A DNA stretch of 64,000 nucleotides from Seonamhaeicola sp. Its GTDB lineage: Bacteria > Bacteroidota > Bacteroidia > Flavobacteriales > Flavobacteriaceae. The DNA lies in assembly GCF_028281565.1 (NCBI RefSeq), contig NZ_JANQJQ010000042.1:1-64000 (forward strand). Reading direction: 5' to 3'. The translations under genes were made by a program, and so were the position numbers. The stretch's first letter is position 1. The number at the start of each line of letters is the position of its first letter. Of this stretch, positions 1 through 64,000 are shown piece after piece. A model generated the notes under the pieces. The model saw nothing but the letters and a program-made list of their open reading frames with translations. It had not been told where the DNA came from and ran no database searches.

Positions 1-895
1 TGATGAAACTTAACCCCGTTAAAACAGCTCCAAAAAGCATAAGTCCTGCTTTTGTGAACGACGTATTCTCTAACCATTTTATAAGTGGCATTTCAAACAC
101 AAAAATGATAAAACCGTTCAAACCTAAAAGGATACCTATTTCAACCTCGCTCAAATAGTGAGCGTCTTTGTAATAAATAGGCATTGTAGAGAAGTATTGT
201 AAAAATACCACTCCGAATAACATCATGGCAAAAAGGAATATAATAAAGGCCTTATCACCGTATGCCGATTTTGGATTTTCGGTTTTTATTTCATCCAATT
301 GTTTGGTAGTTTTTGGATTAAGCACATTAATCAATACCAAAGTGGCAGCGATACAAGTGATACCATCCACCCAAAATAATCCGCTATAGCCCATATTTGC
401 TATTATTAAACCGCCAATAGCAGGCCCTGCAGAGAACCCAAGGTTTATAGCTAATCTTATTAGTGTTACTGAGCGCGTTTTATTTTCCGGTTTGCTATAA
501 GCACTTAAGGCCACAAACATGGCGGGTCTGAACGAATCTGCTACAACCATTACCAAAAATAGACCCAAACAGAATGACTCAAAGGTGTCCAAATACTGTA
601 AAGCAATAAACAGGATACCTGTTCCAAGCAGGCTGTAGACCATGACTTTATAATACCCGATTTGGTCTGTTAACCGGCCACCTAACCATGAACCCACTAC
701 CGAACCTAAACCAAAGGCACTCATTATCCAGCCGACGTCTGTACGAGTGAAACCCAAACTCTTGTTTAAATACAAGGATAAGAATGGAATGACCATGGTA
801 CCCGCTCTGTTAATGAATGTAATAAGTGCCAGCCACCATACTTCTGTTGAAAGTCCTTTAAACGTGTTTACGTAATTGTTCAATAGTGTTTTCAT
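1..895 (-). CDS. MFS transporter, drug-efflux type (3' part beyond window)
   Basis: The reading frame starts at the ATG at 895 and stays open to the left edge, giving about 298 residues, so the C-terminus lies outside the window. The protein is a string of hydrophobic segments separated by short charged loops. It has the MFS signature between TM2 and TM3 (GSWLGGRLTDQIG, about residues 65-77) and a family-typical N-terminal half. The major facilitator superfamily moves small solutes across the inner membrane by proton coupling; this subgroup (MdtH/YceL-like, DHA1) usually exports drugs. The substrate cannot be read from sequence. The gene is preceded by a leader ORF and an intrinsic terminator (961-1070), which suggests induction when translation is disturbed and fits an antibiotic-efflux role. 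MFS assignment is firm; the drug-export role is inferred. Confidence 0.88.
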   Translation of the reverse strand, partial: MKTLLNNYVNTFKGLSTEVWWLALITFINRAGTMVIPFLSLYLNKSLGFTRTDVGWIMSAFGLGSVVGSWLGGRLTDQIGYYKVMVYSLLGTGILFIALQYLDTFESFCLGLFLVMVVADSFRPAMFVALSAYSKPENKTRSVTLIRLAINLGFSAGPAIGGLIIANMGYSGLFWVDGITCIAATLVLINVLNPKTTKQLDEIKTENPKSAYGDKAFIIFLFAMMLFGVVFLQYFSTMPIYYKDAHYLSEVEIGILLGLNGFIIFVFEMPLIKWLENTSFTKAGLMLFGAVLTGLSFI

Positions 896-960
896 GTGTT
901 CTAAAATTCTAAGTCATAAATAAATTGGTTTAATTAAACAGTTGATAATCAACTAAAAAT

Positions 961-990
961 AAAAAGTCCGACTGAGAAGTCGGACTTTTT
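961..990 (-). terminator. Intrinsic terminator / attenuator ahead of the MFS gene
   Basis: A perfect 13-bp inverted repeat (961-973 with 978-990) with a GAGA/TCTC loop. Read on the minus strand the stem ends in TTTTTATTTTTAG, so it is a strong rho-independent terminator. It lies between a 21-codon ORF and the MFS start at 895, the position of an attenuator and not of an end-of-operon terminator. Its 5' arm (987-979) can instead pair with GTCGGGCTT inside the leader ORF (1041-1033): nine pairs, one of them G-U. Confidence 0.8.
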
Positions 991-1004
991 AATATTGTAA
1001 TATT

Positions 1005-1070
1005 TTATATCAATATCACCACAATATATAATAAGCCCGACATGTCCTTTTGGTTAAGGAAGTCATACAT
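1005..1070 (-). CDS. Putative 21-residue leader peptide of the MFS attenuator
   Basis: A short ORF, MYDFLNQKDMSGLLYIVVILI, runs from the ATG at 1070 to a TAA ending at 1005, 15 nt before the terminator hairpin. It begins about 50 nt downstream of a TAGCTTTG box (1131-1124), so it would be the first ORF on the transcript. Codons 10-13 contain the segment complementary to the terminator's 5' arm, so ribosome position on this ORF would decide which hairpin forms. The peptide has no run of one amino acid, which argues against amino-acid attenuation and for sensing of general ribosome stalling. Translation is not proven. Confidence 0.5.
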   Translation of the reverse strand: MYDFLNQKDMSGLLYIVVILI

Positions 1071-1123
1071 TGCTTTTTATAAATCGCGACGATATGTCTC
1101 ATTTTTTGTTTTATTTGAAAGTC

Positions 1124-1131
1124 CAAAGCTA
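1124..1131 (-). promoter_or_regulatory. Bacteroidota -7 promoter element for leader and MFS gene
   Basis: TAGCTTTG on the minus strand matches the Bacteroidota -7 consensus TAnnTTTG exactly. No clear TTTG -33 element is seen 19-21 nt upstream. Predicted start of transcription is near 1118. Confidence 0.5.
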
Positions 1132-1192
1132 TATAAAATATTCTTATGTTGTACATTTGATTTGAAAAAAATTAATTATAAAATTTAAACGC

Positions 1193-1795
1193 GTGAAAAA
1201 TCTATCGTTGTTTTTGTTATTTATTGTCCTGGCTGCCTGTGGACAAAAGAAGGTGCCAATAAAAGGAGATACTGAGTATCAAAGAGAACAAAATGCCAAG
1301 TTTAAAGATGTTACCCAGTCGCCTTTAACGGAAAAAGACAGAAAGCATTTTACCGGTTTGGATTTTTTTAAAGTGGACTCCGCTTATATAGTGACGGCAC
1401 ATTTTAAAAGAACACCTGAAGAGACTCCTTTTAAAATGAAAACCACAACCGATAGACTTCCCGAGTATGTTAAGTATGGTGAATTATCCTTTACGCTTAA
1501 AGACCAAGATCTAAAGTTGGATATTTATCAAAACCTGGATATGATAAAAGACGAAGGCTATGAAGACTACCTCTTTTTACCTTTTTTAGATGAGACCAAT
1601 GGCGAAGAAAGTTATGGTGGAGGACGTTATATTGATACCAGAATTCCTGAAGGTGATACTTTGATCATTAATTTTAATGAAGCCTACAATCCTTACTGTG
1701 CCTATAACAAAAAGTATTCTTGCCCTATTGTGCCCAGACAAAATTATTTAAGGGTTAGGATAGAAGCCGGGGTTAAAGCTTTTAAGAAGGATTGA
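1193..1795 (+). CDS. DUF1684 family lipoprotein
   Basis: A 200-residue protein starting at GTG 1193. The N-terminus is a lipoprotein signal peptide ending in LAAC, so Cys16 would be lipidated and the protein anchored in the periplasm or outer membrane. The rest is one DUF1684 domain. The C-terminal half carries its hallmark blocks: DYLFLPFLDETNGEESYGGG (about 124-143), RYIDTRIPEGD, then FNEAYNPYCAYNKKYSCPIV (about 161-180) with two conserved cysteines. The biochemical function of DUF1684 is unknown. The gene stands alone, convergent with the AraC gene 11 nt downstream. Family assignment is strong, role unknown. Confidence 0.85.
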   Translation: MKNLSLFLLFIVLAACGQKKVPIKGDTEYQREQNAKFKDVTQSPLTEKDRKHFTGLDFFKVDSAYIVTAHFKRTPEETPFKMKTTTDRLPEYVKYGELSFTLKDQDLKLDIYQNLDMIKDEGYEDYLFLPFLDETNGEESYGGGRYIDTRIPEGDTLIINFNEAYNPYCAYNKKYSCPIVPRQNYLRVRIEAGVKAFKKD

Positions 1796-1805
1796 TTTAG
1801 TGAGT

Positions 1806-2720
1806 CTAATTAAACGTCTTTCTAAATTCAATAGGGGACATTTCGGTTTTGTTTTTGAAAAGTTTAGTGAAAGATGTCGGGTGTTCAAAGCCCAGGTCGT
1901 AGGCAATTTCACTTACAGATAAATGGGTTGTAGAAAGCTGCTTCTTTGCTTTTTCAATCAATTTGTTGTGTATATGTTGTTGGGTGCTTTGTCCGGTAAG
2001 CGATTTAAGCATATTGCTGAGGTAGTTAGGCGAAAGGTTCAAATGATCAGCTACCCATGTAACAGTTGGTATGCCCTTGTCTATCAGACTTTCTTCTTTA
2101 AAGTAATTAGTTAAAATAGCCTCTAATTTAGTTACAGTCTGATGATTTGAAATTTTACGGGTAATAAACTGTCTATCATAAAAACGTTCAGCATAATTAA
2201 GGAGCACCTCAATTTGTGAGATCACAATTTTCTGGCTGAACTTATCAATATTAGACTGGTATTCCCGTTGGATATTTTTAAGGATATCTACCATCATTTG
2301 CTCCTCTTTTTCTGAAAGGAAAAGTGCCTCATTGATAGCATATCCAAAAAAACCATACTTGTTTATTTGAGTTGCCAGGTGCGTATTCCACAAAAAATCG
2401 GGATGAATTAACAACAACCAACCTGTAGGCTTGTGTTTAATATTAGGGTTTTCCACCAAACTCATAACCTGATCAGGAGAAATAAACGTCATAACACCTT
2501 CATCAAAATCATATTTCTGTTGGCCATAGAAAAACTTATAAGGAACGTTGCGTTTTAGTCCGATGGTGTAATAATCCTGAACCCATTTTAGATCATCAAG
2601 GTTTGATGTGTACTTGATTTGTGTATAATCTACCAAACTAATTAACGGATGTTCAGGGGATGCTAAATTCGCAAATTTATGATAGTCCCTAATATTTTTA
2701 AAACGCTGTAGTTTTTTCAT
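1806..2720 (-). CDS. AraC-family transcriptional regulator
   Basis: A 304-residue regulator with an N-terminal ligand-sensing region (about 1-190) and a C-terminal AraC/XylS DNA-binding domain (about 195-303). Two helix-turn-helix units are visible: VADHLNLSPNYLSNMLKSLT, and SVSEIAYDLGFEHPTSFTKL followed by FKNKTEMSPIEFRKTF, the usual AraC signature. It lies 48 nt downstream of the SDR gene on the same strand and is probably co-transcribed with it. A pair of 21-bp-spaced direct repeats upstream of the SDR gene (3582-3613) is a likely binding site, so it probably controls its own operon. The inducer is unknown. Confidence 0.9.
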   Translation of the reverse strand: MKKLQRFKNIRDYHKFANLASPEHPLISLVDYTQIKYTSNLDDLKWVQDYYTIGLKRNVPYKFFYGQQKYDFDEGVMTFISPDQVMSLVENPNIKHKPTGWLLLIHPDFLWNTHLATQINKYGFFGYAINEALFLSEKEEQMMVDILKNIQREYQSNIDKFSQKIVISQIEVLLNYAERFYDRQFITRKISNHQTVTKLEAILTNYFKEESLIDKGIPTVTWVADHLNLSPNYLSNMLKSLTGQSTQQHIHNKLIEKAKKQLSTTHLSVSEIAYDLGFEHPTSFTKLFKNKTEMSPIEFRKTFN

Positions 2721-2768
2721 CAGTATAAAATTAAGAATAAGAATATAGTAAACCCAATTCTTAGTACG

Positions 2769-3524
2769 TTAAACCAACATCCCTCCTGAAACTTCTATGC
2801 GTTGTCCATTTATCCAACCGGCTTTTTCCGAGCACAAAAAAGCCACAATACCTCCAATGTCTTCTGCTTCACCTACGCGTCCCAATGCTGTGATGCCGGC
2901 TATCACGGCTGCTTTTTCTTTATCACGATTAGCCCCGCCGGCAAAGTCGGTAGCAATAGCACCGGGCGCAATGGTATTGGCTGTAATTTTACGTGTGCCC
3001 AGTTCTTTAGCTAAATAACGTGTAAAAGCTTCTATACCGGCTTTCATAATAGCATAAGCAGACATACCCGGTAAACTAAAACGGGCTAATCCACTGGATA
3101 TATTAATAATTCTACCTGAATCATTTAGATAGGGCAATGCCGCTTGTGTTAAGAAATACACACTTTTTAAGTGTATATTCATCATGTTGTTGAATTGATC
3201 TTCAGTGGTGTCAGAAATAAGATTAAAAGTTCCGGTACCGGCATTATTGATCAAATAATCAAAGTTAGGGGAACCGTTTTTTTCTGTTAAATATTTGGTG
3301 GCTTTAGCAATAAATTCTTGTCCGCTATTAAAATCAGTAGCATCAAAAGGAAAAGCAATGGCATTTTGACCAAGGTTTTCTATTTCTGCTACAACTTCGT
3401 TTGCTTGTGTTACATTAGTATGGTATGAAAAGATAATATTTACGCCATCTTTAGCAAGATTAAGTGCCATATCTTTTCCTAAACCACGACTTGCTCCTGT
3501 AATAATTGCTGTTTTTTGACTCAT
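2769..3524 (-). CDS. SDR-family NAD(P)-dependent oxidoreductase
   Basis: A 251-residue classical short-chain dehydrogenase/reductase. The cofactor motif TGASRGLG is at residues 9-16, the structural NNAG near 92-95, a catalytic serine in NISSG and the YxxxK pair in SAYAIMKAG. The C-terminal GQRIEVSGGM block resembles FabG-type 3-oxoacyl reductases, but FabG itself is normally in a fatty-acid cluster, so this is more likely a stand-alone carbonyl reductase. It is the first gene of a two-gene operon with an AraC regulator, suggesting inducible detoxification or catabolism of a carbonyl substrate. Class is certain; substrate is unknown. Confidence 0.9.
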   Translation of the reverse strand: MSQKTAIITGASRGLGKDMALNLAKDGVNIIFSYHTNVTQANEVVAEIENLGQNAIAFPFDATDFNSGQEFIAKATKYLTEKNGSPNFDYLINNAGTGTFNLISDTTEDQFNNMMNIHLKSVYFLTQAALPYLNDSGRIINISSGLARFSLPGMSAYAIMKAGIEAFTRYLAKELGTRKITANTIAPGAIATDFAGGANRDKEKAAVIAGITALGRVGEAEDIGGIVAFLCSEKAGWINGQRIEVSGGMLV

Positions 3525-3549
3525 GACTGTATTGTTTTGATTTACAATA

Positions 3550-3557
3550 CAAAGTTG
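3550..3557 (-). promoter_or_regulatory. Candidate -7 box of the SDR-araC operon
   Basis: CAACTTTG on the minus strand is one mismatch from TAnnTTTG. It lies 26 nt upstream of the SDR start codon and about 32 nt downstream of the proximal operator repeat, a sensible position for an activated promoter with a weak core. Confidence 0.4.
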
Positions 3558-3581
3558 AGCTAAAACAGTAGCATATATTTT

Positions 3582-3613
3582 TCCAAATCTACGTTTGTCT
3601 TGTCCAAATCTAC
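3582..3613 (-). promoter_or_regulatory. Direct-repeat operator, probable AraC-family binding site
   Basis: Two direct copies of GTAGATTTGGA (3613-3603 and 3592-3582 on the minus strand) start exactly 21 bp apart, two turns of B-DNA. This is the arrangement bound by AraC/XylS monomers. It lies just upstream of the candidate -7 box of the SDR gene, whose operon encodes an AraC regulator. The distal copy overlaps the stop codon of the fluoride-channel gene. Confidence 0.5.
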
Positions 3614-3975
3614 TTCACCAAAAACATCCCTAAAAAAACAGCTAAAAATCCTATGATAAAACTAGCTATTGTATAAACTGCAAAACTCGTAAAATCACCG
3701 GCTTTTAAGAACACATGGTTTTCATAAGCAAAGGTGGAGAAGGTTGTAAAGCCACCACAAAACCCGGTTGCCAATAATAAGATTTGGCTTTGACTTAACG
3801 AATTGTTTTTAGCCGCAAAACCCAGAATAACACCAATGAGTAAACTTCCTAAAATATTAGCCGCAAAGGTGCCGTACGGGATCCCCGTTTCCGTACTGTT
3901 TAAATATTTGCCAATGATATAGCGCAGTACACTACCAAAACCACCACCAATAAAGACCAAAAAAAATTGTTTCAT
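3610..3975 (-). CDS. crcB: Fluoride-specific ion channel CrcB/FluC
   Basis: About 121 residues from ATG 3975, in the usual 110-130 range. An upstream in-frame ATG at 4005 would add ten polar residues before the first TM and is unlikely. Family motifs are all present: GGGFGSVLRYIIGKYL in TM1, YGTFAANILGSLLIG in TM2, and GFCGGFTTFSTFAYEN in TM3 with the phenylalanine/threonine track of the fluoride pore. There are four TM helices, and the protein works as an antiparallel dimer that lets fluoride leave the cytoplasm. No fluoride riboswitch was recognised upstream; instead a palindromic repeat lies at 4001-4067. Confidence 0.92.
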   Translation of the reverse strand: MKQFFLVFIGGGFGSVLRYIIGKYLNSTETGIPYGTFAANILGSLLIGVILGFAAKNNSLSQSQILLLATGFCGGFTTFSTFAYENHVFLKAGDFTSFAVYTIASFIIGFLAVFLGMFLVK

Positions 3976-4000
3976 ATCTATACAACTATTAAAAATGGTT

Positions 4001-4067
4001 GTCATGCTGAACTTGCTTCAGCATCTTATAACACATAATGAGACACTGAAACGAGTTCGGGGTAACA
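4001..4067. repeat. REP-like palindromes upstream of crcB
   Basis: GTCATGCTGAACTTGCTTCAGCATCT contains the inverted repeat TGCTGAA/TTCAGCA (4005-4011 and 4017-4023). A more degenerate second unit with ACTGAAACGAGTTC follows at 4042-4067. It belongs to the window-wide palindrome family with outer TGTCAT and ATCT. Confidence 0.65.
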
Positions 4068-4102
4068 TTAAATTAATTGTTGCAATATATTGAATATTCA
4101 AA

Positions 4103-5122
4103 TTACTTTAGGGGAATATAAATTTCGGTAACCCAATCGGCAGGATTTGGAAAGTTTCCGGGGTCATTGGTGTAAATCTCAAAAGGTTTTATATCAGATG
4201 GTTCCAAATTGTTCTCTGCTATATGTTTCTTGGTAGCTTCCCAGGCTTTTGGCAAGTTAGTGTAATTACCTTTTAAGGTAGTTTTTAACACTTTGGTTTT
4301 GGGAATATAGCCGCATAAAACTTCACTATCACCTTTAACAGTAACTTTATCTTTAATAGGTATGGCATTACTCATAATGACATTATTGTCCTGAGCATTC
4401 ATATCTTCATAAATGGTAAAGGGCATCCCATTGGAATTAATATTGTTTTGTGCCATATAACTCATAATTTCGCCATACTGTTTTGCCATGATCTGGCTAA
4501 TGTTAGCTCCGGTTGCCGAGGTTGTTTTATACATATAAAATCCACCGCCATATTCGGTAATACCATCAACATTAATAGTAAAAGCTTTTAGCCTAAGGGA
4601 TACAATGCTATCTAATTTTTCTAAACTACGCTCGTAATGTGGACCAATTTGTTTATCCATGCCACCGGAAAAAGTTGCAAAAGCTTTAAAACCGAAAGGC
4701 AAATCTTTTCCTGAGATGGTCCAGGTAACATCCGTAGCGCCGTTATCAGTTGGTTTAAATACCCACGAAATATCAGATTTAGGGAATTCTGCAAACTGCA
4801 TTTCCTGCTGTATAGACGTATTTGGTACCGCTTCAATAGTAGTCATGGTACCAATCCCGTCTTTGTCTTCCCATGAATAAGAACCACCAACGCCCCTGGT
4901 TTTATCGGCTAATGTAATTTTCATATCAGGATCGGTTTCAACCCAGGACGACCAGCTTTCCCAATTTTTAAAATCTATCACGTTGGAATAAATAATGGGC
5001 GCAGGAACTTTTATAGTTCGGGTTCTGCTAACTTCAAAGGAATTTGGCTGTACGGCAATATAAATAGCTGTTCCAATAATGGCAATAAGTAACAGGAATA
5101 AGATGTATTTAAAGGCTTTCAT
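4103..5122 (-). CDS. SRPBCC plus GyrI-like effector-binding domain protein
   Basis: A 339-residue protein with one N-terminal membrane helix (about residues 5-24), a START/Bet v1-type SRPBCC ligand-binding domain (about 30-180, with the typical ENWESWSSW-like block early on) and a C-terminal GyrI-like AraC effector-binding domain (about 185-339). This three-part architecture is common in Bacteroidota and its role is unknown; the two domains each form a small-molecule pocket, so binding or sensing a hydrophobic ligand at the membrane is plausible. It is transcribed alone, divergent from the peptidase gene at 5310. Confidence 0.8.
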   Translation of the reverse strand: MKAFKYILFLLLIAIIGTAIYIAVQPNSFEVSRTRTIKVPAPIIYSNVIDFKNWESWSSWVETDPDMKITLADKTRGVGGSYSWEDKDGIGTMTTIEAVPNTSIQQEMQFAEFPKSDISWVFKPTDNGATDVTWTISGKDLPFGFKAFATFSGGMDKQIGPHYERSLEKLDSIVSLRLKAFTINVDGITEYGGGFYMYKTTSATGANISQIMAKQYGEIMSYMAQNNINSNGMPFTIYEDMNAQDNNVIMSNAIPIKDKVTVKGDSEVLCGYIPKTKVLKTTLKGNYTNLPKAWEATKKHIAENNLEPSDIKPFEIYTNDPGNFPNPADWVTEIYIPLK

Positions 5123-5309
5123 TTAGGTGCTGTTTGATGATTCAATAAATCAAAGATAATCATTTTTCATTTCGGTTAATAAATTATTACATTTGCTAAT
5201 CTTTAAATTAAGATTTTATATAAAAATGAGTTATATCATTTTAAATAATAATTAAAATCTGGTATTTAGTAGATTATTAAAAGAATTTCGAAACAAATAA
5301 ACTTTCAAA

Positions 5310-7349
5310 ATGAAACTAAAATTTATACTGAATGTAGCTTTAATTGCTCTTTTTTTATTCGGATGTGTAGATGGTAAATCTGAAAAAACAAATGAAACTT
5401 CCGAAGTAAATGACACTGAAAAGTTTGATTATAATGTTGAACAATTTGCCGATTTGAAAATTTTAAGGTATCAAATCCCGGGATGGGAGCAATTGACCTT
5501 AAAAGAGCAAAAGTTAGTGTATTATTTAACTCAGGCAGGATTGTCAGGCCGTGACATTATGTGGGATCAAAATTACCGTCATAATTTAACTATTAGAAAA
5601 GCACTTGAAAATGTTTATACTGCTTATAAAGGAGATAAAGCCTCTGATGATTGGAAAGCTTTTGAGGTGTACTTAAAACGTGTGTGGTTTAGCAACGGGA
5701 TTCATCATCATTATTCCAATGATAAATTAAAACCGGGCTTTTCTTCTGATTATTTAAAGCAATTATTGGCCGATACCAATACGGTTTTAGAGGGAGATGC
5801 CTTTGAGGTTATTTTTAATGAGGCGGATGCTAAAAAGGTAAATCAGGGAAAAGGCATAGATAATGTAGCACTTTCTGCGGTAAACTTTTACGGGCCTAAT
5901 GTTACCAATGCCGATGTTGAAGGTTTTTATAAAACAAAAATGTCACCAGACCCGGAAAAACCTTTGTCGTTTGGATTGAACTCACAGTTAGTTAAAGAAA
6001 ATGGCGTGGTCAAAGAACGCGTTTATAAGTCCGGTGGACTTTACGGCAGTGCTATTGATGAGATTGTTAAATGGTTGGAACTTGCCAAAGGTGTTGCAGA
6101 AAATGAAGCCCAGGGTCATGCCCTTGGATTATTAATTGAATATTATAAAACAGGCGATTTGCAAACCTGGGATGATTATAATGTAGCATGGACCAATGCT
6201 ACCGAAGGCAATATTGATTATATCAACAGTTTTATAGAGGTATATAATGATCCCTTGGGTTATAGAGGTTCTTATGAGAACATTGTGCAGATAAACGATT
6301 TTGATATGTCTCAAAAAATGAAGGTATTGTCAGATAACGCACAGTATTTTGAAGATAATTCGTCTATCATGGATGCGCACAAAAAGGCCAATGTGGTCGG
6401 GGTGACTTATAAGGTGGTAAATGTGGCGGGAGAAGCCGGTGATGCGTCACCAAGTACACCTATAGGTGTTAATTTGCCAAATGCCAATTGGATCAGAGCC
6501 GCAGTAGGAAGTAAGTCGGTTTCTTTAGGAAACATTATTCATGCTTATAATAATTCTACAAGCTCGGGACGTTTAAAAGAGTTTGTTCATGATGAGGAAG
6601 AATATGAATTAGAAGAAACGTACGGACAATTAGCGGATAAGCTTCATACCGCATTGCATGAGGTTATTGGACATGCATCAGGTAAGTTAAATCCGGGAGT
6701 AGGAGAAACTAAAGAAACACTTAAAAATTATGCTTCTACCTTGGAAGAAGGTCGCGCGGACTTGGTCGCTTTATATTACTTATACGATTCAAAGCTTCAG
6801 GAACTAGGTTTGGTTGAAGATTGGAAAGCGGTTGGAAAAGCTGCTTATGATGGTTATATAAGAAACGGATTGATGATGCAGCTAATTCGCCTTAATTTAG
6901 GTGATGATGTTGAAGAGGCCCATATGCGAAACAGACAATGGGTAAGTGCCTGGGTTTATGAAAAAGGCAAGGAAGATAATGTTATTGAAAAGGTTACTAA
7001 AGATGGAAAAACCTATTTCAATATTAATGATTATGAAAAACTTCGTGGACTGTTTGGCGATTTATTGCGTGAAACACAACGTATAAAATCTGAAGGAGAT
7101 TATACGGCTGTTGAAGCTTTAGTGGAAGGTTATGGTGTTAAAGTAGATCAGGCCATTCATGCCGAAGTTTTAGAGCGTAACAAACAATTTACGTCGGCAC
7201 CTTATTCCGGATTTGTAAATCCCGTTTTGATGGCTGAAAAAAATGAAGCAGGAGAAATAATGGCTATAAAGGTGACACAGCCTGAAACATTTGCGGGACA
7301 AATGCTGGATTACAGTAGAGATTATAACTTTTTACCGGAGGTAAATTAA
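5310..7349 (+). CDS. Dipeptidyl peptidase III family (M49) lipoprotein
   Basis: A 679-residue metallopeptidase with a lipoprotein signal peptide (lipobox LFGC, Cys19). The zinc site is ALHEVIGHASG (HEVIGH at about 450-455), a variant of the M49 HExxxH motif, followed by TLEEGRADLVALYYL (about 475-489) with the second glutamate that completes the metal site. M49 enzymes remove dipeptides from the N-terminus of short peptides. Automatic pipelines often label this flavobacterial family dihydrofolate reductase, which has no support in this sequence. Lipidation suggests work at the cell envelope on imported peptides. It is monocistronic and ends in a strong terminator at 7373. Confidence 0.9.
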   Translation: MKLKFILNVALIALFLFGCVDGKSEKTNETSEVNDTEKFDYNVEQFADLKILRYQIPGWEQLTLKEQKLVYYLTQAGLSGRDIMWDQNYRHNLTIRKALENVYTAYKGDKASDDWKAFEVYLKRVWFSNGIHHHYSNDKLKPGFSSDYLKQLLADTNTVLEGDAFEVIFNEADAKKVNQGKGIDNVALSAVNFYGPNVTNADVEGFYKTKMSPDPEKPLSFGLNSQLVKENGVVKERVYKSGGLYGSAIDEIVKWLELAKGVAENEAQGHALGLLIEYYKTGDLQTWDDYNVAWTNATEGNIDYINSFIEVYNDPLGYRGSYENIVQINDFDMSQKMKVLSDNAQYFEDNSSIMDAHKKANVVGVTYKVVNVAGEAGDASPSTPIGVNLPNANWIRAAVGSKSVSLGNIIHAYNNSTSSGRLKEFVHDEEEYELEETYGQLADKLHTALHEVIGHASGKLNPGVGETKETLKNYASTLEEGRADLVALYYLYDSKLQELGLVEDWKAVGKAAYDGYIRNGLMMQLIRLNLGDDVEEAHMRNRQWVSAWVYEKGKEDNVIEKVTKDGKTYFNINDYEKLRGLFGDLLRETQRIKSEGDYTAVEALVEGYGVKVDQAIHAEVLERNKQFTSAPYSGFVNPVLMAEKNEAGEIMAIKVTQPETFAGQMLDYSRDYNFLPEVN

Positions 7350-7372
7350 ACGATTAAATACGTTTTAAAAAG

Positions 7373-7402
7373 CAGAATCTTGTTTCAAGGTTCTGTTTTT
7401 TT
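7373..7402 (+). terminator. Intrinsic terminator of the M49 peptidase gene
   Basis: Inverted repeat CAGAATCTTG / CAAGGTTCTG (7373-7382, 7386-7395) with one G-U pair and a run of seven T. The rest of the 336-nt gap to 7685 has only a second hairpin at 7632-7660 and nothing gene-like. Confidence 0.8.
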
Positions 7403-7631
7403 ATTTACACTAAATACTAACAATAATAGGTTAATCACTAGAAGAATGGAGATAATTAAAAGTGTTTTCATTTTAATTGGGTTCGTTACTAAATAGATAC
7501 CAGGGTCAAAAAAAGGTTGCGTTAAACAGGTGCTTTTATTTATATAACAGTTATTAACAATTTTTTCCCAGTGAGCTAACCTGTTTTTTTGAAGGTATAA
7601 AAATATAAAAGGGCGATATTAAAAAATTATG

Positions 7632-7660
7632 GAAACCCCTTAGAATTTCTAAGGGGTTTC
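7632..7660 (-). terminator. Hairpin terminator downstream of the barrel protein gene
   Basis: A 14-bp perfect inverted repeat, GAAACCCCTTAGAA with its complement, lies 25 nt beyond the stop codon of the minus-strand gene at 7686. On that strand it is followed by CCATAATTTTTT, an imperfect T tract, so it probably ends that transcript. Confidence 0.6.
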
Positions 7661-7685
7661 AATCTAATTCCATTGTTGAATGTTT

Positions 7686-8528
7686 TTAAAAGGGGCTTTT
7701 ATCTAATCTAAATGAAATTGATACAAATGGATTAAATCTAATATAGTCTTTATGTAATTGTTCAAAGCTTAAACTTTCATTAATTACATCGCCTTTTTTG
7801 TATTTAGAGTTAAGAAGTTTTTGATTGTGAAATGCACAACCAGTTGTAATTGTAATATTCTGATTATAGATTAATGAAATACCAGTAAATACGGATAAGC
7901 TTTTTTCTAAATCATATCCCAAACCACCGCTAAGGCCTACATTAAAAGTTTCTGAGTTGTTTGGGAACCAAGTAAACATGACTGATGGATGAAAGTCTAT
8001 TTTATTTTGATTAGTTCCCCTTGTTATAATATATGTGCTATCCAAGGCTTTAGAAAAGTAGGTGTCTCTATCTTTAAGATTAATGAAATTAAAGCCAAAA
8101 GTGGTTTGCCATGATCCTTTTTTTTCAGTTTTATAGGTATAGATGTATTCTTTTTCTTTAGCCAAGTTTTCTTCTTTTTTTACATTTTTTAGAACTACAA
8201 CTTTTATTGTTAGATCTTGATTCTTGGAAAGCTTTATAGTGTCTATTATTTTTGAAGATAAGCTATCTTCCGTAATCTGTTCCTGAAGTTCTTCAGTTTT
8301 TTTTGGAATGCTTAATGGATCTAATTTATGGAATTCACTATTAATAACTGCCTCGTAAATCTTATTTGGGTCTATGTTTTTTATTTGAATCTTATAAGTG
8401 CCAGGTGTAATAACAGTTGATTTTTTATAGATATTACCGGAAACATCAATCGAGATAGTTTTTCTTTGGGCAAAAACAGTAAATGAGCTAAGGTATAGAA
8501 TGATTATTGCTGATGTAAAAGTTTTCAT
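7686..8528 (-). CDS. Secreted protein with C-terminal beta-barrel-like half, unknown function
   Basis: A 280-residue protein with a Sec signal peptide (residues 1-20, cut near VFAQ). Residues 21-125 look like a soluble beta-rich domain ending in a lysine-rich linker. Residues 135-280 show alternating aromatic/polar strands (WQTTFGFNFINL, FNVGLSGGLGYDL, LSVFTGISLIYNQNITI) and end in VSISFRLDKSPF with a terminal Phe, as in outer-membrane barrels. No family is recognised. It follows the LuxR-type regulator gene by 75 nt, with its own promoter carrying the same palindrome, at the same spacing, as the promoter of the kinase operon. It is therefore likely a target of that two-component system. Confidence 0.6.
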   Translation of the reverse strand: MKTFTSAIIILYLSSFTVFAQRKTISIDVSGNIYKKSTVITPGTYKIQIKNIDPNKIYEAVINSEFHKLDPLSIPKKTEELQEQITEDSLSSKIIDTIKLSKNQDLTIKVVVLKNVKKEENLAKEKEYIYTYKTEKKGSWQTTFGFNFINLKDRDTYFSKALDSTYIITRGTNQNKIDFHPSVMFTWFPNNSETFNVGLSGGLGYDLEKSLSVFTGISLIYNQNITITTGCAFHNQKLLNSKYKKGDVINESLSFEQLHKDYIRFNPFVSISFRLDKSPF

Positions 8529-8553
8529 AATTAACGGTTTTGAAATTCTTATT

Positions 8554-8602
8554 CAAACCTATTTATAATTCAATATGAAAACCATCCCCAATACAGGGTA
8601 TA
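8554..8602 (-). promoter_or_regulatory. Promoter with palindromic operator, copy 1 of 2
   Basis: On the minus strand TATACCCTGTATTGGGGAT begins at 8602, just after the regulator stop codon, and TAGGTTTG, a perfect -7 box, ends at 8554. From the first T of the motif to the final G of TTTG is exactly 49 nt, identical to the copy at 12924-12972. The motif centre is near -43, a class II activator position. It serves the gene at 7686-8528. Confidence 0.65.
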
Positions 8603-8603
8603 T

Positions 8604-9227
8604 TTAAAACTTGTATTTTTTGTCTAGTGCATAGCGCAAGAGTTCACCCTTGCCTTGTAGTCCAAGAATACGGGCCATGTTTTTTCGGTGGGTGTCCACT
8701 GTATGAACACCAATAAAGAGAATATCGGCAATTTCACGGGAGGTCTTGCCTTGAGCAATAAGTTCCAAAATCTCTATTTGGCGCTTAGTTAAAACGCCTT
8801 TGGTTTTATTTGAAGGGGTTTCATTTAAAACATTTGTGTTAATGTTGGCGTCAAAATAGGTGTCACCTTTATGTACTGCTATAATAGCTTTATGAACTTC
8901 CTGTAACGAAGAGTTCTTTAGGATATAACCATCAGCGCCGGCTTCTAACATTTGCTGAACGGCATCGGTTTGGTCAAACATGGTAAAGGCCAGTACTTTT
9001 ATATTGGGGTGCTTTTTTTTGATTTGCCTGGTAGCTTCAATACCGTCCAGTTTGGGCATACGTATATCTGTTAAAACTATGTTGGGCCACTTCTTTTCTA
9101 CGATTTCCAACAGGGCCTCCCCGTCGTTGGCGGTACCAACAATGCTGATATCATCTTCATACTCTAAAAGTAGATTGATACCGTCTATTAAGGATTGGTG
9201 GTCTTCGGCAATGGCTAATCGGATCAT
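8604..9227 (-). CDS. LuxR/NarL-type response regulator
   Basis: A 207-residue response regulator. The receiver domain (1-120) has the acidic pocket (Glu8, Asp9), phospho-acceptor Asp54 in IVLTDIRMPKLDG, the switch Thr in LAFTMF and Lys in YILKNSS. The C-terminal LuxR/GerE helix-turn-helix (about 140-200) includes LTKRQIEILELIAQGKTSRE and IADILFIGVHTVDTHRKNM. The start codon overlaps the stop of the histidine kinase by 4 nt (ATGA), so the pair is translationally coupled. A palindrome found upstream of both transcription units of the locus is the likely DNA target. Confidence 0.93.
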   Translation of the reverse strand: MIRLAIAEDHQSLIDGINLLLEYEDDISIVGTANDGEALLEIVEKKWPNIVLTDIRMPKLDGIEATRQIKKKHPNIKVLAFTMFDQTDAVQQMLEAGADGYILKNSSLQEVHKAIIAVHKGDTYFDANINTNVLNETPSNKTKGVLTKRQIEILELIAQGKTSREIADILFIGVHTVDTHRKNMARILGLQGKGELLRYALDKKYKF

Positions 9228-10996
9228 ATTGGAATATCAATTATTACAGTAGTTCCTTTTTTGAGTTCAGATTCTATGGTCATGGTACCATTCAAATGTT
9301 CTACACGTTTATCTATGCTGCTGATGCCCATACCTTTATGTCTGGTGGTTATTTGACTTGGGTTAAACCCTTTACCGTTATCTTCTACCATAATATTGAG
9401 CGTTTCCTCGTGATTGGTCAAATGTATGGTGGCTTCCGTAGCGTTAGCGTGTTTAATGATATTGGTTACTAATTCCTGTATAATTCTAAAAATAGTGAGC
9501 TCCAGGCTATTTTCCAAACGGTTTTCAAGGCCATGGTCTATTACATCGATGGTAATTTTATTAGCAGCAGATACTTTTTCGGCCATTTGATTTACAGCTT
9601 TTAAAAGCCCTTGTTTTGCAATCACGCCGGAGTTTTTGGCATGGGCAATAGAACGTATTTTTTGATAGGCCTCATCTAAAAGGGTTGTGGTCTTATCATA
9701 TAGTTCCGGGGTTTGCTTATCTTTTAAAGCATTAAAATGCAGTTTTACTGTGGCCATAAGTCCGCCTAAATCATCATGAAGGTCATTAGCAATACGTTGG
9801 CGTTCTTTTTCCTGGCCTTCGATCATAGCATCAATACTTAATAACTCTTGTTCTTTTAGAACTGTTGCTAGTTTTTGACTTTCTAAGGCTTTTTCTTGCT
9901 CCGCTAATTTCTGTTTACGTTTGGTGTTTTTTTGGATAAGGAAGAAGGTAATGCCTCCAAAGCCTAACAAAACTAATGAACCGAATAAAAGATTTTGGGC
10001 TTGTTTCCGTTTACTTTCACTTTCCAGATTATCAGCACGTAGTTTTTCATTATCGTACTGCTCTTTTATTTCTGAAATAGCTATATTTTGTTCGGTATTA
10101 TTTATTGAATCTTTAATAGCTAAAAGTTTTTCAGCAGACAAAAAGGCATTTTCAAAATCATTAAGTGCTTTATAATTCTTTAGTTGATTATCATAATAAA
10201 CTTCTTGAGTTTTAATATTGTATTCATTTAGTGAAATATCTTTCGTTAATTCATAAAACTCTAATGCTTTATTATGGTCACCAGCTAGCTCATAAGCCTT
10301 TGCTTGATTATTGTAATTATTGGATACATATTGTCGTATTTTATATTTTTTGAAAACAGGAAGTGATTTTTTATAGAAGTACAAGGCTGAATCCGAATCT
10401 TTTTTTGTGCCATAGAATATACTACCAATATTGGTTTCAATAATAGCAATCCTTAATGTGTCATTAATAATTTTTAGTTTTTCAATTGTTTTTTTATAGT
10501 ATGAAATGGTTGAATCAAAATCATCTTTTCTAGATGATAAACTTGCATATTTTGAATAAGCACGAGCTAGCATTAAGGGGTCGTTAAATTTCTTGGCAAT
10601 TGAATAATACTCATCTGCATACGGTTCTATATCAATGTCCAGATTATTTTGTTGCAATAATAAGTCACATATTTCATAATAAGTATTTGCCAAATGTTTA
10701 AGACTATCAATTTGTTTAAAAATTATAAGTGCTTTCGTTAATTCCTCAAAGCCCAAATCATGTCTGTCTCTTCGTTTTAAAATAATTCCATTATAATATG
10801 AATATTGTGCTTTTTCAAAAATAGATTTTCCGGTTTTTAAGTTTTTATTCAGAAAAACTTCTGCAGAATCTACCATAAGTCGATTTAGATAGTTTTCAAC
10901 TTTATCATAATCAGATTCTTGTGAAACGCAAAAACCAGTAACTAAAAATAGTACTGGTAAAAGCATTAATTTTATTTTTAATTCTTTCCTTATCAA
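9224..10996 (-). CDS. TPR-containing sensor histidine kinase (HisKA_3 type)
   Basis: A 590-residue sensor. A signal peptide/TM (residues 7-25) is followed by a periplasmic tetratricopeptide region (about 30-300), a coiled segment (300-335), one TM helix (about 337-355), another coiled linker, and the HisKA_3 dimerisation helix with phospho-acceptor His407 in RIANDLHDDLGG. The ATPase domain has the N box ELVTNIIKHANA and G box VEDNGKGF. The architecture matches flavobacterial NarX-like kinases partnered with LuxR regulators. It overlaps both neighbours by 4 nt, placing it firmly in one operon with a membrane protein and a trypsin-like protease. The TPR region suggests a protein or peptide signal. 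Confidence 0.93.
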   Translation of the reverse strand: MIRKELKIKLMLLPVLFLVTGFCVSQESDYDKVENYLNRLMVDSAEVFLNKNLKTGKSIFEKAQYSYYNGIILKRRDRHDLGFEELTKALIIFKQIDSLKHLANTYYEICDLLLQQNNLDIDIEPYADEYYSIAKKFNDPLMLARAYSKYASLSSRKDDFDSTISYYKKTIEKLKIINDTLRIAIIETNIGSIFYGTKKDSDSALYFYKKSLPVFKKYKIRQYVSNNYNNQAKAYELAGDHNKALEFYELTKDISLNEYNIKTQEVYYDNQLKNYKALNDFENAFLSAEKLLAIKDSINNTEQNIAISEIKEQYDNEKLRADNLESESKRKQAQNLLFGSLVLLGFGGITFFLIQKNTKRKQKLAEQEKALESQKLATVLKEQELLSIDAMIEGQEKERQRIANDLHDDLGGLMATVKLHFNALKDKQTPELYDKTTTLLDEAYQKIRSIAHAKNSGVIAKQGLLKAVNQMAEKVSAANKITIDVIDHGLENRLENSLELTIFRIIQELVTNIIKHANATEATIHLTNHEETLNIMVEDNGKGFNPSQITTRHKGMGISSIDKRVEHLNGTMTIESELKKGTTVIIDIPI

Positions 10997-11448
10997 ATAC
11001 CGATTATTATTGCACCTTCTTTGGTTTCTGGTATAAGAACAGGGAAGTCACATGCCTTTGAATTATCAATTGTAGGTTTTTTGTCAACCTCATGAATATG
11101 AAACAGGAATAATTCTATATCATATTCATATTTAAGTTCAAAACCTAGTAAGTCGTCACTCGCAAGTGAAATGTAAGGTTCTTTGTCAAGGGCGTATTTA
11201 CTTCTCCAAATATGAACCATAAAAAAAGCTTTACCGGAATCATCTAATGTACATGGGTTAATATCAATGATTTGGAAATTATCATCAAAGTGTTTAGACT
11301 TAGGGACAAATTCTATCTTTTCAATTTTTAAGCCGCTAGTCCAAGTAGCTGTAGCTCCTATTTTTAGATCGTTATCTTCAAAGAACATAAAGTTTACACT
11401 CTTTGGCTCACTGGGTTTTTCTAATCTTGTTGAATAAATTTTGCTCAT
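10993..11448 (-). CDS. Hypothetical protein of the protease-kinase operon
   Basis: A 151-residue soluble protein with no signal peptide or TM. Its composition is beta-rich (FMFFEDNDLKIGATATW, FFMVHIWRSKY, YEYDIELFLFHIHEV) and it ends in a short hydrophobic tail, EGAIIIGI. No known family is recognised. The stop codon overlaps the histidine-kinase start by 4 nt, and the protease gene ends 12 nt upstream, so it is co-expressed with both. Possible roles are a protease partner or substrate; nothing in the sequence decides this. Confidence 0.65.
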   Translation of the reverse strand: MSKIYSTRLEKPSEPKSVNFMFFEDNDLKIGATATWTSGLKIEKIEFVPKSKHFDDNFQIIDINPCTLDDSGKAFFMVHIWRSKYALDKEPYISLASDDLLGFELKYEYDIELFLFHIHEVDKKPTIDNSKACDFPVLIPETKEGAIIIGI

Positions 11449-11460
11449 AATTACTTTAGT

Positions 11461-12558
11461 TTAAAAAATTATTTTTGGAGTGAATTTCGTTATCATCGGA
11501 ATTTTTGCTTTATAATATATCTCTCTATAATCAGGATGAAAGTCATCAAAGCAAGTATTAAAAATATGACTTAAATTGTTGGCAACACTCATTTTGTAAT
11601 CCTCTGTCTTACAGAAAAGTAGCCCAACAGCACCAATATTATTGTCTTCTTTAAAAGTAAGAACACTACCTGAATTACCGGACTCAAGTTCATTTTTGAG
11701 TAAGATTTGATTTTTAAAAATTTTAAAGCTTTCACGACCTACTGAATAAAATCGAGTATCTTCAACTTTTACTGTTGCATTTCTACTTAAAACTTCATTA
11801 TTTGAACTATTTAAATAATTACATTTATTAAGCTTTTTTCCAATAGGAGGAACATCTCTAAGGTTACCGCTTAGCTTAATACCACAATAATTTTCTCGAT
11901 TTTCTATATGGTGTTTATCAAAACGATCAAAATTATTAAAGTGAACAAATGCAACTTCTCTTCTTTTATCCAAACACCTCCAAAAAAGACGACCACATTT
12001 GTATTTTTCTAAGGGTTTGTACGAGTCATAATTGTCTTTACCAGGCTGGACAATATCTCCTCCTAATTCAATGTCGTAAGCAAGTACATGCCAGTTGGAA
12101 ATACCAAAATATTCATTTGGAAACCCTTCAAGTTGAAAGACAGCTCCTAGAGTACCTCCAGACCTTTCTTTATTACCAATATGAAGCCCACTCTTTAAAC
12201 TTTTACTGGGTAAAATTTCCTCTGTCTCGTCGTACGGGTCGATTAAGGTAAATTTTCGAGTTTCATAAGTTTTCAATATTTCAAAATCAAACAATTCTTC
12301 TAAGTAACTTTTGTTTTTTTGTACGGATTCAACAAAGCTAAATCTGGAATCTTGACCTCCTGAATTATTCATTAAATATTCGATGAGTTCCTTTCTATCA
12401 ATATATTTCCCATCCTCACTCCCAACTTTTATTTCAAACATGTCGCCTTCCTTGAATACACCAACATAAATAGCACTAGGGTATTCAATTAATAAAGAAG
12501 CATAAACTTCCATTTTGTCATCAGCTTCTTTTTCAGTATCATATATTAATTTTTGCAT
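11461..12558 (-). CDS. Trypsin-like serine peptidase domain protein (putative)
   Basis: A 365-residue cytoplasmic-looking protein without a signal peptide. Residues 1-120 form an unrecognised N-terminal domain; residues about 130-345 look like a chymotrypsin-fold peptidase. His157 in YFGISNWHVLA matches the catalytic histidine block, and Ser296 in LESGNSGSVLTF matches the GDSGG-type nucleophile block as GNSGS. The usual DvA triad Asp position reads REVAFVHF, with Glu201, so the triad is His/Glu?/Ser or uses another acid such as Asp211. Several cysteines are present. It starts 1 nt inside the stop of the membrane-protein gene (TAATG), showing coupling. Fold is likely; activity is uncertain. 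Confidence 0.65.
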   Translation of the reverse strand: MQKLIYDTEKEADDKMEVYASLLIEYPSAIYVGVFKEGDMFEIKVGSEDGKYIDRKELIEYLMNNSGGQDSRFSFVESVQKNKSYLEELFDFEILKTYETRKFTLIDPYDETEEILPSKSLKSGLHIGNKERSGGTLGAVFQLEGFPNEYFGISNWHVLAYDIELGGDIVQPGKDNYDSYKPLEKYKCGRLFWRCLDKRREVAFVHFNNFDRFDKHHIENRENYCGIKLSGNLRDVPPIGKKLNKCNYLNSSNNEVLSRNATVKVEDTRFYSVGRESFKIFKNQILLKNELESGNSGSVLTFKEDNNIGAVGLLFCKTEDYKMSVANNLSHIFNTCFDDFHPDYREIYYKAKIPMITKFTPKIIF

Positions 12559-12896
12559 TACACCAAAGGATTAAACAAATACACCAACACAAACACCGCA
12601 ATAGCACCGGAAGCACTAATGGTAGGTTCTTTTTCTAAAAGTGACATGGCGTTGGGTTCTTTATTACCCGCTGCATTAGTACGCATCAACTGGTTACCGT
12701 CTGGTTTATGATTTAAGGAAATCATCCCGGGGATTGAAATACTTATGGATGCCGCAGCTAAGGCTATTAGAACACGACAGAACCAAAAATAGGTGTCGTC
12801 AAAACCTAGGTCTTTTTTATGAGTGATTATCATAATCGCAATAAAAGCGATGACACCAAATAAAAACATGGTAATGGGAGAGACTAATTTTTTCAT
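12558..12896 (-). CDS. Small membrane protein, first gene of the protease-kinase operon
   Basis: A 112-residue protein with three hydrophobic segments: about 5-24, 38-56 (FCRVLIALAAASISISIPGM) and a C-terminal ASGAIAVFVLVYLFNP (about 94-109). The combination of an ISISIPG block and a final AxGAlAVFVlVYfFNP block recurs, from memory, in small bacterial membrane modules next to peptidase or NTPase effectors; I cannot verify this here. It is the promoter-proximal gene, behind a palindrome-bearing promoter, and overlaps the protease start by 1 nt. A role as membrane anchor or channel for the protease is inference. Confidence 0.65.
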   Translation of the reverse strand: MKKLVSPITMFLFGVIAFIAIMIITHKKDLGFDDTYFWFCRVLIALAAASISISIPGMISLNHKPDGNQLMRTNAAGNKEPNAMSLLEKEPTISASGAIAVFVLVYLFNPLV

Positions 12897-12923
12897 TGTG
12901 GTTGGATTCGTTAATTAATGTCA

Positions 12924-12972
12924 CAAAGGTGTGCTATAATTAGAAGGGAAGAAATACCCAATACCGGGTATA
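12924..12972 (-). promoter_or_regulatory. Promoter with palindromic operator, copy 2 of 2
   Basis: TATACCCGGTATTGGGTAT begins at 12972 on the minus strand: half-sites ATACCC and GGGTAT around a 6-nt spacer. CACCTTTG, one mismatch from TAnnTTTG, ends at 12924. The motif-to-TTTG distance is 49 nt, exactly as at 8554-8602. It drives the operon starting at 12896, which includes the response regulator, so autoregulation is likely. Confidence 0.65.
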
Positions 12973-13053
12973 TTTCTTTCAAGCTAGTAAGAAAAATGGA
13001 TAAATAAAAGCATTTCCGGACTAAAAGCTAAAAAATCTGATGTAAAGCCCTAC

Positions 13054-13239
13054 TTATTTAAAAAAGAACTTGATAGCAGCAATAAATAGGATAAAAGCAA
13101 TAAAGGCAACAAGTATCCAAATACTACCGGAATAAAAGCGTTTGTGAAGTTTTAGATCTTTTCGGTAAGTATAGCCGATGATGATAGCAAAGGCCACAAA
13201 AAATAAAACTCCGAAAATGATTTGACCTTTACTGAACAT
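13054..13239 (-). CDS. Small two-TM hypothetical protein
   Basis: A 61-residue protein with two membrane helices (about 6-23 and 38-58) separated by the basic loop TYRKDLKLHKRFY. No function is known. It is upstream of the palindromic promoter of the protease-kinase operon and is probably a separate unit. The hydrophobic pattern and basic loop favour a real gene. Confidence 0.55.
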   Translation of the reverse strand: MFSKGQIIFGVLFFVAFAIIIGYTYRKDLKLHKRFYSGSIWILVAFIAFILFIAAIKFFFK

Positions 13240-13291
13240 ATAATTACTTTTATTGCAAATAAAGTAAAATTAGATTAAAAGAAACGAATTT

Positions 13292-13678
13292 ATGAGGGAC
13301 AAAATTGATGCTGTTAAAACATTTCACACCGCATTTAAAATAGGGCATAGAGAAACCCCAAAGGCTGACCTGGGACCTGAAAAAAACATGTTGCGTTATA
13401 AGTTAATGCGCGAAGAAAACGAAGAATATTTGGATGCGGCCAATGATGGGGATCTGGTTGAAGTAGCCGATGCTTTAGGTGATATGCTTTATATTTTATG
13501 CGGTACCATTATAGAACATGGGCTACAATATAAAATAGAAGAGGTGTTTGAAGAAATCCAGCGTAGCAATATGAGCAAATTAGGAGACAATGGTGAACCC
13601 ATTTACAGGGAAGATGGTAAAGTACTGAAAGGCCCAAACTATTTTAAGCCGGATATACAAACTATATTAGAGAAATAG
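13292..13678 (+). CDS. MazG-like / all-alpha NTP pyrophosphohydrolase
   Basis: A 128-residue all-helical protein of the MazG-like NTP pyrophosphohydrolase superfamily. The metal-binding signature is split across two helices: MREENEEYLDA (about 39-49, the ExxEE type) and VEVADALGDMLYILCG (about 56-71, the ExxD type). The superfamily hydrolyses nucleoside triphosphates or phosphoribosyl-ATP. HisE is smaller and sits in his operons, so this stand-alone form more likely cleans non-canonical nucleotides. It is convergent with ilvE, with a bidirectional terminator between. Confidence 0.85.
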   Translation: MRDKIDAVKTFHTAFKIGHRETPKADLGPEKNMLRYKLMREENEEYLDAANDGDLVEVADALGDMLYILCGTIIEHGLQYKIEEVFEEIQRSNMSKLGDNGEPIYREDGKVLKGPNYFKPDIQTILEK

Positions 13679-13684
13679 AACTCG

Positions 13685-13711
13685 TGTCATTCTGAACTTG
13701 TTTCAGAATCT
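13685..13711. repeat. REP-like palindrome
   Basis: TGTCATTCTGAACTTGTTTCAGAATC contains the inverted repeat ATTCTGAA/TTCAGAAT (13689-13696, 13702-13709). Same family as the other TGTCAT-ATCT palindromes. Confidence 0.7.
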
Positions 13712-13774
13712 AAACGTTTAATGATAACATGAATCAATTCAATACTTATAGAAACAGGTTGACAAAAAGGGAAT

Positions 13775-13807
13775 AAAAAAAGAGAAGCTAACAACTTCTC
13801 TTTTTTT
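13775..13807. terminator. Bidirectional intrinsic terminator
   Basis: AAAAAAAGAGAAG (13775-13787) is repeated inverted as CTTCTCTTTTTTT (13795-13807) around a 7-nt loop. It lies between the convergent NTP-pyrophosphohydrolase and ilvE genes and can end both transcripts. Confidence 0.85.
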
Positions 13808-13827
13808 ATTATGTAAATTTACGTGTC

Positions 13828-14895
13828 TTAATCAACTTTAAAACGCCACCCAAACGGATCTTCGGATTTATTAGTTTGAATATCTGTGATACGTTTTTTA
13901 AAGAATCCGGCATAGGTATTGTCTAATTTTGGCAAATCGTAATCTATCCCTTTATATCCAAAGGCCGCAATTGGTGACACCACCGCAGCGGTACCTGCAC
14001 CAAACATTTCTTTAAGTGTGCCGTTCTTGGCAGCTTCAACAACTTCGGTCACCGTAAGTTTTCTAACTTCTACATTAATACCTTCGGACTCTGCCAATTC
14101 AATAATACTTTTACGGGTGATCCCATCAAGAATTCTATCACTGGTTGGCCCGGTGATCAATGTATCGTTTATACGAACAAAAATATTCATGGCACCGGCT
14201 TCTTCAATGTATTCATGGTGGTGGTCATCAGTCCAGATAACCTGATGATACCCTTTAGCCTTTGCCAATTGTGTTGGATAAAACTGACCCGCATAATTAC
14301 CACCGGCTTTTGCAAAACCAACACCTCCATCAGCAGAACGTGAATAAGTTTCTTCTATTAAAACCTTTACATCTCCTGAAAAATAAGCTCCGGAAGGCGC
14401 AGTACAGATGATAAATTTATACTCATCCGCAGGCGAGGCATGGAATCCTTTCCCGGAAGCAAAGACAAACGGACGGATATATAAAGAACTCCCTTCGTTC
14501 GTGGGGATCCAGTCTTTGTCCAGCTCCAACAACGTTTTTAAGCCTTCCATAAAATAGGCTTCCGGCAATTCCGGGATGGCCAAACGTTTTGATGAAATAT
14601 TTAAACGCTTACAGTTATCTAACGGACGGAATAACCAGACATTATTATGATCATCTTTATACGCTTTCATACCTTCAAAAACAGATTGTCCGTAGTGGAA
14701 AATCTTTGCTGCAGGATCTAAAGTAATAGGCTGATACGGCATAATTTTAGGGTCATGCCATTTGCCATCTTTGTAATCGCATACCAGCATATGGTCTGAA
14801 AACACACTTCCAAACTTCAAATTATCAAAGTCTACTTCATTTATTTTTGAAGACTCTGCTTTTATAATCTCAATGTTATTGATCATAGTGCTCAT
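13828..14895 (-). CDS. ilvE: Branched-chain amino acid aminotransferase
   Basis: A 355-residue fold-type IV PLP aminotransferase of the long BCAT (type II) group. It has the early block HYGQSVFEGMKAYK, the RPFVFASG region, the PLP-lysine block near KAGGNYAGQFYPTQLAKAKG, and the C-terminal GTAAVVSPIAAFGY cofactor-phosphate region. It catalyses reversible transamination of leucine, isoleucine and valine with 2-oxoglutarate in the cytoplasm. It is monocistronic, divergent from the DUF4920 gene, and ends at the shared terminator. Confidence 0.93.
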   Translation of the reverse strand: MSTMINNIEIIKAESSKINEVDFDNLKFGSVFSDHMLVCDYKDGKWHDPKIMPYQPITLDPAAKIFHYGQSVFEGMKAYKDDHNNVWLFRPLDNCKRLNISSKRLAIPELPEAYFMEGLKTLLELDKDWIPTNEGSSLYIRPFVFASGKGFHASPADEYKFIICTAPSGAYFSGDVKVLIEETYSRSADGGVGFAKAGGNYAGQFYPTQLAKAKGYHQVIWTDDHHHEYIEEAGAMNIFVRINDTLITGPTSDRILDGITRKSIIELAESEGINVEVRKLTVTEVVEAAKNGTLKEMFGAGTAAVVSPIAAFGYKGIDYDLPKLDNTYAGFFKKRITDIQTNKSEDPFGWRFKVD

Positions 14896-14988
14896 AATCC
14901 GGTTATTTTACCAGACAAAGTTAAATAAAAAGGTTTTTAAAAAAGAGGTATATTTACATAAATCGTTTAAAATTGAAATATTCATATT

Positions 14989-15483
14989 ATGAGACCAATT
15001 ATTGTTGTATTTATTTGTGTTTTAATGTTAAATTCCTGCAAAAAGAAAGTTGAAGAAACACCAAAAGAACCGGTTAAAGTGGAGTACGCATCCTTTGGAA
15101 AAGAAATTATAGCTGATGATGCTATTGCCTCATCGTCCATGTTAAAGCATTACAAAGATATGACTACCGGAGATAGTATAAATTCTAAAATGACTGCAAC
15201 GGTGACCAAAGTTTGTCAGGCAAAAGGTTGTTGGATGACACTGGATTTAGGTGATGGAAATGAGGCCATGGTAAAGTTTAAAGATTACGGCTTTTTTGTA
15301 CCTAAGGATATTGCAGGAAAAGCGGTTATTGTAAATGGAAAGGCTTATGTAAAAGAAGTCCCGGTTGAAGAACTGCAACATTATGCTGAAGATGCCGGAA
15401 AATCTGCTGAAGAAATTGCATCCATAACGGAACCTAAAAGAACCTTTTCTTTTGAAGCCGATGGTGTTTTAGTAGCGCAATAG
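14989..15483 (+). CDS. DUF4920 lipoprotein
   Basis: A 164-residue protein with a lipoprotein signal peptide (lipobox LNSC, Cys17). The remainder is a DUF4920 domain with an OB-like strand pattern and the conserved VCQAKGCWMTLDLG block (about 76-89), whose CxxxGCW cysteines suggest metal or redox chemistry; VKFKDYGFFVPKDI follows. Function is unknown. The TAG stop overlaps the GTG start of mnmD by one base, so the two are translationally coupled, an arrangement without an obvious functional link. Confidence 0.85.
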   Translation: MRPIIVVFICVLMLNSCKKKVEETPKEPVKVEYASFGKEIIADDAIASSSMLKHYKDMTTGDSINSKMTATVTKVCQAKGCWMTLDLGDGNEAMVKFKDYGFFVPKDIAGKAVIVNGKAYVKEVPVEELQHYAEDAGKSAEEIASITEPKRTFSFEADGVLVAQ

Positions 15484-16199
15484 TGAAGCGGGAAATTATT
15501 ATTACTGCAGACGGTTCCACTACCATTCATATGCCTGAATGGAACGAGCAATACCATTCTAAACATGGCGCCATTCAAGAGGCATATCATGTATTTATAA
15601 AGCATGGTTTGCATTATGCCTGTCATCCTGAACTAGATTCAGGATCTCATCAAACCTGTCATTCTGAGCGAAGTGAAGAATCTCTTGAAAAATTGTCTAT
15701 TTTAGAAATAGGCTTCGGTACGGGGCTGAATGCTCTTATTACCTTACTGGAAGCAGAAACACTTCAAACCAGGATCAATTATGTCGGCGTAGAGGGGTAT
15801 CCGGTTGATTTGAATGAAGTTAAACAACTGAATTATGCCTCAGCGTTACATTGTGATCGATTTCTTTTTGACAAACTTCACAATCTTCCATGGGAAGAAG
15901 AACATCAGGTCACTGATTACTTTTCATTGACAAAACAGCAAAAGTTCTTTGATGAGATACAGGAGCAGGATACTTTCAATCTCATTTATTTTGATGCCTT
16001 TGGAGCGCGTGTTCAACCGGAATTATGGACAGAGACTATCTTTAAAAAAATGTATGAAGCTTTAAAAATAAAGGGTGTTTTGGTAACCTATTCAGCAAAA
16101 GGAAGTGTACGCAGAGCCATGCAGGCGGTTGGTTTTAGAGTAGAGAAGCTTCCGGGGCCACCAGGTAAGAGAGAAATGTTGAGAGCTTCAAAACAATAA
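15483..16199 (+). CDS. mnmD: tRNA (5-methylaminomethyl-2-thiouridine34) methyltransferase, MnmD
   Basis: A 238-residue Rossmann methyltransferase of the MnmD family (the N-terminal half of E. coli MnmC, without the FAD domain). The SAM-binding block is ILEIGFGTGLNALIT and the late motif IYFDAFGARVQPELW. It makes the final methylation of mnm5(s2)U34 in tRNA. The start is GTG 15483, overlapping the upstream stop. Residues about 46-69 (HPELDSGSHQTCHSERSEES) do not belong to the family: they are an in-frame translation of two palindromic repeat units (15621-15683) inserted just before the SAM motif. The frame is intact, so the protein is probably still made with a surface loop. Confidence 0.85.
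   Translation: MKREIIITADGSTTIHMPEWNEQYHSKHGAIQEAYHVFIKHGLHYACHPELDSGSHQTCHSERSEESLEKLSILEIGFGTGLNALITLLEAETLQTRINYVGVEGYPVDLNEVKQLNYASALHCDRFLFDKLHNLPWEEEHQVTDYFSLTKQQKFFDEIQEQDTFNLIYFDAFGARVQPELWTETIFKKMYEALKIKGVLVTYSAKGSVRRAMQAVGFRVEKLPGPPGKREMLRASKQ
15621..15683. repeat. Two tandem REP-like units inside the mnmD coding region
   Basis: Unit 1 (15621-15647) has ATCCTGAA/TTCAGGAT; unit 2 (15657-15683) starts TGTCATTCTGAGCGAAG and ends AGAATCT. The units begin 36 nt apart and are read in frame by mnmD, adding about two dozen residues. Confidence 0.85.
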
Positions 16200-16291
16200 T
16201 CAATTGACATATGTTAATAATCATTTCTGCTAATTGTTAAACCTAACCTAAAAATTTAGTGAATAGGAATTTCATTTTGTAATTTTAATGT

Positions 16292-17200
16292 ATGAGGGTA
16301 TTAATTACAGGAGCTACCGGACTTATTGGTCAACATATCGTAAAGCGTTGTCATGAGCAAAGTATTGCCGTGAACTACCTTACTACCAGTAAATCAAAAA
16401 TTGAAAAGACAGACAACTATCAGGGATTTTATTGGAATTTAACCAATCAGGAAATAGATAAAGCCTGCTTTAAAAATGTCGATGCTATTATTCATTTAGC
16501 CGGGGCCTCGGTTTCTAAACGTTGGACACCGGAATATAAGGATGAGATCTTATATAGTAGAATAAAAAGTACCCAACTATTGGTCAATGCCTTAAAGGGA
16601 GAAACACATACTATAAAACAGGTAGTCTCTGCAAGTGGCATCAGCATTTATCCGGATTCTCTTATTAATTATTATGAAGAAAGTTTTAAGGAAGTGGACA
16701 ATTCTTTTTTGGGTGATGTTGTAAAGGCGTGGGAAAAGGTGGTTAATGCGTTTACTGATGTTAATATTTCAATTTCTAAAATAAGAATAGGGTTGGTGTT
16801 ATCGGATGTTGGAGGTGCATTGCCTCAAATGGCGAAACCCATTAAATTTGGTGTTGGCGCTGCTTTTGGTAACGGCAAACAATGGCAGTCATGGATACAT
16901 ATTCAGGATTTGGCAGATATATTTTTATACGTGATCAAGCACGGTTTAATAGGCACCTATAATGGTGTGGCACCAAATCCGGTGACAAATAAGGAATTGA
17001 CAAGAGCCATTGCAAACGTTTTAAAGCGGCCTTTGATCCTACCAAATATTCCTAAATTTTTAATGAAAAAGATTTTAGGCGAGATGCATATACTACTATT
17101 TGCCAGTCAACGCGTAAGTTCAAAAAAAATTGAAAGTAAAGGGTTTTATTTTAAATACCACCACTTATTGCCAGCACTGGAAGATTTACTAATTACTTAA
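16292..17200 (+). CDS. TIGR01777 family NAD-dependent epimerase (SDR39U1-like)
   Basis: A 302-residue extended SDR with the cofactor motif TGATGLIGQHI at residues 6-16, then the DAIIHLAGASVSKRW block (about 64-78) that defines the TIGR01777/YfcH/SulA-associated group. A C-terminal DUF1731 region ends the protein. The substrate of this widespread family is not established. It overlaps the convergent trmL gene by 12 nt at the 3' ends. Confidence 0.88.
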   Translation: MRVLITGATGLIGQHIVKRCHEQSIAVNYLTTSKSKIEKTDNYQGFYWNLTNQEIDKACFKNVDAIIHLAGASVSKRWTPEYKDEILYSRIKSTQLLVNALKGETHTIKQVVSASGISIYPDSLINYYEESFKEVDNSFLGDVVKAWEKVVNAFTDVNISISKIRIGLVLSDVGGALPQMAKPIKFGVGAAFGNGKQWQSWIHIQDLADIFLYVIKHGLIGTYNGVAPNPVTNKELTRAIANVLKRPLILPNIPKFLMKKILGEMHILLFASQRVSSKKIESKGFYFKYHHLLPALEDLLIT

Positions 17201-17644
17201 GTGTCTTAAACCTTCATAAACAATAATACTTACGGCGTTGGAAAGATTTAAGCTTCTAACATGCGCACTGTGAATAGGTATTTTGTAAAGCTCATTTTGA
17301 TACGTTTCTGTAATGGATTTGGGTAATCCAACCGATTCTTTTCCAAAGACTAAAAACAGATCGTCCTCAAAAGGAATATCCCAGTGATCTTTAGTGCCAT
17401 GACTGGAAAGAAACACCATTTTTTTATCCTGATTTTTTTCGAAAAAGGCCTTAGTATTGTCGTAATAGATGATGTCGAGATGTTGCCAATAGTCTAAACC
17501 TGCTCGTTTCAGCCTGGTATCGTCAATTTCAAAACCAAAGGGTTTTACCAGGTGTAATTTTGAACCGGATGCTAATGCTAACCGACCAATGTTACCGGTG
17601 TTGTTAGGTATTTCAGGTTCAACTAAAACAATATTTAAAGGCAT
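17189..17644 (-). CDS. trmL: tRNA (cytidine/uridine-34-2'-O)-methyltransferase TrmL
   Basis: A 151-residue SPOUT-class methyltransferase. The N-terminal IVLVEPEIPNNTGNIGRLA block and the C-terminal knot residues (LVFGKESVGLP, then IPIHSAHVRSLNLSNAVSII) are diagnostic for TrmL/YibK. It methylates the 2'-OH of the wobble base of tRNA-Leu isoacceptors. Together with mnmD 1 kb away, this makes two wobble-base modification genes in the neighbourhood. Confidence 0.92.
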   Translation of the reverse strand: MPLNIVLVEPEIPNNTGNIGRLALASGSKLHLVKPFGFEIDDTRLKRAGLDYWQHLDIIYYDNTKAFFEKNQDKKMVFLSSHGTKDHWDIPFEDDLFLVFGKESVGLPKSITETYQNELYKIPIHSAHVRSLNLSNAVSIIVYEGLRHLSN

Positions 17645-17692
17645 TTGGTGTCTTTTGAATTAAAGAAACCAAAAGTACATGAATTTTTTTAT

Positions 17693-18763
17693 TTAGTTTT
17701 TGATGAATCGCTTTCTAAAGACCAAATCATTTTGAGTTTTAAGGCTAATAAAATAGAAGCCGTTGGGTAGCCTGGAAACATCTATATTATTTGAGTCTTT
17801 TAGAGATAAAACTGCCTTCCCGGTAATATCGTATATAGTAATATGATTAAAATGTAATCCATTAGTATGCTCAATAAACAAATAGTCATTTGTAGGGTTA
17901 GGATAGAGTTTTAACGATTGGTTTTTATTGTCGATAGTACTTAACCCGGATACTTCTTCAATACTGAAATTAGCAAAAAGAACTGCTTCGTCCCGTAAAT
18001 CCGACGGACTGTTCAGGCTTCGGTAAATGCCCCATTTGGGCCTCACAAAATCGGCTCCTGCTCTCCAATTAATAATGGAGTTGTTCGAATAGTCAAAAAG
18101 TACGGTGCCATCACTTACTTTTTTAATTTCTAAGGAATAGGTACCCGAAGTTCCGTATGTTATAGTTTCCGTAACATCTAACCAGATACCTTTAAAGGGC
18201 GCCAGATCAGTTTTAGTCAGGGTTACCTGAGAGGTAGTTTCAGCATAGCGAAGCTCTAATTGATCAGGACTCCCTTTTCTGGTAGTTAACGTATACATCG
18301 GCATACTGGCCAGTGAACCACCTACAGATTTTAATTGGTGTAAATGTGTAAAGCTTGAAGAGGATTGAAAACCAGCATCTATTTTAAATTTCCATTTATA
18401 AACAACAATTTCATCTTCAATGCCTAACAGGTTGTCGGGTGATTTATCATAAGATTTTATCTCATTTCTTTGTCTGTCATAGTTAATGCATCTATCACTG
18501 TCATCAGTTACGTGCATATAAAATCGAAAGACATTACTTCCTAAATCACTATCGTAAACTTCATCAATGTGCCTTCCAAAAGCCCCATGTTCACAGTCTG
18601 GCACTTCAATGGGATTATATCCGGGCGCTAAGACTGAGGTGATTAACTCATAGGTATTTCCTGCACCGTCAGCATCTAAAAGTACCTGTGAAATTGATGT
18701 TTGTGTTGCAAAAATGAAAAATAAAAATGTGCTAAATCTGAGTTTTGATCCTAAATTAATCAT
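17693..18763 (-). CDS. Secreted lyase-like protein with T9SS C-terminal sorting domain
   Basis: About 356 residues from ATG 18763; a start at 18787 would put polar residues ahead of the signal peptide (FSTFLFFIFATQTSIS). Residues about 25-270 are a single beta-rich domain with motifs seen in jelly-roll polysaccharide lyases: RQRNEIKSYDKSP, a FTHLHQLKS strand, and RPKWGIYRSL. The last about 80 residues (SLKLYPNPTNDYLFIEH, DITGKAVLSL, GFYFISLKT, RKRFIKN) are a type A T9SS sorting domain, so the product is exported across the outer membrane. A polysaccharide lyase of the heparin-lyase-I-like or a related PL family is the best guess; substrate and family are not assigned. No SusC/SusD pair is nearby. 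Confidence 0.7.
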   Translation of the reverse strand: MINLGSKLRFSTFLFFIFATQTSISQVLLDADGAGNTYELITSVLAPGYNPIEVPDCEHGAFGRHIDEVYDSDLGSNVFRFYMHVTDDSDRCINYDRQRNEIKSYDKSPDNLLGIEDEIVVYKWKFKIDAGFQSSSSFTHLHQLKSVGGSLASMPMYTLTTRKGSPDQLELRYAETTSQVTLTKTDLAPFKGIWLDVTETITYGTSGTYSLEIKKVSDGTVLFDYSNNSIINWRAGADFVRPKWGIYRSLNSPSDLRDEAVLFANFSIEEVSGLSTIDNKNQSLKLYPNPTNDYLFIEHTNGLHFNHITIYDITGKAVLSLKDSNNIDVSRLPNGFYFISLKTQNDLVFRKRFIKN

Positions 18764-18813
18764 TGGTTTACCAGTTTGGTTAACCAAATATAATCAAATA
18801 AGAACAATTTACC

Positions 18814-19578
18814 CTATTCCAGAATACTTTTAACAAAAGAATCTATGGAATGAACCCCCTCATTAGTGACATGTTTAACAAATGCACTGCCAATTATGGC
18901 GCCTTTAGCATATTTTGTAGCTTGTGTAAATGTTTGATTATTACTAATACCGAAACCTACTATTTGAGGGTTTCTAAGGTTCATAGTTCCAATACGCTCA
19001 AAATACTGTGTTTGCTCATCACCAAAACCGGATTTTGCTCCGGTTGTACTGGCACTACTTACCATATAAATGAACCCGTTTGAAACAGAATCAATATATC
19101 TGATACGCTCATCACTGGTTTGCGGTGTGATCAAAAAGACATTGATAAGCCCGTATTTTTCAAAAGTAGCTTGATATTCCTCATGATACACATCGACCGG
19201 CAGATCAGGGATTATTAATCCGTCAATGCCTATTTCCTGGCATTTCTTGCAAAAATCTTCTACACCATATTGCAACATAGGATTAAAGTATCCCATGATG
19301 ATTAAGGGAATATGAACCGACTTTCTGATGTCTTTTAGTTGATCAAAAAGTATTTCGGTGGTCATGCCATTTTTCAAGGCCTGGGTGGAACTTCCCTGAA
19401 TAGTAGGGCCATCAGCCAAAGGGTCACTGAATGGTAGCCCTATTTCGATTAAATCAACGCCGTTTCTTTCCAGATCCTGAATAATGGAAACTGTGTCATT
19501 TAAATTGGGGTACCCCGCTGTAAAATATATGGATAGAAGTTTTTTGTCTTCCTGAAGTTTTTGATTAATTCTGTTCAT
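18814..19578 (-). CDS. trpA: Tryptophan synthase alpha subunit
   Basis: A 254-residue TIM-barrel protein with the catalytic glutamate in DLIEIGLPFSDPLADGPTIQ (about 40-59), the catalytic aspartate in DGLIIPDLP, and the phosphate-binding loop ending VGFGISNNQT and GAIIGSAFVK. It cleaves indole-3-glycerol phosphate to indole and glyceraldehyde 3-phosphate and passes indole to TrpB. It is the last gene of trpEGDCFBA, separated from trpB by an inserted GIY-YIG cassette of about 345 bp. Confidence 0.96.
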   Translation of the reverse strand: MNRINQKLQEDKKLLSIYFTAGYPNLNDTVSIIQDLERNGVDLIEIGLPFSDPLADGPTIQGSSTQALKNGMTTEILFDQLKDIRKSVHIPLIIMGYFNPMLQYGVEDFCKKCQEIGIDGLIIPDLPVDVYHEEYQATFEKYGLINVFLITPQTSDERIRYIDSVSNGFIYMVSSASTTGAKSGFGDEQTQYFERIGTMNLRNPQIVGFGISNNQTFTQATKYAKGAIIGSAFVKHVTNEGVHSIDSFVKSILE

Positions 19579-19595
19579 TGCAAATGACTGTTTTT

Positions 19596-19940
19596 CATTC
19601 CCTCGAAAGAGGGAATCCCTTTAAATATATTCGGAAAGGTCTTTCCAATCAGGATTTAGACTATTTATTAAACTGATTTTCCATTCCCTATTCCATTTCT
19701 TTATTTGTCGCTCTCTTTTAATTGAGTTATTAACGTATTTTGTTGTTTCAAAATAAACAAGTTTGGTTACGTTGTATTTTCCCGTAAAAGATTTTGAACT
19801 GTTATTTTTGTGTTGTTTTAATCTCTCTTTTAATTGTTTTGATCTTCCAATATATAATACAGTATGATTTTTGTTTGTTAAAATATATACATAATGGATG
19901 TCCATAACCCTTTTGAGATTTCCGCTTTCGCGGAAATTAA
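19596..19940 (-). mobile_element. GIY-YIG/REP cassette A, between trpB and trpA
   Basis: A GIY-YIG gene is bounded by palindromes ATTCCCTC-GAAA-GAGGGAAT (19597-19616) and ATTTCCGC-TTTC-GCGGAAAT (19918-19937). The second is an inverted relative of the first, with the loop CGAAAG conserved and stem bases changed in matching pairs. The gap from palindrome to start codon is 12 nt and from stop codon to palindrome 4 nt. Compare cassette B at 25849-26219. Confidence 0.6.
19621..19905 (-). CDS. GIY-YIG nuclease family protein, copy A
   Basis: A 94-residue single-domain GIY-YIG protein (UPF0213/COG2827 type). The two strand motifs are HYVYILTN and VLYIGRS, followed by the catalytic arginine helix LKERLKQHKNN, the KLVYFETT strand and IKRERQIKKWNREWKISLIN with the metal-binding glutamate. 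GIY-YIG nucleases nick or cut DNA and are often selfish. This gene interrupts the trp operon in the same orientation and fits tightly between inverted palindromes, so it reads as the nuclease of a small mobile cassette. It is clearly homologous to the gene at 25879. Confidence 0.85.
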   Translation of the reverse strand: MDIHYVYILTNKNHTVLYIGRSKQLKERLKQHKNNSSKSFTGKYNVTKLVYFETTKYVNNSIKRERQIKKWNREWKISLINSLNPDWKDLSEYI

Positions 19941-19952
19941 AAATAATTAAAT

Positions 19953-21134
19953 TCAGATTTTAAAATAATCAATATAATTCTGTAAATCCTTGTCACCACG
20001 TCCCGAAAGGCTCATCACTACAACATCATCCGGTTTAAATTCCTTTTGACTAAAAATAGCTAAAGCATGAGAACTTTCAATAGCTGGAATGATGCCTTCC
20101 AGTTCACATAACTCCAATCCGGCTTTCATGGCTTCATCATCCGTTATAGACATAAATTCGGCACGCCCTGTTTTACATAAATGTGCATGCATGGGGCCTA
20201 CTCCCGGATAATCTAATCCTGCTGAAATAGAATAGGGCTCTGTTATTTGTCCGTCATTAGTCTGCATCAACAAGGTTTTACAACCGTGAATGATACCTTC
20301 TTTTCCTAAAACCGATGTGGCCGCACTTTCTCCGGAGTCCACGCCCAAACCGGCAGCTTCAACAGCAATGATCTTCACGTTGTCTTCATGTAAAAAATGA
20401 TAGTAAGTTCCGGCAGCATTGCTACCACCACCAATACAGGCAGCTACATAATCCGGATTCTCCCTGCCTTCCTGTTCTTTAAGCTGCCATTTAATTTCTT
20501 CGGAAATAACCGCTTGAAACCTGGTAACCATATCCGGGTAGGGGTGTGGCCCAATGGCAGAACCAATGATGTAATGTGTATTTACCGGATTGTTTATCCA
20601 ATCACGAATGGCTTCATTGGTAGCGTCTTTTAAGGTGCGGCTTCCCGATAGCGCAGGTACCACTTTAGCCCCTAGCATTTTCATTCGGGCTACATTTGGT
20701 GCCTGACGTGCTATATCAATTTCACCCATATAGACGATACATTCCAAGCCCATAAGCGCACAAACCGTGGCAGTTGCCACACCGTGTTGTCCAGCTCCGG
20801 TTTCAGCAATAATTCTGGTTTTACCCAGACGTTTTGCCATCAGGATTTGCCCGATAGTGTTATTGATTTTATGGGCTCCCGTGTGATTTAGATCCTCACG
20901 CTTTAAGTAGATTTTGGTATTGTATTTTTCTGAAAGACGTTTTGCAAAATACAAAGGCGAAGGACGTCCAACATAATCTTTTAACAATTGGTTGAACTCG
21001 TTTTGAAAGTCAGGCTCAGCCATGACCTTAAGGTAGTTTTGTCGTAACTCCTCTACATTTGGATATAGCATTTCCGGAATGAAAGCCCCTCCAAACTCAC
21101 CATAATACCCTTTTTCGTTTACGTTGTAATTCAT
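19953..21134 (-). CDS. trpB: Tryptophan synthase beta subunit
   Basis: About 393 residues from ATG 21134; the ATG at 21155 would start in sequence next to an inserted palindrome. The PLP lysine is in [14 protein letters not shown], the phosphate-binding glycine loop is [13 protein letters not shown], and the C-terminal block is SLSGRGDKD. It condenses indole with serine to tryptophan. It is trpB1 type by length and motifs, paired with trpA. Two REP units lie between it and trpF. Confidence 0.96.
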
Positions 21135-21149
21135 TTTATCGTTATATAT

Positions 21150-21224
21150 TGTCATTCTGACACTGAGGTACTCTAAGTGGAAGAATCTATTGATAAGATG
21201 CTTCGACTGCGCTCAGCATGACAG
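21150..21224. repeat. REP-like units at the trpF-trpB junction
   Basis: TGTCATTCTGACACTGAGGT to AGAATCT (21150-21187), then ATGCTTCGACTGCGCTCAGC to CATGACAG (21198-21224). The second unit supplies the final codons and the TGA stop of trpF (residues Leu-Ser-Cys). Confidence 0.7.
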
Positions 21225-21833
21225 TTTGTTTTTAAATTCCTTTAATTTTTCAATATTCTTTAATCCGGGTTCTATTTCAAATTTGCTATTTACATCCAGG
21301 GCATAGCAATATTTTGAAGCTTCACTTTGTTTAAACTCTTTAATAGCATCAATTTGCTCTAACCCAATACCACCACTTAAAAAGAAGGGTTTTGTTGACG
21401 GGTAATCTTTCAATACATTCCAGTCAAAAGTGTAACCGTTGCCTCCGGGAAGTTTTCCTTTGGTGTCAAAAAGAAAATAGTCTACAAAATCCTCATAAGG
21501 TTTAAGTATACTAAAGTCAAATTCATCTTTTATAGAAAACACTTTAATGACCTCCACATTAGTAGATTTAAGGAGTCTGCAGGTTTCCGGTGATTCATGA
21601 CCGTGCAATTGAACAGCAGAAAGCTGATGCCTCTCTATTTGGCTGGAAATGTATTCAACACTGTCATCAACAAAAACACCGGTTTTTTTTATTGAATCTG
21701 GTAATTCCGTAATGGTGGTGTCAAAATACCTTGGGGACTTTTCATAGAAAATAAATCCAAGATAGTCAGGTTGCAATGTTGCAACTTGCTCCATATTATC
21801 CTGATATTTCATGCCGCAGACCTTCAGTTTCAT
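21213..21833 (-). CDS. trpF: Phosphoribosylanthranilate isomerase
   Basis: A 206-residue TIM barrel with KVCGMKYQDN at the N-terminus (catalytic Cys), the VQLHGHESPE strand, LFDTKGKLPGGNGYTFDW with the catalytic Asp, and the LSGGI phosphate loop followed by ALDVNSKFEIEPGLKN. It isomerises phosphoribosylanthranilate to CdRP. Its start overlaps the trpC stop by 4 nt. The last three codons and the stop lie inside a REP-like repeat, so the native C-terminus has been replaced or slightly trimmed; the catalytic core is intact. Confidence 0.95.
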   Translation of the reverse strand: MKLKVCGMKYQDNMEQVATLQPDYLGFIFYEKSPRYFDTTITELPDSIKKTGVFVDDSVEYISSQIERHQLSAVQLHGHESPETCRLLKSTNVEVIKVFSIKDEFDFSILKPYEDFVDYFLFDTKGKLPGGNGYTFDWNVLKDYPSTKPFFLSGGIGLEQIDAIKEFKQSEASKYCYALDVNSKFEIEPGLKNIEKLKEFKNKLSC

Positions 21834-22615
21834 GCTTCCAGTTCTTTTATAAATTTCGTAGCACCCGCTCCGGGATTATCTGTTTTCATAAAGTTCTCGC
21901 CAATTAAAAAGCCTTTATAGCCATACGGTTGTAACTCTTTAATGGCATTTACGCTGCTAATACCACTTTCCGATACTTTTACAAAATCATCGGGAATGAT
22001 ATTGCTTAATGATTTACTGGTCTCTAAACTAACCTCGAATGTTTTTAAGTTTCTGTTGTTTACCCCAAGCATATCCAGGCTTGGCATGATAGATTTGTGT
22101 AATTCTTCCTCGTTATGAACTTCTAAAAGCACCTCTAAATTCAAACTTTTGGAAAACTCTGAAAACTGCTTTATTTCTTCTCTTGTTAAAATAGCAGCTA
22201 TTAATAAAATGACATCCGCTCCAAAAGCTTTTGCCTCCAGTATTTGATATTGGTCAATGATAAATTCCTTTCGCAACAAAGGTAGATTACAACTGGCCCT
22301 GGCAAGTAACAGGTCATCTAAAGAACCACCAAAATATTTACCATCAGTGAGTACCGACATGCCACAAACTCCGGCACTTTCATAACCCTCGGCTACATCC
22401 TGAACATTTAAACCGTTATTGATAATTGATTTTGAAGGTGAACGTCTTTTATGCTCAGCAATGATTCCCGATTTACTTGTTCTTAATCTATTTGCCAATG
22501 ACACTGTTTCTCTTTCAAACAGAACGGACTGTTCCAGCTGAGAAACAGGAATCAAATGCTTTCTCAGATCAACTTCTTGTCGTTTATCAATTACTATTTT
22601 ATCTAAAATATTCAT
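21830..22615 (-). CDS. trpC: Indole-3-glycerol phosphate synthase
   Basis: About 261 residues from ATG 22615 (MNILDKIVIDKRQEV); ATGs at 22621 and 22624 are possible. Family blocks are IIAEHKRRSPSKSIIN (catalytic Lys and substrate Ser), VLTDGKYFGGSLDDL, LLRKEFIIDQYQI, LLEVHNEEEL, LGVNNRNLKTFEV and VSESGISS. It closes CdRP to indole-3-glycerol phosphate. It overlaps trpF by 4 nt, and is separated from trpD by a pair of REP units. Confidence 0.96.
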   Translation of the reverse strand: MNILDKIVIDKRQEVDLRKHLIPVSQLEQSVLFERETVSLANRLRTSKSGIIAEHKRRSPSKSIINNGLNVQDVAEGYESAGVCGMSVLTDGKYFGGSLDDLLLARASCNLPLLRKEFIIDQYQILEAKAFGADVILLIAAILTREEIKQFSEFSKSLNLEVLLEVHNEEELHKSIMPSLDMLGVNNRNLKTFEVSLETSKSLSNIIPDDFVKVSESGISSVNAIKELQPYGYKGFLIGENFMKTDNPGAGATKFIKELEA

Positions 22616-22621
22616 TTTCAT

Positions 22622-22682
22622 CAACCTGAACTTGTTTCAGGTTCTCATAATTTGTGTGATGCTGAACTAAATTCAGCATGAC
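22622..22682. repeat. Pair of REP-like palindromes between trpD and trpC
   Basis: AACCTGAA/TTCAGGTT (22623-22630, 22636-22643) and TGCTGAA/TTCAGCA (22660-22666, 22672-22678), the latter followed by TGAC. Tandem but not identical members of the window-wide family, filling the intergenic space. Confidence 0.75.
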
Positions 22683-22683
22683 G

Positions 22684-23676
22684 CTATTTGCTTAACTCTA
22701 TCAATGTGTCTAAACTTTGTTTTGCTTTGCCGGAAAACAAAGATTCTTTTGCTATTTCAAATCCTCTCTGATGTGATATTTGTTTTGATGTAGCAATTGC
22801 CAAACCGGCGTTGGCACACACCACGTTGTTTTGCGCTTCGGTACCGTTACCACTTATAATATCTACAAATATTTTGGCAGCATCTTCAACAGTGTCTCCC
22901 CCAAAAATAGCTTCTTGTTTAATTTTAGCAAGTCCTAAATCTTCCGGAGCTAAAAGCTTTTCCGTATGATTGGAAACAATTTTAGCTTTCCCGGTTAATG
23001 AAATCTCATCATAGCCATCCAGGGCATAAACAATATTGTAGTTCTTATCCGTGTTTTGATAGATAAAACTATACAGGCGTAAAAGCTCCAAACTAAAAAC
23101 ACCAAGCATTTGATTTTTTGGAAATGAAGGATTAACCATAGGGCCCAGCATGTTGAAAAAGGTCTTAACACCTAACTCACGACGAATAGGGGCCACGTTT
23201 TTCATGGCCGGGTGAAATAAAGGCGCATGTAATATGCATATTCCGGCTTTATCTAAACAGCGTCTTAAAAAATCTTCATTGTTAGAGAATTTTACACCTA
23301 GATTTTCCATAACATTAGATGAACCGGACGTGGATGATACACCATAGTTACCATGCTTAGCAACGTTAACGCCTGTACCTGCAGTTATAAAAGACGATAA
23401 GGTTGAGATATTGAATGTATTTTTACCGTCACCACCGGTGCCCACGATATCGATAGCATTAAAATCTTTCAAGTCCACAGCAACACAAAGCTCTAAAAGG
23501 GCATTCCTAAAGCCTTGTAGTTCTTCAATAGTAATGCTTCGCATCATATAAACCGACAGGAAACAAGCTATCTGGCTTGGGTTATACATATCATTGGAGA
23601 TATTTACAATAATCTGTTTGGCCTCCTCAGAGGAGATGGTTTCATGATTTATTAATCTGTTAAGTATGTCTTTCAT
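22684..23676 (-). CDS. trpD: Anthranilate phosphoribosyltransferase
   Basis: A 330-residue class III phosphoribosyltransferase with the PRPP-binding GTGGDGKNTFNIST block (about 81-94), KHGNYGVSSTSGSSNVMENL and FFNMLGPMVNPSFP. It transfers phosphoribose to anthranilate. It is stand-alone and not fused to TrpG, as usual in flavobacteria. trpG precedes it with a 93-nt gap in which no hairpin is evident. Confidence 0.96.
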   Translation of the reverse strand: MKDILNRLINHETISSEEAKQIIVNISNDMYNPSQIACFLSVYMMRSITIEELQGFRNALLELCVAVDLKDFNAIDIVGTGGDGKNTFNISTLSSFITAGTGVNVAKHGNYGVSSTSGSSNVMENLGVKFSNNEDFLRRCLDKAGICILHAPLFHPAMKNVAPIRRELGVKTFFNMLGPMVNPSFPKNQMLGVFSLELLRLYSFIYQNTDKNYNIVYALDGYDEISLTGKAKIVSNHTEKLLAPEDLGLAKIKQEAIFGGDTVEDAAKIFVDIISGNGTEAQNNVVCANAGLAIATSKQISHQRGFEIAKESLFSGKAKQSLDTLIELSK

Positions 23677-23769
23677 AATTTTTTCTTAACTCGTTCCAAA
23701 GGAGCGGAGACTTTTAAATTATTTTCTTTTTTAGGAGTAAATACTGCCTACTGCAACTGTTTACTGAGA

Positions 23770-24336
23770 CTAGTTATTAACCCAATTTTCTAAAATCTTC
23801 TTCCCTTCCGGCGTTAAGACAGACTCAGGATGGTACTGAACACCTTTTACATCGTATTCCTTATGGCGCAATGACATAACCTGTCCGTTTGCATCATAAG
23901 AAGTGGCTTCTAAACTGTCCGGCAAATTAGGATGGACTACCCAGGAATGGTAACGACCAACTTCTATGTTTTTTTCCAGGCCATTAAAAATGGATTCGTT
24001 ATCAACACAAATTTCCACCTGGGTGGCTACACCGTGATACACCTCATCCAAATTAATAAGTGTACCACCAAAAACTTCACCGATAGCCTGTTGTCCAAGG
24101 CATACACCCAAAATACTCTTTGTAGAAGCATATTTTTCAATAATGGCTTTTAACAATCCGGCTTCATCAGGAATTCCGGGACCCGGTGATAATACAATTT
24201 TATCAAACGGTTCAACATCTTCCAACTCCAATTTGTCATTTCTGTACACAGTAACATCACAGTTTAAATCTTCTAAATAATGTACAAGATTATATGTGAA
24301 ACTGTCGTAATTATCAATAACTAATACTTTCTTCAT
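23770..24336 (-). CDS. trpG: Anthranilate synthase glutamine amidotransferase subunit
   Basis: A 188-residue class I glutamine amidotransferase: IDNYDSFTYNLVHYL at the N-terminus, oxyanion block LSPGPGIPDEAG, nucleophile Cys in ILGVCLGQQAIGE (about 76-88), and the His-Glu pair in GVQYHPESVLTPEG. It supplies ammonia to TrpE. The same fold serves folate synthesis as PabA, but the position directly after trpE identifies it as TrpG, perhaps amphibolic. Confidence 0.94.
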   Translation of the reverse strand: MKKVLVIDNYDSFTYNLVHYLEDLNCDVTVYRNDKLELEDVEPFDKIVLSPGPGIPDEAGLLKAIIEKYASTKSILGVCLGQQAIGEVFGGTLINLDEVYHGVATQVEICVDNESIFNGLEKNIEVGRYHSWVVHPNLPDSLEATSYDANGQVMSLRHKEYDVKGVQYHPESVLTPEGKKILENWVNN

Positions 24337-24429
24337 TTTTATTTTTTTATGCCACGATTACATGAATGTTAATGTGGTAATAATTTCTTTAATTTTTTTA
24401 CTGCAAACTGAGTACTGCTACTGTTTACT

Positions 24430-25836
24430 TTAAATGTCTTCTGCTAACTGAATAGCTTTTGTTAATGCTCCTAATTTATTATATACTTCCTGTAACTCAC
24501 TTTCCGGGTTTGATTTAGAAACCAATCCTGCACCGGCCTGCCAGTTTAGTTTGTAATCTTTACTCAAAAAGGTCCTGATCATGATAGCGTGATTAAAATT
24601 ACCATCAAAATCCATAAAACCAATGGCGCCACCATAAAACCCTCTGCTTGTTTTTTCGTATTGTTCTATGAGTTGCATAGCCCTGTGTTTAGGGGCACCA
24701 CTCAAAGTTCCCGCAGGAAAGGTGTCGGCTACCACTTGCATGGTTGAAGTGGTGTTGTGTTTTTGACCTGTTACTTTACTTACTAAATGGATCACATGCG
24801 AGAAAAACTGAACTTCGCGGTAGGTGTCTACTGTTACCTGACTTCCGTGTCGACTCAAATCATTTCTGGCCAAGTCTACCAGCATAACGTGTTCTGCATT
24901 TTCTTTATCATCTTTGATCAGAGCATCAGCCAACACGGCGTCTTTTTCATCATCACCGGTACGCCTAAAAGTTCCGGCAATAGGATGTATTTCAGCCAAA
25001 CCATCCGTAACAATGAGTTGCGCCTCCGGAGAACTTCCAAATATTTTAAAATCGCCATAATCGAAATAGAAAAGATAAGGAGAAGGGTTGATACTTCTTA
25101 AAGCACGATACACATTAAAATCATCGCCAGTAAACTCTTGAGAAAAACTTCTGGATAACACCAACTGAAACACATCCCCTCTGGCACAATGTTTTTTAGC
25201 GAATTCCACATGCTGAAGAAACTCGTCATCTGTTAAGTTTGAAGCAATATCTCCTTTAGAGTTAAAATTGTAAGAAGCAAAGTTCTGAACGTTAATTAGT
25301 TTATCAATAGCGTCAATATTATTCTCTGTATCGTCATAACAATGTGCAAAAATGTATGCTTCATTTTTAAAATGATTGATGGCTATGATGTTTTGGTAAA
25401 CCGCATAATAAGCATCCGGAATTTCAACAGAGTTTTCTTTTTTACCAATGTCAATATCTTCAAAATAACGAACCGCATCATAAGCTGTATACCCAAAAAT
25501 ACCATTGTTTATAAACTTGAAGTTTTCTTTAGAAGTGACGTCAAATCGTTTTGTGAATTGGTAGATTTCTTCAACTACATCCACTTTATCAGTAATGTCT
25601 AATGAGGTCGAACTACCATCCGGAAAGGTTTGTGATATAACTTCATTTTCAATTTTTATGGAGGCAATCGGGTTGAAACAGATATATGAGAAATTCTTAT
25701 GATTTCTATGGTAATCGCCACTTTCTAACAAAATACTGTTGGGGTATTTATCCCTGATCTTATAGTATACGGTAACAGGTGTTATAGTATCTGTTAAGAT
25801 GCGTTTATGATGCGTATAAAGGCTGTATGTTTTCAT
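24430..25836 (-). CDS. trpE: Anthranilate synthase component I
   Basis: A 468-residue chorismate-utilising enzyme with an N-terminal region that normally binds feedback tryptophan and a C-terminal catalytic domain with GDVFQLVLSRSF, HPIAGTFRRTGDDEKDA, HVMLVDLARNDLSRHGS, FPAGTLSGAPKHRAMQ and GFYGGAIGFMDFDG. It converts chorismate plus ammonia to anthranilate. It is the first biosynthetic gene of the operon. A GIY-YIG cassette separates it from its attenuator, so the nuclease gene is on the same regulated transcript. Confidence 0.96.
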   Translation of the reverse strand: MKTYSLYTHHKRILTDTITPVTVYYKIRDKYPNSILLESGDYHRNHKNFSYICFNPIASIKIENEVISQTFPDGSSTSLDITDKVDVVEEIYQFTKRFDVTSKENFKFINNGIFGYTAYDAVRYFEDIDIGKKENSVEIPDAYYAVYQNIIAINHFKNEAYIFAHCYDDTENNIDAIDKLINVQNFASYNFNSKGDIASNLTDDEFLQHVEFAKKHCARGDVFQLVLSRSFSQEFTGDDFNVYRALRSINPSPYLFYFDYGDFKIFGSSPEAQLIVTDGLAEIHPIAGTFRRTGDDEKDAVLADALIKDDKENAEHVMLVDLARNDLSRHGSQVTVDTYREVQFFSHVIHLVSKVTGQKHNTTSTMQVVADTFPAGTLSGAPKHRAMQLIEQYEKTSRGFYGGAIGFMDFDGNFNHAIMIRTFLSKDYKLNWQAGAGLVSKSNPESELQEVYNKLGALTKAIQLAEDI

Positions 25837-25848
25837 AAATAATTAATT

Positions 25849-26219
25849 GTCATTTCCGCGAAGGCGGAAATTCTTTATTTAAATATTGATTTCAAAAAAA
25901 TAACTTAGGTCATTCCAATTCGGATTAAAGTCATTTATTAAATTTATTTTCCATTCTCTATTCCACTTTTTTATTTGTTTTTCTCTTTTTATGGCATCAT
26001 CTGGAGTTTCAAATTTTTCGTAATAAACTAATTTGTTTAAATTATATTTATTTACGAATCCCTTACTGTATCCCTTTTTATGTTGGAGAATTCTTTGTTT
26101 TATATTTCCAGAAAACCCAATATAAATTATACCTTCTTTTTTATCAGACAATATATATACATAATATGCGCCTTTACGATTCATTATTGTTTTTAGATTT
26201 CCGCCTTCGCGGAAATGAC
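25849..26219 (-). mobile_element. GIY-YIG/REP cassette B, between trp attenuator and trpE
   Basis: A GIY-YIG gene lies between ATTTCCGC-GAAG-GCGGAAAT (25852-25871, preceded by TGTC) and its exact inverted copy ATTTCCGC-CTTC-GCGGAAAT (26197-26216, followed by GACC). The outer ends read TGTCAT and ATGACC, giving a terminal inverted repeat of about 23 nt. The palindrome-to-start gap is 12 nt, the same as cassette A. No target-site duplication is obvious. Confidence 0.65.
25879..26184 (-). CDS. GIY-YIG nuclease family protein, copy B
   Basis: A 101-residue GIY-YIG protein, homologous to the one at 19621. Motifs are YYVYILSD and IIYIGFSG, the arginine helix IKQRILQHKKGYSKGF, KLVYYEKFETP and IKREKQIKKWNREWKINLIN with the conserved Glu. 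The shared C-terminal KREKQIKKWNREWK block shows common descent. It is inserted 42 nt upstream of trpE and downstream of the trp attenuator, in the sense orientation, so its expression should follow tryptophan supply. Probable DNA endonuclease of a mobile cassette; no host function is implied by the context. Confidence 0.85.
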   Translation of the reverse strand: MNRKGAYYVYILSDKKEGIIYIGFSGNIKQRILQHKKGYSKGFVNKYNLNKLVYYEKFETPDDAIKREKQIKKWNREWKINLINDFNPNWNDLSYFFEINI

Positions 26220-26233
26220 CTAAAGATAGATAT

Positions 26234-26263
26234 AAAAAAAGCCTGTCGTGAATGACAAGCCTT
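26234..26263 (-). terminator. trp operon attenuator terminator
   Basis: A 10-bp stem (26263-26254 with 26247-26238, minus strand AAGGCTTGTC and GACAGGCTTT, two G-U pairs), 6-nt loop ATTCAC and seven T. The loop and first bases of the 3' arm (TTCACGA, 26252-26246) can pair with TCGTGAA in the leader (26305-26299), giving an antiterminator. Confidence 0.88.
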
Positions 26264-26294
26264 AATAATATTTTAATTTAAATATACCAGGATT

Positions 26295-26357
26295 TTACTT
26301 CACGAATGTTAAATTTCTGAAGCACCACCACCAAGTATTATTTAAGTTTAATTTCAT
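26295..26357 (-). CDS. trpL: trp operon leader peptide
   Basis: A 20-residue ORF, MKLNLNNTWWWCFRNLTFVK, with three consecutive TGG codons (codons 9-11, 26333-26325). It starts about 14 nt after the predicted transcription start and ends 32 nt before the terminator. CTTCA immediately after the Trp codons (26322-26318) pairs with TGAAG (26302-26298), and the overlapping TCGTGAA pairs with the terminator loop. A ribosome stalled on the Trp codons would cover the first segment and free the second for antitermination, the classical attenuation logic. Confidence 0.9.
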   Translation of the reverse strand: MKLNLNNTWWWCFRNLTFVK

Positions 26358-26376
26358 TTTCCTTTTTATACGGTTC

Positions 26377-26407
26377 CAAATATAGAAATGAAAAAGTATT
26401 TTACAAA
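26377..26407 (-). promoter_or_regulatory. trp operon promoter
   Basis: TTTG (26407-26404), a 19-nt spacer, then TATATTTG (26384-26377) on the minus strand: a perfect Bacteroidota -33/-7 promoter. Predicted start near 26371. Confidence 0.75.
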
Positions 26408-26493
26408 ACTTTAAAGTTTTTTTTGTTTAAAAGTTTGTTAAACTGTAAGAACTTCAAATAAGTATTGTTTATTTTTAGACTTATGAAACCGGT

Positions 26494-26543
26494 ATGATTA
26501 AAATAATTATTAAGCACATTCAAGGCATGATTATTTTAATCAT
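26494..26543. repeat. Inverted repeat upstream of the TlpA-like gene
   Basis: ATGATTAAAATAAT (26494-26507) and its perfect complement (26530-26543) around 22 nt. It lies 45 nt before the ATG at 26588 in the divergent region with the trp promoter. It is not followed by a T tract, so an operator or mRNA leader hairpin is more likely than a terminator. Confidence 0.45.
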
Positions 26544-26587
26544 CTAAGGTTACTTGTGACAATAGTATATTAAGTAGAAACAAACAC

Positions 26588-27133
26588 ATGAAATTAAAAG
26601 TGTTAGGTGTTGCAATTTTATTAATGGTAAGTTGTAACACTAAGAAAACAGACTCGGTCGCCATTAATGAGGTTAAGGCGGAAATTAAGGTTGAAGCACC
26701 ATCAACAGACATACAAGGTCTTGAGATATATGATTTTGAAGGGTTAAAGCCTTTCTTAAATGAAGATGACGATAAAATACATGTCATTAACTTTTGGGCA
26801 ACCTGGTGCAGGCCCTGTGTTAAAGAATTACCTTATTTTGAAGCGCTATATGAAAAGTATAAGGACAATGATGTTGAAGTAGTATTAGTGAGTTTGGATT
26901 TTCCGCATCAATTTGAGTCCAAGCTAAAACCTTTTATTAAAGAGAAACAATTAAAATCCAAGGTAATCGTTCTTGATGATGTAGATTCCAATAGTTGGAT
27001 TCCTCAGGTAGATAAAGACTGGTCCGGTTCCATACCGGCAACTATTATATACAAAAAAGGGAAACGTAGTTTTTTTGAACGATCGTTTACATATAATGAG
27101 TTAGAAAACGCCTTAAAACACTTTTTAAATTAA
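26588..27133 (+). CDS. TlpA/ResA-like thioredoxin-fold lipoprotein
   Basis: A 181-residue protein with a lipoprotein signal (lipobox VSC, Cys16) and a thioredoxin-like TlpA domain. The redox motif is INFWATWCRPCVKELPYF (CRPC at about 75-78), and the cis-proline is in GSIPATIIYKKG. It should act as a disulfide reductase in the periplasm. The next gene, another thioredoxin-fold protein, starts 6 nt after it, so the two form an operon. Confidence 0.9.
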   Translation: MKLKVLGVAILLMVSCNTKKTDSVAINEVKAEIKVEAPSTDIQGLEIYDFEGLKPFLNEDDDKIHVINFWATWCRPCVKELPYFEALYEKYKDNDVEVVLVSLDFPHQFESKLKPFIKEKQLKSKVIVLDDVDSNSWIPQVDKDWSGSIPATIIYKKGKRSFFERSFTYNELENALKHFLN

Positions 27134-27139
27134 AATAAA

Positions 27140-27760
27140 ATGAGCAAAACAGTTAAGTTAATTACCCTGGCATGTGTTGTGCTATTTATCGGAGCTTTTA
27201 CCATTCCTAGTAATAATGTAGGTGATGGTTATAAAATTGGCGATATAGCTGAAGATTTTTCACTTGAGAATATTGACGGCAAGATGGTATCCTTATCAGA
27301 TTATAAAGACGCCAAAGGTTTTATTGTTACGTTTACCTGTAATACCTGCCCGTATGCGGTCATGTACGAGGATCGTATCATAGCTTTAGACAAAAAGTAT
27401 ACCCCCAAAGGATATCCTGTAATAGCCATAATGCCGAATAACACTTCTATTAAACCGGGTGATAATATGGACGCCATGAAACAGCGAGCAGCGAGCAAAG
27501 GTTTTACGTTTCCGTATTTAATTGATGCCAAACAAGAAGTATTTCCAAAGTTTGGAGCAACCAGAACCCCGCATGTATTTATACTGGATAAAACAGAAAG
27601 TGGCTTAGTGGTTGAGTATATTGGAGCCATAGATGATAATTATAAGGATGCATCGGCTGTAAACACCAAGTATGTTGAAAATGCAGTGGATGCGTTAATC
27701 GAAGGGAACGAAGTGCCTCAAAAAGAAACCAGAGCTATTGGGTGCTCCATAAAAGTTTAA
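27140..27760 (+). CDS. AhpC/TSA-family thioredoxin-like secreted protein
   Basis: A 206-residue protein with an N-terminal hydrophobic signal/anchor (about 5-22) and a peroxiredoxin-like thioredoxin fold. The active-site region is VTFTCNTCPYAVMYEDRI, giving CNTC at about 70-73, and the cis-Pro block is GATRTPHVFILDK. This flavobacterial family keeps the CxxC of thioredoxins inside an AhpC/TSA frame. It probably exchanges disulfides with the TlpA-like lipoprotein encoded immediately upstream. It ends at a strong terminator at 27788. Confidence 0.85.
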   Translation: MSKTVKLITLACVVLFIGAFTIPSNNVGDGYKIGDIAEDFSLENIDGKMVSLSDYKDAKGFIVTFTCNTCPYAVMYEDRIIALDKKYTPKGYPVIAIMPNNTSIKPGDNMDAMKQRAASKGFTFPYLIDAKQEVFPKFGATRTPHVFILDKTESGLVVEYIGAIDDNYKDASAVNTKYVENAVDALIEGNEVPQKETRAIGCSIKV

Positions 27761-27787
27761 CAAATACTTAAATAATATGTTACTAAG

Positions 27788-27817
27788 ATCTGAAGTGTAA
27801 TGCTTCAGATTTTTTTC
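27788..27817 (+). terminator. Intrinsic terminator of the thioredoxin pair
   Basis: ATCTGAAG (27788-27795) and CTTCAGAT (27803-27810) with a 7-nt loop, followed by six further T. Confidence 0.85.
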
Positions 27818-27871
27818 GTCTATAAGTTTTAGAAGTACTAATTTTGTAATAACATTAATTATAAATTTTAA

Positions 27872-28189
27872 ATGGAAGATTTAACACAAGAAGAATGGGC
27901 AGAACAGCTGGCTAATGATGACAATGCAGTTGTGCTTGATGTAAGAACAGATACTGAAGTGGCTGACGGTATTATCCCCAATGCCATACATATAGATTTT
28001 TACTTAGGTGAAGAATTTGTTGATCAGGTTGATGAGCTGGATAAAAACAAAAATTATTATGTGTATTGTCGCTCAGGTAATAGAAGCGGACAAGCTTGTG
28101 CCATTATGGAAGAGCTAGGTTTTGAAAATGCTTATAATCTTGAAGGTGGTATGTTGGAATGGACAGGAGATGTAGTTGATATGGAATAG
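27872..28189 (+). CDS. Rhodanese-like domain protein, cytoplasmic
   Basis: A 105-residue single rhodanese domain. It has VVLDVRTDTEVADGIIPNAI and the active-site loop YVYCRSGNRSGQAC, whose cysteine (about residue 70) forms the persulfide, then NLEGGMLEWTGD. There is no signal peptide. Rhodaneses of this size carry or transfer sulfane sulfur. A second, lipidated rhodanese begins 3 nt after its stop, so the pair covers cytoplasm and envelope. Confidence 0.92.
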   Translation: MEDLTQEEWAEQLANDDNAVVLDVRTDTEVADGIIPNAIHIDFYLGEEFVDQVDELDKNKNYYVYCRSGNRSGQACAIMEELGFENAYNLEGGMLEWTGDVVDME

Positions 28190-28192
28190 GGG

Positions 28193-28591
28193 ATGAAACG
28201 GCTTCTAATTCTTATTTGTTCCCTATTTAGTGTGTCATTCTTTGGGTGCAAAGAGTCCATTTCTAAAGATAGTGTCATTCAAATTACACCTGAAGACTTG
28301 TCGGAAAAACTTCAATCAGACAGCATCCAATTGGTTGATGTGAGAACCCCAAAAGAGTATCGAGCCGGTTTTATAAAAACGGCCCAAAACATCAATTATT
28401 TTTCTTCAAGTTTTAGCTCTGATATTGCTGTGTTAGATAAAGAAAGACCAATCTATGTTTATTGTCGCTCCGGGAAAAGAAGTGGGAAAAGTGTTAGAAC
28501 ATTCCGGGAATCCGGATTCACCAAAATATATAATTTGGAAGGCGGGTTGCTTCACTGGAAAGAAAAAGGCCTGGAAACTACAAAAGAATAA
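28193..28591 (+). CDS. Rhodanese-like lipoprotein
   Basis: A 132-residue rhodanese with a lipoprotein signal (SVSFFGC, Cys19). It has QLVDVRTPKEYRAGFIK and the active loop YVYCRSGKRSGKSV, then NLEGGLLHWKEKG. It is similar to the upstream cytoplasmic rhodanese, suggesting tandem duplication followed by relocalisation. It probably handles persulfide at the periplasmic face, near the thioredoxin-fold pair encoded upstream. Confidence 0.9.
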   Translation: MKRLLILICSLFSVSFFGCKESISKDSVIQITPEDLSEKLQSDSIQLVDVRTPKEYRAGFIKTAQNINYFSSSFSSDIAVLDKERPIYVYCRSGKRSGKSVRTFRESGFTKIYNLEGGLLHWKEKGLETTKE

Positions 28592-28776
28592 AAAAATTGG
28601 TTGAACTACTTGTTGGCTACTTTTTTTAAACTTTTAACTTTTTTTTGAGTACTTTACCTTTTTTATTTTAACAAATACACTTGTTTTTTCTATCTTTATA
28701 AAGAATTTAGATTTTTCTTAAAGTTTTAAGATTAAGTAGGTTTAAATTTTATTAAATTAATAGCACAAAAAAGATT

Positions 28777-29046
28777 ATGGATAACGGTTACATTATTTTG
28801 GGGATAATAGCCTTATTGTTTTTAAGCATGTACGGCTTTGCTTATTTTTCTGTAGCAATGGAGAGAGTTAAGCAGAAAAGAGCTCAGAAAAGAGAACTGG
28901 AACAAGAAGAGATAAGAAAGCAACAACGAGCAAAAAATCAGGAAATTAGGGACGAAAAGCTTCGTAAGTTTAATGAAAGAAAGGAAGAAATTCAGCGTGA
29001 ACTTATGCTGTTAGAGAAAATGAAACAGAAGCAAAAAGTTAGTTAG
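28777..29046 (+). CDS. Small membrane protein with charged coiled coil
   Basis: An 89-residue protein with one N-terminal TM helix (about 4-24) and then a highly charged helix rich in Lys, Arg, Glu and Gln from residue 30 to the end, probably a coiled coil. No family is recognised. It precedes the large repeat protein, which has a similar charged helix, but a terminator (29072) separates them. Confidence 0.65.
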   Translation: MDNGYIILGIIALLFLSMYGFAYFSVAMERVKQKRAQKRELEQEEIRKQQRAKNQEIRDEKLRKFNERKEEIQRELMLLEKMKQKQKVS

Positions 29047-29071
29047 TGTTTAACTACTTTTTTAAGAATAT

Positions 29072-29103
29072 AACCCATATGATTTTTTGTATGGGTTTTT
29101 TAT
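29072..29103 (+). terminator. Intrinsic terminator
   Basis: AACCCATA (29072-29079) with TATGGGTT (29090-29097) and a T-rich tail, just after the stop codon at 29046. Confidence 0.75.
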
Positions 29104-29183
29104 TTGATAAAAAGTGTAAAAATTGAGTTAAGTCTTCTTTTAATAGCAGTTTATATTCATAAATTTATTGCCCTAAAATTCTA

Positions 29184-29212
29184 TTGAGTAAGCTAACTTA
29201 AAAATACGTTTG
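29184..29212 (+). promoter_or_regulatory. Promoter of the coiled-coil repeat protein
   Basis: TTG (29184-29186), 18-nt spacer, TACGTTTG (29205-29212): close to the full Bacteroidota promoter consensus, 27 nt before the ATG at 29240. Confidence 0.6.
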
Positions 29213-29239
29213 TATATTGTCAAACGCGTTTAACATATT

Positions 29240-31471
29240 ATGGTTAAAAATCTATGTTTTTATCTTTTATTCTTAATGCTGTGCTCAAATCTTCATGGGC
29301 AGGAAGTAAACATTTCTACGCGTTTTTCTCAAGATGGCACTTTGTATAAAAGTATAGATGAGCATGTAAACGAATTAACGCAACCCATTGCGGACTTTAA
29401 AGAAAATCAAAAATGTATCGTTATTGATTATTTAGGTAATGATAATTATAAAGTAAAATACAAGGACTGGATTGGGCTGGTAATTATTGATGATCTGGTT
29501 GTAAATGACGCATTAGAGGATCTGTATTATGATTATCAGGATAAAGAGCGTGAGCGTAGAAGAAAAGAAGAAGAAGCCAGGAAGCAGAGAATTTATGAGA
29601 TTGTCAATAAAGAGAAAATAGAAGAAGAAAGACGCTTAAAAGAGCAGCGTCGACTGGATTCCATAGCTAAAGCTGAAGAGGCTGAGCGTAAACGTATTGC
29701 TTATGAGAAAGAAGAGGCGAGAAAACGAGAGGAGGCCTTACGAGAACAACGTCGATTGGATTCTATAGCCAAAGCAGAAGAGGCTGAGCGTAAACGTATC
29801 GCTTATGAACAGGAACAGGCCAGAAAGCGAGAAGAAGCTTTGCGAGAACAACGTCGACTGGATTCCATAGCTAAAGCTGAAGAGGCTGAACGCAAACGTA
29901 TTGCTTATGAGAAAGAACAGGCGAGAAAACGAGAGGAGGCCTTACGAGAACAACGTCGATTGGATTCCATTGCTAAGGCAGCAGAGGCTGAACGGAAACG
30001 TATTGCCTATGAACAGGAACAAGCCAGAAAGCGGGAGGAAGCCTTACGAGAACAACGCCGACTGGACTCCATAGCCAAAGCAGCAGAGGCTGAACGCCAA
30101 CGTATCACCTATGAAAAGGAACAGGCCAGAAAACGAGAAGAAGCCCTTCGTGAGCAACGTCGACTGGATTCCATAGCCAAAGCAGAAGAAGCCGAGCGTA
30201 AACGTATTGCTTATGAGAAAGAACAGGTAAGGAAACGGGAAGAAGCTTTGCGAGAACAACGTCGATTGGATTCTATTGCTAAGGCAGCAGAGGCTGAACG
30301 GAAACGTATTGCCTATGAACAGGAACAAGCCAGAAAGCGGGAGGAAGCCTTACGAGAACAACGTCGACTGGATTCCATAACTAAGGCAGAAGAGGCCGAA
30401 CGCAAACGTATTGCTTACGAGAAAGAACAAGCGAGAAAACGAGAGGAAGCCTTACGAGAACAACACCGACTGGATTCCATAGCCAAAGCAGCAGAGGCTG
30501 AACGCAAACGTATTGCTTATGAGAAAGAACAGGCGAGAAAACGAGAAGAAGCATTACGTGAACAACGTCGATTGGATTCCATAGCCAAAGTTGAAGAGGC
30601 TGCACAACGGGCTGCTGCATTATACCTAAAGCGTAAACAGGATTCTATAGCGAAAATACAGGAGATTGAAAGAAAACGTATTTTACAGGAGCAAGAGGAG
30701 GCTAGAAAGCGGGAGGCCGCTTTACGTGAGCAACGTCGACTAGATTCCATTGCGAAGGCAGAAGAGGCCGAACAAAAACGTATCGCCTATGAACAGGAAC
30801 AAGCAAGAAAACAAGAGGAAACTTTACGTGAGCAACACCGATTGGATTCCATTGCTAAGGCTAAAGAGGCCGAACGTAAACGTATTGCTTATGTCCAGCA
30901 ACAAGCCAGAAAACGGGAAGAGGCTTTACGGGAACAACGTCGACTGGACTCCATAGCCAAAGCTAAAGAAGCTGAACGTCAACGTATTGCTTTAGAAAAA
31001 GAAAAGCCTGAAGAAAAGAAATTTGACCTAAAGGCTTTGGAAAGGCAAAAATTCAGAAGGACTTGCCACTATGCCATGAATGAGTTTGATCACTTATACC
31101 AGGAAAAAGTGGTTTTGACAAAGGCCTATACCATAAGTAAAAACTTAACCATTGAGTTGTACAAAAAAGGAAATAAGGTTGATATCTTCTTTAATTCTCC
31201 ATTAGATCTGGGGTGCGTCAGTGGTTATTCTAATAAAAAATCTCATGTTAGAGTGGAATTGGAAAGTAATGAGGTTATTACGTTTTATCATACTTACGGA
31301 ACGAATTGTAGTGATTTTGAATTCAAGGGAAAACTATCCCAACAACAAATGGCTAGTCTGAAGAAATCGAATATAAAATCAATAACCTTAAAAGGAACCG
31401 AAGGTTCAAAGCTGATCACTGACATAGATTATAAAGAATTTTTTATAGATAAGTTAAAGTGTATAGAGTAA
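29240..31471 (+). CDS. Secreted tandem-repeat coiled-coil protein
   Basis: A 743-residue protein with a Sec signal peptide (1-20, cleavage near LHGQ). An N-terminal SH3-like beta domain (about 21-95) is followed by a long helix made of 13 copies of a 34-residue unit (RLDSIAKAEEAERKRIAYEK, then QARKREEALREQ). Copies 1-9 and 11-13 have constant length; copy 10 has a 22-residue insertion. The C-terminal domain (about 595-743) is globular with four cysteines and no recognised family. The repeats predict a rigid rod of several hundred angstroms, plausible as a periplasmic or surface spacer. Function is unknown. Confidence 0.8.
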   Translation: MVKNLCFYLLFLMLCSNLHGQEVNISTRFSQDGTLYKSIDEHVNELTQPIADFKENQKCIVIDYLGNDNYKVKYKDWIGLVIIDDLVVNDALEDLYYDYQDKERERRRKEEEARKQRIYEIVNKEKIEEERRLKEQRRLDSIAKAEEAERKRIAYEKEEARKREEALREQRRLDSIAKAEEAERKRIAYEQEQARKREEALREQRRLDSIAKAEEAERKRIAYEKEQARKREEALREQRRLDSIAKAAEAERKRIAYEQEQARKREEALREQRRLDSIAKAAEAERQRITYEKEQARKREEALREQRRLDSIAKAEEAERKRIAYEKEQVRKREEALREQRRLDSIAKAAEAERKRIAYEQEQARKREEALREQRRLDSITKAEEAERKRIAYEKEQARKREEALREQHRLDSIAKAAEAERKRIAYEKEQARKREEALREQRRLDSIAKVEEAAQRAAALYLKRKQDSIAKIQEIERKRILQEQEEARKREAALREQRRLDSIAKAEEAEQKRIAYEQEQARKQEETLREQHRLDSIAKAKEAERKRIAYVQQQARKREEALREQRRLDSIAKAKEAERQRIALEKEKPEEKKFDLKALERQKFRRTCHYAMNEFDHLYQEKVVLTKAYTISKNLTIELYKKGNKVDIFFNSPLDLGCVSGYSNKKSHVRVELESNEVITFYHTYGTNCSDFEFKGKLSQQQMASLKKSNIKSITLKGTEGSKLITDIDYKEFFIDKLKCIE
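29648..31015 (+). repeat. 102-bp tandem repeat array inside the coiled-coil gene
   Basis: Near-identical 102-bp units start at 29648 and continue every 102 bp to 30565 (nine copies), followed by a 168-bp variant (30566-30733), two more 102-bp copies (30734, 30836) and a partial one from 30938. The period preserves the frame. It is a protein-coding minisatellite and not CRISPR. Confidence 0.9.
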
Positions 31472-31473
31472 AG

Positions 31474-31504
31474 AAAAGCCTTCACCTAAAAAGTAAAGGC
31501 TTTT
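31474..31504. terminator. Shared terminator of the repeat protein and tmRNA genes
   Basis: AAAAGCCTT (31474-31482) and AAGGCTTTT (31496-31504) form a stem with T runs on both strands. The two genes converge on it. Confidence 0.7.
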
Positions 31505-31509
31505 TTATG

Positions 31510-31902
31510 TGGAGTCGGAGAGAATCGAACTCTCGTCCAAACAAGTAACCAAAGAGCTTTCTACACGTTTAGTTTTTACTTGATTTTCGATAATAAGCCG
31601 GCTAAAAACCACCTACTTATTACTTAGCTTTTAAATCTCGACAAGGTATCAAAGCACTACCTGATCTTAGTTTATTTTTACGATGCCTCTAAAAAGAACG
31701 CCATAAACCAGGGCTTTCAGGAGACATTTAGCTTTCCCGCCTTGCGGGACGTGGCTTGAACTTACTATAATTCAGTTATTAAGCAGCTAAAGCGTAATTA
31801 TTTTCGCCGTTTAAAGTTTGATTTAGCCTTTAAGGTGTCTCAAAATCATTACACCACGTGCTTACCATTCAATTAATCTCGCTGTCAAAACCAGTCGACC
31901 CC
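31510..31902 (-). ncRNA. ssrA: Transfer-messenger RNA
   Basis: On the minus strand it begins GGGGTCGACTGGTTTTGACA, the 5' half of the tRNA-like domain, and ends with a T arm (GGACGAGAGTTCGATTCTCTCC) and the acceptor GACTCCA; the terminal CCA is not encoded. GGGGTC at the 5' end pairs with GACTCC at the 3' end. The tag frame (31808-31779) encodes GENNYALAA followed by two TAA stops, a typical flavobacterial tag. tmRNA frees ribosomes stalled on broken mRNA and marks their products for proteolysis. Confidence 0.97.
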
Positions 31903-31940
31903 TTAATGAAATAGTAAATTTTAATTTACGCTATTGAATT

Positions 31941-31966
31941 AATCCCGAATTTATTTCGGGATCTCA
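31941..31966. repeat. REP-like palindrome upstream of tmRNA
   Basis: ATCCCGAA (31942-31949) and TTCGGGAT (31955-31962) followed by CTCAC. It lies in the 207-nt region between tmRNA and the gene at 32110, about 40 nt from the mature tmRNA 5' end. Confidence 0.65.
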
Positions 31967-32037
31967 CCCCATATGATTTTTTTAGCACCTGTATGCACTG
32001 AGTACAGCCGAGGTGTTCTATTATCTAATGCGGATGG

Positions 32038-32045
32038 CAAAGTTA
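32038..32045 (-). promoter_or_regulatory. Possible tmRNA promoter -7 box
   Basis: TAACTTTG on the minus strand is a perfect TAnnTTTG match but has no good -33 partner. Use of it would give tmRNA a 5' extension of about 130 nt, containing a hairpin (31984-32018) and the palindrome at 31941. Confidence 0.35.
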
Positions 32046-32109
32046 CCAAAAACTTTGTAATTCGGTTAAAATCCAACTATTTTAGAGCAAAAATTATTCC
32101 ATTTCATTT

Positions 32110-33318
32110 ATGAAGTTTGCTATCATTAAAGAGCGTAAAACCCCACCGGATCGTAGAGTGGTATTTTCACCGTCAGAATTGCTGAAAGCTAAGGATCAAT
32201 TTCAAGAGGCGACGTTTAAAGTGGAACCCTCAAGTATTCGGGTATTTTCAGATGATGATTATAGTTCAAAAGGGTTTGAAGTTTCCCGGGATGTTTCAGA
32301 TTGTGATGTAATGTTGGGTGTTAAGGAAGTGCCCATAGAAGCTCTGATTCCCAATAAAAAATACTTTTTCTTCTCGCATACCATAAAAAAGCAACCATAT
32401 AATAGAAAATTGTTAAGGGCTATTCTTGAAAAAAATATCGAGTTGTATGATCATGAAACCATAGTAAATAACGAAGGATTCAGATTGATAGGTTTTGGGC
32501 GTTATGCCGGTATTGTAGGGGCCTATAATGGTTTTAGAGCCTGGGGTTTAAAATTTGGATCCTGGAATTTACCCAAAGCCGAAACTTTGTCAGACCAAGG
32601 TGCTCTAATAAAGCAACTGAGAGCAATCCGACTTCCAAATATTAAAATACTGTTAACCGGTAGCGGGAAAGTCTCCAATGGTTCCCAGGAAATGTTGGAT
32701 GCTATGGCTATTAAGCAAGTTACGGTAAAAGAATACCTGAATTCAGACTATAATGAACCGGTTTACTGTAAAATTGATGTTTTGGACTATAACAAACGAA
32801 AAGATGGAAACGTTGTGGATGATGTTTTTGATTTTTTTGATTTTCCCGAAGCATACGAATCCAATTTTATGCGTTTTGCGAAAGTAACCGACTTCTATAT
32901 AGCCGGCCATTTTTATGGAGACGGAGCCCCTTATTTATATACCAGGGCAGATGTGAAATCTCCCGACTTTAACATCAAAGTTGTGGCAGATATAAGCTGT
33001 GATGTAGATGGTCCGGTAGCAACCACTTTAAGAGCTTCTACCATTGCAGACCCTATTTATGGTTATGATCCGGAAACAGAGTCTGAAATAGATTATAGGG
33101 GTGCTAAAGCCATTGCAGTTATGGCTGTTGACAATTTGCCTTGTGAACTGCCAAAGGATGCCAGTGAAGGCTTTGGAACTATGTTTTTGCAGCATGTAAT
33201 CCCGGCCTTTTTTAATGGTGATAAAGATGGTGTTTTACAGCGTGCCAGAATTACTGAAAATGGAAAGTTAACCAGGCAATTCAGTTATTTACAGGATTAT
33301 GTTGACGGGTTGGAGTAG
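32110..33318 (+). CDS. Alanine dehydrogenase/saccharopine dehydrogenase-like NAD(P) enzyme
   Basis: A 402-residue protein of the AlaDH/PNT superfamily. The N-terminal substrate domain has IKERKTPPDRRVVFSPSEL, then the HETIVNNEGFRLIGFGRYAG block. A Rossmann unit follows with ILLTGSGKVSNGSQEML, and the late block VVADISCDVDGPVATTLRAS contains the catalytic-domain SCD. This flavobacterial group resembles fungal-type saccharopine dehydrogenase (lysine-forming) more than alanine dehydrogenase. The actual substrate is not known. Its 3' end overlaps the convergent radical SAM gene by 38 nt. Confidence 0.8.
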   Translation: MKFAIIKERKTPPDRRVVFSPSELLKAKDQFQEATFKVEPSSIRVFSDDDYSSKGFEVSRDVSDCDVMLGVKEVPIEALIPNKKYFFFSHTIKKQPYNRKLLRAILEKNIELYDHETIVNNEGFRLIGFGRYAGIVGAYNGFRAWGLKFGSWNLPKAETLSDQGALIKQLRAIRLPNIKILLTGSGKVSNGSQEMLDAMAIKQVTVKEYLNSDYNEPVYCKIDVLDYNKRKDGNVVDDVFDFFDFPEAYESNFMRFAKVTDFYIAGHFYGDGAPYLYTRADVKSPDFNIKVVADISCDVDGPVATTLRASTIADPIYGYDPETESEIDYRGAKAIAVMAVDNLPCELPKDASEGFGTMFLQHVIPAFFNGDKDGVLQRARITENGKLTRQFSYLQDYVDGLE

Positions 33319-34723
33319 TTCTCTGTAATTTCACACTATTACCGGAAAAGCTTTCTTTTTCATAATAATTGACCTTGGATAGAATAGATTCTAATAGCGG
33401 TAGCATATTATTCAAGTTCTTAGTTTTAATGATGAAGTTCCAAAGCGGTTCAAACTTTTTCCAGCCACCAGAGTATAAAAGATGTTTTAGCTTGTGTTTA
33501 TGGGATTTATGGTTAAAGCTTGCTTCAAAAATGTTAGCCCACCTATAAAATTCTTTGTAAGCCCAATCATAACCCTGTTTTAATTCTTCTGCTGTTAAAT
33601 TTGTAGTTTTATAAACTACATGCCTGGTATCATATAAATCCCAATTTCTGGTTAAAACTCTATTTTGGCTTTCCATATCTTTAAACAATTTGGTTCCGGG
33701 GTAAGGTGTTAATACATGGTAGGTAGAGGTTGTAATGGCATTTTTAACACCCCAATCTACGGTTCTTTTAAATACATCTTTATCATCTTCATCAAGCCCA
33801 AAGACAAAACTTCCGTTTATCATAATTCCTAAAGCATGTAATCGTTGTACAGCTTCTTTATAATCTCGTTTCAGGTTTTGCTTTTTGTTGCTTTGTTTTA
33901 AGTTTTTGGGAGAAAAGGTTTCAAAACCTACAAATACACTTCTTAAACCGGCTTCAGCAGCCTGTTCAATTAAGTTCCCTCTTAAAATGGAATCTACCGT
34001 TGCTGCACCTTGAAAAACTCTATTCATGCCTTTCATGCCTTCAAACAAACTACTCGCAAACTTTTGATTTCCTAATAAGTGATCATCAAGGAAATAAAGA
34101 TGACGTCCGGGAAGCCTATCAATTTCTGCTAAAGCATCATCTACAATTTGTGTATAAAACGATTTACCGCTTTCAAAAAAGGCATCTTTATAACAAAATG
34201 TACAATGGTGTGGACATCCTCTTGTCACAACAATAGAATTTGGAACCAGATATCTATGGCGTTTAATTAAATCCCTTCTAATAGGAGGCATTCTTTCTAA
34301 GGTTCTAATACTTGAATAGTATATTTTTTTAGGGGTTCTATTTTTGAAATCTTTTAAAAATTGGGGAAAGGTTTCTTCTCCCGGCCCTAAAAAAACAGAG
34401 TCTGCATGTTTTGATGCTTCATCGGGTAGCGAGGTAACATGTAATCCGCCAAGGATGACATATGTTCCTTTGGCTCTATAATGATCAGCTATGGAATAGG
34501 AACGATATGCATTGGTTATATATACTTGTAGGATAACCAAATCCGGGGTGTCATTTAGATTCAACTTTTCAACATGCTGGTCTTGAATTTCAACCTCATC
34601 ATTAGGTGATACATAAGCTGCTAAAGTAGCTAAACCTAAAGGAGGAAATAATGAGTATTTAATTGGTCTCCAAAAAGGACTTTCTGCTTCTGCCAGAGCA
34701 GGTAAGATCATTTTAATTTTCAT
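33281..34723 (-). CDS. B12-binding radical SAM protein
   Basis: A 480-residue class B radical SAM enzyme. An N-terminal cobalamin-binding-like domain (about 1-140) contains YVILGGLHVTSLP and the FLGPGEETFP block. The [4Fe-4S] cluster motif CPHHCTFC is at about 174-181 (CxxxCxxC) within VVTRGCPHHCTFCYKD. The FLDDH and VFVGFETF strands of the SAM barrel follow, then a DUF4070-like C-terminal region. Members include HpnP/HpnR hopanoid methylases and many of unknown substrate. It ends a four-gene operon with three membrane proteins (34713-36066), suggesting a lipid substrate, which is inference. Confidence 0.88.
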   Translation of the reverse strand: MKIKMILPALAEAESPFWRPIKYSLFPPLGLATLAAYVSPNDEVEIQDQHVEKLNLNDTPDLVILQVYITNAYRSYSIADHYRAKGTYVILGGLHVTSLPDEASKHADSVFLGPGEETFPQFLKDFKNRTPKKIYYSSIRTLERMPPIRRDLIKRHRYLVPNSIVVTRGCPHHCTFCYKDAFFESGKSFYTQIVDDALAEIDRLPGRHLYFLDDHLLGNQKFASSLFEGMKGMNRVFQGAATVDSILRGNLIEQAAEAGLRSVFVGFETFSPKNLKQSNKKQNLKRDYKEAVQRLHALGIMINGSFVFGLDEDDKDVFKRTVDWGVKNAITTSTYHVLTPYPGTKLFKDMESQNRVLTRNWDLYDTRHVVYKTTNLTAEELKQGYDWAYKEFYRWANIFEASFNHKSHKHKLKHLLYSGGWKKFEPLWNFIIKTKNLNNMLPLLESILSKVNYYEKESFSGNSVKLQRTTPTRQHNPVNN

Positions 34724-35387
34724 GGTTCGCTTTATTTGATGTAATAATTATAAAGCCATAGTACCCAACGGTTAAGAAGGCCCCGAAAAGGAGTGTAAAT
34801 AACCAGGCCTCAGCATGTTGATTGGGGTATATTACAATGTGTGATATGTCATAAAAAAGGGTGAGAGGGTTTTGAACAATTTCCCAGGAATTATAGCGTA
34901 AAAACCTACCTAAATACACACCAAACCCGCAAAGAAACAGAATAAATAGGACGAGAGGTTTTAGATAGTTGTCTTTTATTCTGGTTTTAAGAATGGTTTT
35001 CATGTCTAAAACCGATAAATAGAATAGCATTAGTCCGCTAAATGCAAAAGAACTTATAACAAGTATATCCAACCACAATAAATGCGTCCTGCTTATTCTT
35101 AAATGTAATAGATCTGTGATAATATAAGGGGCGTTAGGTAAAAAAAGCAGCCATACACCAAACCAAAAAAGTAACCCAAATCTATTAAGCTTGGGGAGAC
35201 TCACTAAATAGGTTGTAATAGTAAAAGGTATGACTGCCAAAAACAAATTCCAGACTAAAAACAAGTAAAAAAAGGAATGTGTGAGCTTCATTCTAATCAT
35301 TAACAGCACGATGCTGAAAATGATCGAAACACTTAAAAGTGCGAATGTTTTAAATTGACTAAAAATGAGATCTTTTAAGTTGTTCAT
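34713..35387 (-). CDS. DUF1361 membrane protein
   Basis: A 224-residue membrane protein with about seven TM helices. The conserved central block GVWLLFLPNAPYIITDLLHL (about 77-96) is the DUF1361 signature. Function is unknown. It overlaps the radical SAM start by 11 nt and the DUF2809 stop by 29 nt, so the operon is tightly packed. Confidence 0.85.
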   Translation of the reverse strand: MNNLKDLIFSQFKTFALLSVSIIFSIVLLMIRMKLTHSFFYLFLVWNLFLAVIPFTITTYLVSLPKLNRFGLLFWFGVWLLFLPNAPYIITDLLHLRISRTHLLWLDILVISSFAFSGLMLFYLSVLDMKTILKTRIKDNYLKPLVLFILFLCGFGVYLGRFLRYNSWEIVQNPLTLFYDISHIVIYPNQHAEAWLFTLLFGAFLTVGYYGFIIITSNKANHEN

Positions 35388-35751
35388 GTCTTGTGTGTTC
35401 TATTATTACTATTGTTAAAGCGCCTAATGAATAGGCCACTAAATCTGATAACTGAAAGGTACTTCCCAGGAGCAATTTTATGGTATAGCTGTTGTCAAGA
35501 TTTAGCGAGTCTAGAATACCACTTAGTTGTAGGAATTCCACAAAAAAAGCTATAGCCAAAGCACCAAAAGCAATTATATTAGCATGTCCTTTAATGAATA
35601 TTTTAGCGAAACAATAGATTAGGATAACTATCAGGTAATCACCTAAGGTATAGCGTATAAAACCGGATGGAATAAACGCAGCTATAAGAGCTTCGGTTGT
35701 AAAAAGAAGTAGCGTTAAGATTATATATGTTTTATTTAATTTAGGTATCAT
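35359..35751 (-). CDS. DUF2809 (VanZ-like) membrane protein
   Basis: A 130-residue protein with four TM helices: about 7-27, 32-50, 55-76 and 98-116. The DYLIVILIYCFAKIF helix and the AIAFFVEFLQLS block match DUF2809. Role unknown. Its downstream overlap with DUF1361 is 29 nt, unusually long. Confidence 0.82.
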   Translation of the reverse strand: MIPKLNKTYIILTLLLFTTEALIAAFIPSGFIRYTLGDYLIVILIYCFAKIFIKGHANIIAFGALAIAFFVEFLQLSGILDSLNLDNSYTIKLLLGSTFQLSDLVAYSLGALTIVIIEHTRHEQLKRSHF

Positions 35752-35754
35752 AGT

Positions 35755-36066
35755 TTACCAATCAGGGTTTATAAAGTTTAAACGAGTGAAAAATAGCATA
35801 TAGATATATAGCGCAGTTATTGGAATATTTAATAAAACAAAGCCAATAGCTTTAAGAATTTTTGATTTATTGTTTGAATTCCGTAATAAAAAAAGCAATA
35901 ATGTTATAACAGATATAGGATTTATGATTATTGATAGAATTACAAAGACAAAGCCTATTCCTATTAAATTGACGCTGTTAGTATATAATTGAAGCATAAA
36001 TAGTATGGTTCCTAAAGCAAAGCTTGAAACTGCTATGGCTTTGCTTATGTTTATGATATTGTACAT
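35755..36066 (-). CDS. Hypothetical four-TM membrane protein
   Basis: A 103-residue protein made almost only of hydrophobic helices (about 8-25, 30-60, 74-96), ending NFINPDW. No family recognised. It stops 3 nt before the DUF2809 start codon, so it heads the radical SAM operon. Confidence 0.6.
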   Translation of the reverse strand: MYNIINISKAIAVSSFALGTILFMLQLYTNSVNLIGIGFVFVILSIIINPISVITLLLFLLRNSNNKSKILKAIGFVLLNIPITALYIYMLFFTRLNFINPDW

Positions 36067-36153
36067 AAGTCTGTTTTTGGTTTTAGAGATTTAATGGTTC
36101 GCGAGCCTGCTATACCGCAGACCTGCACTCTTCTCGAATACTAACAAATAAAA

Positions 36154-37524
36154 TTAACCGTTACTCCAGTCTATTTTCCGTGAAGCAAACATGACGATTG
36201 CCAGGATCAGGAACAGACCAATACTGCCTACCAATAATGCATAGTTTTCTAATTGAATGATGACATAGATAAAAGTGTATAAGGCTGTTAAGGATAAACC
36301 AATAAACAAGGGAAATTTAATGGTTTTAAGTATGGTTTTAGAGTATAGTGCTATAAGAACTACCACTGAGCTACCAGCAATTAAATAAGCTTTTAAAAAG
36401 TTGCTGTGCTCTGAAATTGAAACCAATAAAGTATAGAACATAGTAAGCGCTAAGCCTATCATCAAATATTGAAACGGATGAATGTTTATTTTGCTTAAAG
36501 TTTGGATTAGAAAGAAGATTAGAAAAGTAAGCCCGATGACCAGGAATCCGTATTTCGAGGAACGTTCGCTTTTTTGATATTCATCCACCGGAATCATAAA
36601 GTTTACTCCAAAAGCAAAATCGTTTAACTCCGGTAAATTGTAAAAATGTTGTTGAGAAAACGGCCGGTTTATATCTAAAATTTTCCATTTGGCATCAAAC
36701 CCGTTTTCGTTTATTTTGTCGCCATTGTAAGGTAGAAATTCCCCAAAGAAATTGGCATCTTTCCAATTGGATGTTATATTGGCTTCTGTAGTTTTCCCAA
36801 TAGGGACAAATCTTATTTGCTCACTCCCTTTTATATTAAAATCTATATTAAAAGTTAATGGTTTAGAGGTTTGGGGCACTAAGCTAATGTTTTTGGTTTC
36901 TAAAGTATGCAGGTTTATGACACCCAGGCCATAGTTTTTTGACCCGTTATATTTTGAGGACAGGTTAAAACTGCTATCGTTTAATTTTAAATGGGCCCTA
37001 TTTACACCTTTTACATTTGATGATTTTATGATGACCTTAACTTTGTTCCAAAGAATGTTTTTATCATCTACTTCCATGTCACTAAAGTCCGGCTTCGTAA
37101 AAGTTCCGGATATTTTAATATCACTATTATAGACAGCTGTAGTATAAATGCCTCTGCTTTTTGTTTCCGGATTTATATTGGAGTTGATGTTCAGCGTTTC
37201 GGGAAAGAAATAAGCTATTTCAATGTTTTCAATGGTTTCGGTGTATGTCTTTTTGGTTTTTTTATCTGTTACCGTTTTCTCTTTATAAACCTTATAGGGT
37301 ACTTTTAAAATAGGACCGTAAATGAGTACTTCTTTTCCCCATTGATTATTAATTTCTTCAATAGCTTCAGTTTGCCTGAATGATCGCTCTTTGATTAACT
37401 CTTGAATGAAGAATAGTGGGATTAATAATACTAAGGTTAGAAATCCAATCATTAGCATTCTGGCTGTGATGGATGTTTTTAACCAGTGACCAAATTTGTT
37501 GTTTTGTTGATGTTGCTGTTCCAT
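36154..37524 (-). CDS. creD: Cell envelope integrity protein CreD
   Basis: A 456-residue inner-membrane protein. One TM helix near the N-terminus (about 20-42) with the CreD block ERSFRQTEAIEEINNQWGKE precedes a large periplasmic domain (about 45-310), then five or six TM helices to the C-terminus. In E. coli CreD is a CreBC target and contributes to envelope stability. Here there is no CreBC; instead a small winged-helix regulator and a membrane protein lie directly upstream. A palindrome ACTTTG-N5-CAAAGT sits at 37541, 17 nt from the start codon, suggesting repression by that regulator. Confidence 0.9.
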   Translation of the reverse strand: MEQQHQQNNKFGHWLKTSITARMLMIGFLTLVLLIPLFFIQELIKERSFRQTEAIEEINNQWGKEVLIYGPILKVPYKVYKEKTVTDKKTKKTYTETIENIEIAYFFPETLNINSNINPETKSRGIYTTAVYNSDIKISGTFTKPDFSDMEVDDKNILWNKVKVIIKSSNVKGVNRAHLKLNDSSFNLSSKYNGSKNYGLGVINLHTLETKNISLVPQTSKPLTFNIDFNIKGSEQIRFVPIGKTTEANITSNWKDANFFGEFLPYNGDKINENGFDAKWKILDINRPFSQQHFYNLPELNDFAFGVNFMIPVDEYQKSERSSKYGFLVIGLTFLIFFLIQTLSKINIHPFQYLMIGLALTMFYTLLVSISEHSNFLKAYLIAGSSVVVLIALYSKTILKTIKFPLFIGLSLTALYTFIYVIIQLENYALLVGSIGLFLILAIVMFASRKIDWSNG

Positions 37525-37540
37525 AATCTTGTTTTAAAGT

Positions 37541-37557
37541 ACTTTGTAATTCAAAGT
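37541..37557. promoter_or_regulatory. Palindromic operator upstream of creD
   Basis: ACTTTG-TAATT-CAAAGT, preceded on the plus strand by AAAGT. The same 17-bp palindrome with the same preceding AAAGT occurs at 38550-38566 upstream of the first gene of the locus. Probably bound by the HTH_34 regulator encoded between. Confidence 0.6.
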
Positions 37558-37577
37558 GAAAATGATAAAAAAATTTA

Positions 37578-37871
37578 TTATTGTTTATTGATTAATTTTT
37601 CAAGGGCTTCAATATGTTTTTTAAATGCGGCTCTACCTTGTTTTGTAGTAGAGTAGCGGGTGTTTGGTTTTCTGCCTATAAATTGTTTTTCTACTTTTAT
37701 ATATTCGGCTTTTTCCAATGCTTTGGTATGGCTTGCCAAATTACCATCAGTGGCTCCCAGTAATTCTTTCAGCATATTAAAATCGGCATATTCATTCACC
37801 ATTAAAACCGACATGATACCCAGCCTGATCCTGTGATCAAATAATTTGTTTATGTTCGTTATAATACTCAC
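37578..37871 (-). CDS. Winged-helix transcriptional regulator (HTH_34 family)
   Basis: A 97-residue DNA-binding protein, a single winged helix: RIRLGIMSVLMVNEYADFNM (helices 1-2), LGATDGNLASHTKALEKAEY (recognition helix) and the wing FIGRKPNTRYSTTKQGRAAF. This is the pfam HTH_34 type, common next to creD in Bacteroidota. It has no ligand domain. Two copies of a symmetric site flank its operon at 37541 and 38550, so it likely represses both as a dimer. Confidence 0.9.
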   Translation of the reverse strand: MSIITNINKLFDHRIRLGIMSVLMVNEYADFNMLKELLGATDGNLASHTKALEKAEYIKVEKQFIGRKPNTRYSTTKQGRAAFKKHIEALEKLINKQ

Positions 37872-37932
37872 TCCTTAATTGTTCAATGTTTAAAGTTCAA
37901 AGTTACTGAAAACTGATACTGAAAACTGAGAA

Positions 37933-38541
37933 CTATTTTCTATCGTATTTAAAATGCATCCAGGTACCATAGATAATGTGCATAAGTCCAAAACCAATCA
38001 CCCAGTACCAAAAGCCCCACCCCGGATTTAATGCGCATAAAAGCCCTAAAATCAGTTGGATAAATCCCAGGTATCTAATGTCACCAATACTATATTTTGA
38101 GGCATTAACTAAAGCAAGGCCATAAAATATTAGCATCAATGCCGCTGTTTGGCCATACTTATGTTGGTCTAAAATGATCAAAATGTACAGACCGCCTGCA
38201 ATTAAAGGAATCAGAAAGTTTATTAACAAGCGCTTTGAAGTACTATCCCAAATTTTTGCACCTTGTTTTTTAGCTTTACTGGTGGTTAACACTATTCCTG
38301 TTACAACACTTAGAAACGCTACCATGAATAAAATAAATAAGCATAACCTAAAGATGTTTCCATCCAGGATCAAGTATCCTCTAACGGAATTATCGACTAT
38401 ATAATATGCAATGGCAGCGCCAATTAGGGCATAGGTTCCGGCCAGTATTCCAGATAAGCCACTTAATGAAATAAAGCGGGATGACTTGTTCATTAAATCT
38501 TTAATCTCGCTGATGTCTTTTAAATAATCTTTTGATTCCAT
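37933..38541 (-). CDS. Six-TM membrane protein of the creD locus
   Basis: A 202-residue protein with a short soluble start (KDISEIKDLMNKSSRFISLS) followed by about six TM helices; the block SSRFISLSGLSGILAGTYAL is typical of the flavobacterial proteins found beside creD regulators. Function unknown. It is the first gene of regulator-creD, 61 nt upstream of the regulator, with the palindromic operator 8 nt before its start codon. Confidence 0.75.
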   Translation of the reverse strand: MESKDYLKDISEIKDLMNKSSRFISLSGLSGILAGTYALIGAAIAYYIVDNSVRGYLILDGNIFRLCLFILFMVAFLSVVTGIVLTTSKAKKQGAKIWDSTSKRLLINFLIPLIAGGLYILIILDQHKYGQTAALMLIFYGLALVNASKYSIGDIRYLGFIQLILGLLCALNPGWGFWYWVIGFGLMHIIYGTWMHFKYDRK

Positions 38542-38549
38542 ATAAAAGT

Positions 38550-38566
38550 ACTTTGAAATACAAAGT
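38550..38566. promoter_or_regulatory. Palindromic operator upstream of the membrane-protein/regulator pair
   Basis: ACTTTG-AAATA-CAAAGT, preceded by AAAGT, matching the site at 37541-37557. The shared consensus is AAAGTACTTTG-w-AAT/ATA-w-CAAAGT, placed just before the start codon, a repressor position. Confidence 0.6.
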
Positions 38567-38638
38567 AAATAAATATTTTTGAAAGGGGCATCATAAATTT
38601 TTGTTAAGTTTGAATTATAATCTAATATAAAGTAACCG

Positions 38639-39007
38639 TTGAAGCCTGTAGACGAATATTTTTTGAATCAGAAAGAACCGTTCCAATCTATCATGCTTTA
38701 TGTGCGCAGCGTTATTGTGAGTACGTTACCGGATGTGGTTGAGAAATACAATTACGGCATCCCATTCTACCATTATAACGGCAAACCTTTCATCTATCTG
38801 AACATTTTAAAGCGTACTAATTTTGTTGATGTGGCCTTTGTAAGAGGCGTGATCCTTAAAAAGCAATTTCCACAGCTAAGAGATTATAACAATAGAAAAA
38901 ATGTACGCTCATTGCAGTATACAAATTTAGATGCTATCAACGAACAGGAACTTAGCGAAATCATCAAGGCAGCAGCAAAACTTATGGATACCAACAGAAA
39001 GGCGTAG
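38639..39007 (+). CDS. DUF1801 domain protein
   Basis: A 122-residue protein starting at TTG 38639. The YdhG-like DUF1801 core has VVEKYNYGIPFYHYNGKPFIYL (split here: IPFYHY, KPFIYL) and FVRGVILKK. Function is unknown; some members bind small ligands or iron. Monocistronic, convergent with kdsA. Confidence 0.8.
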   Translation: MKPVDEYFLNQKEPFQSIMLYVRSVIVSTLPDVVEKYNYGIPFYHYNGKPFIYLNILKRTNFVDVAFVRGVILKKQFPQLRDYNNRKNVRSLQYTNLDAINEQELSEIIKAAAKLMDTNRKA

Positions 39008-39016
39008 AAAAAATGG

Positions 39017-39835
39017 TCAAAAACCATTGATGGTTTTTCTAATAGCCACCAAATTAGTCAAAAGATTTTCTAAATTGTCAAGGTGTAACATGTTGGCACC
39101 ATCACTCTTGGCATTGGCAGGATCAAAGTGCGTTTCAATAAATAACCCGTCAACATGATTAACAACGCCGGCTCTGGCAATGGTTTCGATCATATTGGGC
39201 CTGCCACCGGTAACACCTGCGCTTTGGTTAGGTTGTTGTAATGAGTGGGTTACATCTAAGACAGTAGGGGCATATCGACGCATGGTTGGGATACCTCTAA
39301 AATCTACAATCATATCCTGGTAACCAAACATGGTACCTCGATCTGTTATCCAGGCTTTATCACTGCCTGAATCTTTAACTTTTTGAACAGCGTGTTTCAT
39401 GGCTTCGGGGCTCATAAACTGTCCTTTTTTTAAATTAACCACTTTACCAGTTTTGGCTGCAGCCACCACCAAATCGGTTTGCCGTACCAGAAAAGCCGGA
39501 ATCTGTAATACATCGACATATTGAGCGGCAAAGGCGGCATCTGAAACTTCATGAATATCGGTTACTGTAGGAACATCAAATGTATCAGACACTTTTTTTA
39601 GGATCTTTAAAGCGTTTTCATCACCTATTCCGGTAAAACTATCTATTCTGCTTCGGTTAGCCTTTTTAAAGCTTCCTTTAAAAACATAAGGTATTTCTAA
39701 TTTATCAGTTATAGAAACCACTTTTTCTGCAATTCTTAGGGCCATATCCTCACCTTCAATGGCACAAGGACCACATAATAAAAAGAAATTATTTGAGTTT
39801 GTATGTTTTAATTTTGGAACTTCTTGAAGCTTCAT
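39017..39835 (-). CDS. kdsA: 3-deoxy-8-phosphooctulonate synthase
   Basis: A 272-residue TIM-barrel aldolase: LLCGPCAIEGEDMAL, FKGSFKKANRSRIDSFTGIG, VTDIHEVSDAAFAAQYVDVL, QIPAFLVRQTDLVVAA and THSLQQPNQSAGVTGG are all KdsA blocks. It joins phosphoenolpyruvate and arabinose 5-phosphate to KDO 8-phosphate for lipopolysaccharide. Divergent from typA. Confidence 0.96.
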   Translation of the reverse strand: MKLQEVPKLKHTNSNNFFLLCGPCAIEGEDMALRIAEKVVSITDKLEIPYVFKGSFKKANRSRIDSFTGIGDENALKILKKVSDTFDVPTVTDIHEVSDAAFAAQYVDVLQIPAFLVRQTDLVVAAAKTGKVVNLKKGQFMSPEAMKHAVQKVKDSGSDKAWITDRGTMFGYQDMIVDFRGIPTMRRYAPTVLDVTHSLQQPNQSAGVTGGRPNMIETIARAGVVNHVDGLFIETHFDPANAKSDGANMLHLDNLENLLTNLVAIRKTINGF

Positions 39836-39895
39836 AAAGTCTTTGATTTACTAAATAAAGGCGTAAAGATAATGTTTTATGTACATAAATAAACG

Positions 39896-39903
39896 TAACT
39901 TTG
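39896..39903 (+). promoter_or_regulatory. -7 box of the typA promoter
   Basis: TAACTTTG, a perfect TAnnTTTG match, 24 nt before the typA start codon. No convincing TTTG at -33. Confidence 0.5.
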
Positions 39904-39927
39904 CACGCTTAAATTAAGGAGCCCGGT

Positions 39928-41727
39928 ATGAATTCTATAAAAAATATAGCCATTATTGCCCACGTAGACCACGGTAAGACTACGTTGGTAGACAAGATCA
40001 TGTACCATTGTCAGTTGTTTCGTGAAAATGAAAATACAGGTGATTTAATTCTGGATAATAACGATTTGGAGCGTGAACGCGGTATTACGATTACCTCAAA
40101 AAACGTTTCGGTTACTTATAAGGGTACCAAGATCAATATTATTGATACGCCCGGTCACGCCGATTTTGGCGGTGAAGTAGAGCGTGTACTAAACATGGCT
40201 GATGGTGTTTTGTTATTGGTTGATGCCTTTGAAGGCCCCATGCCACAAACGCGATTCGTATTACAGAAGGCCATTGATCTGGGCTTAAAACCTTGTGTGG
40301 TTGTGAATAAAGTGGATAAAGAAAATTGTACTCCGGACGAGGTTCATGAGAAGGTGTTTGATTTAATGTTTGAGCTGGGTGCAGAAGAATGGCAACTGGA
40401 TTTTCCAACAGTTTATGGTTCTGCAAAACACAATTGGATGAGTGAAGATTGGCAAAATCCTACCGATACTATTGAACCGTTGTTAGATATGGTTATCGCG
40501 CATATTCCATCCCCTAAAATTGAGGCAGGAAGTACTCAAATGCTTATCACCTCTTTAGATTTCTCGTCATTTACCGGGAGAATAGCTATAGGTCGTTTAA
40601 CCAGAGGGGTTTTAAAAGTTAATCAGAATATATCTTTGGTAAAAAGAGATGGTAATATTGTGAAATCCAGGATAAAAGAGCTGCACACGTTTGAAGGTTT
40701 AGGCAGAAAAAAAGTGGACGAGGTACTGGCCGGCGATATTTGTGCCATTGTTGGATTGGAAGGTTTTGAAATAGGAGACACGGTGGCAGATTGGGAAAAT
40801 CCCGAAGGTTTAAAAACCATTGCCATTGATGAGCCCACAATGAGTATGTTGTTCACTATTAACGATTCACCTTTTTTTGGAAAGGATGGAAAGTATGTAA
40901 CATCACGCCATATCAAAGAACGTTTAACCAAAGAACTTGAAAAGAACTTAGCTTTAAGAGTTGAAGATACCGATAGTGCCGATAAGTTTATGGTGTTTGG
41001 CCGTGGTGTTTTACATTTATCGGTTTTAATTGAAACCATGCGTCGTGAAGGGTATGAGTTGCAAATTGGCCAGCCACAGGTAATCATCAAAGAAGTAGAT
41101 GGAGTAAAGTGTGAACCGGTTGAAGAAATGACTATCGATTTACCTGAAGAAGTTTCAGGGAAAGCCATTGAAATGGTTACCATGCGTAAAGGTGAAATGT
41201 TAAGTATGGAAGCTAAGGGCGATAGAATGGTTTGTGAGTTTATCATTCCGTCAAGAGGTATTATAGGATTGCGTAATCAGCTATTAACAGCTACTGCAGG
41301 AGAAGCTATTATGGCACATCGTTTTAAAGAATATCAGCCTGTAAAAGGCGGTATTCCTGAACGTCAGAACGGCAGTTTGGTATCTATGGAAAACGGTACT
41401 GCTATTCCTTATTCCATTGATAAATTGCAGGAACGCGGTAAGTTTTTTATAGATCCGGGAGAAGATATTTATGAAGGTCAGGTTATTGGCGAAAATTCTC
41501 GTGGTGACGATATGACTGTTAATGTAACAAAGACCAAAAAGTTAAGTAATGTCCGTTCCGCCGGAGCCGATGACAAGGCTAAGATTGTCCCGGCCATAAA
41601 GTTTTCTTTAGAAGAAGCTTTGGAATATATTCAAAAAGACGAATACGTTGAGGTTACGCCAAATCACTTAAGATTGAGAAAGATTTTATTAAAAGAGGTG
41701 GAACGTAAACGAAATAAGTCTATCTAA
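39928..41727 (+). CDS. typA: Ribosome-associated GTPase TypA/BipA
   Basis: A 599-residue translational GTPase. The G motifs are [15 protein letters not shown] (G1), [10 protein letters not shown] (G2), [16 protein letters not shown] (G3), VVNKVDKE (G4) and YGSAKHNW (G5 region). Domains II, III and V follow and the BipA-specific C-terminal domain ends the protein. TypA assists late 50S assembly and stress or cold adaptation. The stop overlaps the next start by one base. Confidence 0.97.
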
Positions 41728-41960
41728 TGGAACTCTTTGGGATTTCAATTGTGGAATGGGTTGGGTATTTGGCTATGGCCACAGTACTTTTCTCATTTTT
41801 AATGAAATCTGTTGTAAAGTTAAGGTTAGTCAATTCATTCGGATGCCTGTTTTTTGTTATTTACGGATTTTTATTAACGCCGGCGTCTAAACCGATTATA
41901 GTAACCAATACAGCCATACTTTGTATCAATTTGTATTACCTGATCAAAAAGACGAAATAA
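41727..41960 (+). CDS. YgjV-like small membrane protein
   Basis: A 77-residue protein with three TM helices (about 9-26, 32-52, 55-72). It resembles the YgjV/ inner-membrane half-module, often mislabelled uroporphyrinogen decarboxylase in databases. The ATG uses the last base of the typA stop (TAATG), so expression is coupled to typA. Function unknown. Confidence 0.75.
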   Translation: MELFGISIVEWVGYLAMATVLFSFLMKSVVKLRLVNSFGCLFFVIYGFLLTPASKPIIVTNTAILCINLYYLIKKTK

Positions 41961-42135
41961 AGGTATTGTAATGCACTTAATCTATTAAACTTAGTATAAT
42001 AATTTAAAAGTTTATCGATTTTGTATATTTGATTTTATTGGTAATTATCAGATGAACATTTAATTCTTTTGTTCGTTAATGGTAAAGTTAATTGTAATAT
42101 TAGTAATATTGCGGTAAAAGGAAAATTCTCATTAA

Positions 42136-43440
42136 TTGAAAAGATTAATAGACTACATAAATAAGTTTGTATTAGTTAAAATAGCTTCGTTGCAAACAGC
42201 ATCGGTAACCACTAGAGTTATAGCCGGCTTGTTAACATCTAAGGCCATTGCTGTTTTCATTGGTGCTGAAGGGATGGCTTTAATAGGGAATTTTCAAAAT
42301 TTTGTAAGTTCATTTCAAACCGTATCCATATTAGGCTCATATAAAGGTGTTGTAAAGTATATTGCCAAGTTTAAAGAAGATGTTGTTGAATTAAGTAAAA
42401 CCATTTCTACCGTTTTTTATGCAGGTTTTATTGCAACCATCATAGTATCGGTGACCTGTTATTTTAATGCCGAACTAATAAAAGACATTATTTTTCCAAG
42501 CTATAACAATTACACATTGGCAATAAAGGTTTTCGCCATTGTACTTCCTTTTTATGCCTTAAATATGTTTACCTTTTCTATTATGAACGGGTTTTCCAAG
42601 TATAAAATCCTCATCATAATAAATATTATCGGGCAAATTTTAAGTGTATCCGTAGCCCTGTTATTAATTTATCAGGAGCGTTTAAAAGGTGCCTTAATAT
42701 CTGTTGCCATAGCGGAGTCGTTAATATTTTTGATCACACTGGTTGGTATTACAAACAGAAGAAGTTTAGTGCCTTTAATAAAGGTTAATAGATTTAGTTT
42801 TGGTTTTTTAAAGAAATTGGGGCCTTATTCTATGATGGCGCTTTTTTCTGCAGTTTTGCTTCCACTTGTGGCCTTAGCCATCAGGTCTTATATCATTGAG
42901 AATATAGGCTATAAAGATGCCGGGTTTTGGGAGGCCATGACCAGAATATCAAAGTATTATTTAATGTTTGTTACCTCATTAATGACATTGTATATTCTGC
43001 CAAGGTTTACTGAAATCAATGATATAAAAGAATTCAGAAAGGAAGTATTTGGTTTTTATAAAACCGTAATGCCAATCTTAGCCATTGGTTTACTATTAAT
43101 TTATTTGCTTAAACCGTTAATTGTTTCAGTAGTTTTTACAGAGGAGTTTGAGCCTGTTGAAGATCTATTTTCGTGGCAGTTACTAGGAGATTTTATAAAG
43201 GTGCTCTCTATGGTCATTGCCTATCAGTTTATTGCCAAGAAAATGTTCTGGCATTATATTTTGACCGAAGCTTTTTTAATCATAGCCCTGTATTACAGTA
43301 GTATCTATTTTATTAACTATTTTGACGGAGTTAAAGGAGCTGTCATGGCACACTTTGTAAGTTATTTGGTTTACTACGGAATTATTTTATCTATTTTTGG
43401 GAAATCGCTTTTCGGTTCATTAAAAGCAAACAAAGGTTAG
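42136..43440 (+). CDS. Polysaccharide flippase (WzxE/O-antigen translocase type), copy 1
   Basis: A 434-residue membrane protein with about 12 TM helices, starting at TTG 42136; no nearby ATG keeps the first helix. It is of the MVF/Wzx polysaccharide transporter superfamily: GLLTSKAIAVFIGAEGMAL, GNFQNFVSSFQT, and GSYKGVVKYIAKFKED early, with W-ExMTRISKYY later. Such proteins flip undecaprenyl-linked oligosaccharides. A paralogue with the same blocks lies at 49061. It opens the polysaccharide cluster. Confidence 0.85.
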   Translation: MKRLIDYINKFVLVKIASLQTASVTTRVIAGLLTSKAIAVFIGAEGMALIGNFQNFVSSFQTVSILGSYKGVVKYIAKFKEDVVELSKTISTVFYAGFIATIIVSVTCYFNAELIKDIIFPSYNNYTLAIKVFAIVLPFYALNMFTFSIMNGFSKYKILIIINIIGQILSVSVALLLIYQERLKGALISVAIAESLIFLITLVGITNRRSLVPLIKVNRFSFGFLKKLGPYSMMALFSAVLLPLVALAIRSYIIENIGYKDAGFWEAMTRISKYYLMFVTSLMTLYILPRFTEINDIKEFRKEVFGFYKTVMPILAIGLLLIYLLKPLIVSVVFTEEFEPVEDLFSWQLLGDFIKVLSMVIAYQFIAKKMFWHYILTEAFLIIALYYSSIYFINYFDGVKGAVMAHFVSYLVYYGIILSIFGKSLFGSLKANKG

Positions 43441-44054
43441 CTATTATTTTTGCATTCCATAATTAATGAAGTGTAGGGGATATGGAAATAAGTTTCGTCA
43501 ATTTTAGTTTTTACATCTGAGAAATATTGTTTAGCAAGGAAAACATACTCCTTTTCGTTTCGTATAAAATTACCGCGATCCATATCTAAAAATTTTTTTG
43601 AAATTGGGTTTTGGTTGGCAATATAGCAACCATCAAAAGTGACTAGTCGCCCTTCCGGTTTAAGAGCATTTTTGGCTAAGTTAAATAAGGTTTTTACCTG
43701 GTTGTCATTTAGATGATGGATCACTCCGGTTGTAATAACCACATCGAAAGTTTGAGGATCTTTTAATTTAAATTTTTCAATGCTGGTTGCATGAAAATCA
43801 TACTGGGGATAGTGTTCTCTTGCTGTTTTTATGTATTTGGGATTTATATCACAGCCCGTATAGTTTACTTCAGGTAAAAATCTTAAAATATCTCCGGGGC
43901 CACAGCCAATATCTAAAACCTTTTCACCCGCATTTATACGCGCATCATTTTCAATAAACAAACGCCTGGCCCTTATGCCTCCAACTAAATACTGGTACGT
44001 GGTATAAAAGTAAGATAGTTTAAGAATGGATCTGGGATCTAATAATTTTCGCAT
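43437..44054 (-). CDS. Class I SAM-dependent methyltransferase
   Basis: A 205-residue Rossmann methyltransferase with motif I KVLDIGCGPGDILRFL (about 45-60), TGCDINPKYI and VVITTGVIHHLND. Substrate unknown; its place in the cluster suggests a sugar or lipid carrier. Opposite in orientation to its neighbours, and overlapping the flippase stop by 4 nt. Confidence 0.85.
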   Translation of the reverse strand: MRKLLDPRSILKLSYFYTTYQYLVGGIRARRLFIENDARINAGEKVLDIGCGPGDILRFLPEVNYTGCDINPKYIKTAREHYPQYDFHATSIEKFKLKDPQTFDVVITTGVIHHLNDNQVKTLFNLAKNALKPEGRLVTFDGCYIANQNPISKKFLDMDRGNFIRNEKEYVFLAKQYFSDVKTKIDETYFHIPYTSLIMECKNNS

Positions 44055-44150
44055 ACAATAAATCTAAAAATTCAATCACTATAAAACTATAATATTTTAA
44101 TGGTTTAAAGGCTTATTTTATATCTTTAGCTATTTCATAAATAAAAATGC

Positions 44151-45932
44151 ATGGCGGAACTAAAAATTTTTAAAAAGCAGGAATTCTCAATTGTTGTTTT
44201 TTTAGTGGTTTGTGTTCAGTTACTTTTAAGTTTTCAGGGATTTGATGTTTGTGACGATGGTTTTGCCTTAACGTTTTATCAGCAAATATATAATAATCCT
44301 CAAAGTGTAGAGTATAATTTCGTGTATTGGCTTTCCGGTGTAGTTGGAGGTGTTTGGTATGAGGTATTTCCAAAGGGGGGCATTTTATGGTTTAGGATAT
44401 TCACTGTTATTATTAATACGGCAACTTTTGTACTGGCATATAGGATTTTTAGACAAGTGATGCCTAAAAGAGTACTCCTTTTAGGGTTGCTGACTGTAAT
44501 TTTTGTGAATGATTATGGGTTTCTAACCTATTACCATAATCATTTGACGGCGTTTTTGGCATTGCTAAGCGTATGGTTTCTAATGCGAGGTATAACCAAA
44601 AAAAAGATGTCCTATATACTGGTTTCCGGAGCTATTATTGCTATTAATATTTTTACTAGAATTCCCAATGCTTCCTTGTTAATTTTTATTCTAGCCATAC
44701 CATTTAGCACAATGACAAGCGGAGTTCGTTATAAAGTAGCAATCAAACCTATGTTTATGTTTGTATTAGGTGTTGTAATTGGATTACTATTTATCCTGTT
44801 ATTGCTATTGGCTTTAGATCAGTTAGAGATTATGAAAAGAGCTATTTACGGACTTTTCGATTTAGGTAAAACTCAAGGAAGTTCTCACAATATTAATGCG
44901 CTTTTAAAAAGTTATGTATTTAAGTATATCAAATTATTCGTAGAAGGAGGCAAATTAAGTTTATTACTGTTGTTCTTTTTAATAGGATATAGTTATTTTA
45001 ATAAAAAGCAAATACTAAAAACAATAATTTTGATTGTTAGTATTGTTGCTTTATTTGTTTATTTTAAAATAGGTAAGATCTATCCTATATATGCTATAGC
45101 TTACCTGGGAGTTTTATTGACTTTGTTTACTAAATCTGAACCATCAGATATTAAAACCTTAGCCTTTTTAGGGGTTTTAATGCTCACCTTTTTACCTTTG
45201 GGAAGTGGTGGAGGGATAACAAGTAGTGGTTACATGTGTATATGGTTGTCCGTGCCCTTCTTTTTTTATTGGCTTAATGATTTACAATCGTTTAAAGGGT
45301 ACATTGGCACGGGCCTAATGATTGGAGTAAAACAGGATATAATTATGAAAAAGACATGCCAAGTGTTAGTCCTAATTATTGGAGTTACTTTTTTAACAGC
45401 AAAAGCATATAATGTGTCAGGAGAGGCTTATTTTGATCATGGAAGTCGTTTAAAAAAAACATATGCAATTAATAATACTTTAGCCAAAGGAGTTTATACT
45501 AAAGAGAGACGAGCCAATATTGTTAATGAATTGTTGTTACACATTGATGACTATGTAAAACCAGATGATTATCTCTTAGTTTATGACAAAGTGCCTATGT
45601 TACATTTTTTAACAAAGACAAAACCGTATATGTATAACCCCTGGGTATGGATTTATGATCATCATTCATTTAAAAAAAAATTACTGTATGCTGAAGAGCA
45701 CATATTAAAATATCCAGTCATAGTGCAACAAAAATTTGAAACCATTTGGAGTTTTTCTGAACCTATACCAGAATATTTGTCTGAAGATTTTAATAACGAT
45801 AAAAATTTGATCAATGCGTATGATGCTAAGAAGAATAAGGTGATGAACGACTTTTTAAGTCGTAATGATTATAAAATTGTTTGGAGCAATGATTATTTTA
45901 ACATATATCAAACACAAAAGTACCATAAATAG
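44151..45932 (+). CDS. Polytopic membrane protein, putative glycosyltransferase
   Basis: A 593-residue protein with about 10-11 TM helices in the first 420 residues and a soluble C-terminal domain. The periplasmic loop after TM1, FQGFDVCDDGFALTFYQQIY, carries acidic residues as in GT-C (GT39/83-like) lipid-linked glycosyltransferases, and the next helix ends in YHNHLTAFLALL. No certain family. It is followed 32 nt later by a DPM1-like GT2, the usual donor partner for such enzymes. Confidence 0.6.
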   Translation: MAELKIFKKQEFSIVVFLVVCVQLLLSFQGFDVCDDGFALTFYQQIYNNPQSVEYNFVYWLSGVVGGVWYEVFPKGGILWFRIFTVIINTATFVLAYRIFRQVMPKRVLLLGLLTVIFVNDYGFLTYYHNHLTAFLALLSVWFLMRGITKKKMSYILVSGAIIAINIFTRIPNASLLIFILAIPFSTMTSGVRYKVAIKPMFMFVLGVVIGLLFILLLLLALDQLEIMKRAIYGLFDLGKTQGSSHNINALLKSYVFKYIKLFVEGGKLSLLLLFFLIGYSYFNKKQILKTIILIVSIVALFVYFKIGKIYPIYAIAYLGVLLTLFTKSEPSDIKTLAFLGVLMLTFLPLGSGGGITSSGYMCIWLSVPFFFYWLNDLQSFKGYIGTGLMIGVKQDIIMKKTCQVLVLIIGVTFLTAKAYNVSGEAYFDHGSRLKKTYAINNTLAKGVYTKERRANIVNELLLHIDDYVKPDDYLLVYDKVPMLHFLTKTKPYMYNPWVWIYDHHSFKKKLLYAEEHILKYPVIVQQKFETIWSFSEPIPEYLSEDFNNDKNLINAYDAKKNKVMNDFLSRNDYKIVWSNDYFNIYQTQKYHK

Positions 45933-45964
45933 TAAATATTAGTTGTTTAATTAGGATTTAGAGA

Positions 45965-46930
45965 ATGAGAAATATAAAGGATATATCTGTTATAATACCT
46001 ATTTATAATGAATCTAATATTATATTAGAATTATATGAACGTTTAGTAAAAGTTCTTACAGAATTGGCATTAAGCTACGAGATCATTTTTGTTAATGATG
46101 GTAGTAGTGATGACTCCATGCAACAAATATTAGCATTGTCTCGAAAAGATAAAGACGTTCTATATATTGATTTTAATAGAAATTTTGGTCATCAAATAGC
46201 TGTTTCAGCGGGTATGGAACAGTGTTTAGGCAGATGTGCCGTAATTATTGATGGCGATTTACAGGATCCTCCGGAGTTAATTCCTAAATTATATAGTGAA
46301 TATAAAAAAGGATACGATGTTGTTTATGCGCAACGTAATAAACGGTTAGGAGAAACTTTTCTAAAAAAAATTACGGCCAAAATGTTTTACCGTATTTTAG
46401 AAAGAATAACAAATTTTACGATACCTTTTGATGCAGGTGATTTTAGATTAATTGATAAAAAAGTAGTGGTAGCTTTAAATGAAATGACAGAACCAAATAA
46501 ATTTTTGAGAGGTCAAATAGCCTGGTTAGGTTTCAGCCATACTTCAGTTAAGTTTGATAGAGATAGTAGAAAACAAGGCGTCTCCGGTTATTCCTACGGC
46601 AAAATGTTTAGATTGGCATTGGATGCTATTACCGGATTTTCAGATAGACCGTTGCTGTTCGTAAGTCGTTTGGGACTTATAATCTCTTTACTATCTTTCT
46701 TCATTATACTATTTGCGGTATTTTCTTATTTTGCACTGGATAGAACTGTGTCCGGCTGGACGTCTTTAATTATCAGTTCGGCCTTTATAGGAGGAATACA
46801 ATTACTTTCTATCGGTATTATCGGAGAATATATTGCCCGTATTGACAAAAGTGTTAAAAAACGACCTTTATATATGGTTAAGGATACTAATATTATCCCT
46901 GCTGTTGATGAAGGTTCAAAAGATGATTAA
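45965..46930 (+). CDS. GT2 glycosyltransferase, DPM1/GtrB-like
   Basis: A 321-residue inner-membrane glycosyltransferase. The GT-A domain has ISVIIPIYNESNIILELYER, FVNDGSSDDSM (nucleotide-binding DGSSD), and VIIDGDLQDPPELIPKL with the metal-binding DxD-like DGD. Two C-terminal TM helices (about 235-258, 270-293) with the IGEYIARI end are typical of GtrB/ArnC, which charge undecaprenyl phosphate with a sugar. Probably supplies a donor to the membrane protein upstream. Confidence 0.9.
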   Translation: MRNIKDISVIIPIYNESNIILELYERLVKVLTELALSYEIIFVNDGSSDDSMQQILALSRKDKDVLYIDFNRNFGHQIAVSAGMEQCLGRCAVIIDGDLQDPPELIPKLYSEYKKGYDVVYAQRNKRLGETFLKKITAKMFYRILERITNFTIPFDAGDFRLIDKKVVVALNEMTEPNKFLRGQIAWLGFSHTSVKFDRDSRKQGVSGYSYGKMFRLALDAITGFSDRPLLFVSRLGLIISLLSFFIILFAVFSYFALDRTVSGWTSLIISSAFIGGIQLLSIGIIGEYIARIDKSVKKRPLYMVKDTNIIPAVDEGSKDD

Positions 46931-47930
46931 GGTAGATACTAATATTAAAAAGAATGTTATTTATTCAGTAAGACCATATAATTATTTAGATTTTCAACTG
47001 TGGAATAGTTTTGTGGCAAATGCTAAGAATGCGACATTCCTTTTTCATAGGGACTTTATGGAGTACCATAAAGACAGGTTTGAAGATTTCTCCTTAATGG
47101 TTTATAAAAACAATAAGCTGTGCGCTATTTTACCTGCTAATAAGGTAGGTGCCAGGGTTTTTTCACATCAAGGTTTAACCTATGGAGGGTTTGTATTACC
47201 TGAAAATATAAAGTTTGAAGTGGTATTGCAAGTTTTTAAAGCGGTATTGGAATATTTAAATAATTATGGGATCACAACTTTGAGCCTAAAACAGCTTCCA
47301 TTTATATACAATACATTGCCAAGTAGTGAAGTTGACTATTTAATGTTCATTCTAAACGCAAATTTAGTTAGAAGAGATACGCTCTCAGTAATAGATTTAA
47401 ATAAAAGATTGAAAATTTCGAGTAATAGATTAGAAGGAGTCAAAAGGGGAAAAAAGCATGATTTGTGTATTAAAGAAGAAACAACTTTTGATCTATTTTG
47501 GAATACAATTTTGATTAAAAACCTGGAACAGAAACATGGTGTTACGCCGGTTCATAGCCTTAATGAGATTAAGTCTTTAAGAGAAAAGTTTCCAAATAAT
47601 ATCAGGCAATTTAATGTTTATTGTAATAAAGAAATTGTTGCAGGAACCACGGTGTTTGAATCTAAAAATGTGGCACATTCTCAATACATTTCAGGAAATG
47701 AAAGAAATAACGAACTGGGGAGTTTAGATTTTTTACATGTACATCTGATAGATCAAATATTTAAAAACAAAAGCTATTTTGATTTCGGTACTTCAAACGA
47801 CAATAATGGTTTACAAATAAACAAAGGGCTTCAGTTTTGGAAAGAAGGCTTTGGGGCAAGAACAGTAACTCAGGACTTTTATGAAGTTGAGACCAAAAGC
47901 TATAAGTTATTAGAGGATGTAATGGTATGA
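46923..47930 (+). CDS. FemAB-like GNAT acyltransferase
   Basis: A 335-residue protein. I choose ATG 46923, which overlaps the GT2 stop by 8 nt; the longer frame from 46833 would be fully inside the GT2 gene. The fold is two GNAT halves as in FemAB-like transferases: [25 protein letters not shown] near the start, and a late [20 protein letters not shown] and [11 protein letters not shown]. Together with the DegT aminotransferase (overlap 4 nt) and QdtA-like isomerase it likely N-acylates a 3-amino-3,6-dideoxyhexose. Confidence 0.78.
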
Positions 47931-49030
47931 TCAAGTTTCTGGATTTACATAGAATTAATGCTCGTTTTGAAGTTGAATTTCAAACAAAGTTCCAACAGTT
48001 TTTAGATTCAGGACATTATATATTGGGAAATGAAGTTGCCTCATTTGAAAAAACGTATGCTAAATATTGCGGTACAAAATATTGTATTGGTGTTAGTAAC
48101 GGTCTGGACGCATTAATTCTAATCTTTAGGGCTTACTTGGAGTTAGGAGTGTTGAAAAAAAATGATGAAGTTATTGTCCCGGCGAACACCTTTATAGCAA
48201 GTATTCTGGCAATTAAAGAAGTGGGTTTAAAGCCCATATTGGTGGAGCCAAGTATAGAGACTTATAATATTTCAACAAAAGAAATTGAAAAGAATATAAC
48301 AACAAGAACAAAAGCTATTTTGGTCGTTCATCTTTATGGTTTATTGGCAGAAATGAATAGCATAAAAAAAATAGCTAAACAGAATAACTTGTTGATAATT
48401 GAAGATGCAGCTCAAGCCCATGGAGCAATTGATGACAAGGGGGGTAGAGCGGGCAATTTAAGCCATGCAGCAGCCTTTAGTTTTTATCCCAGTAAAAACT
48501 TAGGAGCTTTAGGTGATGCCGGGGCCATTACAACAAATGATGCACACTTAAATGAGGTCATTCGAAAGATTCGTAATTATGGTGCTTCCTCTAAATATAA
48601 ATATGAGGTTATGGGTACTAATAGTAGATTGGATGAAGTTCAGGCAGCATTTTTAAGTATAAAATTAAAGCAATTAGATAGTGATAATGAAAAGAGGCGA
48701 AATATAGCTAAATACTACTTGTCAAAAATAATTAATAGAAAAGTTAAACTCCCGTATTATAGCCTATCCAAGGACCATGTATTTTATGCCTTTGTGGTTT
48801 TAGTGGAAAATAGAGAAAAATTCATGTCATATATGTCTGAAAATGATATAGAGACTTTAATTCATTACCCGGTACCCCCTCATAAACAATTAGTGTTTTC
48901 TTGTTTAAATATTAAGCGTTTGCCCATAACTGAAACTATCCATAATAATATTGTAAGCCTTCCTTTGAGCCCGGTAATGACTTCCCTTGAAATTGAAAGA
49001 ATTGTAGAAGTTGTAAATGACTTTAGCTAA
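47927..49030 (+). CDS. DegT/DnrJ/EryC1 sugar aminotransferase
   Basis: A 367-residue PLP enzyme. The PLP lysine is in [20 protein letters not shown], and the substrate region has [20 protein letters not shown] and [12 protein letters not shown]. It belongs to the FdtB/QdtB group that aminates dTDP-3-keto-6-deoxyhexoses. A FdtA/QdtA-type isomerase is 1.4 kb downstream and a GNAT immediately upstream, so dTDP-Fuc3NAc or dTDP-Qui3NAc is the expected product. rmlA/B are not in the window. Confidence 0.92.
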
Positions 49031-49060
49031 CAGATGTGTCAATTCAGAAGTAGATAAGGC

Positions 49061-50353
49061 GTGATAAATCTCAAGAAAATATTTAAGGATAATTTGTTAT
49101 TAAGAATAACATCTTTGAATGCCGTAGTAATTTCATTAAGGCTTGTTGTTTCTTTATTGGTTCAAAGAATATTGGCACTAACCATAGGGGAAATAGGAAT
49201 AGCCAAAATAGGGCAACTTAGAAACTTAATTCAAATGATTACAAGCACCAGTTCTTTAGGTGTCTTTAACGGTATTGTAAAATATGTTTCGGAATATCGA
49301 GAGGAAAACAGTAAACTAAAGGATTTGTTTTCAACCACTTTTGTGTTCGTTTTTATGGGTTCCATATTGACGTCCTTGATTTTGCTGGTTAGTGCTTCAT
49401 GGATTACTAGAGAACTTTTTGGGGATTTAGAGTTTGTCAATATTATTAGATGTCTGGCTCTATTACCAATTATAATTGGAATACACAGAGTTTTTCAAGG
49501 GATAATACATGGGCTTTCTAAATATAAAGCATATGCGAAAATTGAACTGATTAGCTATATGCTTTCTGTAGTTTTACTTTTAATTTTTTTAAATTTTTAT
49601 CAACTAAAAGGGGTTTTATTTTCCATAATATTAGTTCCAATTGTTCAGTTAGGGGTTGTTGTTAGTGTTTTTAGGCCAACCTTAAATAAGTTTATTAAAG
49701 TAAGGTGGTTAAAGTTTAAAATTCCCTTTTTTAAAGAATTATTAGCTTTTACACTGATGTCTTTTGTTTCAACGGTCTTATTAAATTATATTGAACTTGA
49801 TATTAGGACTACAATAACAAATAAAGTTAATATAAATGAAGCCGGTTATTGGACAGCTATGAATTTTATTTCCAGAAATTACATGGCATTTTCATCAAGC
49901 CTGTTTTCTTTGTATGTAATCCCTAAATTTGCCCGAATATATTCCTGGACTTCTTTTAGAATAGAAGTTACTACCATATATAAGACCTTATTGCCGCTTT
50001 TTGGATTAGGAATGCTGTTAATATATATCTTTAAAGAATTAGTTATAGAAATTGTTTATCCTAATTTTTTAGGAATGGAACTCTTGTTCAAATGGCAGTT
50101 ATTAGGTGATTTTGTTAGACTGGCTTCTCTTGTTGTTTCTCATCAGTTTTTGGCAAAAAAGATGGTTCGCAGCTTTATATTAACAGAATTAATGTCATTA
50201 GGTTTATTCTATGTTTTGTCTAAATACCTTGTTACAATTTACGGGGTAGAAGGTGTTGTTATGGCTCACTTTTATAGATATATTATTTATTTTTGGGTGG
50301 TTCTGGCAATAGTGAGGAATTATTTTATAAATCAAAAAAACGCAAATTATTAA
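49061..50353 (+). CDS. Polysaccharide flippase (WzxE/O-antigen translocase type), copy 2
   Basis: A 430-residue protein from GTG 49061 with about 12 TM helices. It matches the protein at 42136 block by block: LVVSLLVQRILALTIGEIGI, IAKIGQLRNLIQMITSTSS, LGVFNGIVKYVSEYREEN, and MNFISRNYMAFSSSLFSLYV. It is thus a diverged paralogue. Having two flippases suggests two repeat units or an ancestral duplication followed by specialisation. It lies between the aminotransferase and the ketoisomerase genes. Confidence 0.85.
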   Translation: MINLKKIFKDNLLLRITSLNAVVISLRLVVSLLVQRILALTIGEIGIAKIGQLRNLIQMITSTSSLGVFNGIVKYVSEYREENSKLKDLFSTTFVFVFMGSILTSLILLVSASWITRELFGDLEFVNIIRCLALLPIIIGIHRVFQGIIHGLSKYKAYAKIELISYMLSVVLLLIFLNFYQLKGVLFSIILVPIVQLGVVVSVFRPTLNKFIKVRWLKFKIPFFKELLAFTLMSFVSTVLLNYIELDIRTTITNKVNINEAGYWTAMNFISRNYMAFSSSLFSLYVIPKFARIYSWTSFRIEVTTIYKTLLPLFGLGMLLIYIFKELVIEIVYPNFLGMELLFKWQLLGDFVRLASLVVSHQFLAKKMVRSFILTELMSLGLFYVLSKYLVTIYGVEGVVMAHFYRYIIYFWVVLAIVRNYFINQKNANY

Positions 50354-50412
50354 TATAGAACTTCATGGCTACAACAGAAATTATTTGGAGTAACTATTAT
50401 AAAGTTTATTAA

Positions 50413-50823
50413 ATGAAACAGACAACACTAAGTGATATAAGATTGATAGATGTTCCTAAAGTTCATGACAAACGCGGCTCTCTGGTTGTTATAGAAAATG
50501 ACTCTTTGGTATTTAATATGGAAAGGGTGTATTACTTATATGATGTGCCAACAGGGGGTAAAAGAGGAGGGCATGCACATAAGGAGCTATATCAATTACT
50601 TATACCCTTAAGTGGTAGTTTTGATGTTTATTTAAGCGATGGTAAATCGGAAAGAACAGTTTTTCTTAATAAACCAAATAAAGCATTACTAATTGTGCCT
50701 GGAATTTGGAGAGAGATCAGTAATTTCTCATCAGGGTCAGTATGTTTGGTAATTGCATCAGAAAAGTTTGAGGAAGATGATTATATAAGAGATTATGAGC
50801 TTTTTTTAAAGGCAAAAAATTAA
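50413..50823 (+). CDS. FdtA/QdtA-type sugar 3,4-ketoisomerase (cupin)
   Basis: A 136-residue cupin of the FdtA/WxcM family. It has DKRGSLVVIENDSLVFNMERVYYLYDVP (in pieces: KRGSLVVIE, MERVYYLYDVP), GGKRGGHAHKELYQLLIPLSG with the catalytic histidines, and PGIWREISNFS near the end. It isomerises dTDP-4-keto-6-deoxyglucose to the 3-keto sugar used by the DegT enzyme. Confidence 0.92.
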   Translation: MKQTTLSDIRLIDVPKVHDKRGSLVVIENDSLVFNMERVYYLYDVPTGGKRGGHAHKELYQLLIPLSGSFDVYLSDGKSERTVFLNKPNKALLIVPGIWREISNFSSGSVCLVIASEKFEEDDYIRDYELFLKAKN

Positions 50824-51959
50824 GATTTCCAACAGTCTACATATTTTTGTGCCACTTTTTTATAATCATGGTATTCAACAACAAAATCTCTGGCATTTTT
50901 AGAAATCTCGATAATTTTTTCAGGATTTAGAATTAACCATTCTAATTTAGCGGCAATTTTTTTGGCATCGGGTAGAGCATTGATGGCTACAGTGTCTTCT
51001 TTTAAATTATAATGTGCCAGCCATTCTTGTTCAGCTCCTGTGAATACTACTTTCCCCTTAGCCATTGCTTCTAATGCATTATAGCCTTGATCATAGGCAT
51101 AGACCTGATCTAAAATGATATGGCTATCATCATAAATTTTTATGTAATTAGTATAAGAGACGTCTTTAGTGGTCACGATATTGACCTTTTCAGGGTATTT
51201 TTTTTTTATATTACTCAAAGCAATTTCAAAAAAGGAGTTGCCCTTTTTTATATAATTTTGACTGTTAATACCATGAAATATATTGATCTTATCGGTAATT
51301 TTGATGGGAATAAAATTAAGCTTATCAATATTAACCGGGTTAGGAATAAGCCCTAAATATTCAGAATGATATTTTAAGGGAATGTGATAATCTATATCTG
51401 ATGCAATGACACCATGAATATTTTGATATAAAAATTTGTGAAGTTCATAATTAGGTTTCGATAAGTATTTTAATATAAACTGATAGTGCTTACTTAGTGT
51501 ATTGTCATTATGGAATGGGGTTAGAATAGAATATCGGAGTTTTTTGTCAAATGCATATTTTACACTAACATAATCTGTTCCGCAAGACAAAAGAAATAAT
51601 CTTTTATTTTGATTGATAATCTTTTTTAAGAACCATTTTTCGGTTCTATAGAACGTTTTTATGCTGGTCTCATTAATGAGTTGTACAGCATCAAAACCTT
51701 TGAGTTTCGGTAATATTTTGTAAAACCGAAAAGCAATTTCTATTTTAGATATATCAGTTTTAAAAAGCTTATATATTGCCTTTAAAAGAAAGAAAAGCAA
51801 AGGATTTTTTTTTGTTAGAGGTGCGATATTAATATCGACAGGATAATTTTTGAATCCATCACCGCTACCAACTAAAAGGACCTCATGCCCATTAATAACC
51901 AAACCTTCTTTAAGAGAATTATGAAGTCTGCTATATTCACCTATCAATAAAATTTTCAC
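50820..51959 (-). CDS. GT4-like glycosyltransferase
   Basis: A 379-residue GT-B-fold protein. It starts MKILLIGEYSRLHNSLKEGL and has the GT4 EX7E-like region QGYNALEAMAKGKVVFTGAEQEW. Its cytoplasmic character and cluster position suggest repeat-unit assembly; donor unknown. Reverse-oriented, overlapping the ketoisomerase stop by 4 nt. Confidence 0.72.
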   Translation of the reverse strand: MKILLIGEYSRLHNSLKEGLVINGHEVLLVGSGDGFKNYPVDINIAPLTKKNPLLFFLLKAIYKLFKTDISKIEIAFRFYKILPKLKGFDAVQLINETSIKTFYRTEKWFLKKIINQNKRLFLLSCGTDYVSVKYAFDKKLRYSILTPFHNDNTLSKHYQFILKYLSKPNYELHKFLYQNIHGVIASDIDYHIPLKYHSEYLGLIPNPVNIDKLNFIPIKITDKINIFHGINSQNYIKKGNSFFEIALSNIKKKYPEKVNIVTTKDVSYTNYIKIYDDSHIILDQVYAYDQGYNALEAMAKGKVVFTGAEQEWLAHYNLKEDTVAINALPDAKKIAAKLEWLILNPEKIIEISKNARDFVVEYHDYKKVAQKYVDCWKS

Positions 51960-52076
51960 TTATCTTTTTATTGTATTCAATTTCTATTTCAAATTAAAAC
52001 TATTTTATACTTTTAGAAAGGTTTTTTAAAAGAAACTTGCTTTAATATCTATTATTTTAAGTTTTACAATGTTTTA

Positions 52077-53147
52077 ATGAGAAAAGTTTGCATTATTACA
52101 ACGTCATTGGGTAAAGGAGGCGCAGAACGCTCTACAGCATTATTATCTAAAATGCTTTCTAATCTGGGATGTGAAGTTCATATCTTAATGACTAAAAATG
52201 ATGTAGATTATAGCTTTTCAGGTACTTTGTTTAATTTAGAAAAGGAGTATGGCGCCAATCTTTCAAGTGTTAAAAAGTTTAGAATTTTAAGGCGTTATTT
52301 TAAAAAACACCATTTTAATGTTTTAATTGATAGTAGAACCAGGCCAACGTTCTTAAAAGAATATCTATTATATAATTATGTTTTTAAAGCAAAAAAGAAA
52401 ATAGCCGTAGTGCGCAGTTGTTTTTTTAAAAACTATTTCCCTGCTAATAAACAACTTGCCAAAATACTTTATAAGAAGGGAACTATTTTAGTTGGCGTTA
52501 GCCAGGAAATAAGCGACCTTATCAAAGAAACATATGGTTTAAGTAGTGTAATAACAATACATAATGCCGTAGCCATCCACGATATTGAATTACAAGCAAA
52601 CATTAATATTGAAATAAAAGATAATTATATAATCTGGTATGGGCGTTTAGAAGAAAAAGTGAAAAATTTATCATTACTATTAGAAGCATATAAAAAGTCA
52701 TCCTTACCAGGGAAAAATATTAAACTTTTTATTCTAGGAGGAGGGAGAGATAGAAATTTTTTAAAGACCAAAATCAAAGCACTAGAACTTACTAATCAAG
52801 TTAGCCTTTTACCGTTTAATAAGAACCCTTATCCCTATATAAAGAAGGCCTTATTTACAACATTGACCAGTCGCTTTGAAGGGTTTCCCCGGGTTTTAAT
52901 TGAGTCTTTGGCATGTGACGTGCCTATAGTTTCCGTTAATTGTAAATCTGGACCTAAAGAAATAATTGAACACCAATTTAACGGATTATTAGTTGAAAAT
53001 CATGACATAGGAGCATTGGCTAAAGCATTTGATAGCTTTATTGAAAACAAAACATTATATAATTACTGTAAAAAAAATACGAGAAGTAGTGTTGATAAGT
53101 TTTCAATTGAAAATATTACTCCGAAATGGAAAGAATTACTTATGTAA
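52077..53147 (+). CDS. GT4 glycosyltransferase
   Basis: A 356-residue GT4 enzyme. It has the N-terminal GKGGAERSTALLSKML, IIWYGRLEEKVKNLSLLLEAYKK (GRLeekKN-type donor block in parts) and SRFEGFPRVLIESLACDVPI, the EX7E motif, with GPKEIIEH after it. Retaining transferase acting on lipid-linked oligosaccharide. Confidence 0.92.
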   Translation: MRKVCIITTSLGKGGAERSTALLSKMLSNLGCEVHILMTKNDVDYSFSGTLFNLEKEYGANLSSVKKFRILRRYFKKHHFNVLIDSRTRPTFLKEYLLYNYVFKAKKKIAVVRSCFFKNYFPANKQLAKILYKKGTILVGVSQEISDLIKETYGLSSVITIHNAVAIHDIELQANINIEIKDNYIIWYGRLEEKVKNLSLLLEAYKKSSLPGKNIKLFILGGGRDRNFLKTKIKALELTNQVSLLPFNKNPYPYIKKALFTTLTSRFEGFPRVLIESLACDVPIVSVNCKSGPKEIIEHQFNGLLVENHDIGALAKAFDSFIENKTLYNYCKKNTRSSVDKFSIENITPKWKELLM

Positions 53148-53187
53148 GTAATTTAATCTTAAACAAGTTCAAGGTAATTGCAATGTC

Positions 53188-54141
53188 TCAGTTGTAAGCT
53201 GTAAGATATACTTTTTTCTTAAGCAAAAACTTTTGGAACAATTTTACTTGTTTTAAAAGTGGCTTAGGAAGGAGTAAAAGAAACTTCTGTTTCAAATTCA
53301 GGTTTTTGTAATTAATTTCTTTTTTTAATTTTTGGTAAAGTTTATACTCATCATTTAAATGGCATCTAATGGCCAAAGCATACCTGTTTATGTCTAAATA
53401 CAATTTTAAAGAAGAATTTAACAGTTCTTCTTCTTCATATTTATTTATTAATTCATATCGATCCAGGTTATAATTGCTTTTAGAGAGGCTCGTGTTATCA
53501 AAGTTGTTGTAAGTCATTGTGACTTCGGGGTTAAAGGCCACATCATAATGAAGTGCAAGCCTAATCCATAAATCAATGTCTTGACCTGTTCTTAAAAAAG
53601 TGTCATAGGATCCAATTTTTTTAAATGAGGTTTTCAGGAAAGCTGTTGATGAAGAGGTTGGAATAAAAGAGATAATATTAGCTTTAAAAAAATCCTTAAG
53701 AATCATTAAATCGTTTGAGTATTTAAAATTAAAGGAAGCAGGTGTAATAAAATTTTTGTTACGTTTTATTTCATAGTTATTACAAAATAAACCAGCTTCA
53801 GGAAATCTTTCAATTAACCTTTTTAATTCTGATAAATGGTTTTTATGCCAAAAATCATCAGCATCTAAAAGCGCAATATATTTAGAGTTAGACTTCTCAA
53901 TCCCAATATTTCTGGCAACTGAAGCACCGGCATTCTCTTGTTTATATAAAGTGATTTTCGGGTTTTTAATTTTTGAAACTTTTTCAAAACCATCATCTGT
54001 ACTTCCATCATCCACAACAATGATTTCAAAATCTTGAAAGGTTTGGTTGAGAACACTGGTAATAGTGTTTAAAATATACTTTGATTTGTTGTACAATGGG
54101 ATAACAACACTAAAATACGGATATGTTTTTTTTTGACTCAT
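53188..54141 (-). CDS. GT2 glycosyltransferase
   Basis: A 317-residue GT-A enzyme. It has FSVVIPLYNKSKYILNTITS, EIIVVDDGSTDDG, NAGASVARNIGIEKS and LLDADDFWHKNHL, which gives the DXD-type metal site. No TM helices. Overlaps the following GT2 by 32 nt at its start, so they are co-expressed. Confidence 0.93.
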   Translation of the reverse strand: MSQKKTYPYFSVVIPLYNKSKYILNTITSVLNQTFQDFEIIVVDDGSTDDGFEKVSKIKNPKITLYKQENAGASVARNIGIEKSNSKYIALLDADDFWHKNHLSELKRLIERFPEAGLFCNNYEIKRNKNFITPASFNFKYSNDLMILKDFFKANIISFIPTSSSTAFLKTSFKKIGSYDTFLRTGQDIDLWIRLALHYDVAFNPEVTMTYNNFDNTSLSKSNYNLDRYELINKYEEEELLNSSLKLYLDINRYALAIRCHLNDEYKLYQKLKKEINYKNLNLKQKFLLLLPKPLLKQVKLFQKFLLKKKVYLTAYN

Positions 54142-55027
54142 TTGTTAGATTGATATGACAAAAATAACAAACTCTAAATATGTCAAACAAGAACAGCGAA
54201 GGGTATTTTGAGGTTGATATGTATTTTGATATCGGGTAAACCAGTAGGTTTAAAAAGGCAAAAAAATAATTCAATTTAAAAGCCTTTAATTTTGAAATAC
54301 AATATAAGAAAGGGGTGAATTTGGGATCAATTAATTTTGCTTCATAAATGTAATTTAAATTTTCCAGCCCCTTAATGGTTTTATTAAAAAAAACGTCGCT
54401 CAAATCCACATCACCATGCAAAACTGGGTTGTCAATATGCATAACAGATGCTTTTATTAGACTGGCATTATAAGCAAATAATGTGTCTTCATGGCCATAT
54501 TGGGTAAGTGTTTTTTCAAAACCAATTTTATTATAAATGCCCTTAGTCATTAAGGTGTTATTACAAAATGTACATTTATAAGGGATTAAACTTCGTTGTT
54601 CAGCGGTTAGGTCTTCTCTGAATTTTCCATATTTCCAACGTAGTTTACGACTGTCAGGTACCTTTTTTGGATGTATTCTACCTCCATAGATTATCGCGTT
54701 TCCCTTAGATAATTCTTTTAAATAATTATCTATGTAGTTCTCGCTAATAACTAAAGAATCTCCATCAATAAAAAGTAAGAAAGTATATTTAGCAGCATTA
54801 GCCAATTCATTACGGTTATTGCTTAATCCAATGTTTTGACTTCGAGACTTAAAATTTACATTGGCTAATTCATTTAATTGATAATTATTTCTATTTATCG
54901 CTTTCTCAGATCCATCATCAAAAACCAAAATTTCAAAAGTAATATTGCTTGCTAAAGCTTGTTTGTGTAAGCTGTTAACCAATGTTGTTACATCGTAATT
55001 GTATGTTGGAATTAAAATTGAAAGCAT
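54110..55027 (-). CDS. GT2 glycosyltransferase
   Basis: A 305-residue GT-A enzyme. It has SILIPTYNYDVTTLVNSLHK, ILVFDDGSEKAIN and FLLFIDGDSLV, then HIDNPVLHGDVDLSD late. The DGD metal motif is at about 92-94. A galactosyltransferase-like C-terminal region is suggested by the GHEDTLFAYN block. It ends the surface-polysaccharide cluster next to an FtsE-like ATPase. Confidence 0.9.
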   Translation of the reverse strand: MLSILIPTYNYDVTTLVNSLHKQALASNITFEILVFDDGSEKAINRNNYQLNELANVNFKSRSQNIGLSNNRNELANAAKYTFLLFIDGDSLVISENYIDNYLKELSKGNAIIYGGRIHPKKVPDSRKLRWKYGKFREDLTAEQRSLIPYKCTFCNNTLMTKGIYNKIGFEKTLTQYGHEDTLFAYNASLIKASVMHIDNPVLHGDVDLSDVFFNKTIKGLENLNYIYEAKLIDPKFTPFLYCISKLKAFKLNYFFAFLNLLVYPISKYISTSKYPSLFLFDIFRVCYFCHINLTNESKKNISVF

Positions 55028-55029
55028 AA

Positions 55030-55713
55030 TTACCCTTTCCTTTGAACCACCTCATACACTTGATTATCATCACATTTTAAGGTTTTACTTGGGTATTTTA
55101 ACAGTAAAGCATAATCGTGAGTAGCCATTAAAATAGTGTTGCCATTTTTATTAATGTCTTGTAGCACTTTCATAACTTCAACACTGGTTTGTGGATCCAG
55201 ATTTCCGGTAGGTTCATCGGCAAGAATAAGCTCCGGGTTGTTAAGTAAGGCTCTGGCAATAGCAATACGTTGTTGTTCACCACCCGAAAGTTCATGTGGA
55301 AATTTAAAACCTTTTGTTTTCATGTCAACTTTCTCAAGGACTTCTTCTACACGGGCATTCATTTCGTCTCTGTCTTTCCAGCCGGTAGCTTTTAAAACAA
55401 AAAGGAGGTTATCATTAACAGTTCTGTCAATAAGTAATTTAAAATCTTGAAAAACAACCCCAAGTTTTCGTCTTAAAAACGGGATGTCTTTTTCTTTAAG
55501 GTCTTTTAGATCATATTCAACAATATGACCCTCACCTTTTTTTAAAGGTAAGTCACCATAAAGCGTTTTCATAAAACTACTTTTTCCGGTTCCCGTTTTA
55601 CCTATTAAATACACAAACTCCCCTTTATTAATTTCAACATTAACGTTAGAAAGCACCAGACTGTCTCCCTGGTAAATAGAGGCGTCTTTTAATTGTAAAA
55701 TAGGATTTGACAT
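55030..55713 (-). CDS. FtsE-like ABC transporter ATPase
   Basis: A 227-residue ABC ATPase. Walker A is LIGKTGTGKSSFMKTLYG, Q-loop VFQDFK, signature LSGGEQQRIAIARALL, Walker B LILADEPTGNLD and switch His in MATHD. The FtsE/LolD/MacB group is the closest. FtsE partners with FtsX to control septal wall hydrolases; here no ftsX is within the window. It is transcribed with the GT2 gene 2 nt downstream. Confidence 0.88.
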   Translation of the reverse strand: MSNPILQLKDASIYQGDSLVLSNVNVEINKGEFVYLIGKTGTGKSSFMKTLYGDLPLKKGEGHIVEYDLKDLKEKDIPFLRRKLGVVFQDFKLLIDRTVNDNLLFVLKATGWKDRDEMNARVEEVLEKVDMKTKGFKFPHELSGGEQQRIAIARALLNNPELILADEPTGNLDPQTSVEVMKVLQDINKNGNTILMATHDYALLLKYPSKTLKCDDNQVYEVVQRKG

Positions 55714-55925
55714 AAAGTAAAAGTTTGAAGATACAAGTTTAAAATTTAAAGTTTAACATAACAAACCTAAAAGCATGTTTTTTGTTGTACTGGGATAGAA
55801 CATTATTGAGAAAAAAGTTGACTTTTTTAACATTTAATAAGTCAGTTTATAATTATGGCACGATTATTTCGTTATAAGCTTTGTATTAATTTATCTTTGA
55901 TTTCAAATTAAAAAACGAATAGTCA

Positions 55926-58900
55926 ATGACTAAAAAAAGTATTGTTTCCCTTTTAGTAGCTATCAGTTTTAGTCTTCACCTTTTAGCTCAACAATCTGCA
56001 GCTTATACCAGTAATATGGTTGATTATCAAAAAGCATTGTCGCTTTACAATAATCAACAATACCTAGCAGCGCAATCGTTATTCGGAAGCGTAAAAAAAA
56101 CAGCAAAAGAAGAGATTTTGCAATCTAACTGTGCCTATTACATTGCTAATTGCGCGGTTCGGTTAAATCAGCAAAATGCGGATCGACTTGTAGAAAATTT
56201 TGTAAAAGATTATCCAACAAGTACCAAACGTAATACGGCTTATGTGGATGTAGCCGATTATTACTTTGAAAATTCAAAATATGCCCATGCCAGAAAGTGG
56301 TATAGCAAGGTGAATGAAGAAGCTTTAGCGAGAAACGAAAAGGAAAAGTTCTACTTTAATAATGGCTATTCGGCATTTTCAACCAGGCAATACAGAGAGG
56401 CTAAAAAGTATTTGTCGAGGGTTGAAAGCTCACCGGAGTATGGCTCACAAGCAAAATATTATATTGGTTTTATGGCTTATGAAGGCGATGATTATGACAA
56501 AGCCAATGAGTATTTTGACCAGGTAAGTGATCAGGAACGGTACAAAGAAAAGCTATCCTATTATCAGGCAGATTTAAACTTTAAATTGGGGAATTTTGAA
56601 AAAGCCATTGAATTGGCTAAAGAAAGGCTACCTGTAAGTGATGAAGACGAAGTATCGGAGCTTTCAAAAATAATAGGAGAGAGTTATTTTAATTTAGAAG
56701 AATACGCTGCTGCCATTCCTTATTTAACCGCTTATAAAGGAAAAAAAGGGAGACGTGAAAGAACCGCTAAATGGAATAATACGGATTTCTACCAACTAGG
56801 ATATGCGCATTACAAACAAGGGGATTATGAAAAAGCCATTTCAGAATTTAATAAAATAATAGGAGGTAATAATGGCATAGCTCAAAATGCATACTATCAC
56901 TTAGGTGAAAGTTACATCCATCTTGATAAAAAACAGGAAGCTTTAAATGCCTTCAGGTATGCATCTCAAATGGATTTCGATTTGAAAATTCAGGAAGACG
57001 CCTGGTTAAATTATGCTAAAATTAGTTACGAGATAGGAAATCCATATCAGTCTGCACCACAGGTTTTAGCAGGTTATTTGGAAAAATACCCTAAAACACC
57101 TTATAAAGAAGAGATTGAAACCTTATTGATAGATTCTTATATTACGTCTAAAAACTATAAAGAAGCGCTCAAGCTGTTAGAGGATAAAAAGAGTTTTGAA
57201 AACAAAGTAGCCTATCAAAAAGTAGCGTTTTACAGAGGGATTGAATTGTATAATGAAAATCAATATTTAGAAGCAGAATCGTTGTTCGATCAGTCTTTAA
57301 AAGAGCCCAGAGACGATAGATATACAGCCAGAGCAACGTTTTGGAAAGCAGAAGCCGATTATAACTTAACCAATTATGAGGATGCCCTGGTTGGTTTCAA
57401 ACAGTTTCGGCAAACCAGTTCAAACACACCAGAAACTGAGAATTTAGATTATAATTTGGCTTATACCTACTTCAAACTGAAGAACTACGGAAAGGCTACG
57501 GAGCATTTCAATCGGTTCATTTCAACCAAAAAGGACGATAAAGTAAGGTTGAATGATGCCTACCTGCGTTTGGGTGACGGACATTTTGTGACCAGTAATT
57601 ACAGTAATGCTATTAAGGCCTATAATAGTGCTATCAAGTTAAGCGAAATAGACTCCGATTATCCGGCATTTCAAAAAGCAATTAGTGTTGGATATTTAGG
57701 GCAATCATCAAAAAAAATAAAAGAATTAGAACAGTTTATAGTCGATTATCCGAAGTCGAAACTACGTGACGATGCCCTGTATGAATTAGGGAATTCATAT
57801 GTAAAAGCCAATGAAACAGACAAAGCCATGCAGGCTTACAACAAGTTAAATTCTGAATATAAAATGAGTTCGTTTGTTCCAAAATCACTGTTACGTCAAG
57901 GACTGGTTTATTACAATGGTAATGAGAATGAACGCGCTTTAACCAAGTTTAAAAAAGTGGCCGGTACTTACCCGGGAACACCGGAAGCGGTTCAGGCTGT
58001 GTCTACTGCAAAATTGATTTATATTGACTTAGGGCGTGTTGATGATTATGCCAATTGGGTAAGAACCTTAGATTATGTTGAAGTTACCGATGCCGAATTA
58101 GATAATGCTTCTTACGAAGCGGCCGAAAAACAATATTTAGACGGCAATACAGACAGGGCCATCAGACAATTTAACAGTTATGTCAGTGAGTTCCCTAACG
58201 GATTACACATATTACAAGCGCATTTTTATTTAGGGCAATTATATTATAAAAAGGGATTGGTAGCCAATGCAGCACCGCATTACAAATATATTGTTGAGAC
58301 TTCGCAAAATGAATATACCGAAGAAGCCTTATCACGTTTGTCACAATATTATTTAGAAGAAAAAAGTTGGAACAATGCCATTCCAATATTACAACGTTTA
58401 GAAGAAGAAGCAAACTTTCCACAAAATGTAGTATTTGCACAGTCAAATTTAATGAAAGCTAACTATCAGCTGGAGAATTATGAAGCGGCTGTTTCGTATG
58501 CCGAAAAAGTATTGGCTAGCTCAAAAATAGATAATAAAATTAAGAGCGATGCTTATATTATAATCGCACGTTCAGCTATAAAAACAGGTGATGAGGACAA
58601 AGCCAAATCTGCCTTTGCGCAGGTTGAAAAAGTGGCTACAGGAGAAACGGCTGCTGAAGCTTTATATTACAACGCTTACTTTAAAAATAAAGAAGGGAAG
58701 TATCAGGCGTCAAATAACGCGGTACAAAAATTAGCTAAAGATTTTTCGGGTTATAAATATTACAGTGCTAAAGGTTTGGTGCTTATGGCAAAGAATTTTT
58801 ATGCTTTAAATGATGCATTTCAAGCTACTTATATTTTGGAAAGCGTTATTGAAAATTTTGCAGAATTTGATGATGTGGTTGGCGAAGCCAAGGAAGAGCT

Positions 58901-58955
58901 GAGTAAAATAAAAGCAGAAGAAGCCAAAACCAATTCATCTATTCAACCTGAGTAA
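55926..58955 (+). CDS. Large tetratricopeptide repeat protein
   Basis: A 1009-residue secreted protein with a signal peptide (1-21) and TPR motifs throughout (for example YQLGYAHYKQGDYEKAISEF, YNLAYTYFKLKNYGKATEHF, YELGNSYVKANETDKAMQAY). It has no enzyme motifs. The array resembles BamD/YbgF-type scaffolds, expected in the periplasm or lipid anchored. The outer-membrane barrel protein follows 102 nt later with a REP unit between, suggesting that the two work in one envelope complex. Confidence 0.85.
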   Translation: MTKKSIVSLLVAISFSLHLLAQQSAAYTSNMVDYQKALSLYNNQQYLAAQSLFGSVKKTAKEEILQSNCAYYIANCAVRLNQQNADRLVENFVKDYPTSTKRNTAYVDVADYYFENSKYAHARKWYSKVNEEALARNEKEKFYFNNGYSAFSTRQYREAKKYLSRVESSPEYGSQAKYYIGFMAYEGDDYDKANEYFDQVSDQERYKEKLSYYQADLNFKLGNFEKAIELAKERLPVSDEDEVSELSKIIGESYFNLEEYAAAIPYLTAYKGKKGRRERTAKWNNTDFYQLGYAHYKQGDYEKAISEFNKIIGGNNGIAQNAYYHLGESYIHLDKKQEALNAFRYASQMDFDLKIQEDAWLNYAKISYEIGNPYQSAPQVLAGYLEKYPKTPYKEEIETLLIDSYITSKNYKEALKLLEDKKSFENKVAYQKVAFYRGIELYNENQYLEAESLFDQSLKEPRDDRYTARATFWKAEADYNLTNYEDALVGFKQFRQTSSNTPETENLDYNLAYTYFKLKNYGKATEHFNRFISTKKDDKVRLNDAYLRLGDGHFVTSNYSNAIKAYNSAIKLSEIDSDYPAFQKAISVGYLGQSSKKIKELEQFIVDYPKSKLRDDALYELGNSYVKANETDKAMQAYNKLNSEYKMSSFVPKSLLRQGLVYYNGNENERALTKFKKVAGTYPGTPEAVQAVSTAKLIYIDLGRVDDYANWVRTLDYVEVTDAELDNASYEAAEKQYLDGNTDRAIRQFNSYVSEFPNGLHILQAHFYLGQLYYKKGLVANAAPHYKYIVETSQNEYTEEALSRLSQYYLEEKSWNNAIPILQRLEEEANFPQNVVFAQSNLMKANYQLENYEAAVSYAEKVLASSKIDNKIKSDAYIIIARSAIKTGDEDKAKSAFAQVEKVATGETAAEALYYNAYFKNKEGKYQASNNAVQKLAKDFSGYKYYSAKGLVLMAKNFYALNDAFQATYILESVIENFAEFDDVVGEAKEELSKIKAEEAKTNSSIQPE

Positions 58956-59017
58956 ATCAGTAAGCAGTATAAACATTGAGTCTTTGCGAGCAAAAATCAT
59001 CAATCATAAAACATAAA

Positions 59018-59044
59018 CTTGCCCTGAGTTAAGTCGAAGGGTCG
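59018..59044. repeat. REP-like unit
   Basis: CTTGCCCTGAGTTAAGTCGAAGGG, a member of the CCCTGAG-CGAAG-GG type of palindrome, between the TPR and barrel genes. Confidence 0.5.
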
Positions 59045-59057
59045 TAAATCAAGACAT

Positions 59058-60788
59058 ATGCGAAAGCACATAAAACATATATTAAGCATTGCCATTATTT
59101 TAAGTGTAACGTTTTCCTTTTCACAGGATAGAACAAAGGACACCATCGATACGGGTGTTATTGATGTTGTGAAACCTTATACACCTTCAATTTCAGATGC
59201 TTTTAAAGTAAAGGAAACGCCCTCGTTAGACGATGAAACAACCGAGAAGAAAAAGGAAATTAAATACAATATTTTTTCATTTCCGGTGGCTTCAACTTTT
59301 ACACCGGCAAAAGGGAAAGCAGCCGTGGTTGAAAAGCGAAAGCCTGCAAAATTATTCGATAATTATGCTACTATTGGTGTTGGTACTTACACCACCATTT
59401 TAGGTGAAGTGTATTTAAACCATGCCCTGAACCGAACCGAAAGCGTTGGAGGTTATGTAAGTCATAATTCATCACAAGGGGGTATAGACGGCGTGTCATT
59501 TGATGATAATTATTCCATCTCAAAGATCAATCTAAACTATGCTACCATGTTGCGCGACTTATCCTGGAACGTAGAAGCCGGTTTTCAGCATCAAATGTAT
59601 AATTGGTATGGCGTACCGGCGTCTTTTATGGATAGGGCCATTAATGATAATATTGATGAAGAACATACCTTTTATGATGCGCATTTTGGAGGCGACATTA
59701 ATTTTGAAGATACTTATATAAACTCCGGGAGCTTCTTTTTCAGACGTTTTGGAGATAACCAGGGTTCAGGAGAGAACAGGTTTTTGGTTAATACAAAAAT
59801 TGATATTCCTGTTAATGACGAGGAAATTTCAACCACGTTTAAATTCGATTACCTAAAAGGAACTTTTGACAGAAGTTATGAAGTTAATGAAGAGCTTAGA
59901 TATGGGAACTTTATTATAAGTGCGGCTCCAACTTATGAAATGAAGCAAGACGATTTAACCGTAAATCTGGGAATTACGGCGGCTTATTTAAGAGATTCGG
60001 AATCTAAAGAAAATAACTTTTATATCTATCCGAATGTTACCGCAACCTATAGATTGGTTAATGAGGTGTTGATTGCATACGGAGGCATTGAAGGCGAGCT
60101 TATTCAAAATTCGTATTACGATTTTGCCTCAGAAAACCCATTTGTATCACCATCCTTATTCGTGATGCCTACAGACCAGCAATATAACGCTTACATTGGT
60201 TTAAAAGGAAAGCTATCCAGCAATATGAGTTATAATATTAGCGGACTTTATAAAGCTGACAGAAATAAAGCCTTGTTTAAAAATAACGACATAACTTTAA
60301 TGACAGACCAGGCCTATTCTTATGGTAATTCCTTTGGAATAGTATATGATGATGTGGATACTTTTGGAGTGGCCGGTGAAATTAATGTAGATGTAAACCG
60401 AAACTTTAAGTTGGGGATTAAAGCCGAATATTTTAGCTATTCTACCGATAATGAAATCGAAGCCTGGAACTTACCGGACGTAAAAGGGTCACTGTTTATG
60501 GATTACCAGATCAATGAGCATTGGTTTACGGGCGCTAACCTGTTTTATATAGGCGAAAGAAAAGACCAGTACTTTTTAAATGATGGTATTACTGTGGCGT
60601 CACCGTTTACGGTAGTTTTAGATAGCTATTTTGATGCTAACGCGCATTTGGGCTATCATATTAACGATAAGATTTCGGTGTTTGCTAAGGCGAATAACAT
60701 TGCTAACAAAGCCTACCAGCGCTGGCAAAATTTCCCGGTACAAAGTATTCAGTTTTTAGCAGGTGCTACGTTTAAGTTTGATTTCTAA
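59058..60788 (+). CDS. TonB-dependent-receptor-like outer membrane protein
   Basis: A 576-residue outer-membrane protein with a signal peptide (1-22). Many strand-like repeats end with ISVFAKANNIANKAYQRWQNF and AGATFKFDF, the C-terminal TonB-receptor barrel signature. A canonical plug domain is not evident: only about 100 residues precede the first strands, so it is more likely a plug-less barrel or a porin. Downstream of the TPR protein it may form an envelope export or import unit. Confidence 0.75.
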   Translation: MRKHIKHILSIAIILSVTFSFSQDRTKDTIDTGVIDVVKPYTPSISDAFKVKETPSLDDETTEKKKEIKYNIFSFPVASTFTPAKGKAAVVEKRKPAKLFDNYATIGVGTYTTILGEVYLNHALNRTESVGGYVSHNSSQGGIDGVSFDDNYSISKINLNYATMLRDLSWNVEAGFQHQMYNWYGVPASFMDRAINDNIDEEHTFYDAHFGGDINFEDTYINSGSFFFRRFGDNQGSGENRFLVNTKIDIPVNDEEISTTFKFDYLKGTFDRSYEVNEELRYGNFIISAAPTYEMKQDDLTVNLGITAAYLRDSESKENNFYIYPNVTATYRLVNEVLIAYGGIEGELIQNSYYDFASENPFVSPSLFVMPTDQQYNAYIGLKGKLSSNMSYNISGLYKADRNKALFKNNDITLMTDQAYSYGNSFGIVYDDVDTFGVAGEINVDVNRNFKLGIKAEYFSYSTDNEIEAWNLPDVKGSLFMDYQINEHWFTGANLFYIGERKDQYFLNDGITVASPFTVVLDSYFDANAHLGYHINDKISVFAKANNIANKAYQRWQNFPVQSIQFLAGATFKFDF

Positions 60789-60799
60789 AATGCCATATT

Positions 60800-60825
60800 T
60801 GTCATTCCCGCGAAGGCGGGAATCC
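60800..60825. repeat. REP palindrome, GIY-YIG-cassette type
   Basis: TGTCATTCCCGCGAAGGCGGGAATCC: ATTCCCGC-GAAG-GCGGGAAT. Same form as the ends of cassette B, differing only by T/C and A/G stem pairs; a solo copy. Confidence 0.85.
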
Positions 60826-60843
60826 ATATATTAACTAACTTCT

Positions 60844-61680
60844 ATGAAAAGTAGAAAATACTTTTTGTTAAACTATGTTTTCGTATTTGGAGTTATTTTG
60901 TTATTCCTGAATGACCACTTTTTGAAGTATCAGTTTTCAAACTGGTTTACAGGAAAGTTGTCTGATTTTATAGGGTTACTCATTTTTCCATGTTTTCTGT
61001 CATTCATCTTTCCTAATAGAATAAAGTTGAATGTTGTTTTTACGGGATTATTCTTTGTATTTTGGAAATCTTCATATTCACAGGGACTTATTGAATTTTA
61101 TAATTCTATAGCACTAATTAAAATAACAAGAGTAGTGGATTATTCTGATTTGATAGCACTGTTAGTTCTGCCGTTATCATACTATCTTTTAACAAATAAG
61201 GACATTTTAAGTCGATATGCCTTCGGAAAAATTGAGATTAATCCACTTGTTGTTTTATTACCAGCAATAATTGTTTTTATGGCAACGTCACCTCCTTATT
61301 GGCACGGGTTTAGATATTCGGAAGGAGATATTCAATTCTTTAAAAACACAATTAAGGTAAGGATGAGTCAAGAAGATGTATTGAAAACAATGGAAAGGTA
61401 TAATATTGAAGCTGTTATTGATACGTCATATAAAGATAACCCATATAGTGATGGTCCTATACAAAAAATGGGTTTTTATCATATAAACGAACTTGTAATA
61501 GATACGGACACAATTATAGATTTAAAGTTTTCAATGGTATCTTTTAAAGAGGATAAGACGAAAATTTTTATAAATGCGATGAAGGTTTCAGAAGATATTA
61601 AAGAAGATGAAGTGAAAGGTGAACTAAGGAAATATTACAAAAAACTGCTTCGAAAGTATATTAAAAAAAGCTTGAAATAG
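60844..61680 (+). CDS. Hypothetical membrane protein with C-terminal soluble domain
   Basis: A 278-residue protein. The first 160 residues contain about five TM helices, and the last 120 are soluble and mixed alpha/beta (YNIEAVIDTSYKDNP, MGFYHINELVIDTDTIIDL, KYYKKLLRKYIKKSLK). No family recognised. Monocistronic, between two REP units. Confidence 0.55.
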   Translation: MKSRKYFLLNYVFVFGVILLFLNDHFLKYQFSNWFTGKLSDFIGLLIFPCFLSFIFPNRIKLNVVFTGLFFVFWKSSYSQGLIEFYNSIALIKITRVVDYSDLIALLVLPLSYYLLTNKDILSRYAFGKIEINPLVVLLPAIIVFMATSPPYWHGFRYSEGDIQFFKNTIKVRMSQEDVLKTMERYNIEAVIDTSYKDNPYSDGPIQKMGFYHINELVIDTDTIIDLKFSMVSFKEDKTKIFINAMKVSEDIKEDEVKGELRKYYKKLLRKYIKKSLK

Positions 61681-61714
61681 TCTTAGTTATTCCTATTTCT
61701 GTGTTGATGACCGG

Positions 61715-62410
61715 CTAACTCAATCGCGCCAAATAATCAAAATGATCTCCTTCAAGAATCAATTCACATTCTAAACTAACGGTTTTGCAAGCCAGTTTTA
61801 AAGTATTGAAATCTAAATACAACCATTTCATTGGTATTTCCTTTTCACCTTTATAGCTGATAAAATAATCCAGTTCGCCATAGTAGTCTGCATTGGTATC
61901 AATCCAGAAGCCGCCGTCTTCATCTTCGTACATATATTTAATATCAGACGAGTCAATAAGAATTTGTCCGTTAGGATTCAACAGGCTTTTCAGATGCTTT
62001 AAATATTGAGAAACCTGATTTAATTCTTGAAAAATACCTGTTCCATTCATCAATAACAAAATAGAGTCAAACGCTTCGGTTTCGTCAAGTAAATTTAAAA
62101 CTTCGGAATTTTTAATCCCTCTTTGTTTAGCAACTTCAATTGCTCTTTCGGATATATCAATGGCTTTGACGTTGAGCCCTTTCTTTTGTAAATACAAACT
62201 ATGGCTCCCGGAACCACAACCAACATCCAGTACGTTTCCTTTAGCTAGTTGTAAAGCCCGTTGTTCCAGTTTTGGCATGTCTGTAAAGCTTCTAAACAAA
62301 TAGGGTAGAGGTAACACATCCTCATCAGAAATACTGGTAGACGTCATGATATCTTCGGTGTAATGGCCGTTGTGATAGTCTAATAGGGCTTTTCCGAAAA
62401 TGTCTTTCAT
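61715..62410 (-). CDS. Class I SAM-dependent methyltransferase
   Basis: A 231-residue methyltransferase with motif I GNVLDVGCGSGSHSLYLQKK (about 69-88) and AIDISERAIEVAKQRG. The N-terminal HNGHYTEDIMTSTSISDEDV region is typical of small stand-alone flavobacterial members. Substrate unknown. Confidence 0.88.
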   Translation of the reverse strand: MKDIFGKALLDYHNGHYTEDIMTSTSISDEDVLPLPYLFRSFTDMPKLEQRALQLAKGNVLDVGCGSGSHSLYLQKKGLNVKAIDISERAIEVAKQRGIKNSEVLNLLDETEAFDSILLLMNGTGIFQELNQVSQYLKHLKSLLNPNGQILIDSSDIKYMYEDEDGGFWIDTNADYYGELDYFISYKGEKEIPMKWLYLDFNTLKLACKTVSLECELILEGDHFDYLARLS

Positions 62411-62419
62411 ATTCCTTTT

Positions 62420-62446
62420 TTGTCATTCCCGCGAAGGCGGGAATCT
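62420..62446. repeat. REP palindrome, GIY-YIG-cassette type
   Basis: TTGTCATTCCCGCGAAGGCGGGAATCT: ATTCCCGC-GAAG-GCGGGAAT, identical in core to the copy at 60800. A solo copy upstream of a methyltransferase. Confidence 0.85.
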
Positions 62447-62472
62447 ATTTTAGTAGCTTTAGATAGTTAATT

Positions 62473-62499
62473 GCACTTCGACTGCGCTTAGTGTGACAA
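62473..62499. repeat. REP-like unit, TGTCAT/CGACTGCGC type
   Basis: GCACTTCGACTGCGCTTAGTGTGAC, an inverted relative of the CTTCGACTGCGCTCAGCATGAC unit at 21201-21224; the family can thus occur in opposite orientation about 30 nt from a first type. Confidence 0.55.
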
Positions 62500-62560
62500 G
62501 TGTATCAAAAACCTAACTGTTCTATAAGGTCTAATTAATCTAATTGTCTAATTTTACACC

Positions 62561-63052
62561 ATGCAAGACATTATTGATAATCTTCCAAAGCTCGCCAAAG
62601 ATAAACATAACGAGAACAAAAAGTTCTTTCAGAAGCTCAAAAAGAAACCACCAAAAAATCTGGATTATATCATGCAGGAGTTGCATGAAGAAGAATTTGA
62701 GCAAACCGATTGTTTAGAGTGCGCCAATTGCTGTAAAACTACAGGACCATTGTTTACCGATAAAGATATTGAGCGCATCGCCAAGTTTTTCAGGCAAAAA
62801 CCACAGCAATTTGTTGAACAATATTTGCGTATGGATGAAGATAACGATTATGTATTGCAAAGTGTCCCATGTACGTTTTTAGGAGCTGACAATTATTGCT
62901 CCATTTACGAGGTGCGCCCTAAAGCGTGCCGAGAATTTCCGCATACCGATAGAAAAAAATTTCAACAAATTTCAAGTCTTACCTTAAAAAATGTAGCAAT
63001 TTGCCCTGCAGCCTTTAATATCGTGGAGGCCATGAAAAGGCAAATAAAATAG
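62561..63052 (+). CDS. YkgJ family zinc/iron-chelating cysteine cluster protein
   Basis: A 163-residue protein with the YkgJ cysteine signature: DCLECANCCKTTGPLFTDKD (CxxCxxCC, about 53-60), CTFLGADNYCSIYEVRPKAC (CxxxxxxxxC and C) and a late CPAAFNIVE. Coordinates a Zn2+ or Fe-S-like centre; precise role unknown. Confidence 0.9.
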   Translation: MQDIIDNLPKLAKDKHNENKKFFQKLKKKPPKNLDYIMQELHEEEFEQTDCLECANCCKTTGPLFTDKDIERIAKFFRQKPQQFVEQYLRMDEDNDYVLQSVPCTFLGADNYCSIYEVRPKACREFPHTDRKKFQQISSLTLKNVAICPAAFNIVEAMKRQIK

Positions 63053-63117
63053 CAAAGAATAATTATGCATGCATAATTTATTAGAGTGTTGTATATTTAA
63101 TGCTAAATAAAGGGTAA

Positions 63118-63960
63118 ATGGAAACACTTTTAAACTATTTTGAAACTATTCCTTCTCTTCACCGAGGAATCATTATTGTTGGTGGTTTAACTTTCTTTTG
63201 GTTGGTTGAAGGTATGATGCCCTTATTTGGCAAACCCTATAAAAAGTGGAAACATGCCATACCCAATATTTTCTTTACTATAACAACCATATTGATTAAT
63301 ATGCCATTGGCATTTTTGTTTTTAAAATCTTCAAATTGGGTCATGGATAATGATTTTGGAATTCTAAATTGGCTGCCTGAAATGCCTTTGTGGCTATATA
63401 CGGTTGTTGGAATATTTTTAATTGATTTTATAGGAGCCTATTTGCCACACCTAATAGAACACAAAGTAAAACCATTGTGGATGATACATTTGGTACACCA
63501 CACTGATCATAATGTAGATACAACTACGGCCAACAGACACCATCCTTTAGAAAGTATTATCAGGTATATTTTTACACTGTCCGGTATTTTTATAATAGGG
63601 ACACCTATAGCTTTGGTTTTGTTGTACCAATCGTTGTCAGTCCTTGCTACACAATTTAATCACGCAAACATAAAGTTGCCGAAACGTATCGATAAAGCCA
63701 TTAGTTATATTTTAGTATCACCTGATATGCATAAGGTACATCATCATTACAGGCTGCCTTATACCGATTCCAATTATGGCAATATTTTTTCGGTTTGGGA
63801 CCGACTTTTAGGGACGTACATGGAGCTTGACAGGGAAAAATTGGTTTATGGTGTGGATGTATTTCCTGATAAACAGAAAAATGGGCATATAGGTGAGTTA
63901 TTAAAACAGCCTTTTCAGAAATATGAAAAGCCAACTATAACACCCGATGAGGATTTATAA
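63118..63960 (+). CDS. Sterol desaturase / fatty acid hydroxylase family protein
   Basis: A 280-residue membrane protein with four to five TM helices and the histidine box motifs of non-haem di-iron hydroxylases: HLIEH, HLVHHTDHNVDTTTANRHH, and MHKVHHHY. It should use O2 to hydroxylate or desaturate a lipid. In flavobacteria such enzymes may act on membrane lipids; substrate is unknown. Its stop overlaps the start of a further lipoprotein gene by 14 nt. Confidence 0.9.
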   Translation: METLLNYFETIPSLHRGIIIVGGLTFFWLVEGMMPLFGKPYKKWKHAIPNIFFTITTILINMPLAFLFLKSSNWVMDNDFGILNWLPEMPLWLYTVVGIFLIDFIGAYLPHLIEHKVKPLWMIHLVHHTDHNVDTTTANRHHPLESIIRYIFTLSGIFIIGTPIALVLLYQSLSVLATQFNHANIKLPKRIDKAISYILVSPDMHKVHHHYRLPYTDSNYGNIFSVWDRLLGTYMELDREKLVYGVDVFPDKQKNGHIGELLKQPFQKYEKPTITPDEDL

Positions 63961-64000
63961 ATTAGTCATTATTTCTTTGCTACTTTTTTTAATGAACTGT
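63947..64000 (+). CDS. Lipoprotein, N-terminal signal only (truncated by window end)
   Basis: From ATG 63947, overlapping the end of the hydroxylase gene by 14 nt, the frame reads MRIYKLVIISLLLFLMNC, a textbook lipoprotein signal peptide whose last codon in the window is the lipobox cysteine. The coupling suggests a shared operon with the hydroxylase. The mature protein lies outside the window. Confidence 0.6.
   Translation, partial: MRIYKLVIISLLLFLMNC

What the first reader, a model, noticed from the sequence alone, without database searches (positions are those of the whole stretch)
19596..26219. Two GIY-YIG nuclease cassettes framed by inverted REP palindromes, both inserted in the trp operon
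Seen: two homologous GIY-YIG genes (19621-19905, 25879-26184) each sit between palindromes of the same family placed in inverted orientation. The gap from palindrome to start codon is exactly 12 nt in both, beginning CTmAAAA; the stop codon is 4-7 nt from the other palindrome. Cassette B has exact inverted copies (25852-25871, 26197-26216). Cassette A has diverged arms with compensatory changes. Solo copies of the same palindrome (60800, 62420) lie elsewhere. Known: REP palindromes in proteobacteria are moved by RAYT (Y1) transposases flanked by them. Inference: a GIY-YIG endonuclease plays the same part here, making a roughly 350-bp mobile unit that also seeds non-autonomous palindromes. Sense insertion in an operon, leaving genes intact, suggests selection for polar-neutral sites.
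Basis: partly seen in the sequence, partly recalled or inferred. Interest (0 to 1): 0.8.

Follow-up and report, generated by a model that had tools for sequence, protein, structure and literature searches.

The report
Nuclease genes bracketed by matching palindromes
Small GIY-YIG nuclease genes in many bacterial phyla sit between inverted copies of a palindromic DNA repeat whose sequence changes along with the nuclease, which makes them a strong candidate for the unknown enzyme that spreads one of the two great families of bacterial palindromes.

Summary
In detail: two GIY-YIG genes (94 and 101 aa), each between inverted 8-bp-stem palindromes, lie in the trp operon of a Flavobacteriaceae genome. 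It is far more general than the window. In 160 relatives, nuclease and flanking palindrome co-vary: pairs from different genomes and unrelated contexts share a flank in 2% of cases below 40% nuclease identity but 78-83% above 70%; sequence 100 nt further out gives 1-28%. The palindromes carry an outer GTC tag, AT-starting stem and CCA/CT tail, like the "CGTC-tagged" REP superfamily, described in 2013 as lacking a dedicated transposase. The association recurs in Alphaproteobacteria, Calditrichota, Smithella, Rickettsiales, Saccharibacteria and others. Best explanation: a REPtron-like element with a GIY-YIG nuclease in place of the RAYT transposase. Movement is inferred from empty sites and matched dispersed copies; no chemistry was shown. 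The two cassettes differ: B is tagged and sporadic; A is an ancient, tag-less, vertically inherited resident of the trpB-trpA gap (12 of 12 sampled, dN/dS about 0.05). The solo palindromes at 60.8 and 62.4 kb belong to another stem family. Eight searches for GIY-YIG in an open-access library listed no paper linking it to REPs.

The parts
19597..19616 (.). 3' arm (relative to the gene) of cassette A, palindrome ATTCCCTCGAAAGAGGGAAT, no GTC tag
19621..19905 (-). GIY-YIG nuclease A, 94 aa, between trpB and trpA
19918..19937 (.). 5' arm of cassette A, palindrome ATTTCCGCTTTCGCGGAAAT (+ strand), no tag
25849..25871 (.). 3' arm of cassette B with its tag: GTC + ATTTCCGCGAAGGCGGAAAT
25879..26184 (-). 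GIY-YIG nuclease B, 101 aa, upstream of trpE
26197..26219 (.). 5' arm of cassette B with its tag: ATTTCCGCCTTCGCGGAAAT + GAC; whole unit 25849-26219, 371 bp
26233..26263 (-). trp attenuator-type terminator hairpin that cassette B follows; the same hairpin precedes trpE directly in close relatives without the cassette
   Evidence: the attenuator reading is mine, from the run of Trp codons and the hairpin
21151..21222 (.). nuclease-less inverted REP doublet between trpF and trpB (GTCATTCTG... / ...CAGCATGAC)
22620..22682 (.). nuclease-less inverted REP doublet between trpD and trpC (CTGAAC-type stems; right tag GAC, left tag degenerate)
60801..60823 (+). solo tagged palindrome GTC-ATTCCCGCGAAGGCGGGAAT, TTCCCGC stem family
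62422..62444 (+). solo tagged palindrome of the same TTCCCGC stem family
4001..4024 (+). solo tagged palindrome GTC-ATGCTGAACTTGCTTCAGCAT
13686..13709 (+). solo tagged palindrome GTC-ATTCTGAACTTGTTTCAGAAT

Best explanation
The cassettes belong to a widespread REPtron-like element in which a minimal GIY-YIG endonuclease, not a RAYT (Y1/HUH) transposase, is the partner of GTC-tagged palindromes (the CGTC-REP superfamily). Shown here: the nuclease gene often lies between inverted, outward-tagged REPs; the stem sequence follows the nuclease clade; catalytic residues are nearly invariant; sites with and without the cassette exist; solo and nuclease-less doublet copies of the same stems are dispersed, more so where the matching nuclease is present. 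Inferred: the nuclease recognises the REP hairpin (extruded cruciform, or single strand at replication), cuts beside the GTC tag, and the released or broken end is copied into new sites by host repair, in cis for the cassette and in trans for solo and doublet REPs. Some cassettes, like A at trpB-trpA, have settled: they have no tag and descend with the operon, possibly with a host role.
For: Flank symmetry: 46 of 118 against 2 of 134 and 13 of 400; 56 of 89 in a second set chosen by protein alone, 50 of 83 after removing 6 loci that overlap the first. Tag in that second set: 56 of 61 upstream and 51 of 64 downstream hairpins carry an outer GTC/GAC, against 2 and 6 on the inner side (50 of 55 and 47 of 58 without the overlap); other genes of the first set's loci 0 of 4 and 1 of 11; tRNA-dwelling GIY-YIG clade 0 of 9 and 1 of 17. 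Co-variation: Mantel r 0.467, largest of 2000 permutations 0.079. Copy number: TTCCTGC repeats median 16 in 9 genomes with the matching nuclease clade, 1 in the other 127 genomes with a GIY-YIG hit, p 2e-5. Filled and empty sites: trpE leader filled in 2 of 29; bioD-bioA filled in 2 of 24 bioA loci, with bioD running straight into bioA in several others; trpB-trpA filled in 5 of the 28 loci where trpA follows, with 4 nt or less between the genes in 7. Purifying selection and invariant Y10, Y21, R31, K79. No Y1 transposase hit at E<=0.001 in 39 of 59 genomes.
Against: No cleavage, binding or movement was shown; GIY-YIG enzymes are not known to join strands (recalled). By the strict hairpin rule only 81 of 160 (upstream) and 71 of 160 (downstream) Flavobacteria genes have a hairpin within 110 nt, 45 and 38 of them tagged; imperfect stems are missed, but some genes lack one or both sides. 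Cassette A is vertically inherited. Clades also keep fixed sites (trpB-trpA, bioD-bioA), which looks like homing. Six genomes with 5 or more of either repeat have no GIY-YIG hit, and the 9 genomes also hold more of the unmatched repeat (median 6 against 1, p 0.002). The window's own genome has 3 weak Y1 hits (best 7e-9). No target duplication was resolved.
Confidence: 0.7

Rival explanations
1. Free-standing homing endonuclease: the nuclease cuts empty intergenic sites in operons (trpB-trpA, bioD-bioA, trpE leader) and is copied in by repair; the palindromes are only its target or its terminators.
For: Clades keep fixed sites: 12 of 12 sampled gA members at trpB-trpA, KYRTTF-type at bioD-bioA in two genera, all 4 sampled gB-type genes in the trp operon; empty sites coexist.
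Against: Other clades share a stem in unrelated contexts; dispersed solo and doublet REPs of the same stem are not explained; cassette A shows no sign of horizontal transfer (0 of 66 pairs with nuclease synonymous difference under 0.6 of that of trpA).
Confidence: 0.2
2. Passenger: the REPs are moved by a RAYT or another transposase and the nuclease gene simply rides between two of them.
For: Some genomes have the repeats without any GIY-YIG hit (6 of the 63 without a hit hold 5 or more of either repeat); some relatives carry many Y1 genes (14 hits in G012) and the window's genome has 3 weak ones.
Against: Y1 hits at E<=0.001 in only 20 of 59 genomes; flanks of the Y1-locus genes printed show other palindromes (read by eye); stem-nuclease co-variation and conserved catalytic residues need a functional link; Di Nocera 2013 also found no CGTC REP at tyrosine transposases.
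Confidence: 0.1
3. Host function: the palindromes are RNA hairpins that end or protect messages, and the nuclease is a domesticated repair or regulatory enzyme, above all at trpB-trpA.
For: dN/dS about 0.05 (46 of 66 pairs unsaturated), vertical descent, arms kept palindromic through paired changes (C-G, A-T and T-A at one stem position; a switch of several pairs in the right arm) with no tag; 132 of 148 downstream of a same-strand gene.
Against: Patchy presence with sites lacking it; does not explain stem-nuclease co-variation in unrelated contexts or the same layout in other phyla.
Confidence: 0.15

Closest known systems
REPtrons: RAYT/TnpA_REP transposase genes flanked by GTAG-tagged REPs
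   Same: small gene between inverted REPs, outer tag at the foot of the hairpin, dispersed solo copies and inverted doublets, enzyme and REP co-vary
   Different: enzyme is a GIY-YIG endonuclease, not a Y1/HUH transposase; tag is GTC, not GTAG
CGTC-tagged REPs (Di Nocera, De Gregorio and Rocco 2013; include Neisseria dRS3 and Rickettsia RPE-4/RPE-6)
   Same: tag CGTC/TGTC, 8-9 bp stem starting AT, loop 4-5, tail often CCA; taxa overlap (Sinorhizobium, Azospirillum lipoferum, Novosphingobium, Neisseria, Bacteroidetes)
   Different: that paper found no dedicated enzyme; here a nuclease gene is found with them
UPF0213-type GIY-YIG proteins (solved: 1ywl, 1zg2)
   Same: the only two solved chains matched by sequence, E 1e-5 and 3e-4; similar length
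   Different: palindrome association not described for them in anything I found (one search gave no paper)
Free-standing GIY-YIG homing endonucleases
   Same: catalytic fold, intergenic residence at fixed sites, empty and filled alleles
   Different: flanking tagged palindromes and dispersed non-autonomous copies

Membership tests
REPtron (RAYT + GTAG REP) | Y1/HUH transposase (PF01797) | tested here: not met
   both proteins match PF01541 and no Y1 family
REPtron (RAYT + GTAG REP) | gene bracketed by inverted REPs with dispersed copies | tested here: met
REPtron (RAYT + GTAG REP) | GTAG-type tag at the hairpin foot | tested here: not met
   tag is GTC
REPtron (RAYT + GTAG REP) | enzyme co-varies with its REP | tested here: met
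CGTC-REP superfamily | unpaired CGTC (or TGTC, CCTC) tag at one end | tested here: met
   I tested GTC, not the first letter: outer GTC on 56 of 61 upstream hairpins of the named set and 45 of 81 of the Flavobacteria set; met in cassette B, not in cassette A
CGTC-REP superfamily | 8-9 bp stem with AT first, loop 4-5 | tested here: met
   20-nt arms, 8-bp stem, 4-nt loop in 23 of 24 arms of the trpB-trpA clade, one imperfect; cassette B; examples
CGTC-REP superfamily | tail CCA | tested here: inconclusive
   CCA or CCAG in many loci (by eye); CT in the window's cassettes
GIY-YIG nuclease superfamily | GIY and YIG tyrosines, catalytic Arg and Glu | tested here: met
   Y10 156/156, Y21 158/158, R31 160/160, E68 158/159; which residues are catalytic is recalled
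Homing endonuclease | site-specific residence with empty alleles | tested here: met
Homing endonuclease | horizontal spread discordant with host genes (cassette A) | tested here: not met
   nuclease and trpA/trpB diverge together, Spearman 0.71 and 0.68
Homing endonuclease | cutting of the empty allele and conversion | not testable with these tools
   needs biochemistry or crosses

The most novel reading that the evidence does not exclude
Minimal GIY-YIG nucleases are the long-missing movers of the CGTC-tagged REP superfamily in many phyla (including the dRS3, RPE and possibly the Sinorhizobium RIME-like repeats): a class of mobile element that moves palindromes by nuclease cutting and host repair, with no transposase, each nuclease clade reading its own hairpin.
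Probability: 0.5. Interest if true: 0.9.

Novelty: new variant of a known kind. Interest (0 to 1): 0.8.

Why it matters
CGTC-tagged REPs are one of two large REP superfamilies and were reported to lack a dedicated transposase; who makes and spreads them was left open in 2013. This gives a concrete, testable enzyme with matched substrates in many clades, a natural library of nuclease-hairpin pairs, and a second, unrelated solution to the task that RAYTs perform. If cutting is hairpin-specific it is also a new recognition mode for a 95-residue nuclease.

Tried and rejected
Chance pairing of hairpins: rejected. RAYT as the common mover: unlikely. Cassette A as a recent insertion: rejected. A Sinorhizobium empty site: the relative carries the nuclease too and differs in neighbouring repeats. 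Rhizobium plasmids: the listed records without the nuclease align to the left part only, no junction read. Target duplication: nothing clean at trpE; an 8-nt match (AAAGGAGC) at bioD-bioA is weak. PADLOC: only weak hits to PDC-S14 and UzuA models, not taken as defence. NCBIfam: no model above cut-off. No structure prediction was run.

Rows dropped: of 220 detected genes 11 were duplicates and 16 more had short flanks or under 75 aa; of the remaining 193, 33 in the basal clades, most of them beside tRNA genes, were left out before the co-variation count of 160. The named set of 89 keeps truncated genes (L337, L359, L368) and 6 loci that are also in the Flavobacteria set. Two of the 30 genes are already in the named set (L312, L372). 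The gene lists behind searches come from capped match tables, best scores first. In one search one genome (G202, one TTCCTGC repeat) was left out of the pasted list by mistake and counted as 0; the 9 matching genomes are unaffected. The KYRTTF and HNYW genome sets are those I had seen, not a census. Paper listings show 20 of 41 and 20 of 37 papers.
Full report
What is in the window. Two genes for GIY-YIG proteins of 94 and 101 aa lie on the minus strand at 19621-19905 and 25879-26184. Each lies between palindromes with 8-bp stems and 4-nt loops. Cassette A is in the trpB-trpA gap. Cassette B is in the trp leader, after the attenuator-type terminator and before trpE. Cassette B has an outer GTC on each side (25849-25851 and, as GAC, 26217-26219), giving a 371-bp unit; cassette A has no such tag. 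The same operon holds two inverted REP doublets without a nuclease, at 21151-21222 and 22620-22682. The window is in the genus of Seonamhaeicola sediminis by inference: same-genus genome G004 has a 211,394-bp contig, the length of the S. sediminis contig behind L345, and the nuclease of L345 is identical to one in my Flavobacteria set.

Own genome. It has 15 PF01541 hits, 13 of them small proteins. By eye, 7 of the 13 have related palindromes on both sides, 3 more on one side or in unclear form, 2 lie by tRNA genes and 1 is unclear. Stem families differ: CTGAACT..TTCAG, CTGAGCGCAGTCGAAG, TTCCTG, TTTCCGC, TTACGAGG.

Test against chance. For 118 GIY-YIG genes from genomes among 59 searched (the window's own included), the local alignment between the upstream flank and the reverse complement of the downstream flank scored 24 or more in 46, against 2 of 134 other genes in the same loci and 13 of 400 pairs of flanks from different genes. 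In 89 loci chosen by protein alone (80 from the genome collection, 9 from plasmid records) it was 56 of 89, and 50 of 83 without 6 loci shared with the first collection.

Tag. With a strict rule (perfect stem of 7 or more within 110 nt), the named set has an upstream hairpin in 61 of 89 with outer GTC in 56 (inner control 2), and a downstream hairpin in 64 of 89 with outer GAC in 51 (inner control 6). The Flavobacteria set has 81 of 160 with 45 tagged (control 3), and 71 of 160 with 38 tagged (control 7); the 12 trpB-trpA cassettes in it are untagged. Other genes of the same loci: 4 of 95 with 0 tagged, 11 of 95 with 1 tagged. The tRNA-dwelling clade: 9 of 33 with 0, 17 of 33 with 1. On at least one side, 93 of 160 Flavobacteria genes have a strict hairpin, 59 on both; 115 have a hairpin or a flank score of 24 or more, so about a quarter show neither. 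Thirty genes from 10 genomes of other groups, 2 of them already in the named set: 12 of 19 upstream and 10 of 16 downstream hairpins tagged, with 4 and 4 on the inner side, some of the latter being tagged repeats in the opposite orientation.

Co-variation. Among 160 genes, pairs from different genomes without homologous neighbours (12,221 pairs) share a flank segment (score 26 or more) in 2, 2, 10, 26, 48, 78 and 83% as nuclease identity rises from under 30% to over 80%; sequence 100 nt further out gives 1, 1, 1, 2, 11, 12 and 28%. Mantel r is 0.467; 0 of 2000 permutations reach it, the largest being 0.079. The rise in the outer control at high identity shows that some homologous neighbourhoods escaped the filter.

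Dispersed copies. In 199 genomes of the family, one per genus, TTCCTGC....GCAGGAA repeats number a median of 16 in the 9 genomes whose nuclease is at least 80% identical to the clade flanked by that stem, 1 in the other 127 genomes with a GIY-YIG hit (p 2e-5; 8e-5 after taking off two for the cassette), and the reversed pattern is 0 throughout. The unmatched CTGAACT repeat is also raised in those 9 (6 against 1, p 0.002). Genomes seen with the KYRTTF clade, flanked by CTGAACT, have more of that repeat (8 against 0, p 3e-5) but not clearly more TTCCTGC (3 against 1, p 0.09). Six genomes with 5 or more of either repeat have no GIY-YIG hit. The trans link is supported but partly confounded by a general richness in repeats.

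Filled and empty sites. trpE leader: cassette in 2 of 29 genomes, no nuclease hit in the other 27, plus a third relative found by protein (L134). bioD-bioA: cassette in 2 of 24 bioA loci (L388, L396); in L389, L391, L392, L394 and L397 bioD runs into bioA without an insert, and in L390 an inverted TTCCTGC doublet without nuclease takes the place. trpB-trpA: cassette in 5 of the 28 loci where trpA follows, one decayed, with 4 nt or less between the genes in 7, and other palindromes in several more.

The two cassettes have different histories. All 12 sampled members of nuclease A's clade, the window's included, lie between trpB and trpA; 4 of these loci were fetched with a TrpB query, 8 by the nuclease. 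Median synonymous difference is 0.71 for the nuclease, 0.66 for trpB and 0.71 for trpA; nuclease identity follows trpB and trpA identity (Spearman 0.68, 0.71; trpB with trpA 0.74); no pair of 66 has a nuclease much less diverged than trpA; dN/dS median is 0.05 over the 46 unsaturated pairs. The arms stay palindromic through paired changes. There is no outer GTC. This is long vertical descent under selection with losses. Nuclease B is in the trpE leader of three species and a relative is between trpG and trpD, so the 16 sampled genes with the TTTCCGC stem all live in trp operons, at three positions; why is unexplained.

Enzyme. Y10, Y21, G23, R31, H35, E68, K72 and K79 of nuclease B are kept in all but at most 4 of 156-160 proteins. 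The only solved structures matched by sequence are two UPF0213 proteins. PF01541 covers residues 7-81 of 101, so there is no room for a second large domain.

Placement. 132 of 148 scorable cassettes lie downstream of a same-strand gene; 12 of 160 were not scorable. The gene may be read from the upstream promoter, or insertion may favour gene ends.

Known work. Di Nocera and others 2013 (PMC3733652; I read the abstract, the CGTC-family section, the transposase section and passages) define CGTC REPs: tag CGTC often TGTC or CCTC, 8-9 bp stems starting AT, loops 4-5, tails mostly CCA, in five phyla including Bacteroidetes, with Neisseria dRS3 and Rickettsia RPE-4/6 as members, and state that they lack a dedicated transposase and are not found at tyrosine transposases; GIY-YIG does not occur in its main text. 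A 2018 survey of HuH enzymes (PMC6006769; passages only) cites that paper and has no GIY-YIG in its main text. Of ten library searches eight used the term GIY-YIG; in what they listed (titles and abstract starts; two lists were cut at 20) I saw no paper linking these nucleases with REPs. The library holds open-access papers only, so prior description elsewhere is possible.

Mechanism. Shown: the partnership, its specificity by co-variation, and presence/absence at sites. Inferred: recognition of the hairpin, cutting at the tag, copying by host repair, trans action. GIY-YIG enzymes are not known to join strands (recalled), so this would not be a transposase in the strict sense. Homing at fixed sites is a serious rival and may coexist.

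Noticed in passing
L130 (three tandem units before tRNA-Pro at 2844-2919), L129, L013, L002, L103, L090, L094: A separate GIY-YIG clade sits inside or beside tRNA genes with partial copies of the tRNA on both sides; in L130 three copies spaced 304 bp, each a nuclease plus the 5' part of the tRNA, precede a tRNA-Pro that ARAGORN calls. Looks like a tRNA-targeting relative.
   Followed up: partly
window 15622-15683, inside ORF 15483-16199: Two tagged REPs in direct orientation lie in frame within a protein-coding ORF, adding a CHPELDSGSHQTCHSERSEES peptide.
   Followed up: partly
L390 upstream of bioA; L051 between trpB and trpA: Nuclease-less inverted REP doublets occupy the very gaps that hold cassettes in relatives.
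   Followed up: no
L298 against L387 (Sinorhizobium, hflX-mazG gap): The nuclease is conserved and surrounded by varying numbers of paired palindromes resembling the RIME repeats of rhizobia (name recalled).
   Followed up: partly
L247 and genome G203: 20 GIY-YIG matches in one 3-Mb genome, several in one cluster.
   Followed up: no
L046, L049 between trpB and trpA: Another repeat (GCGTTAGGGATTGA...) fills the same gap in cassette-free relatives.
   Followed up: no
window 29240-31471: Large protein with long near-identical repeats of a charged, coiled-coil-like segment (EEALREQRRLDSIAKA).
   Followed up: no
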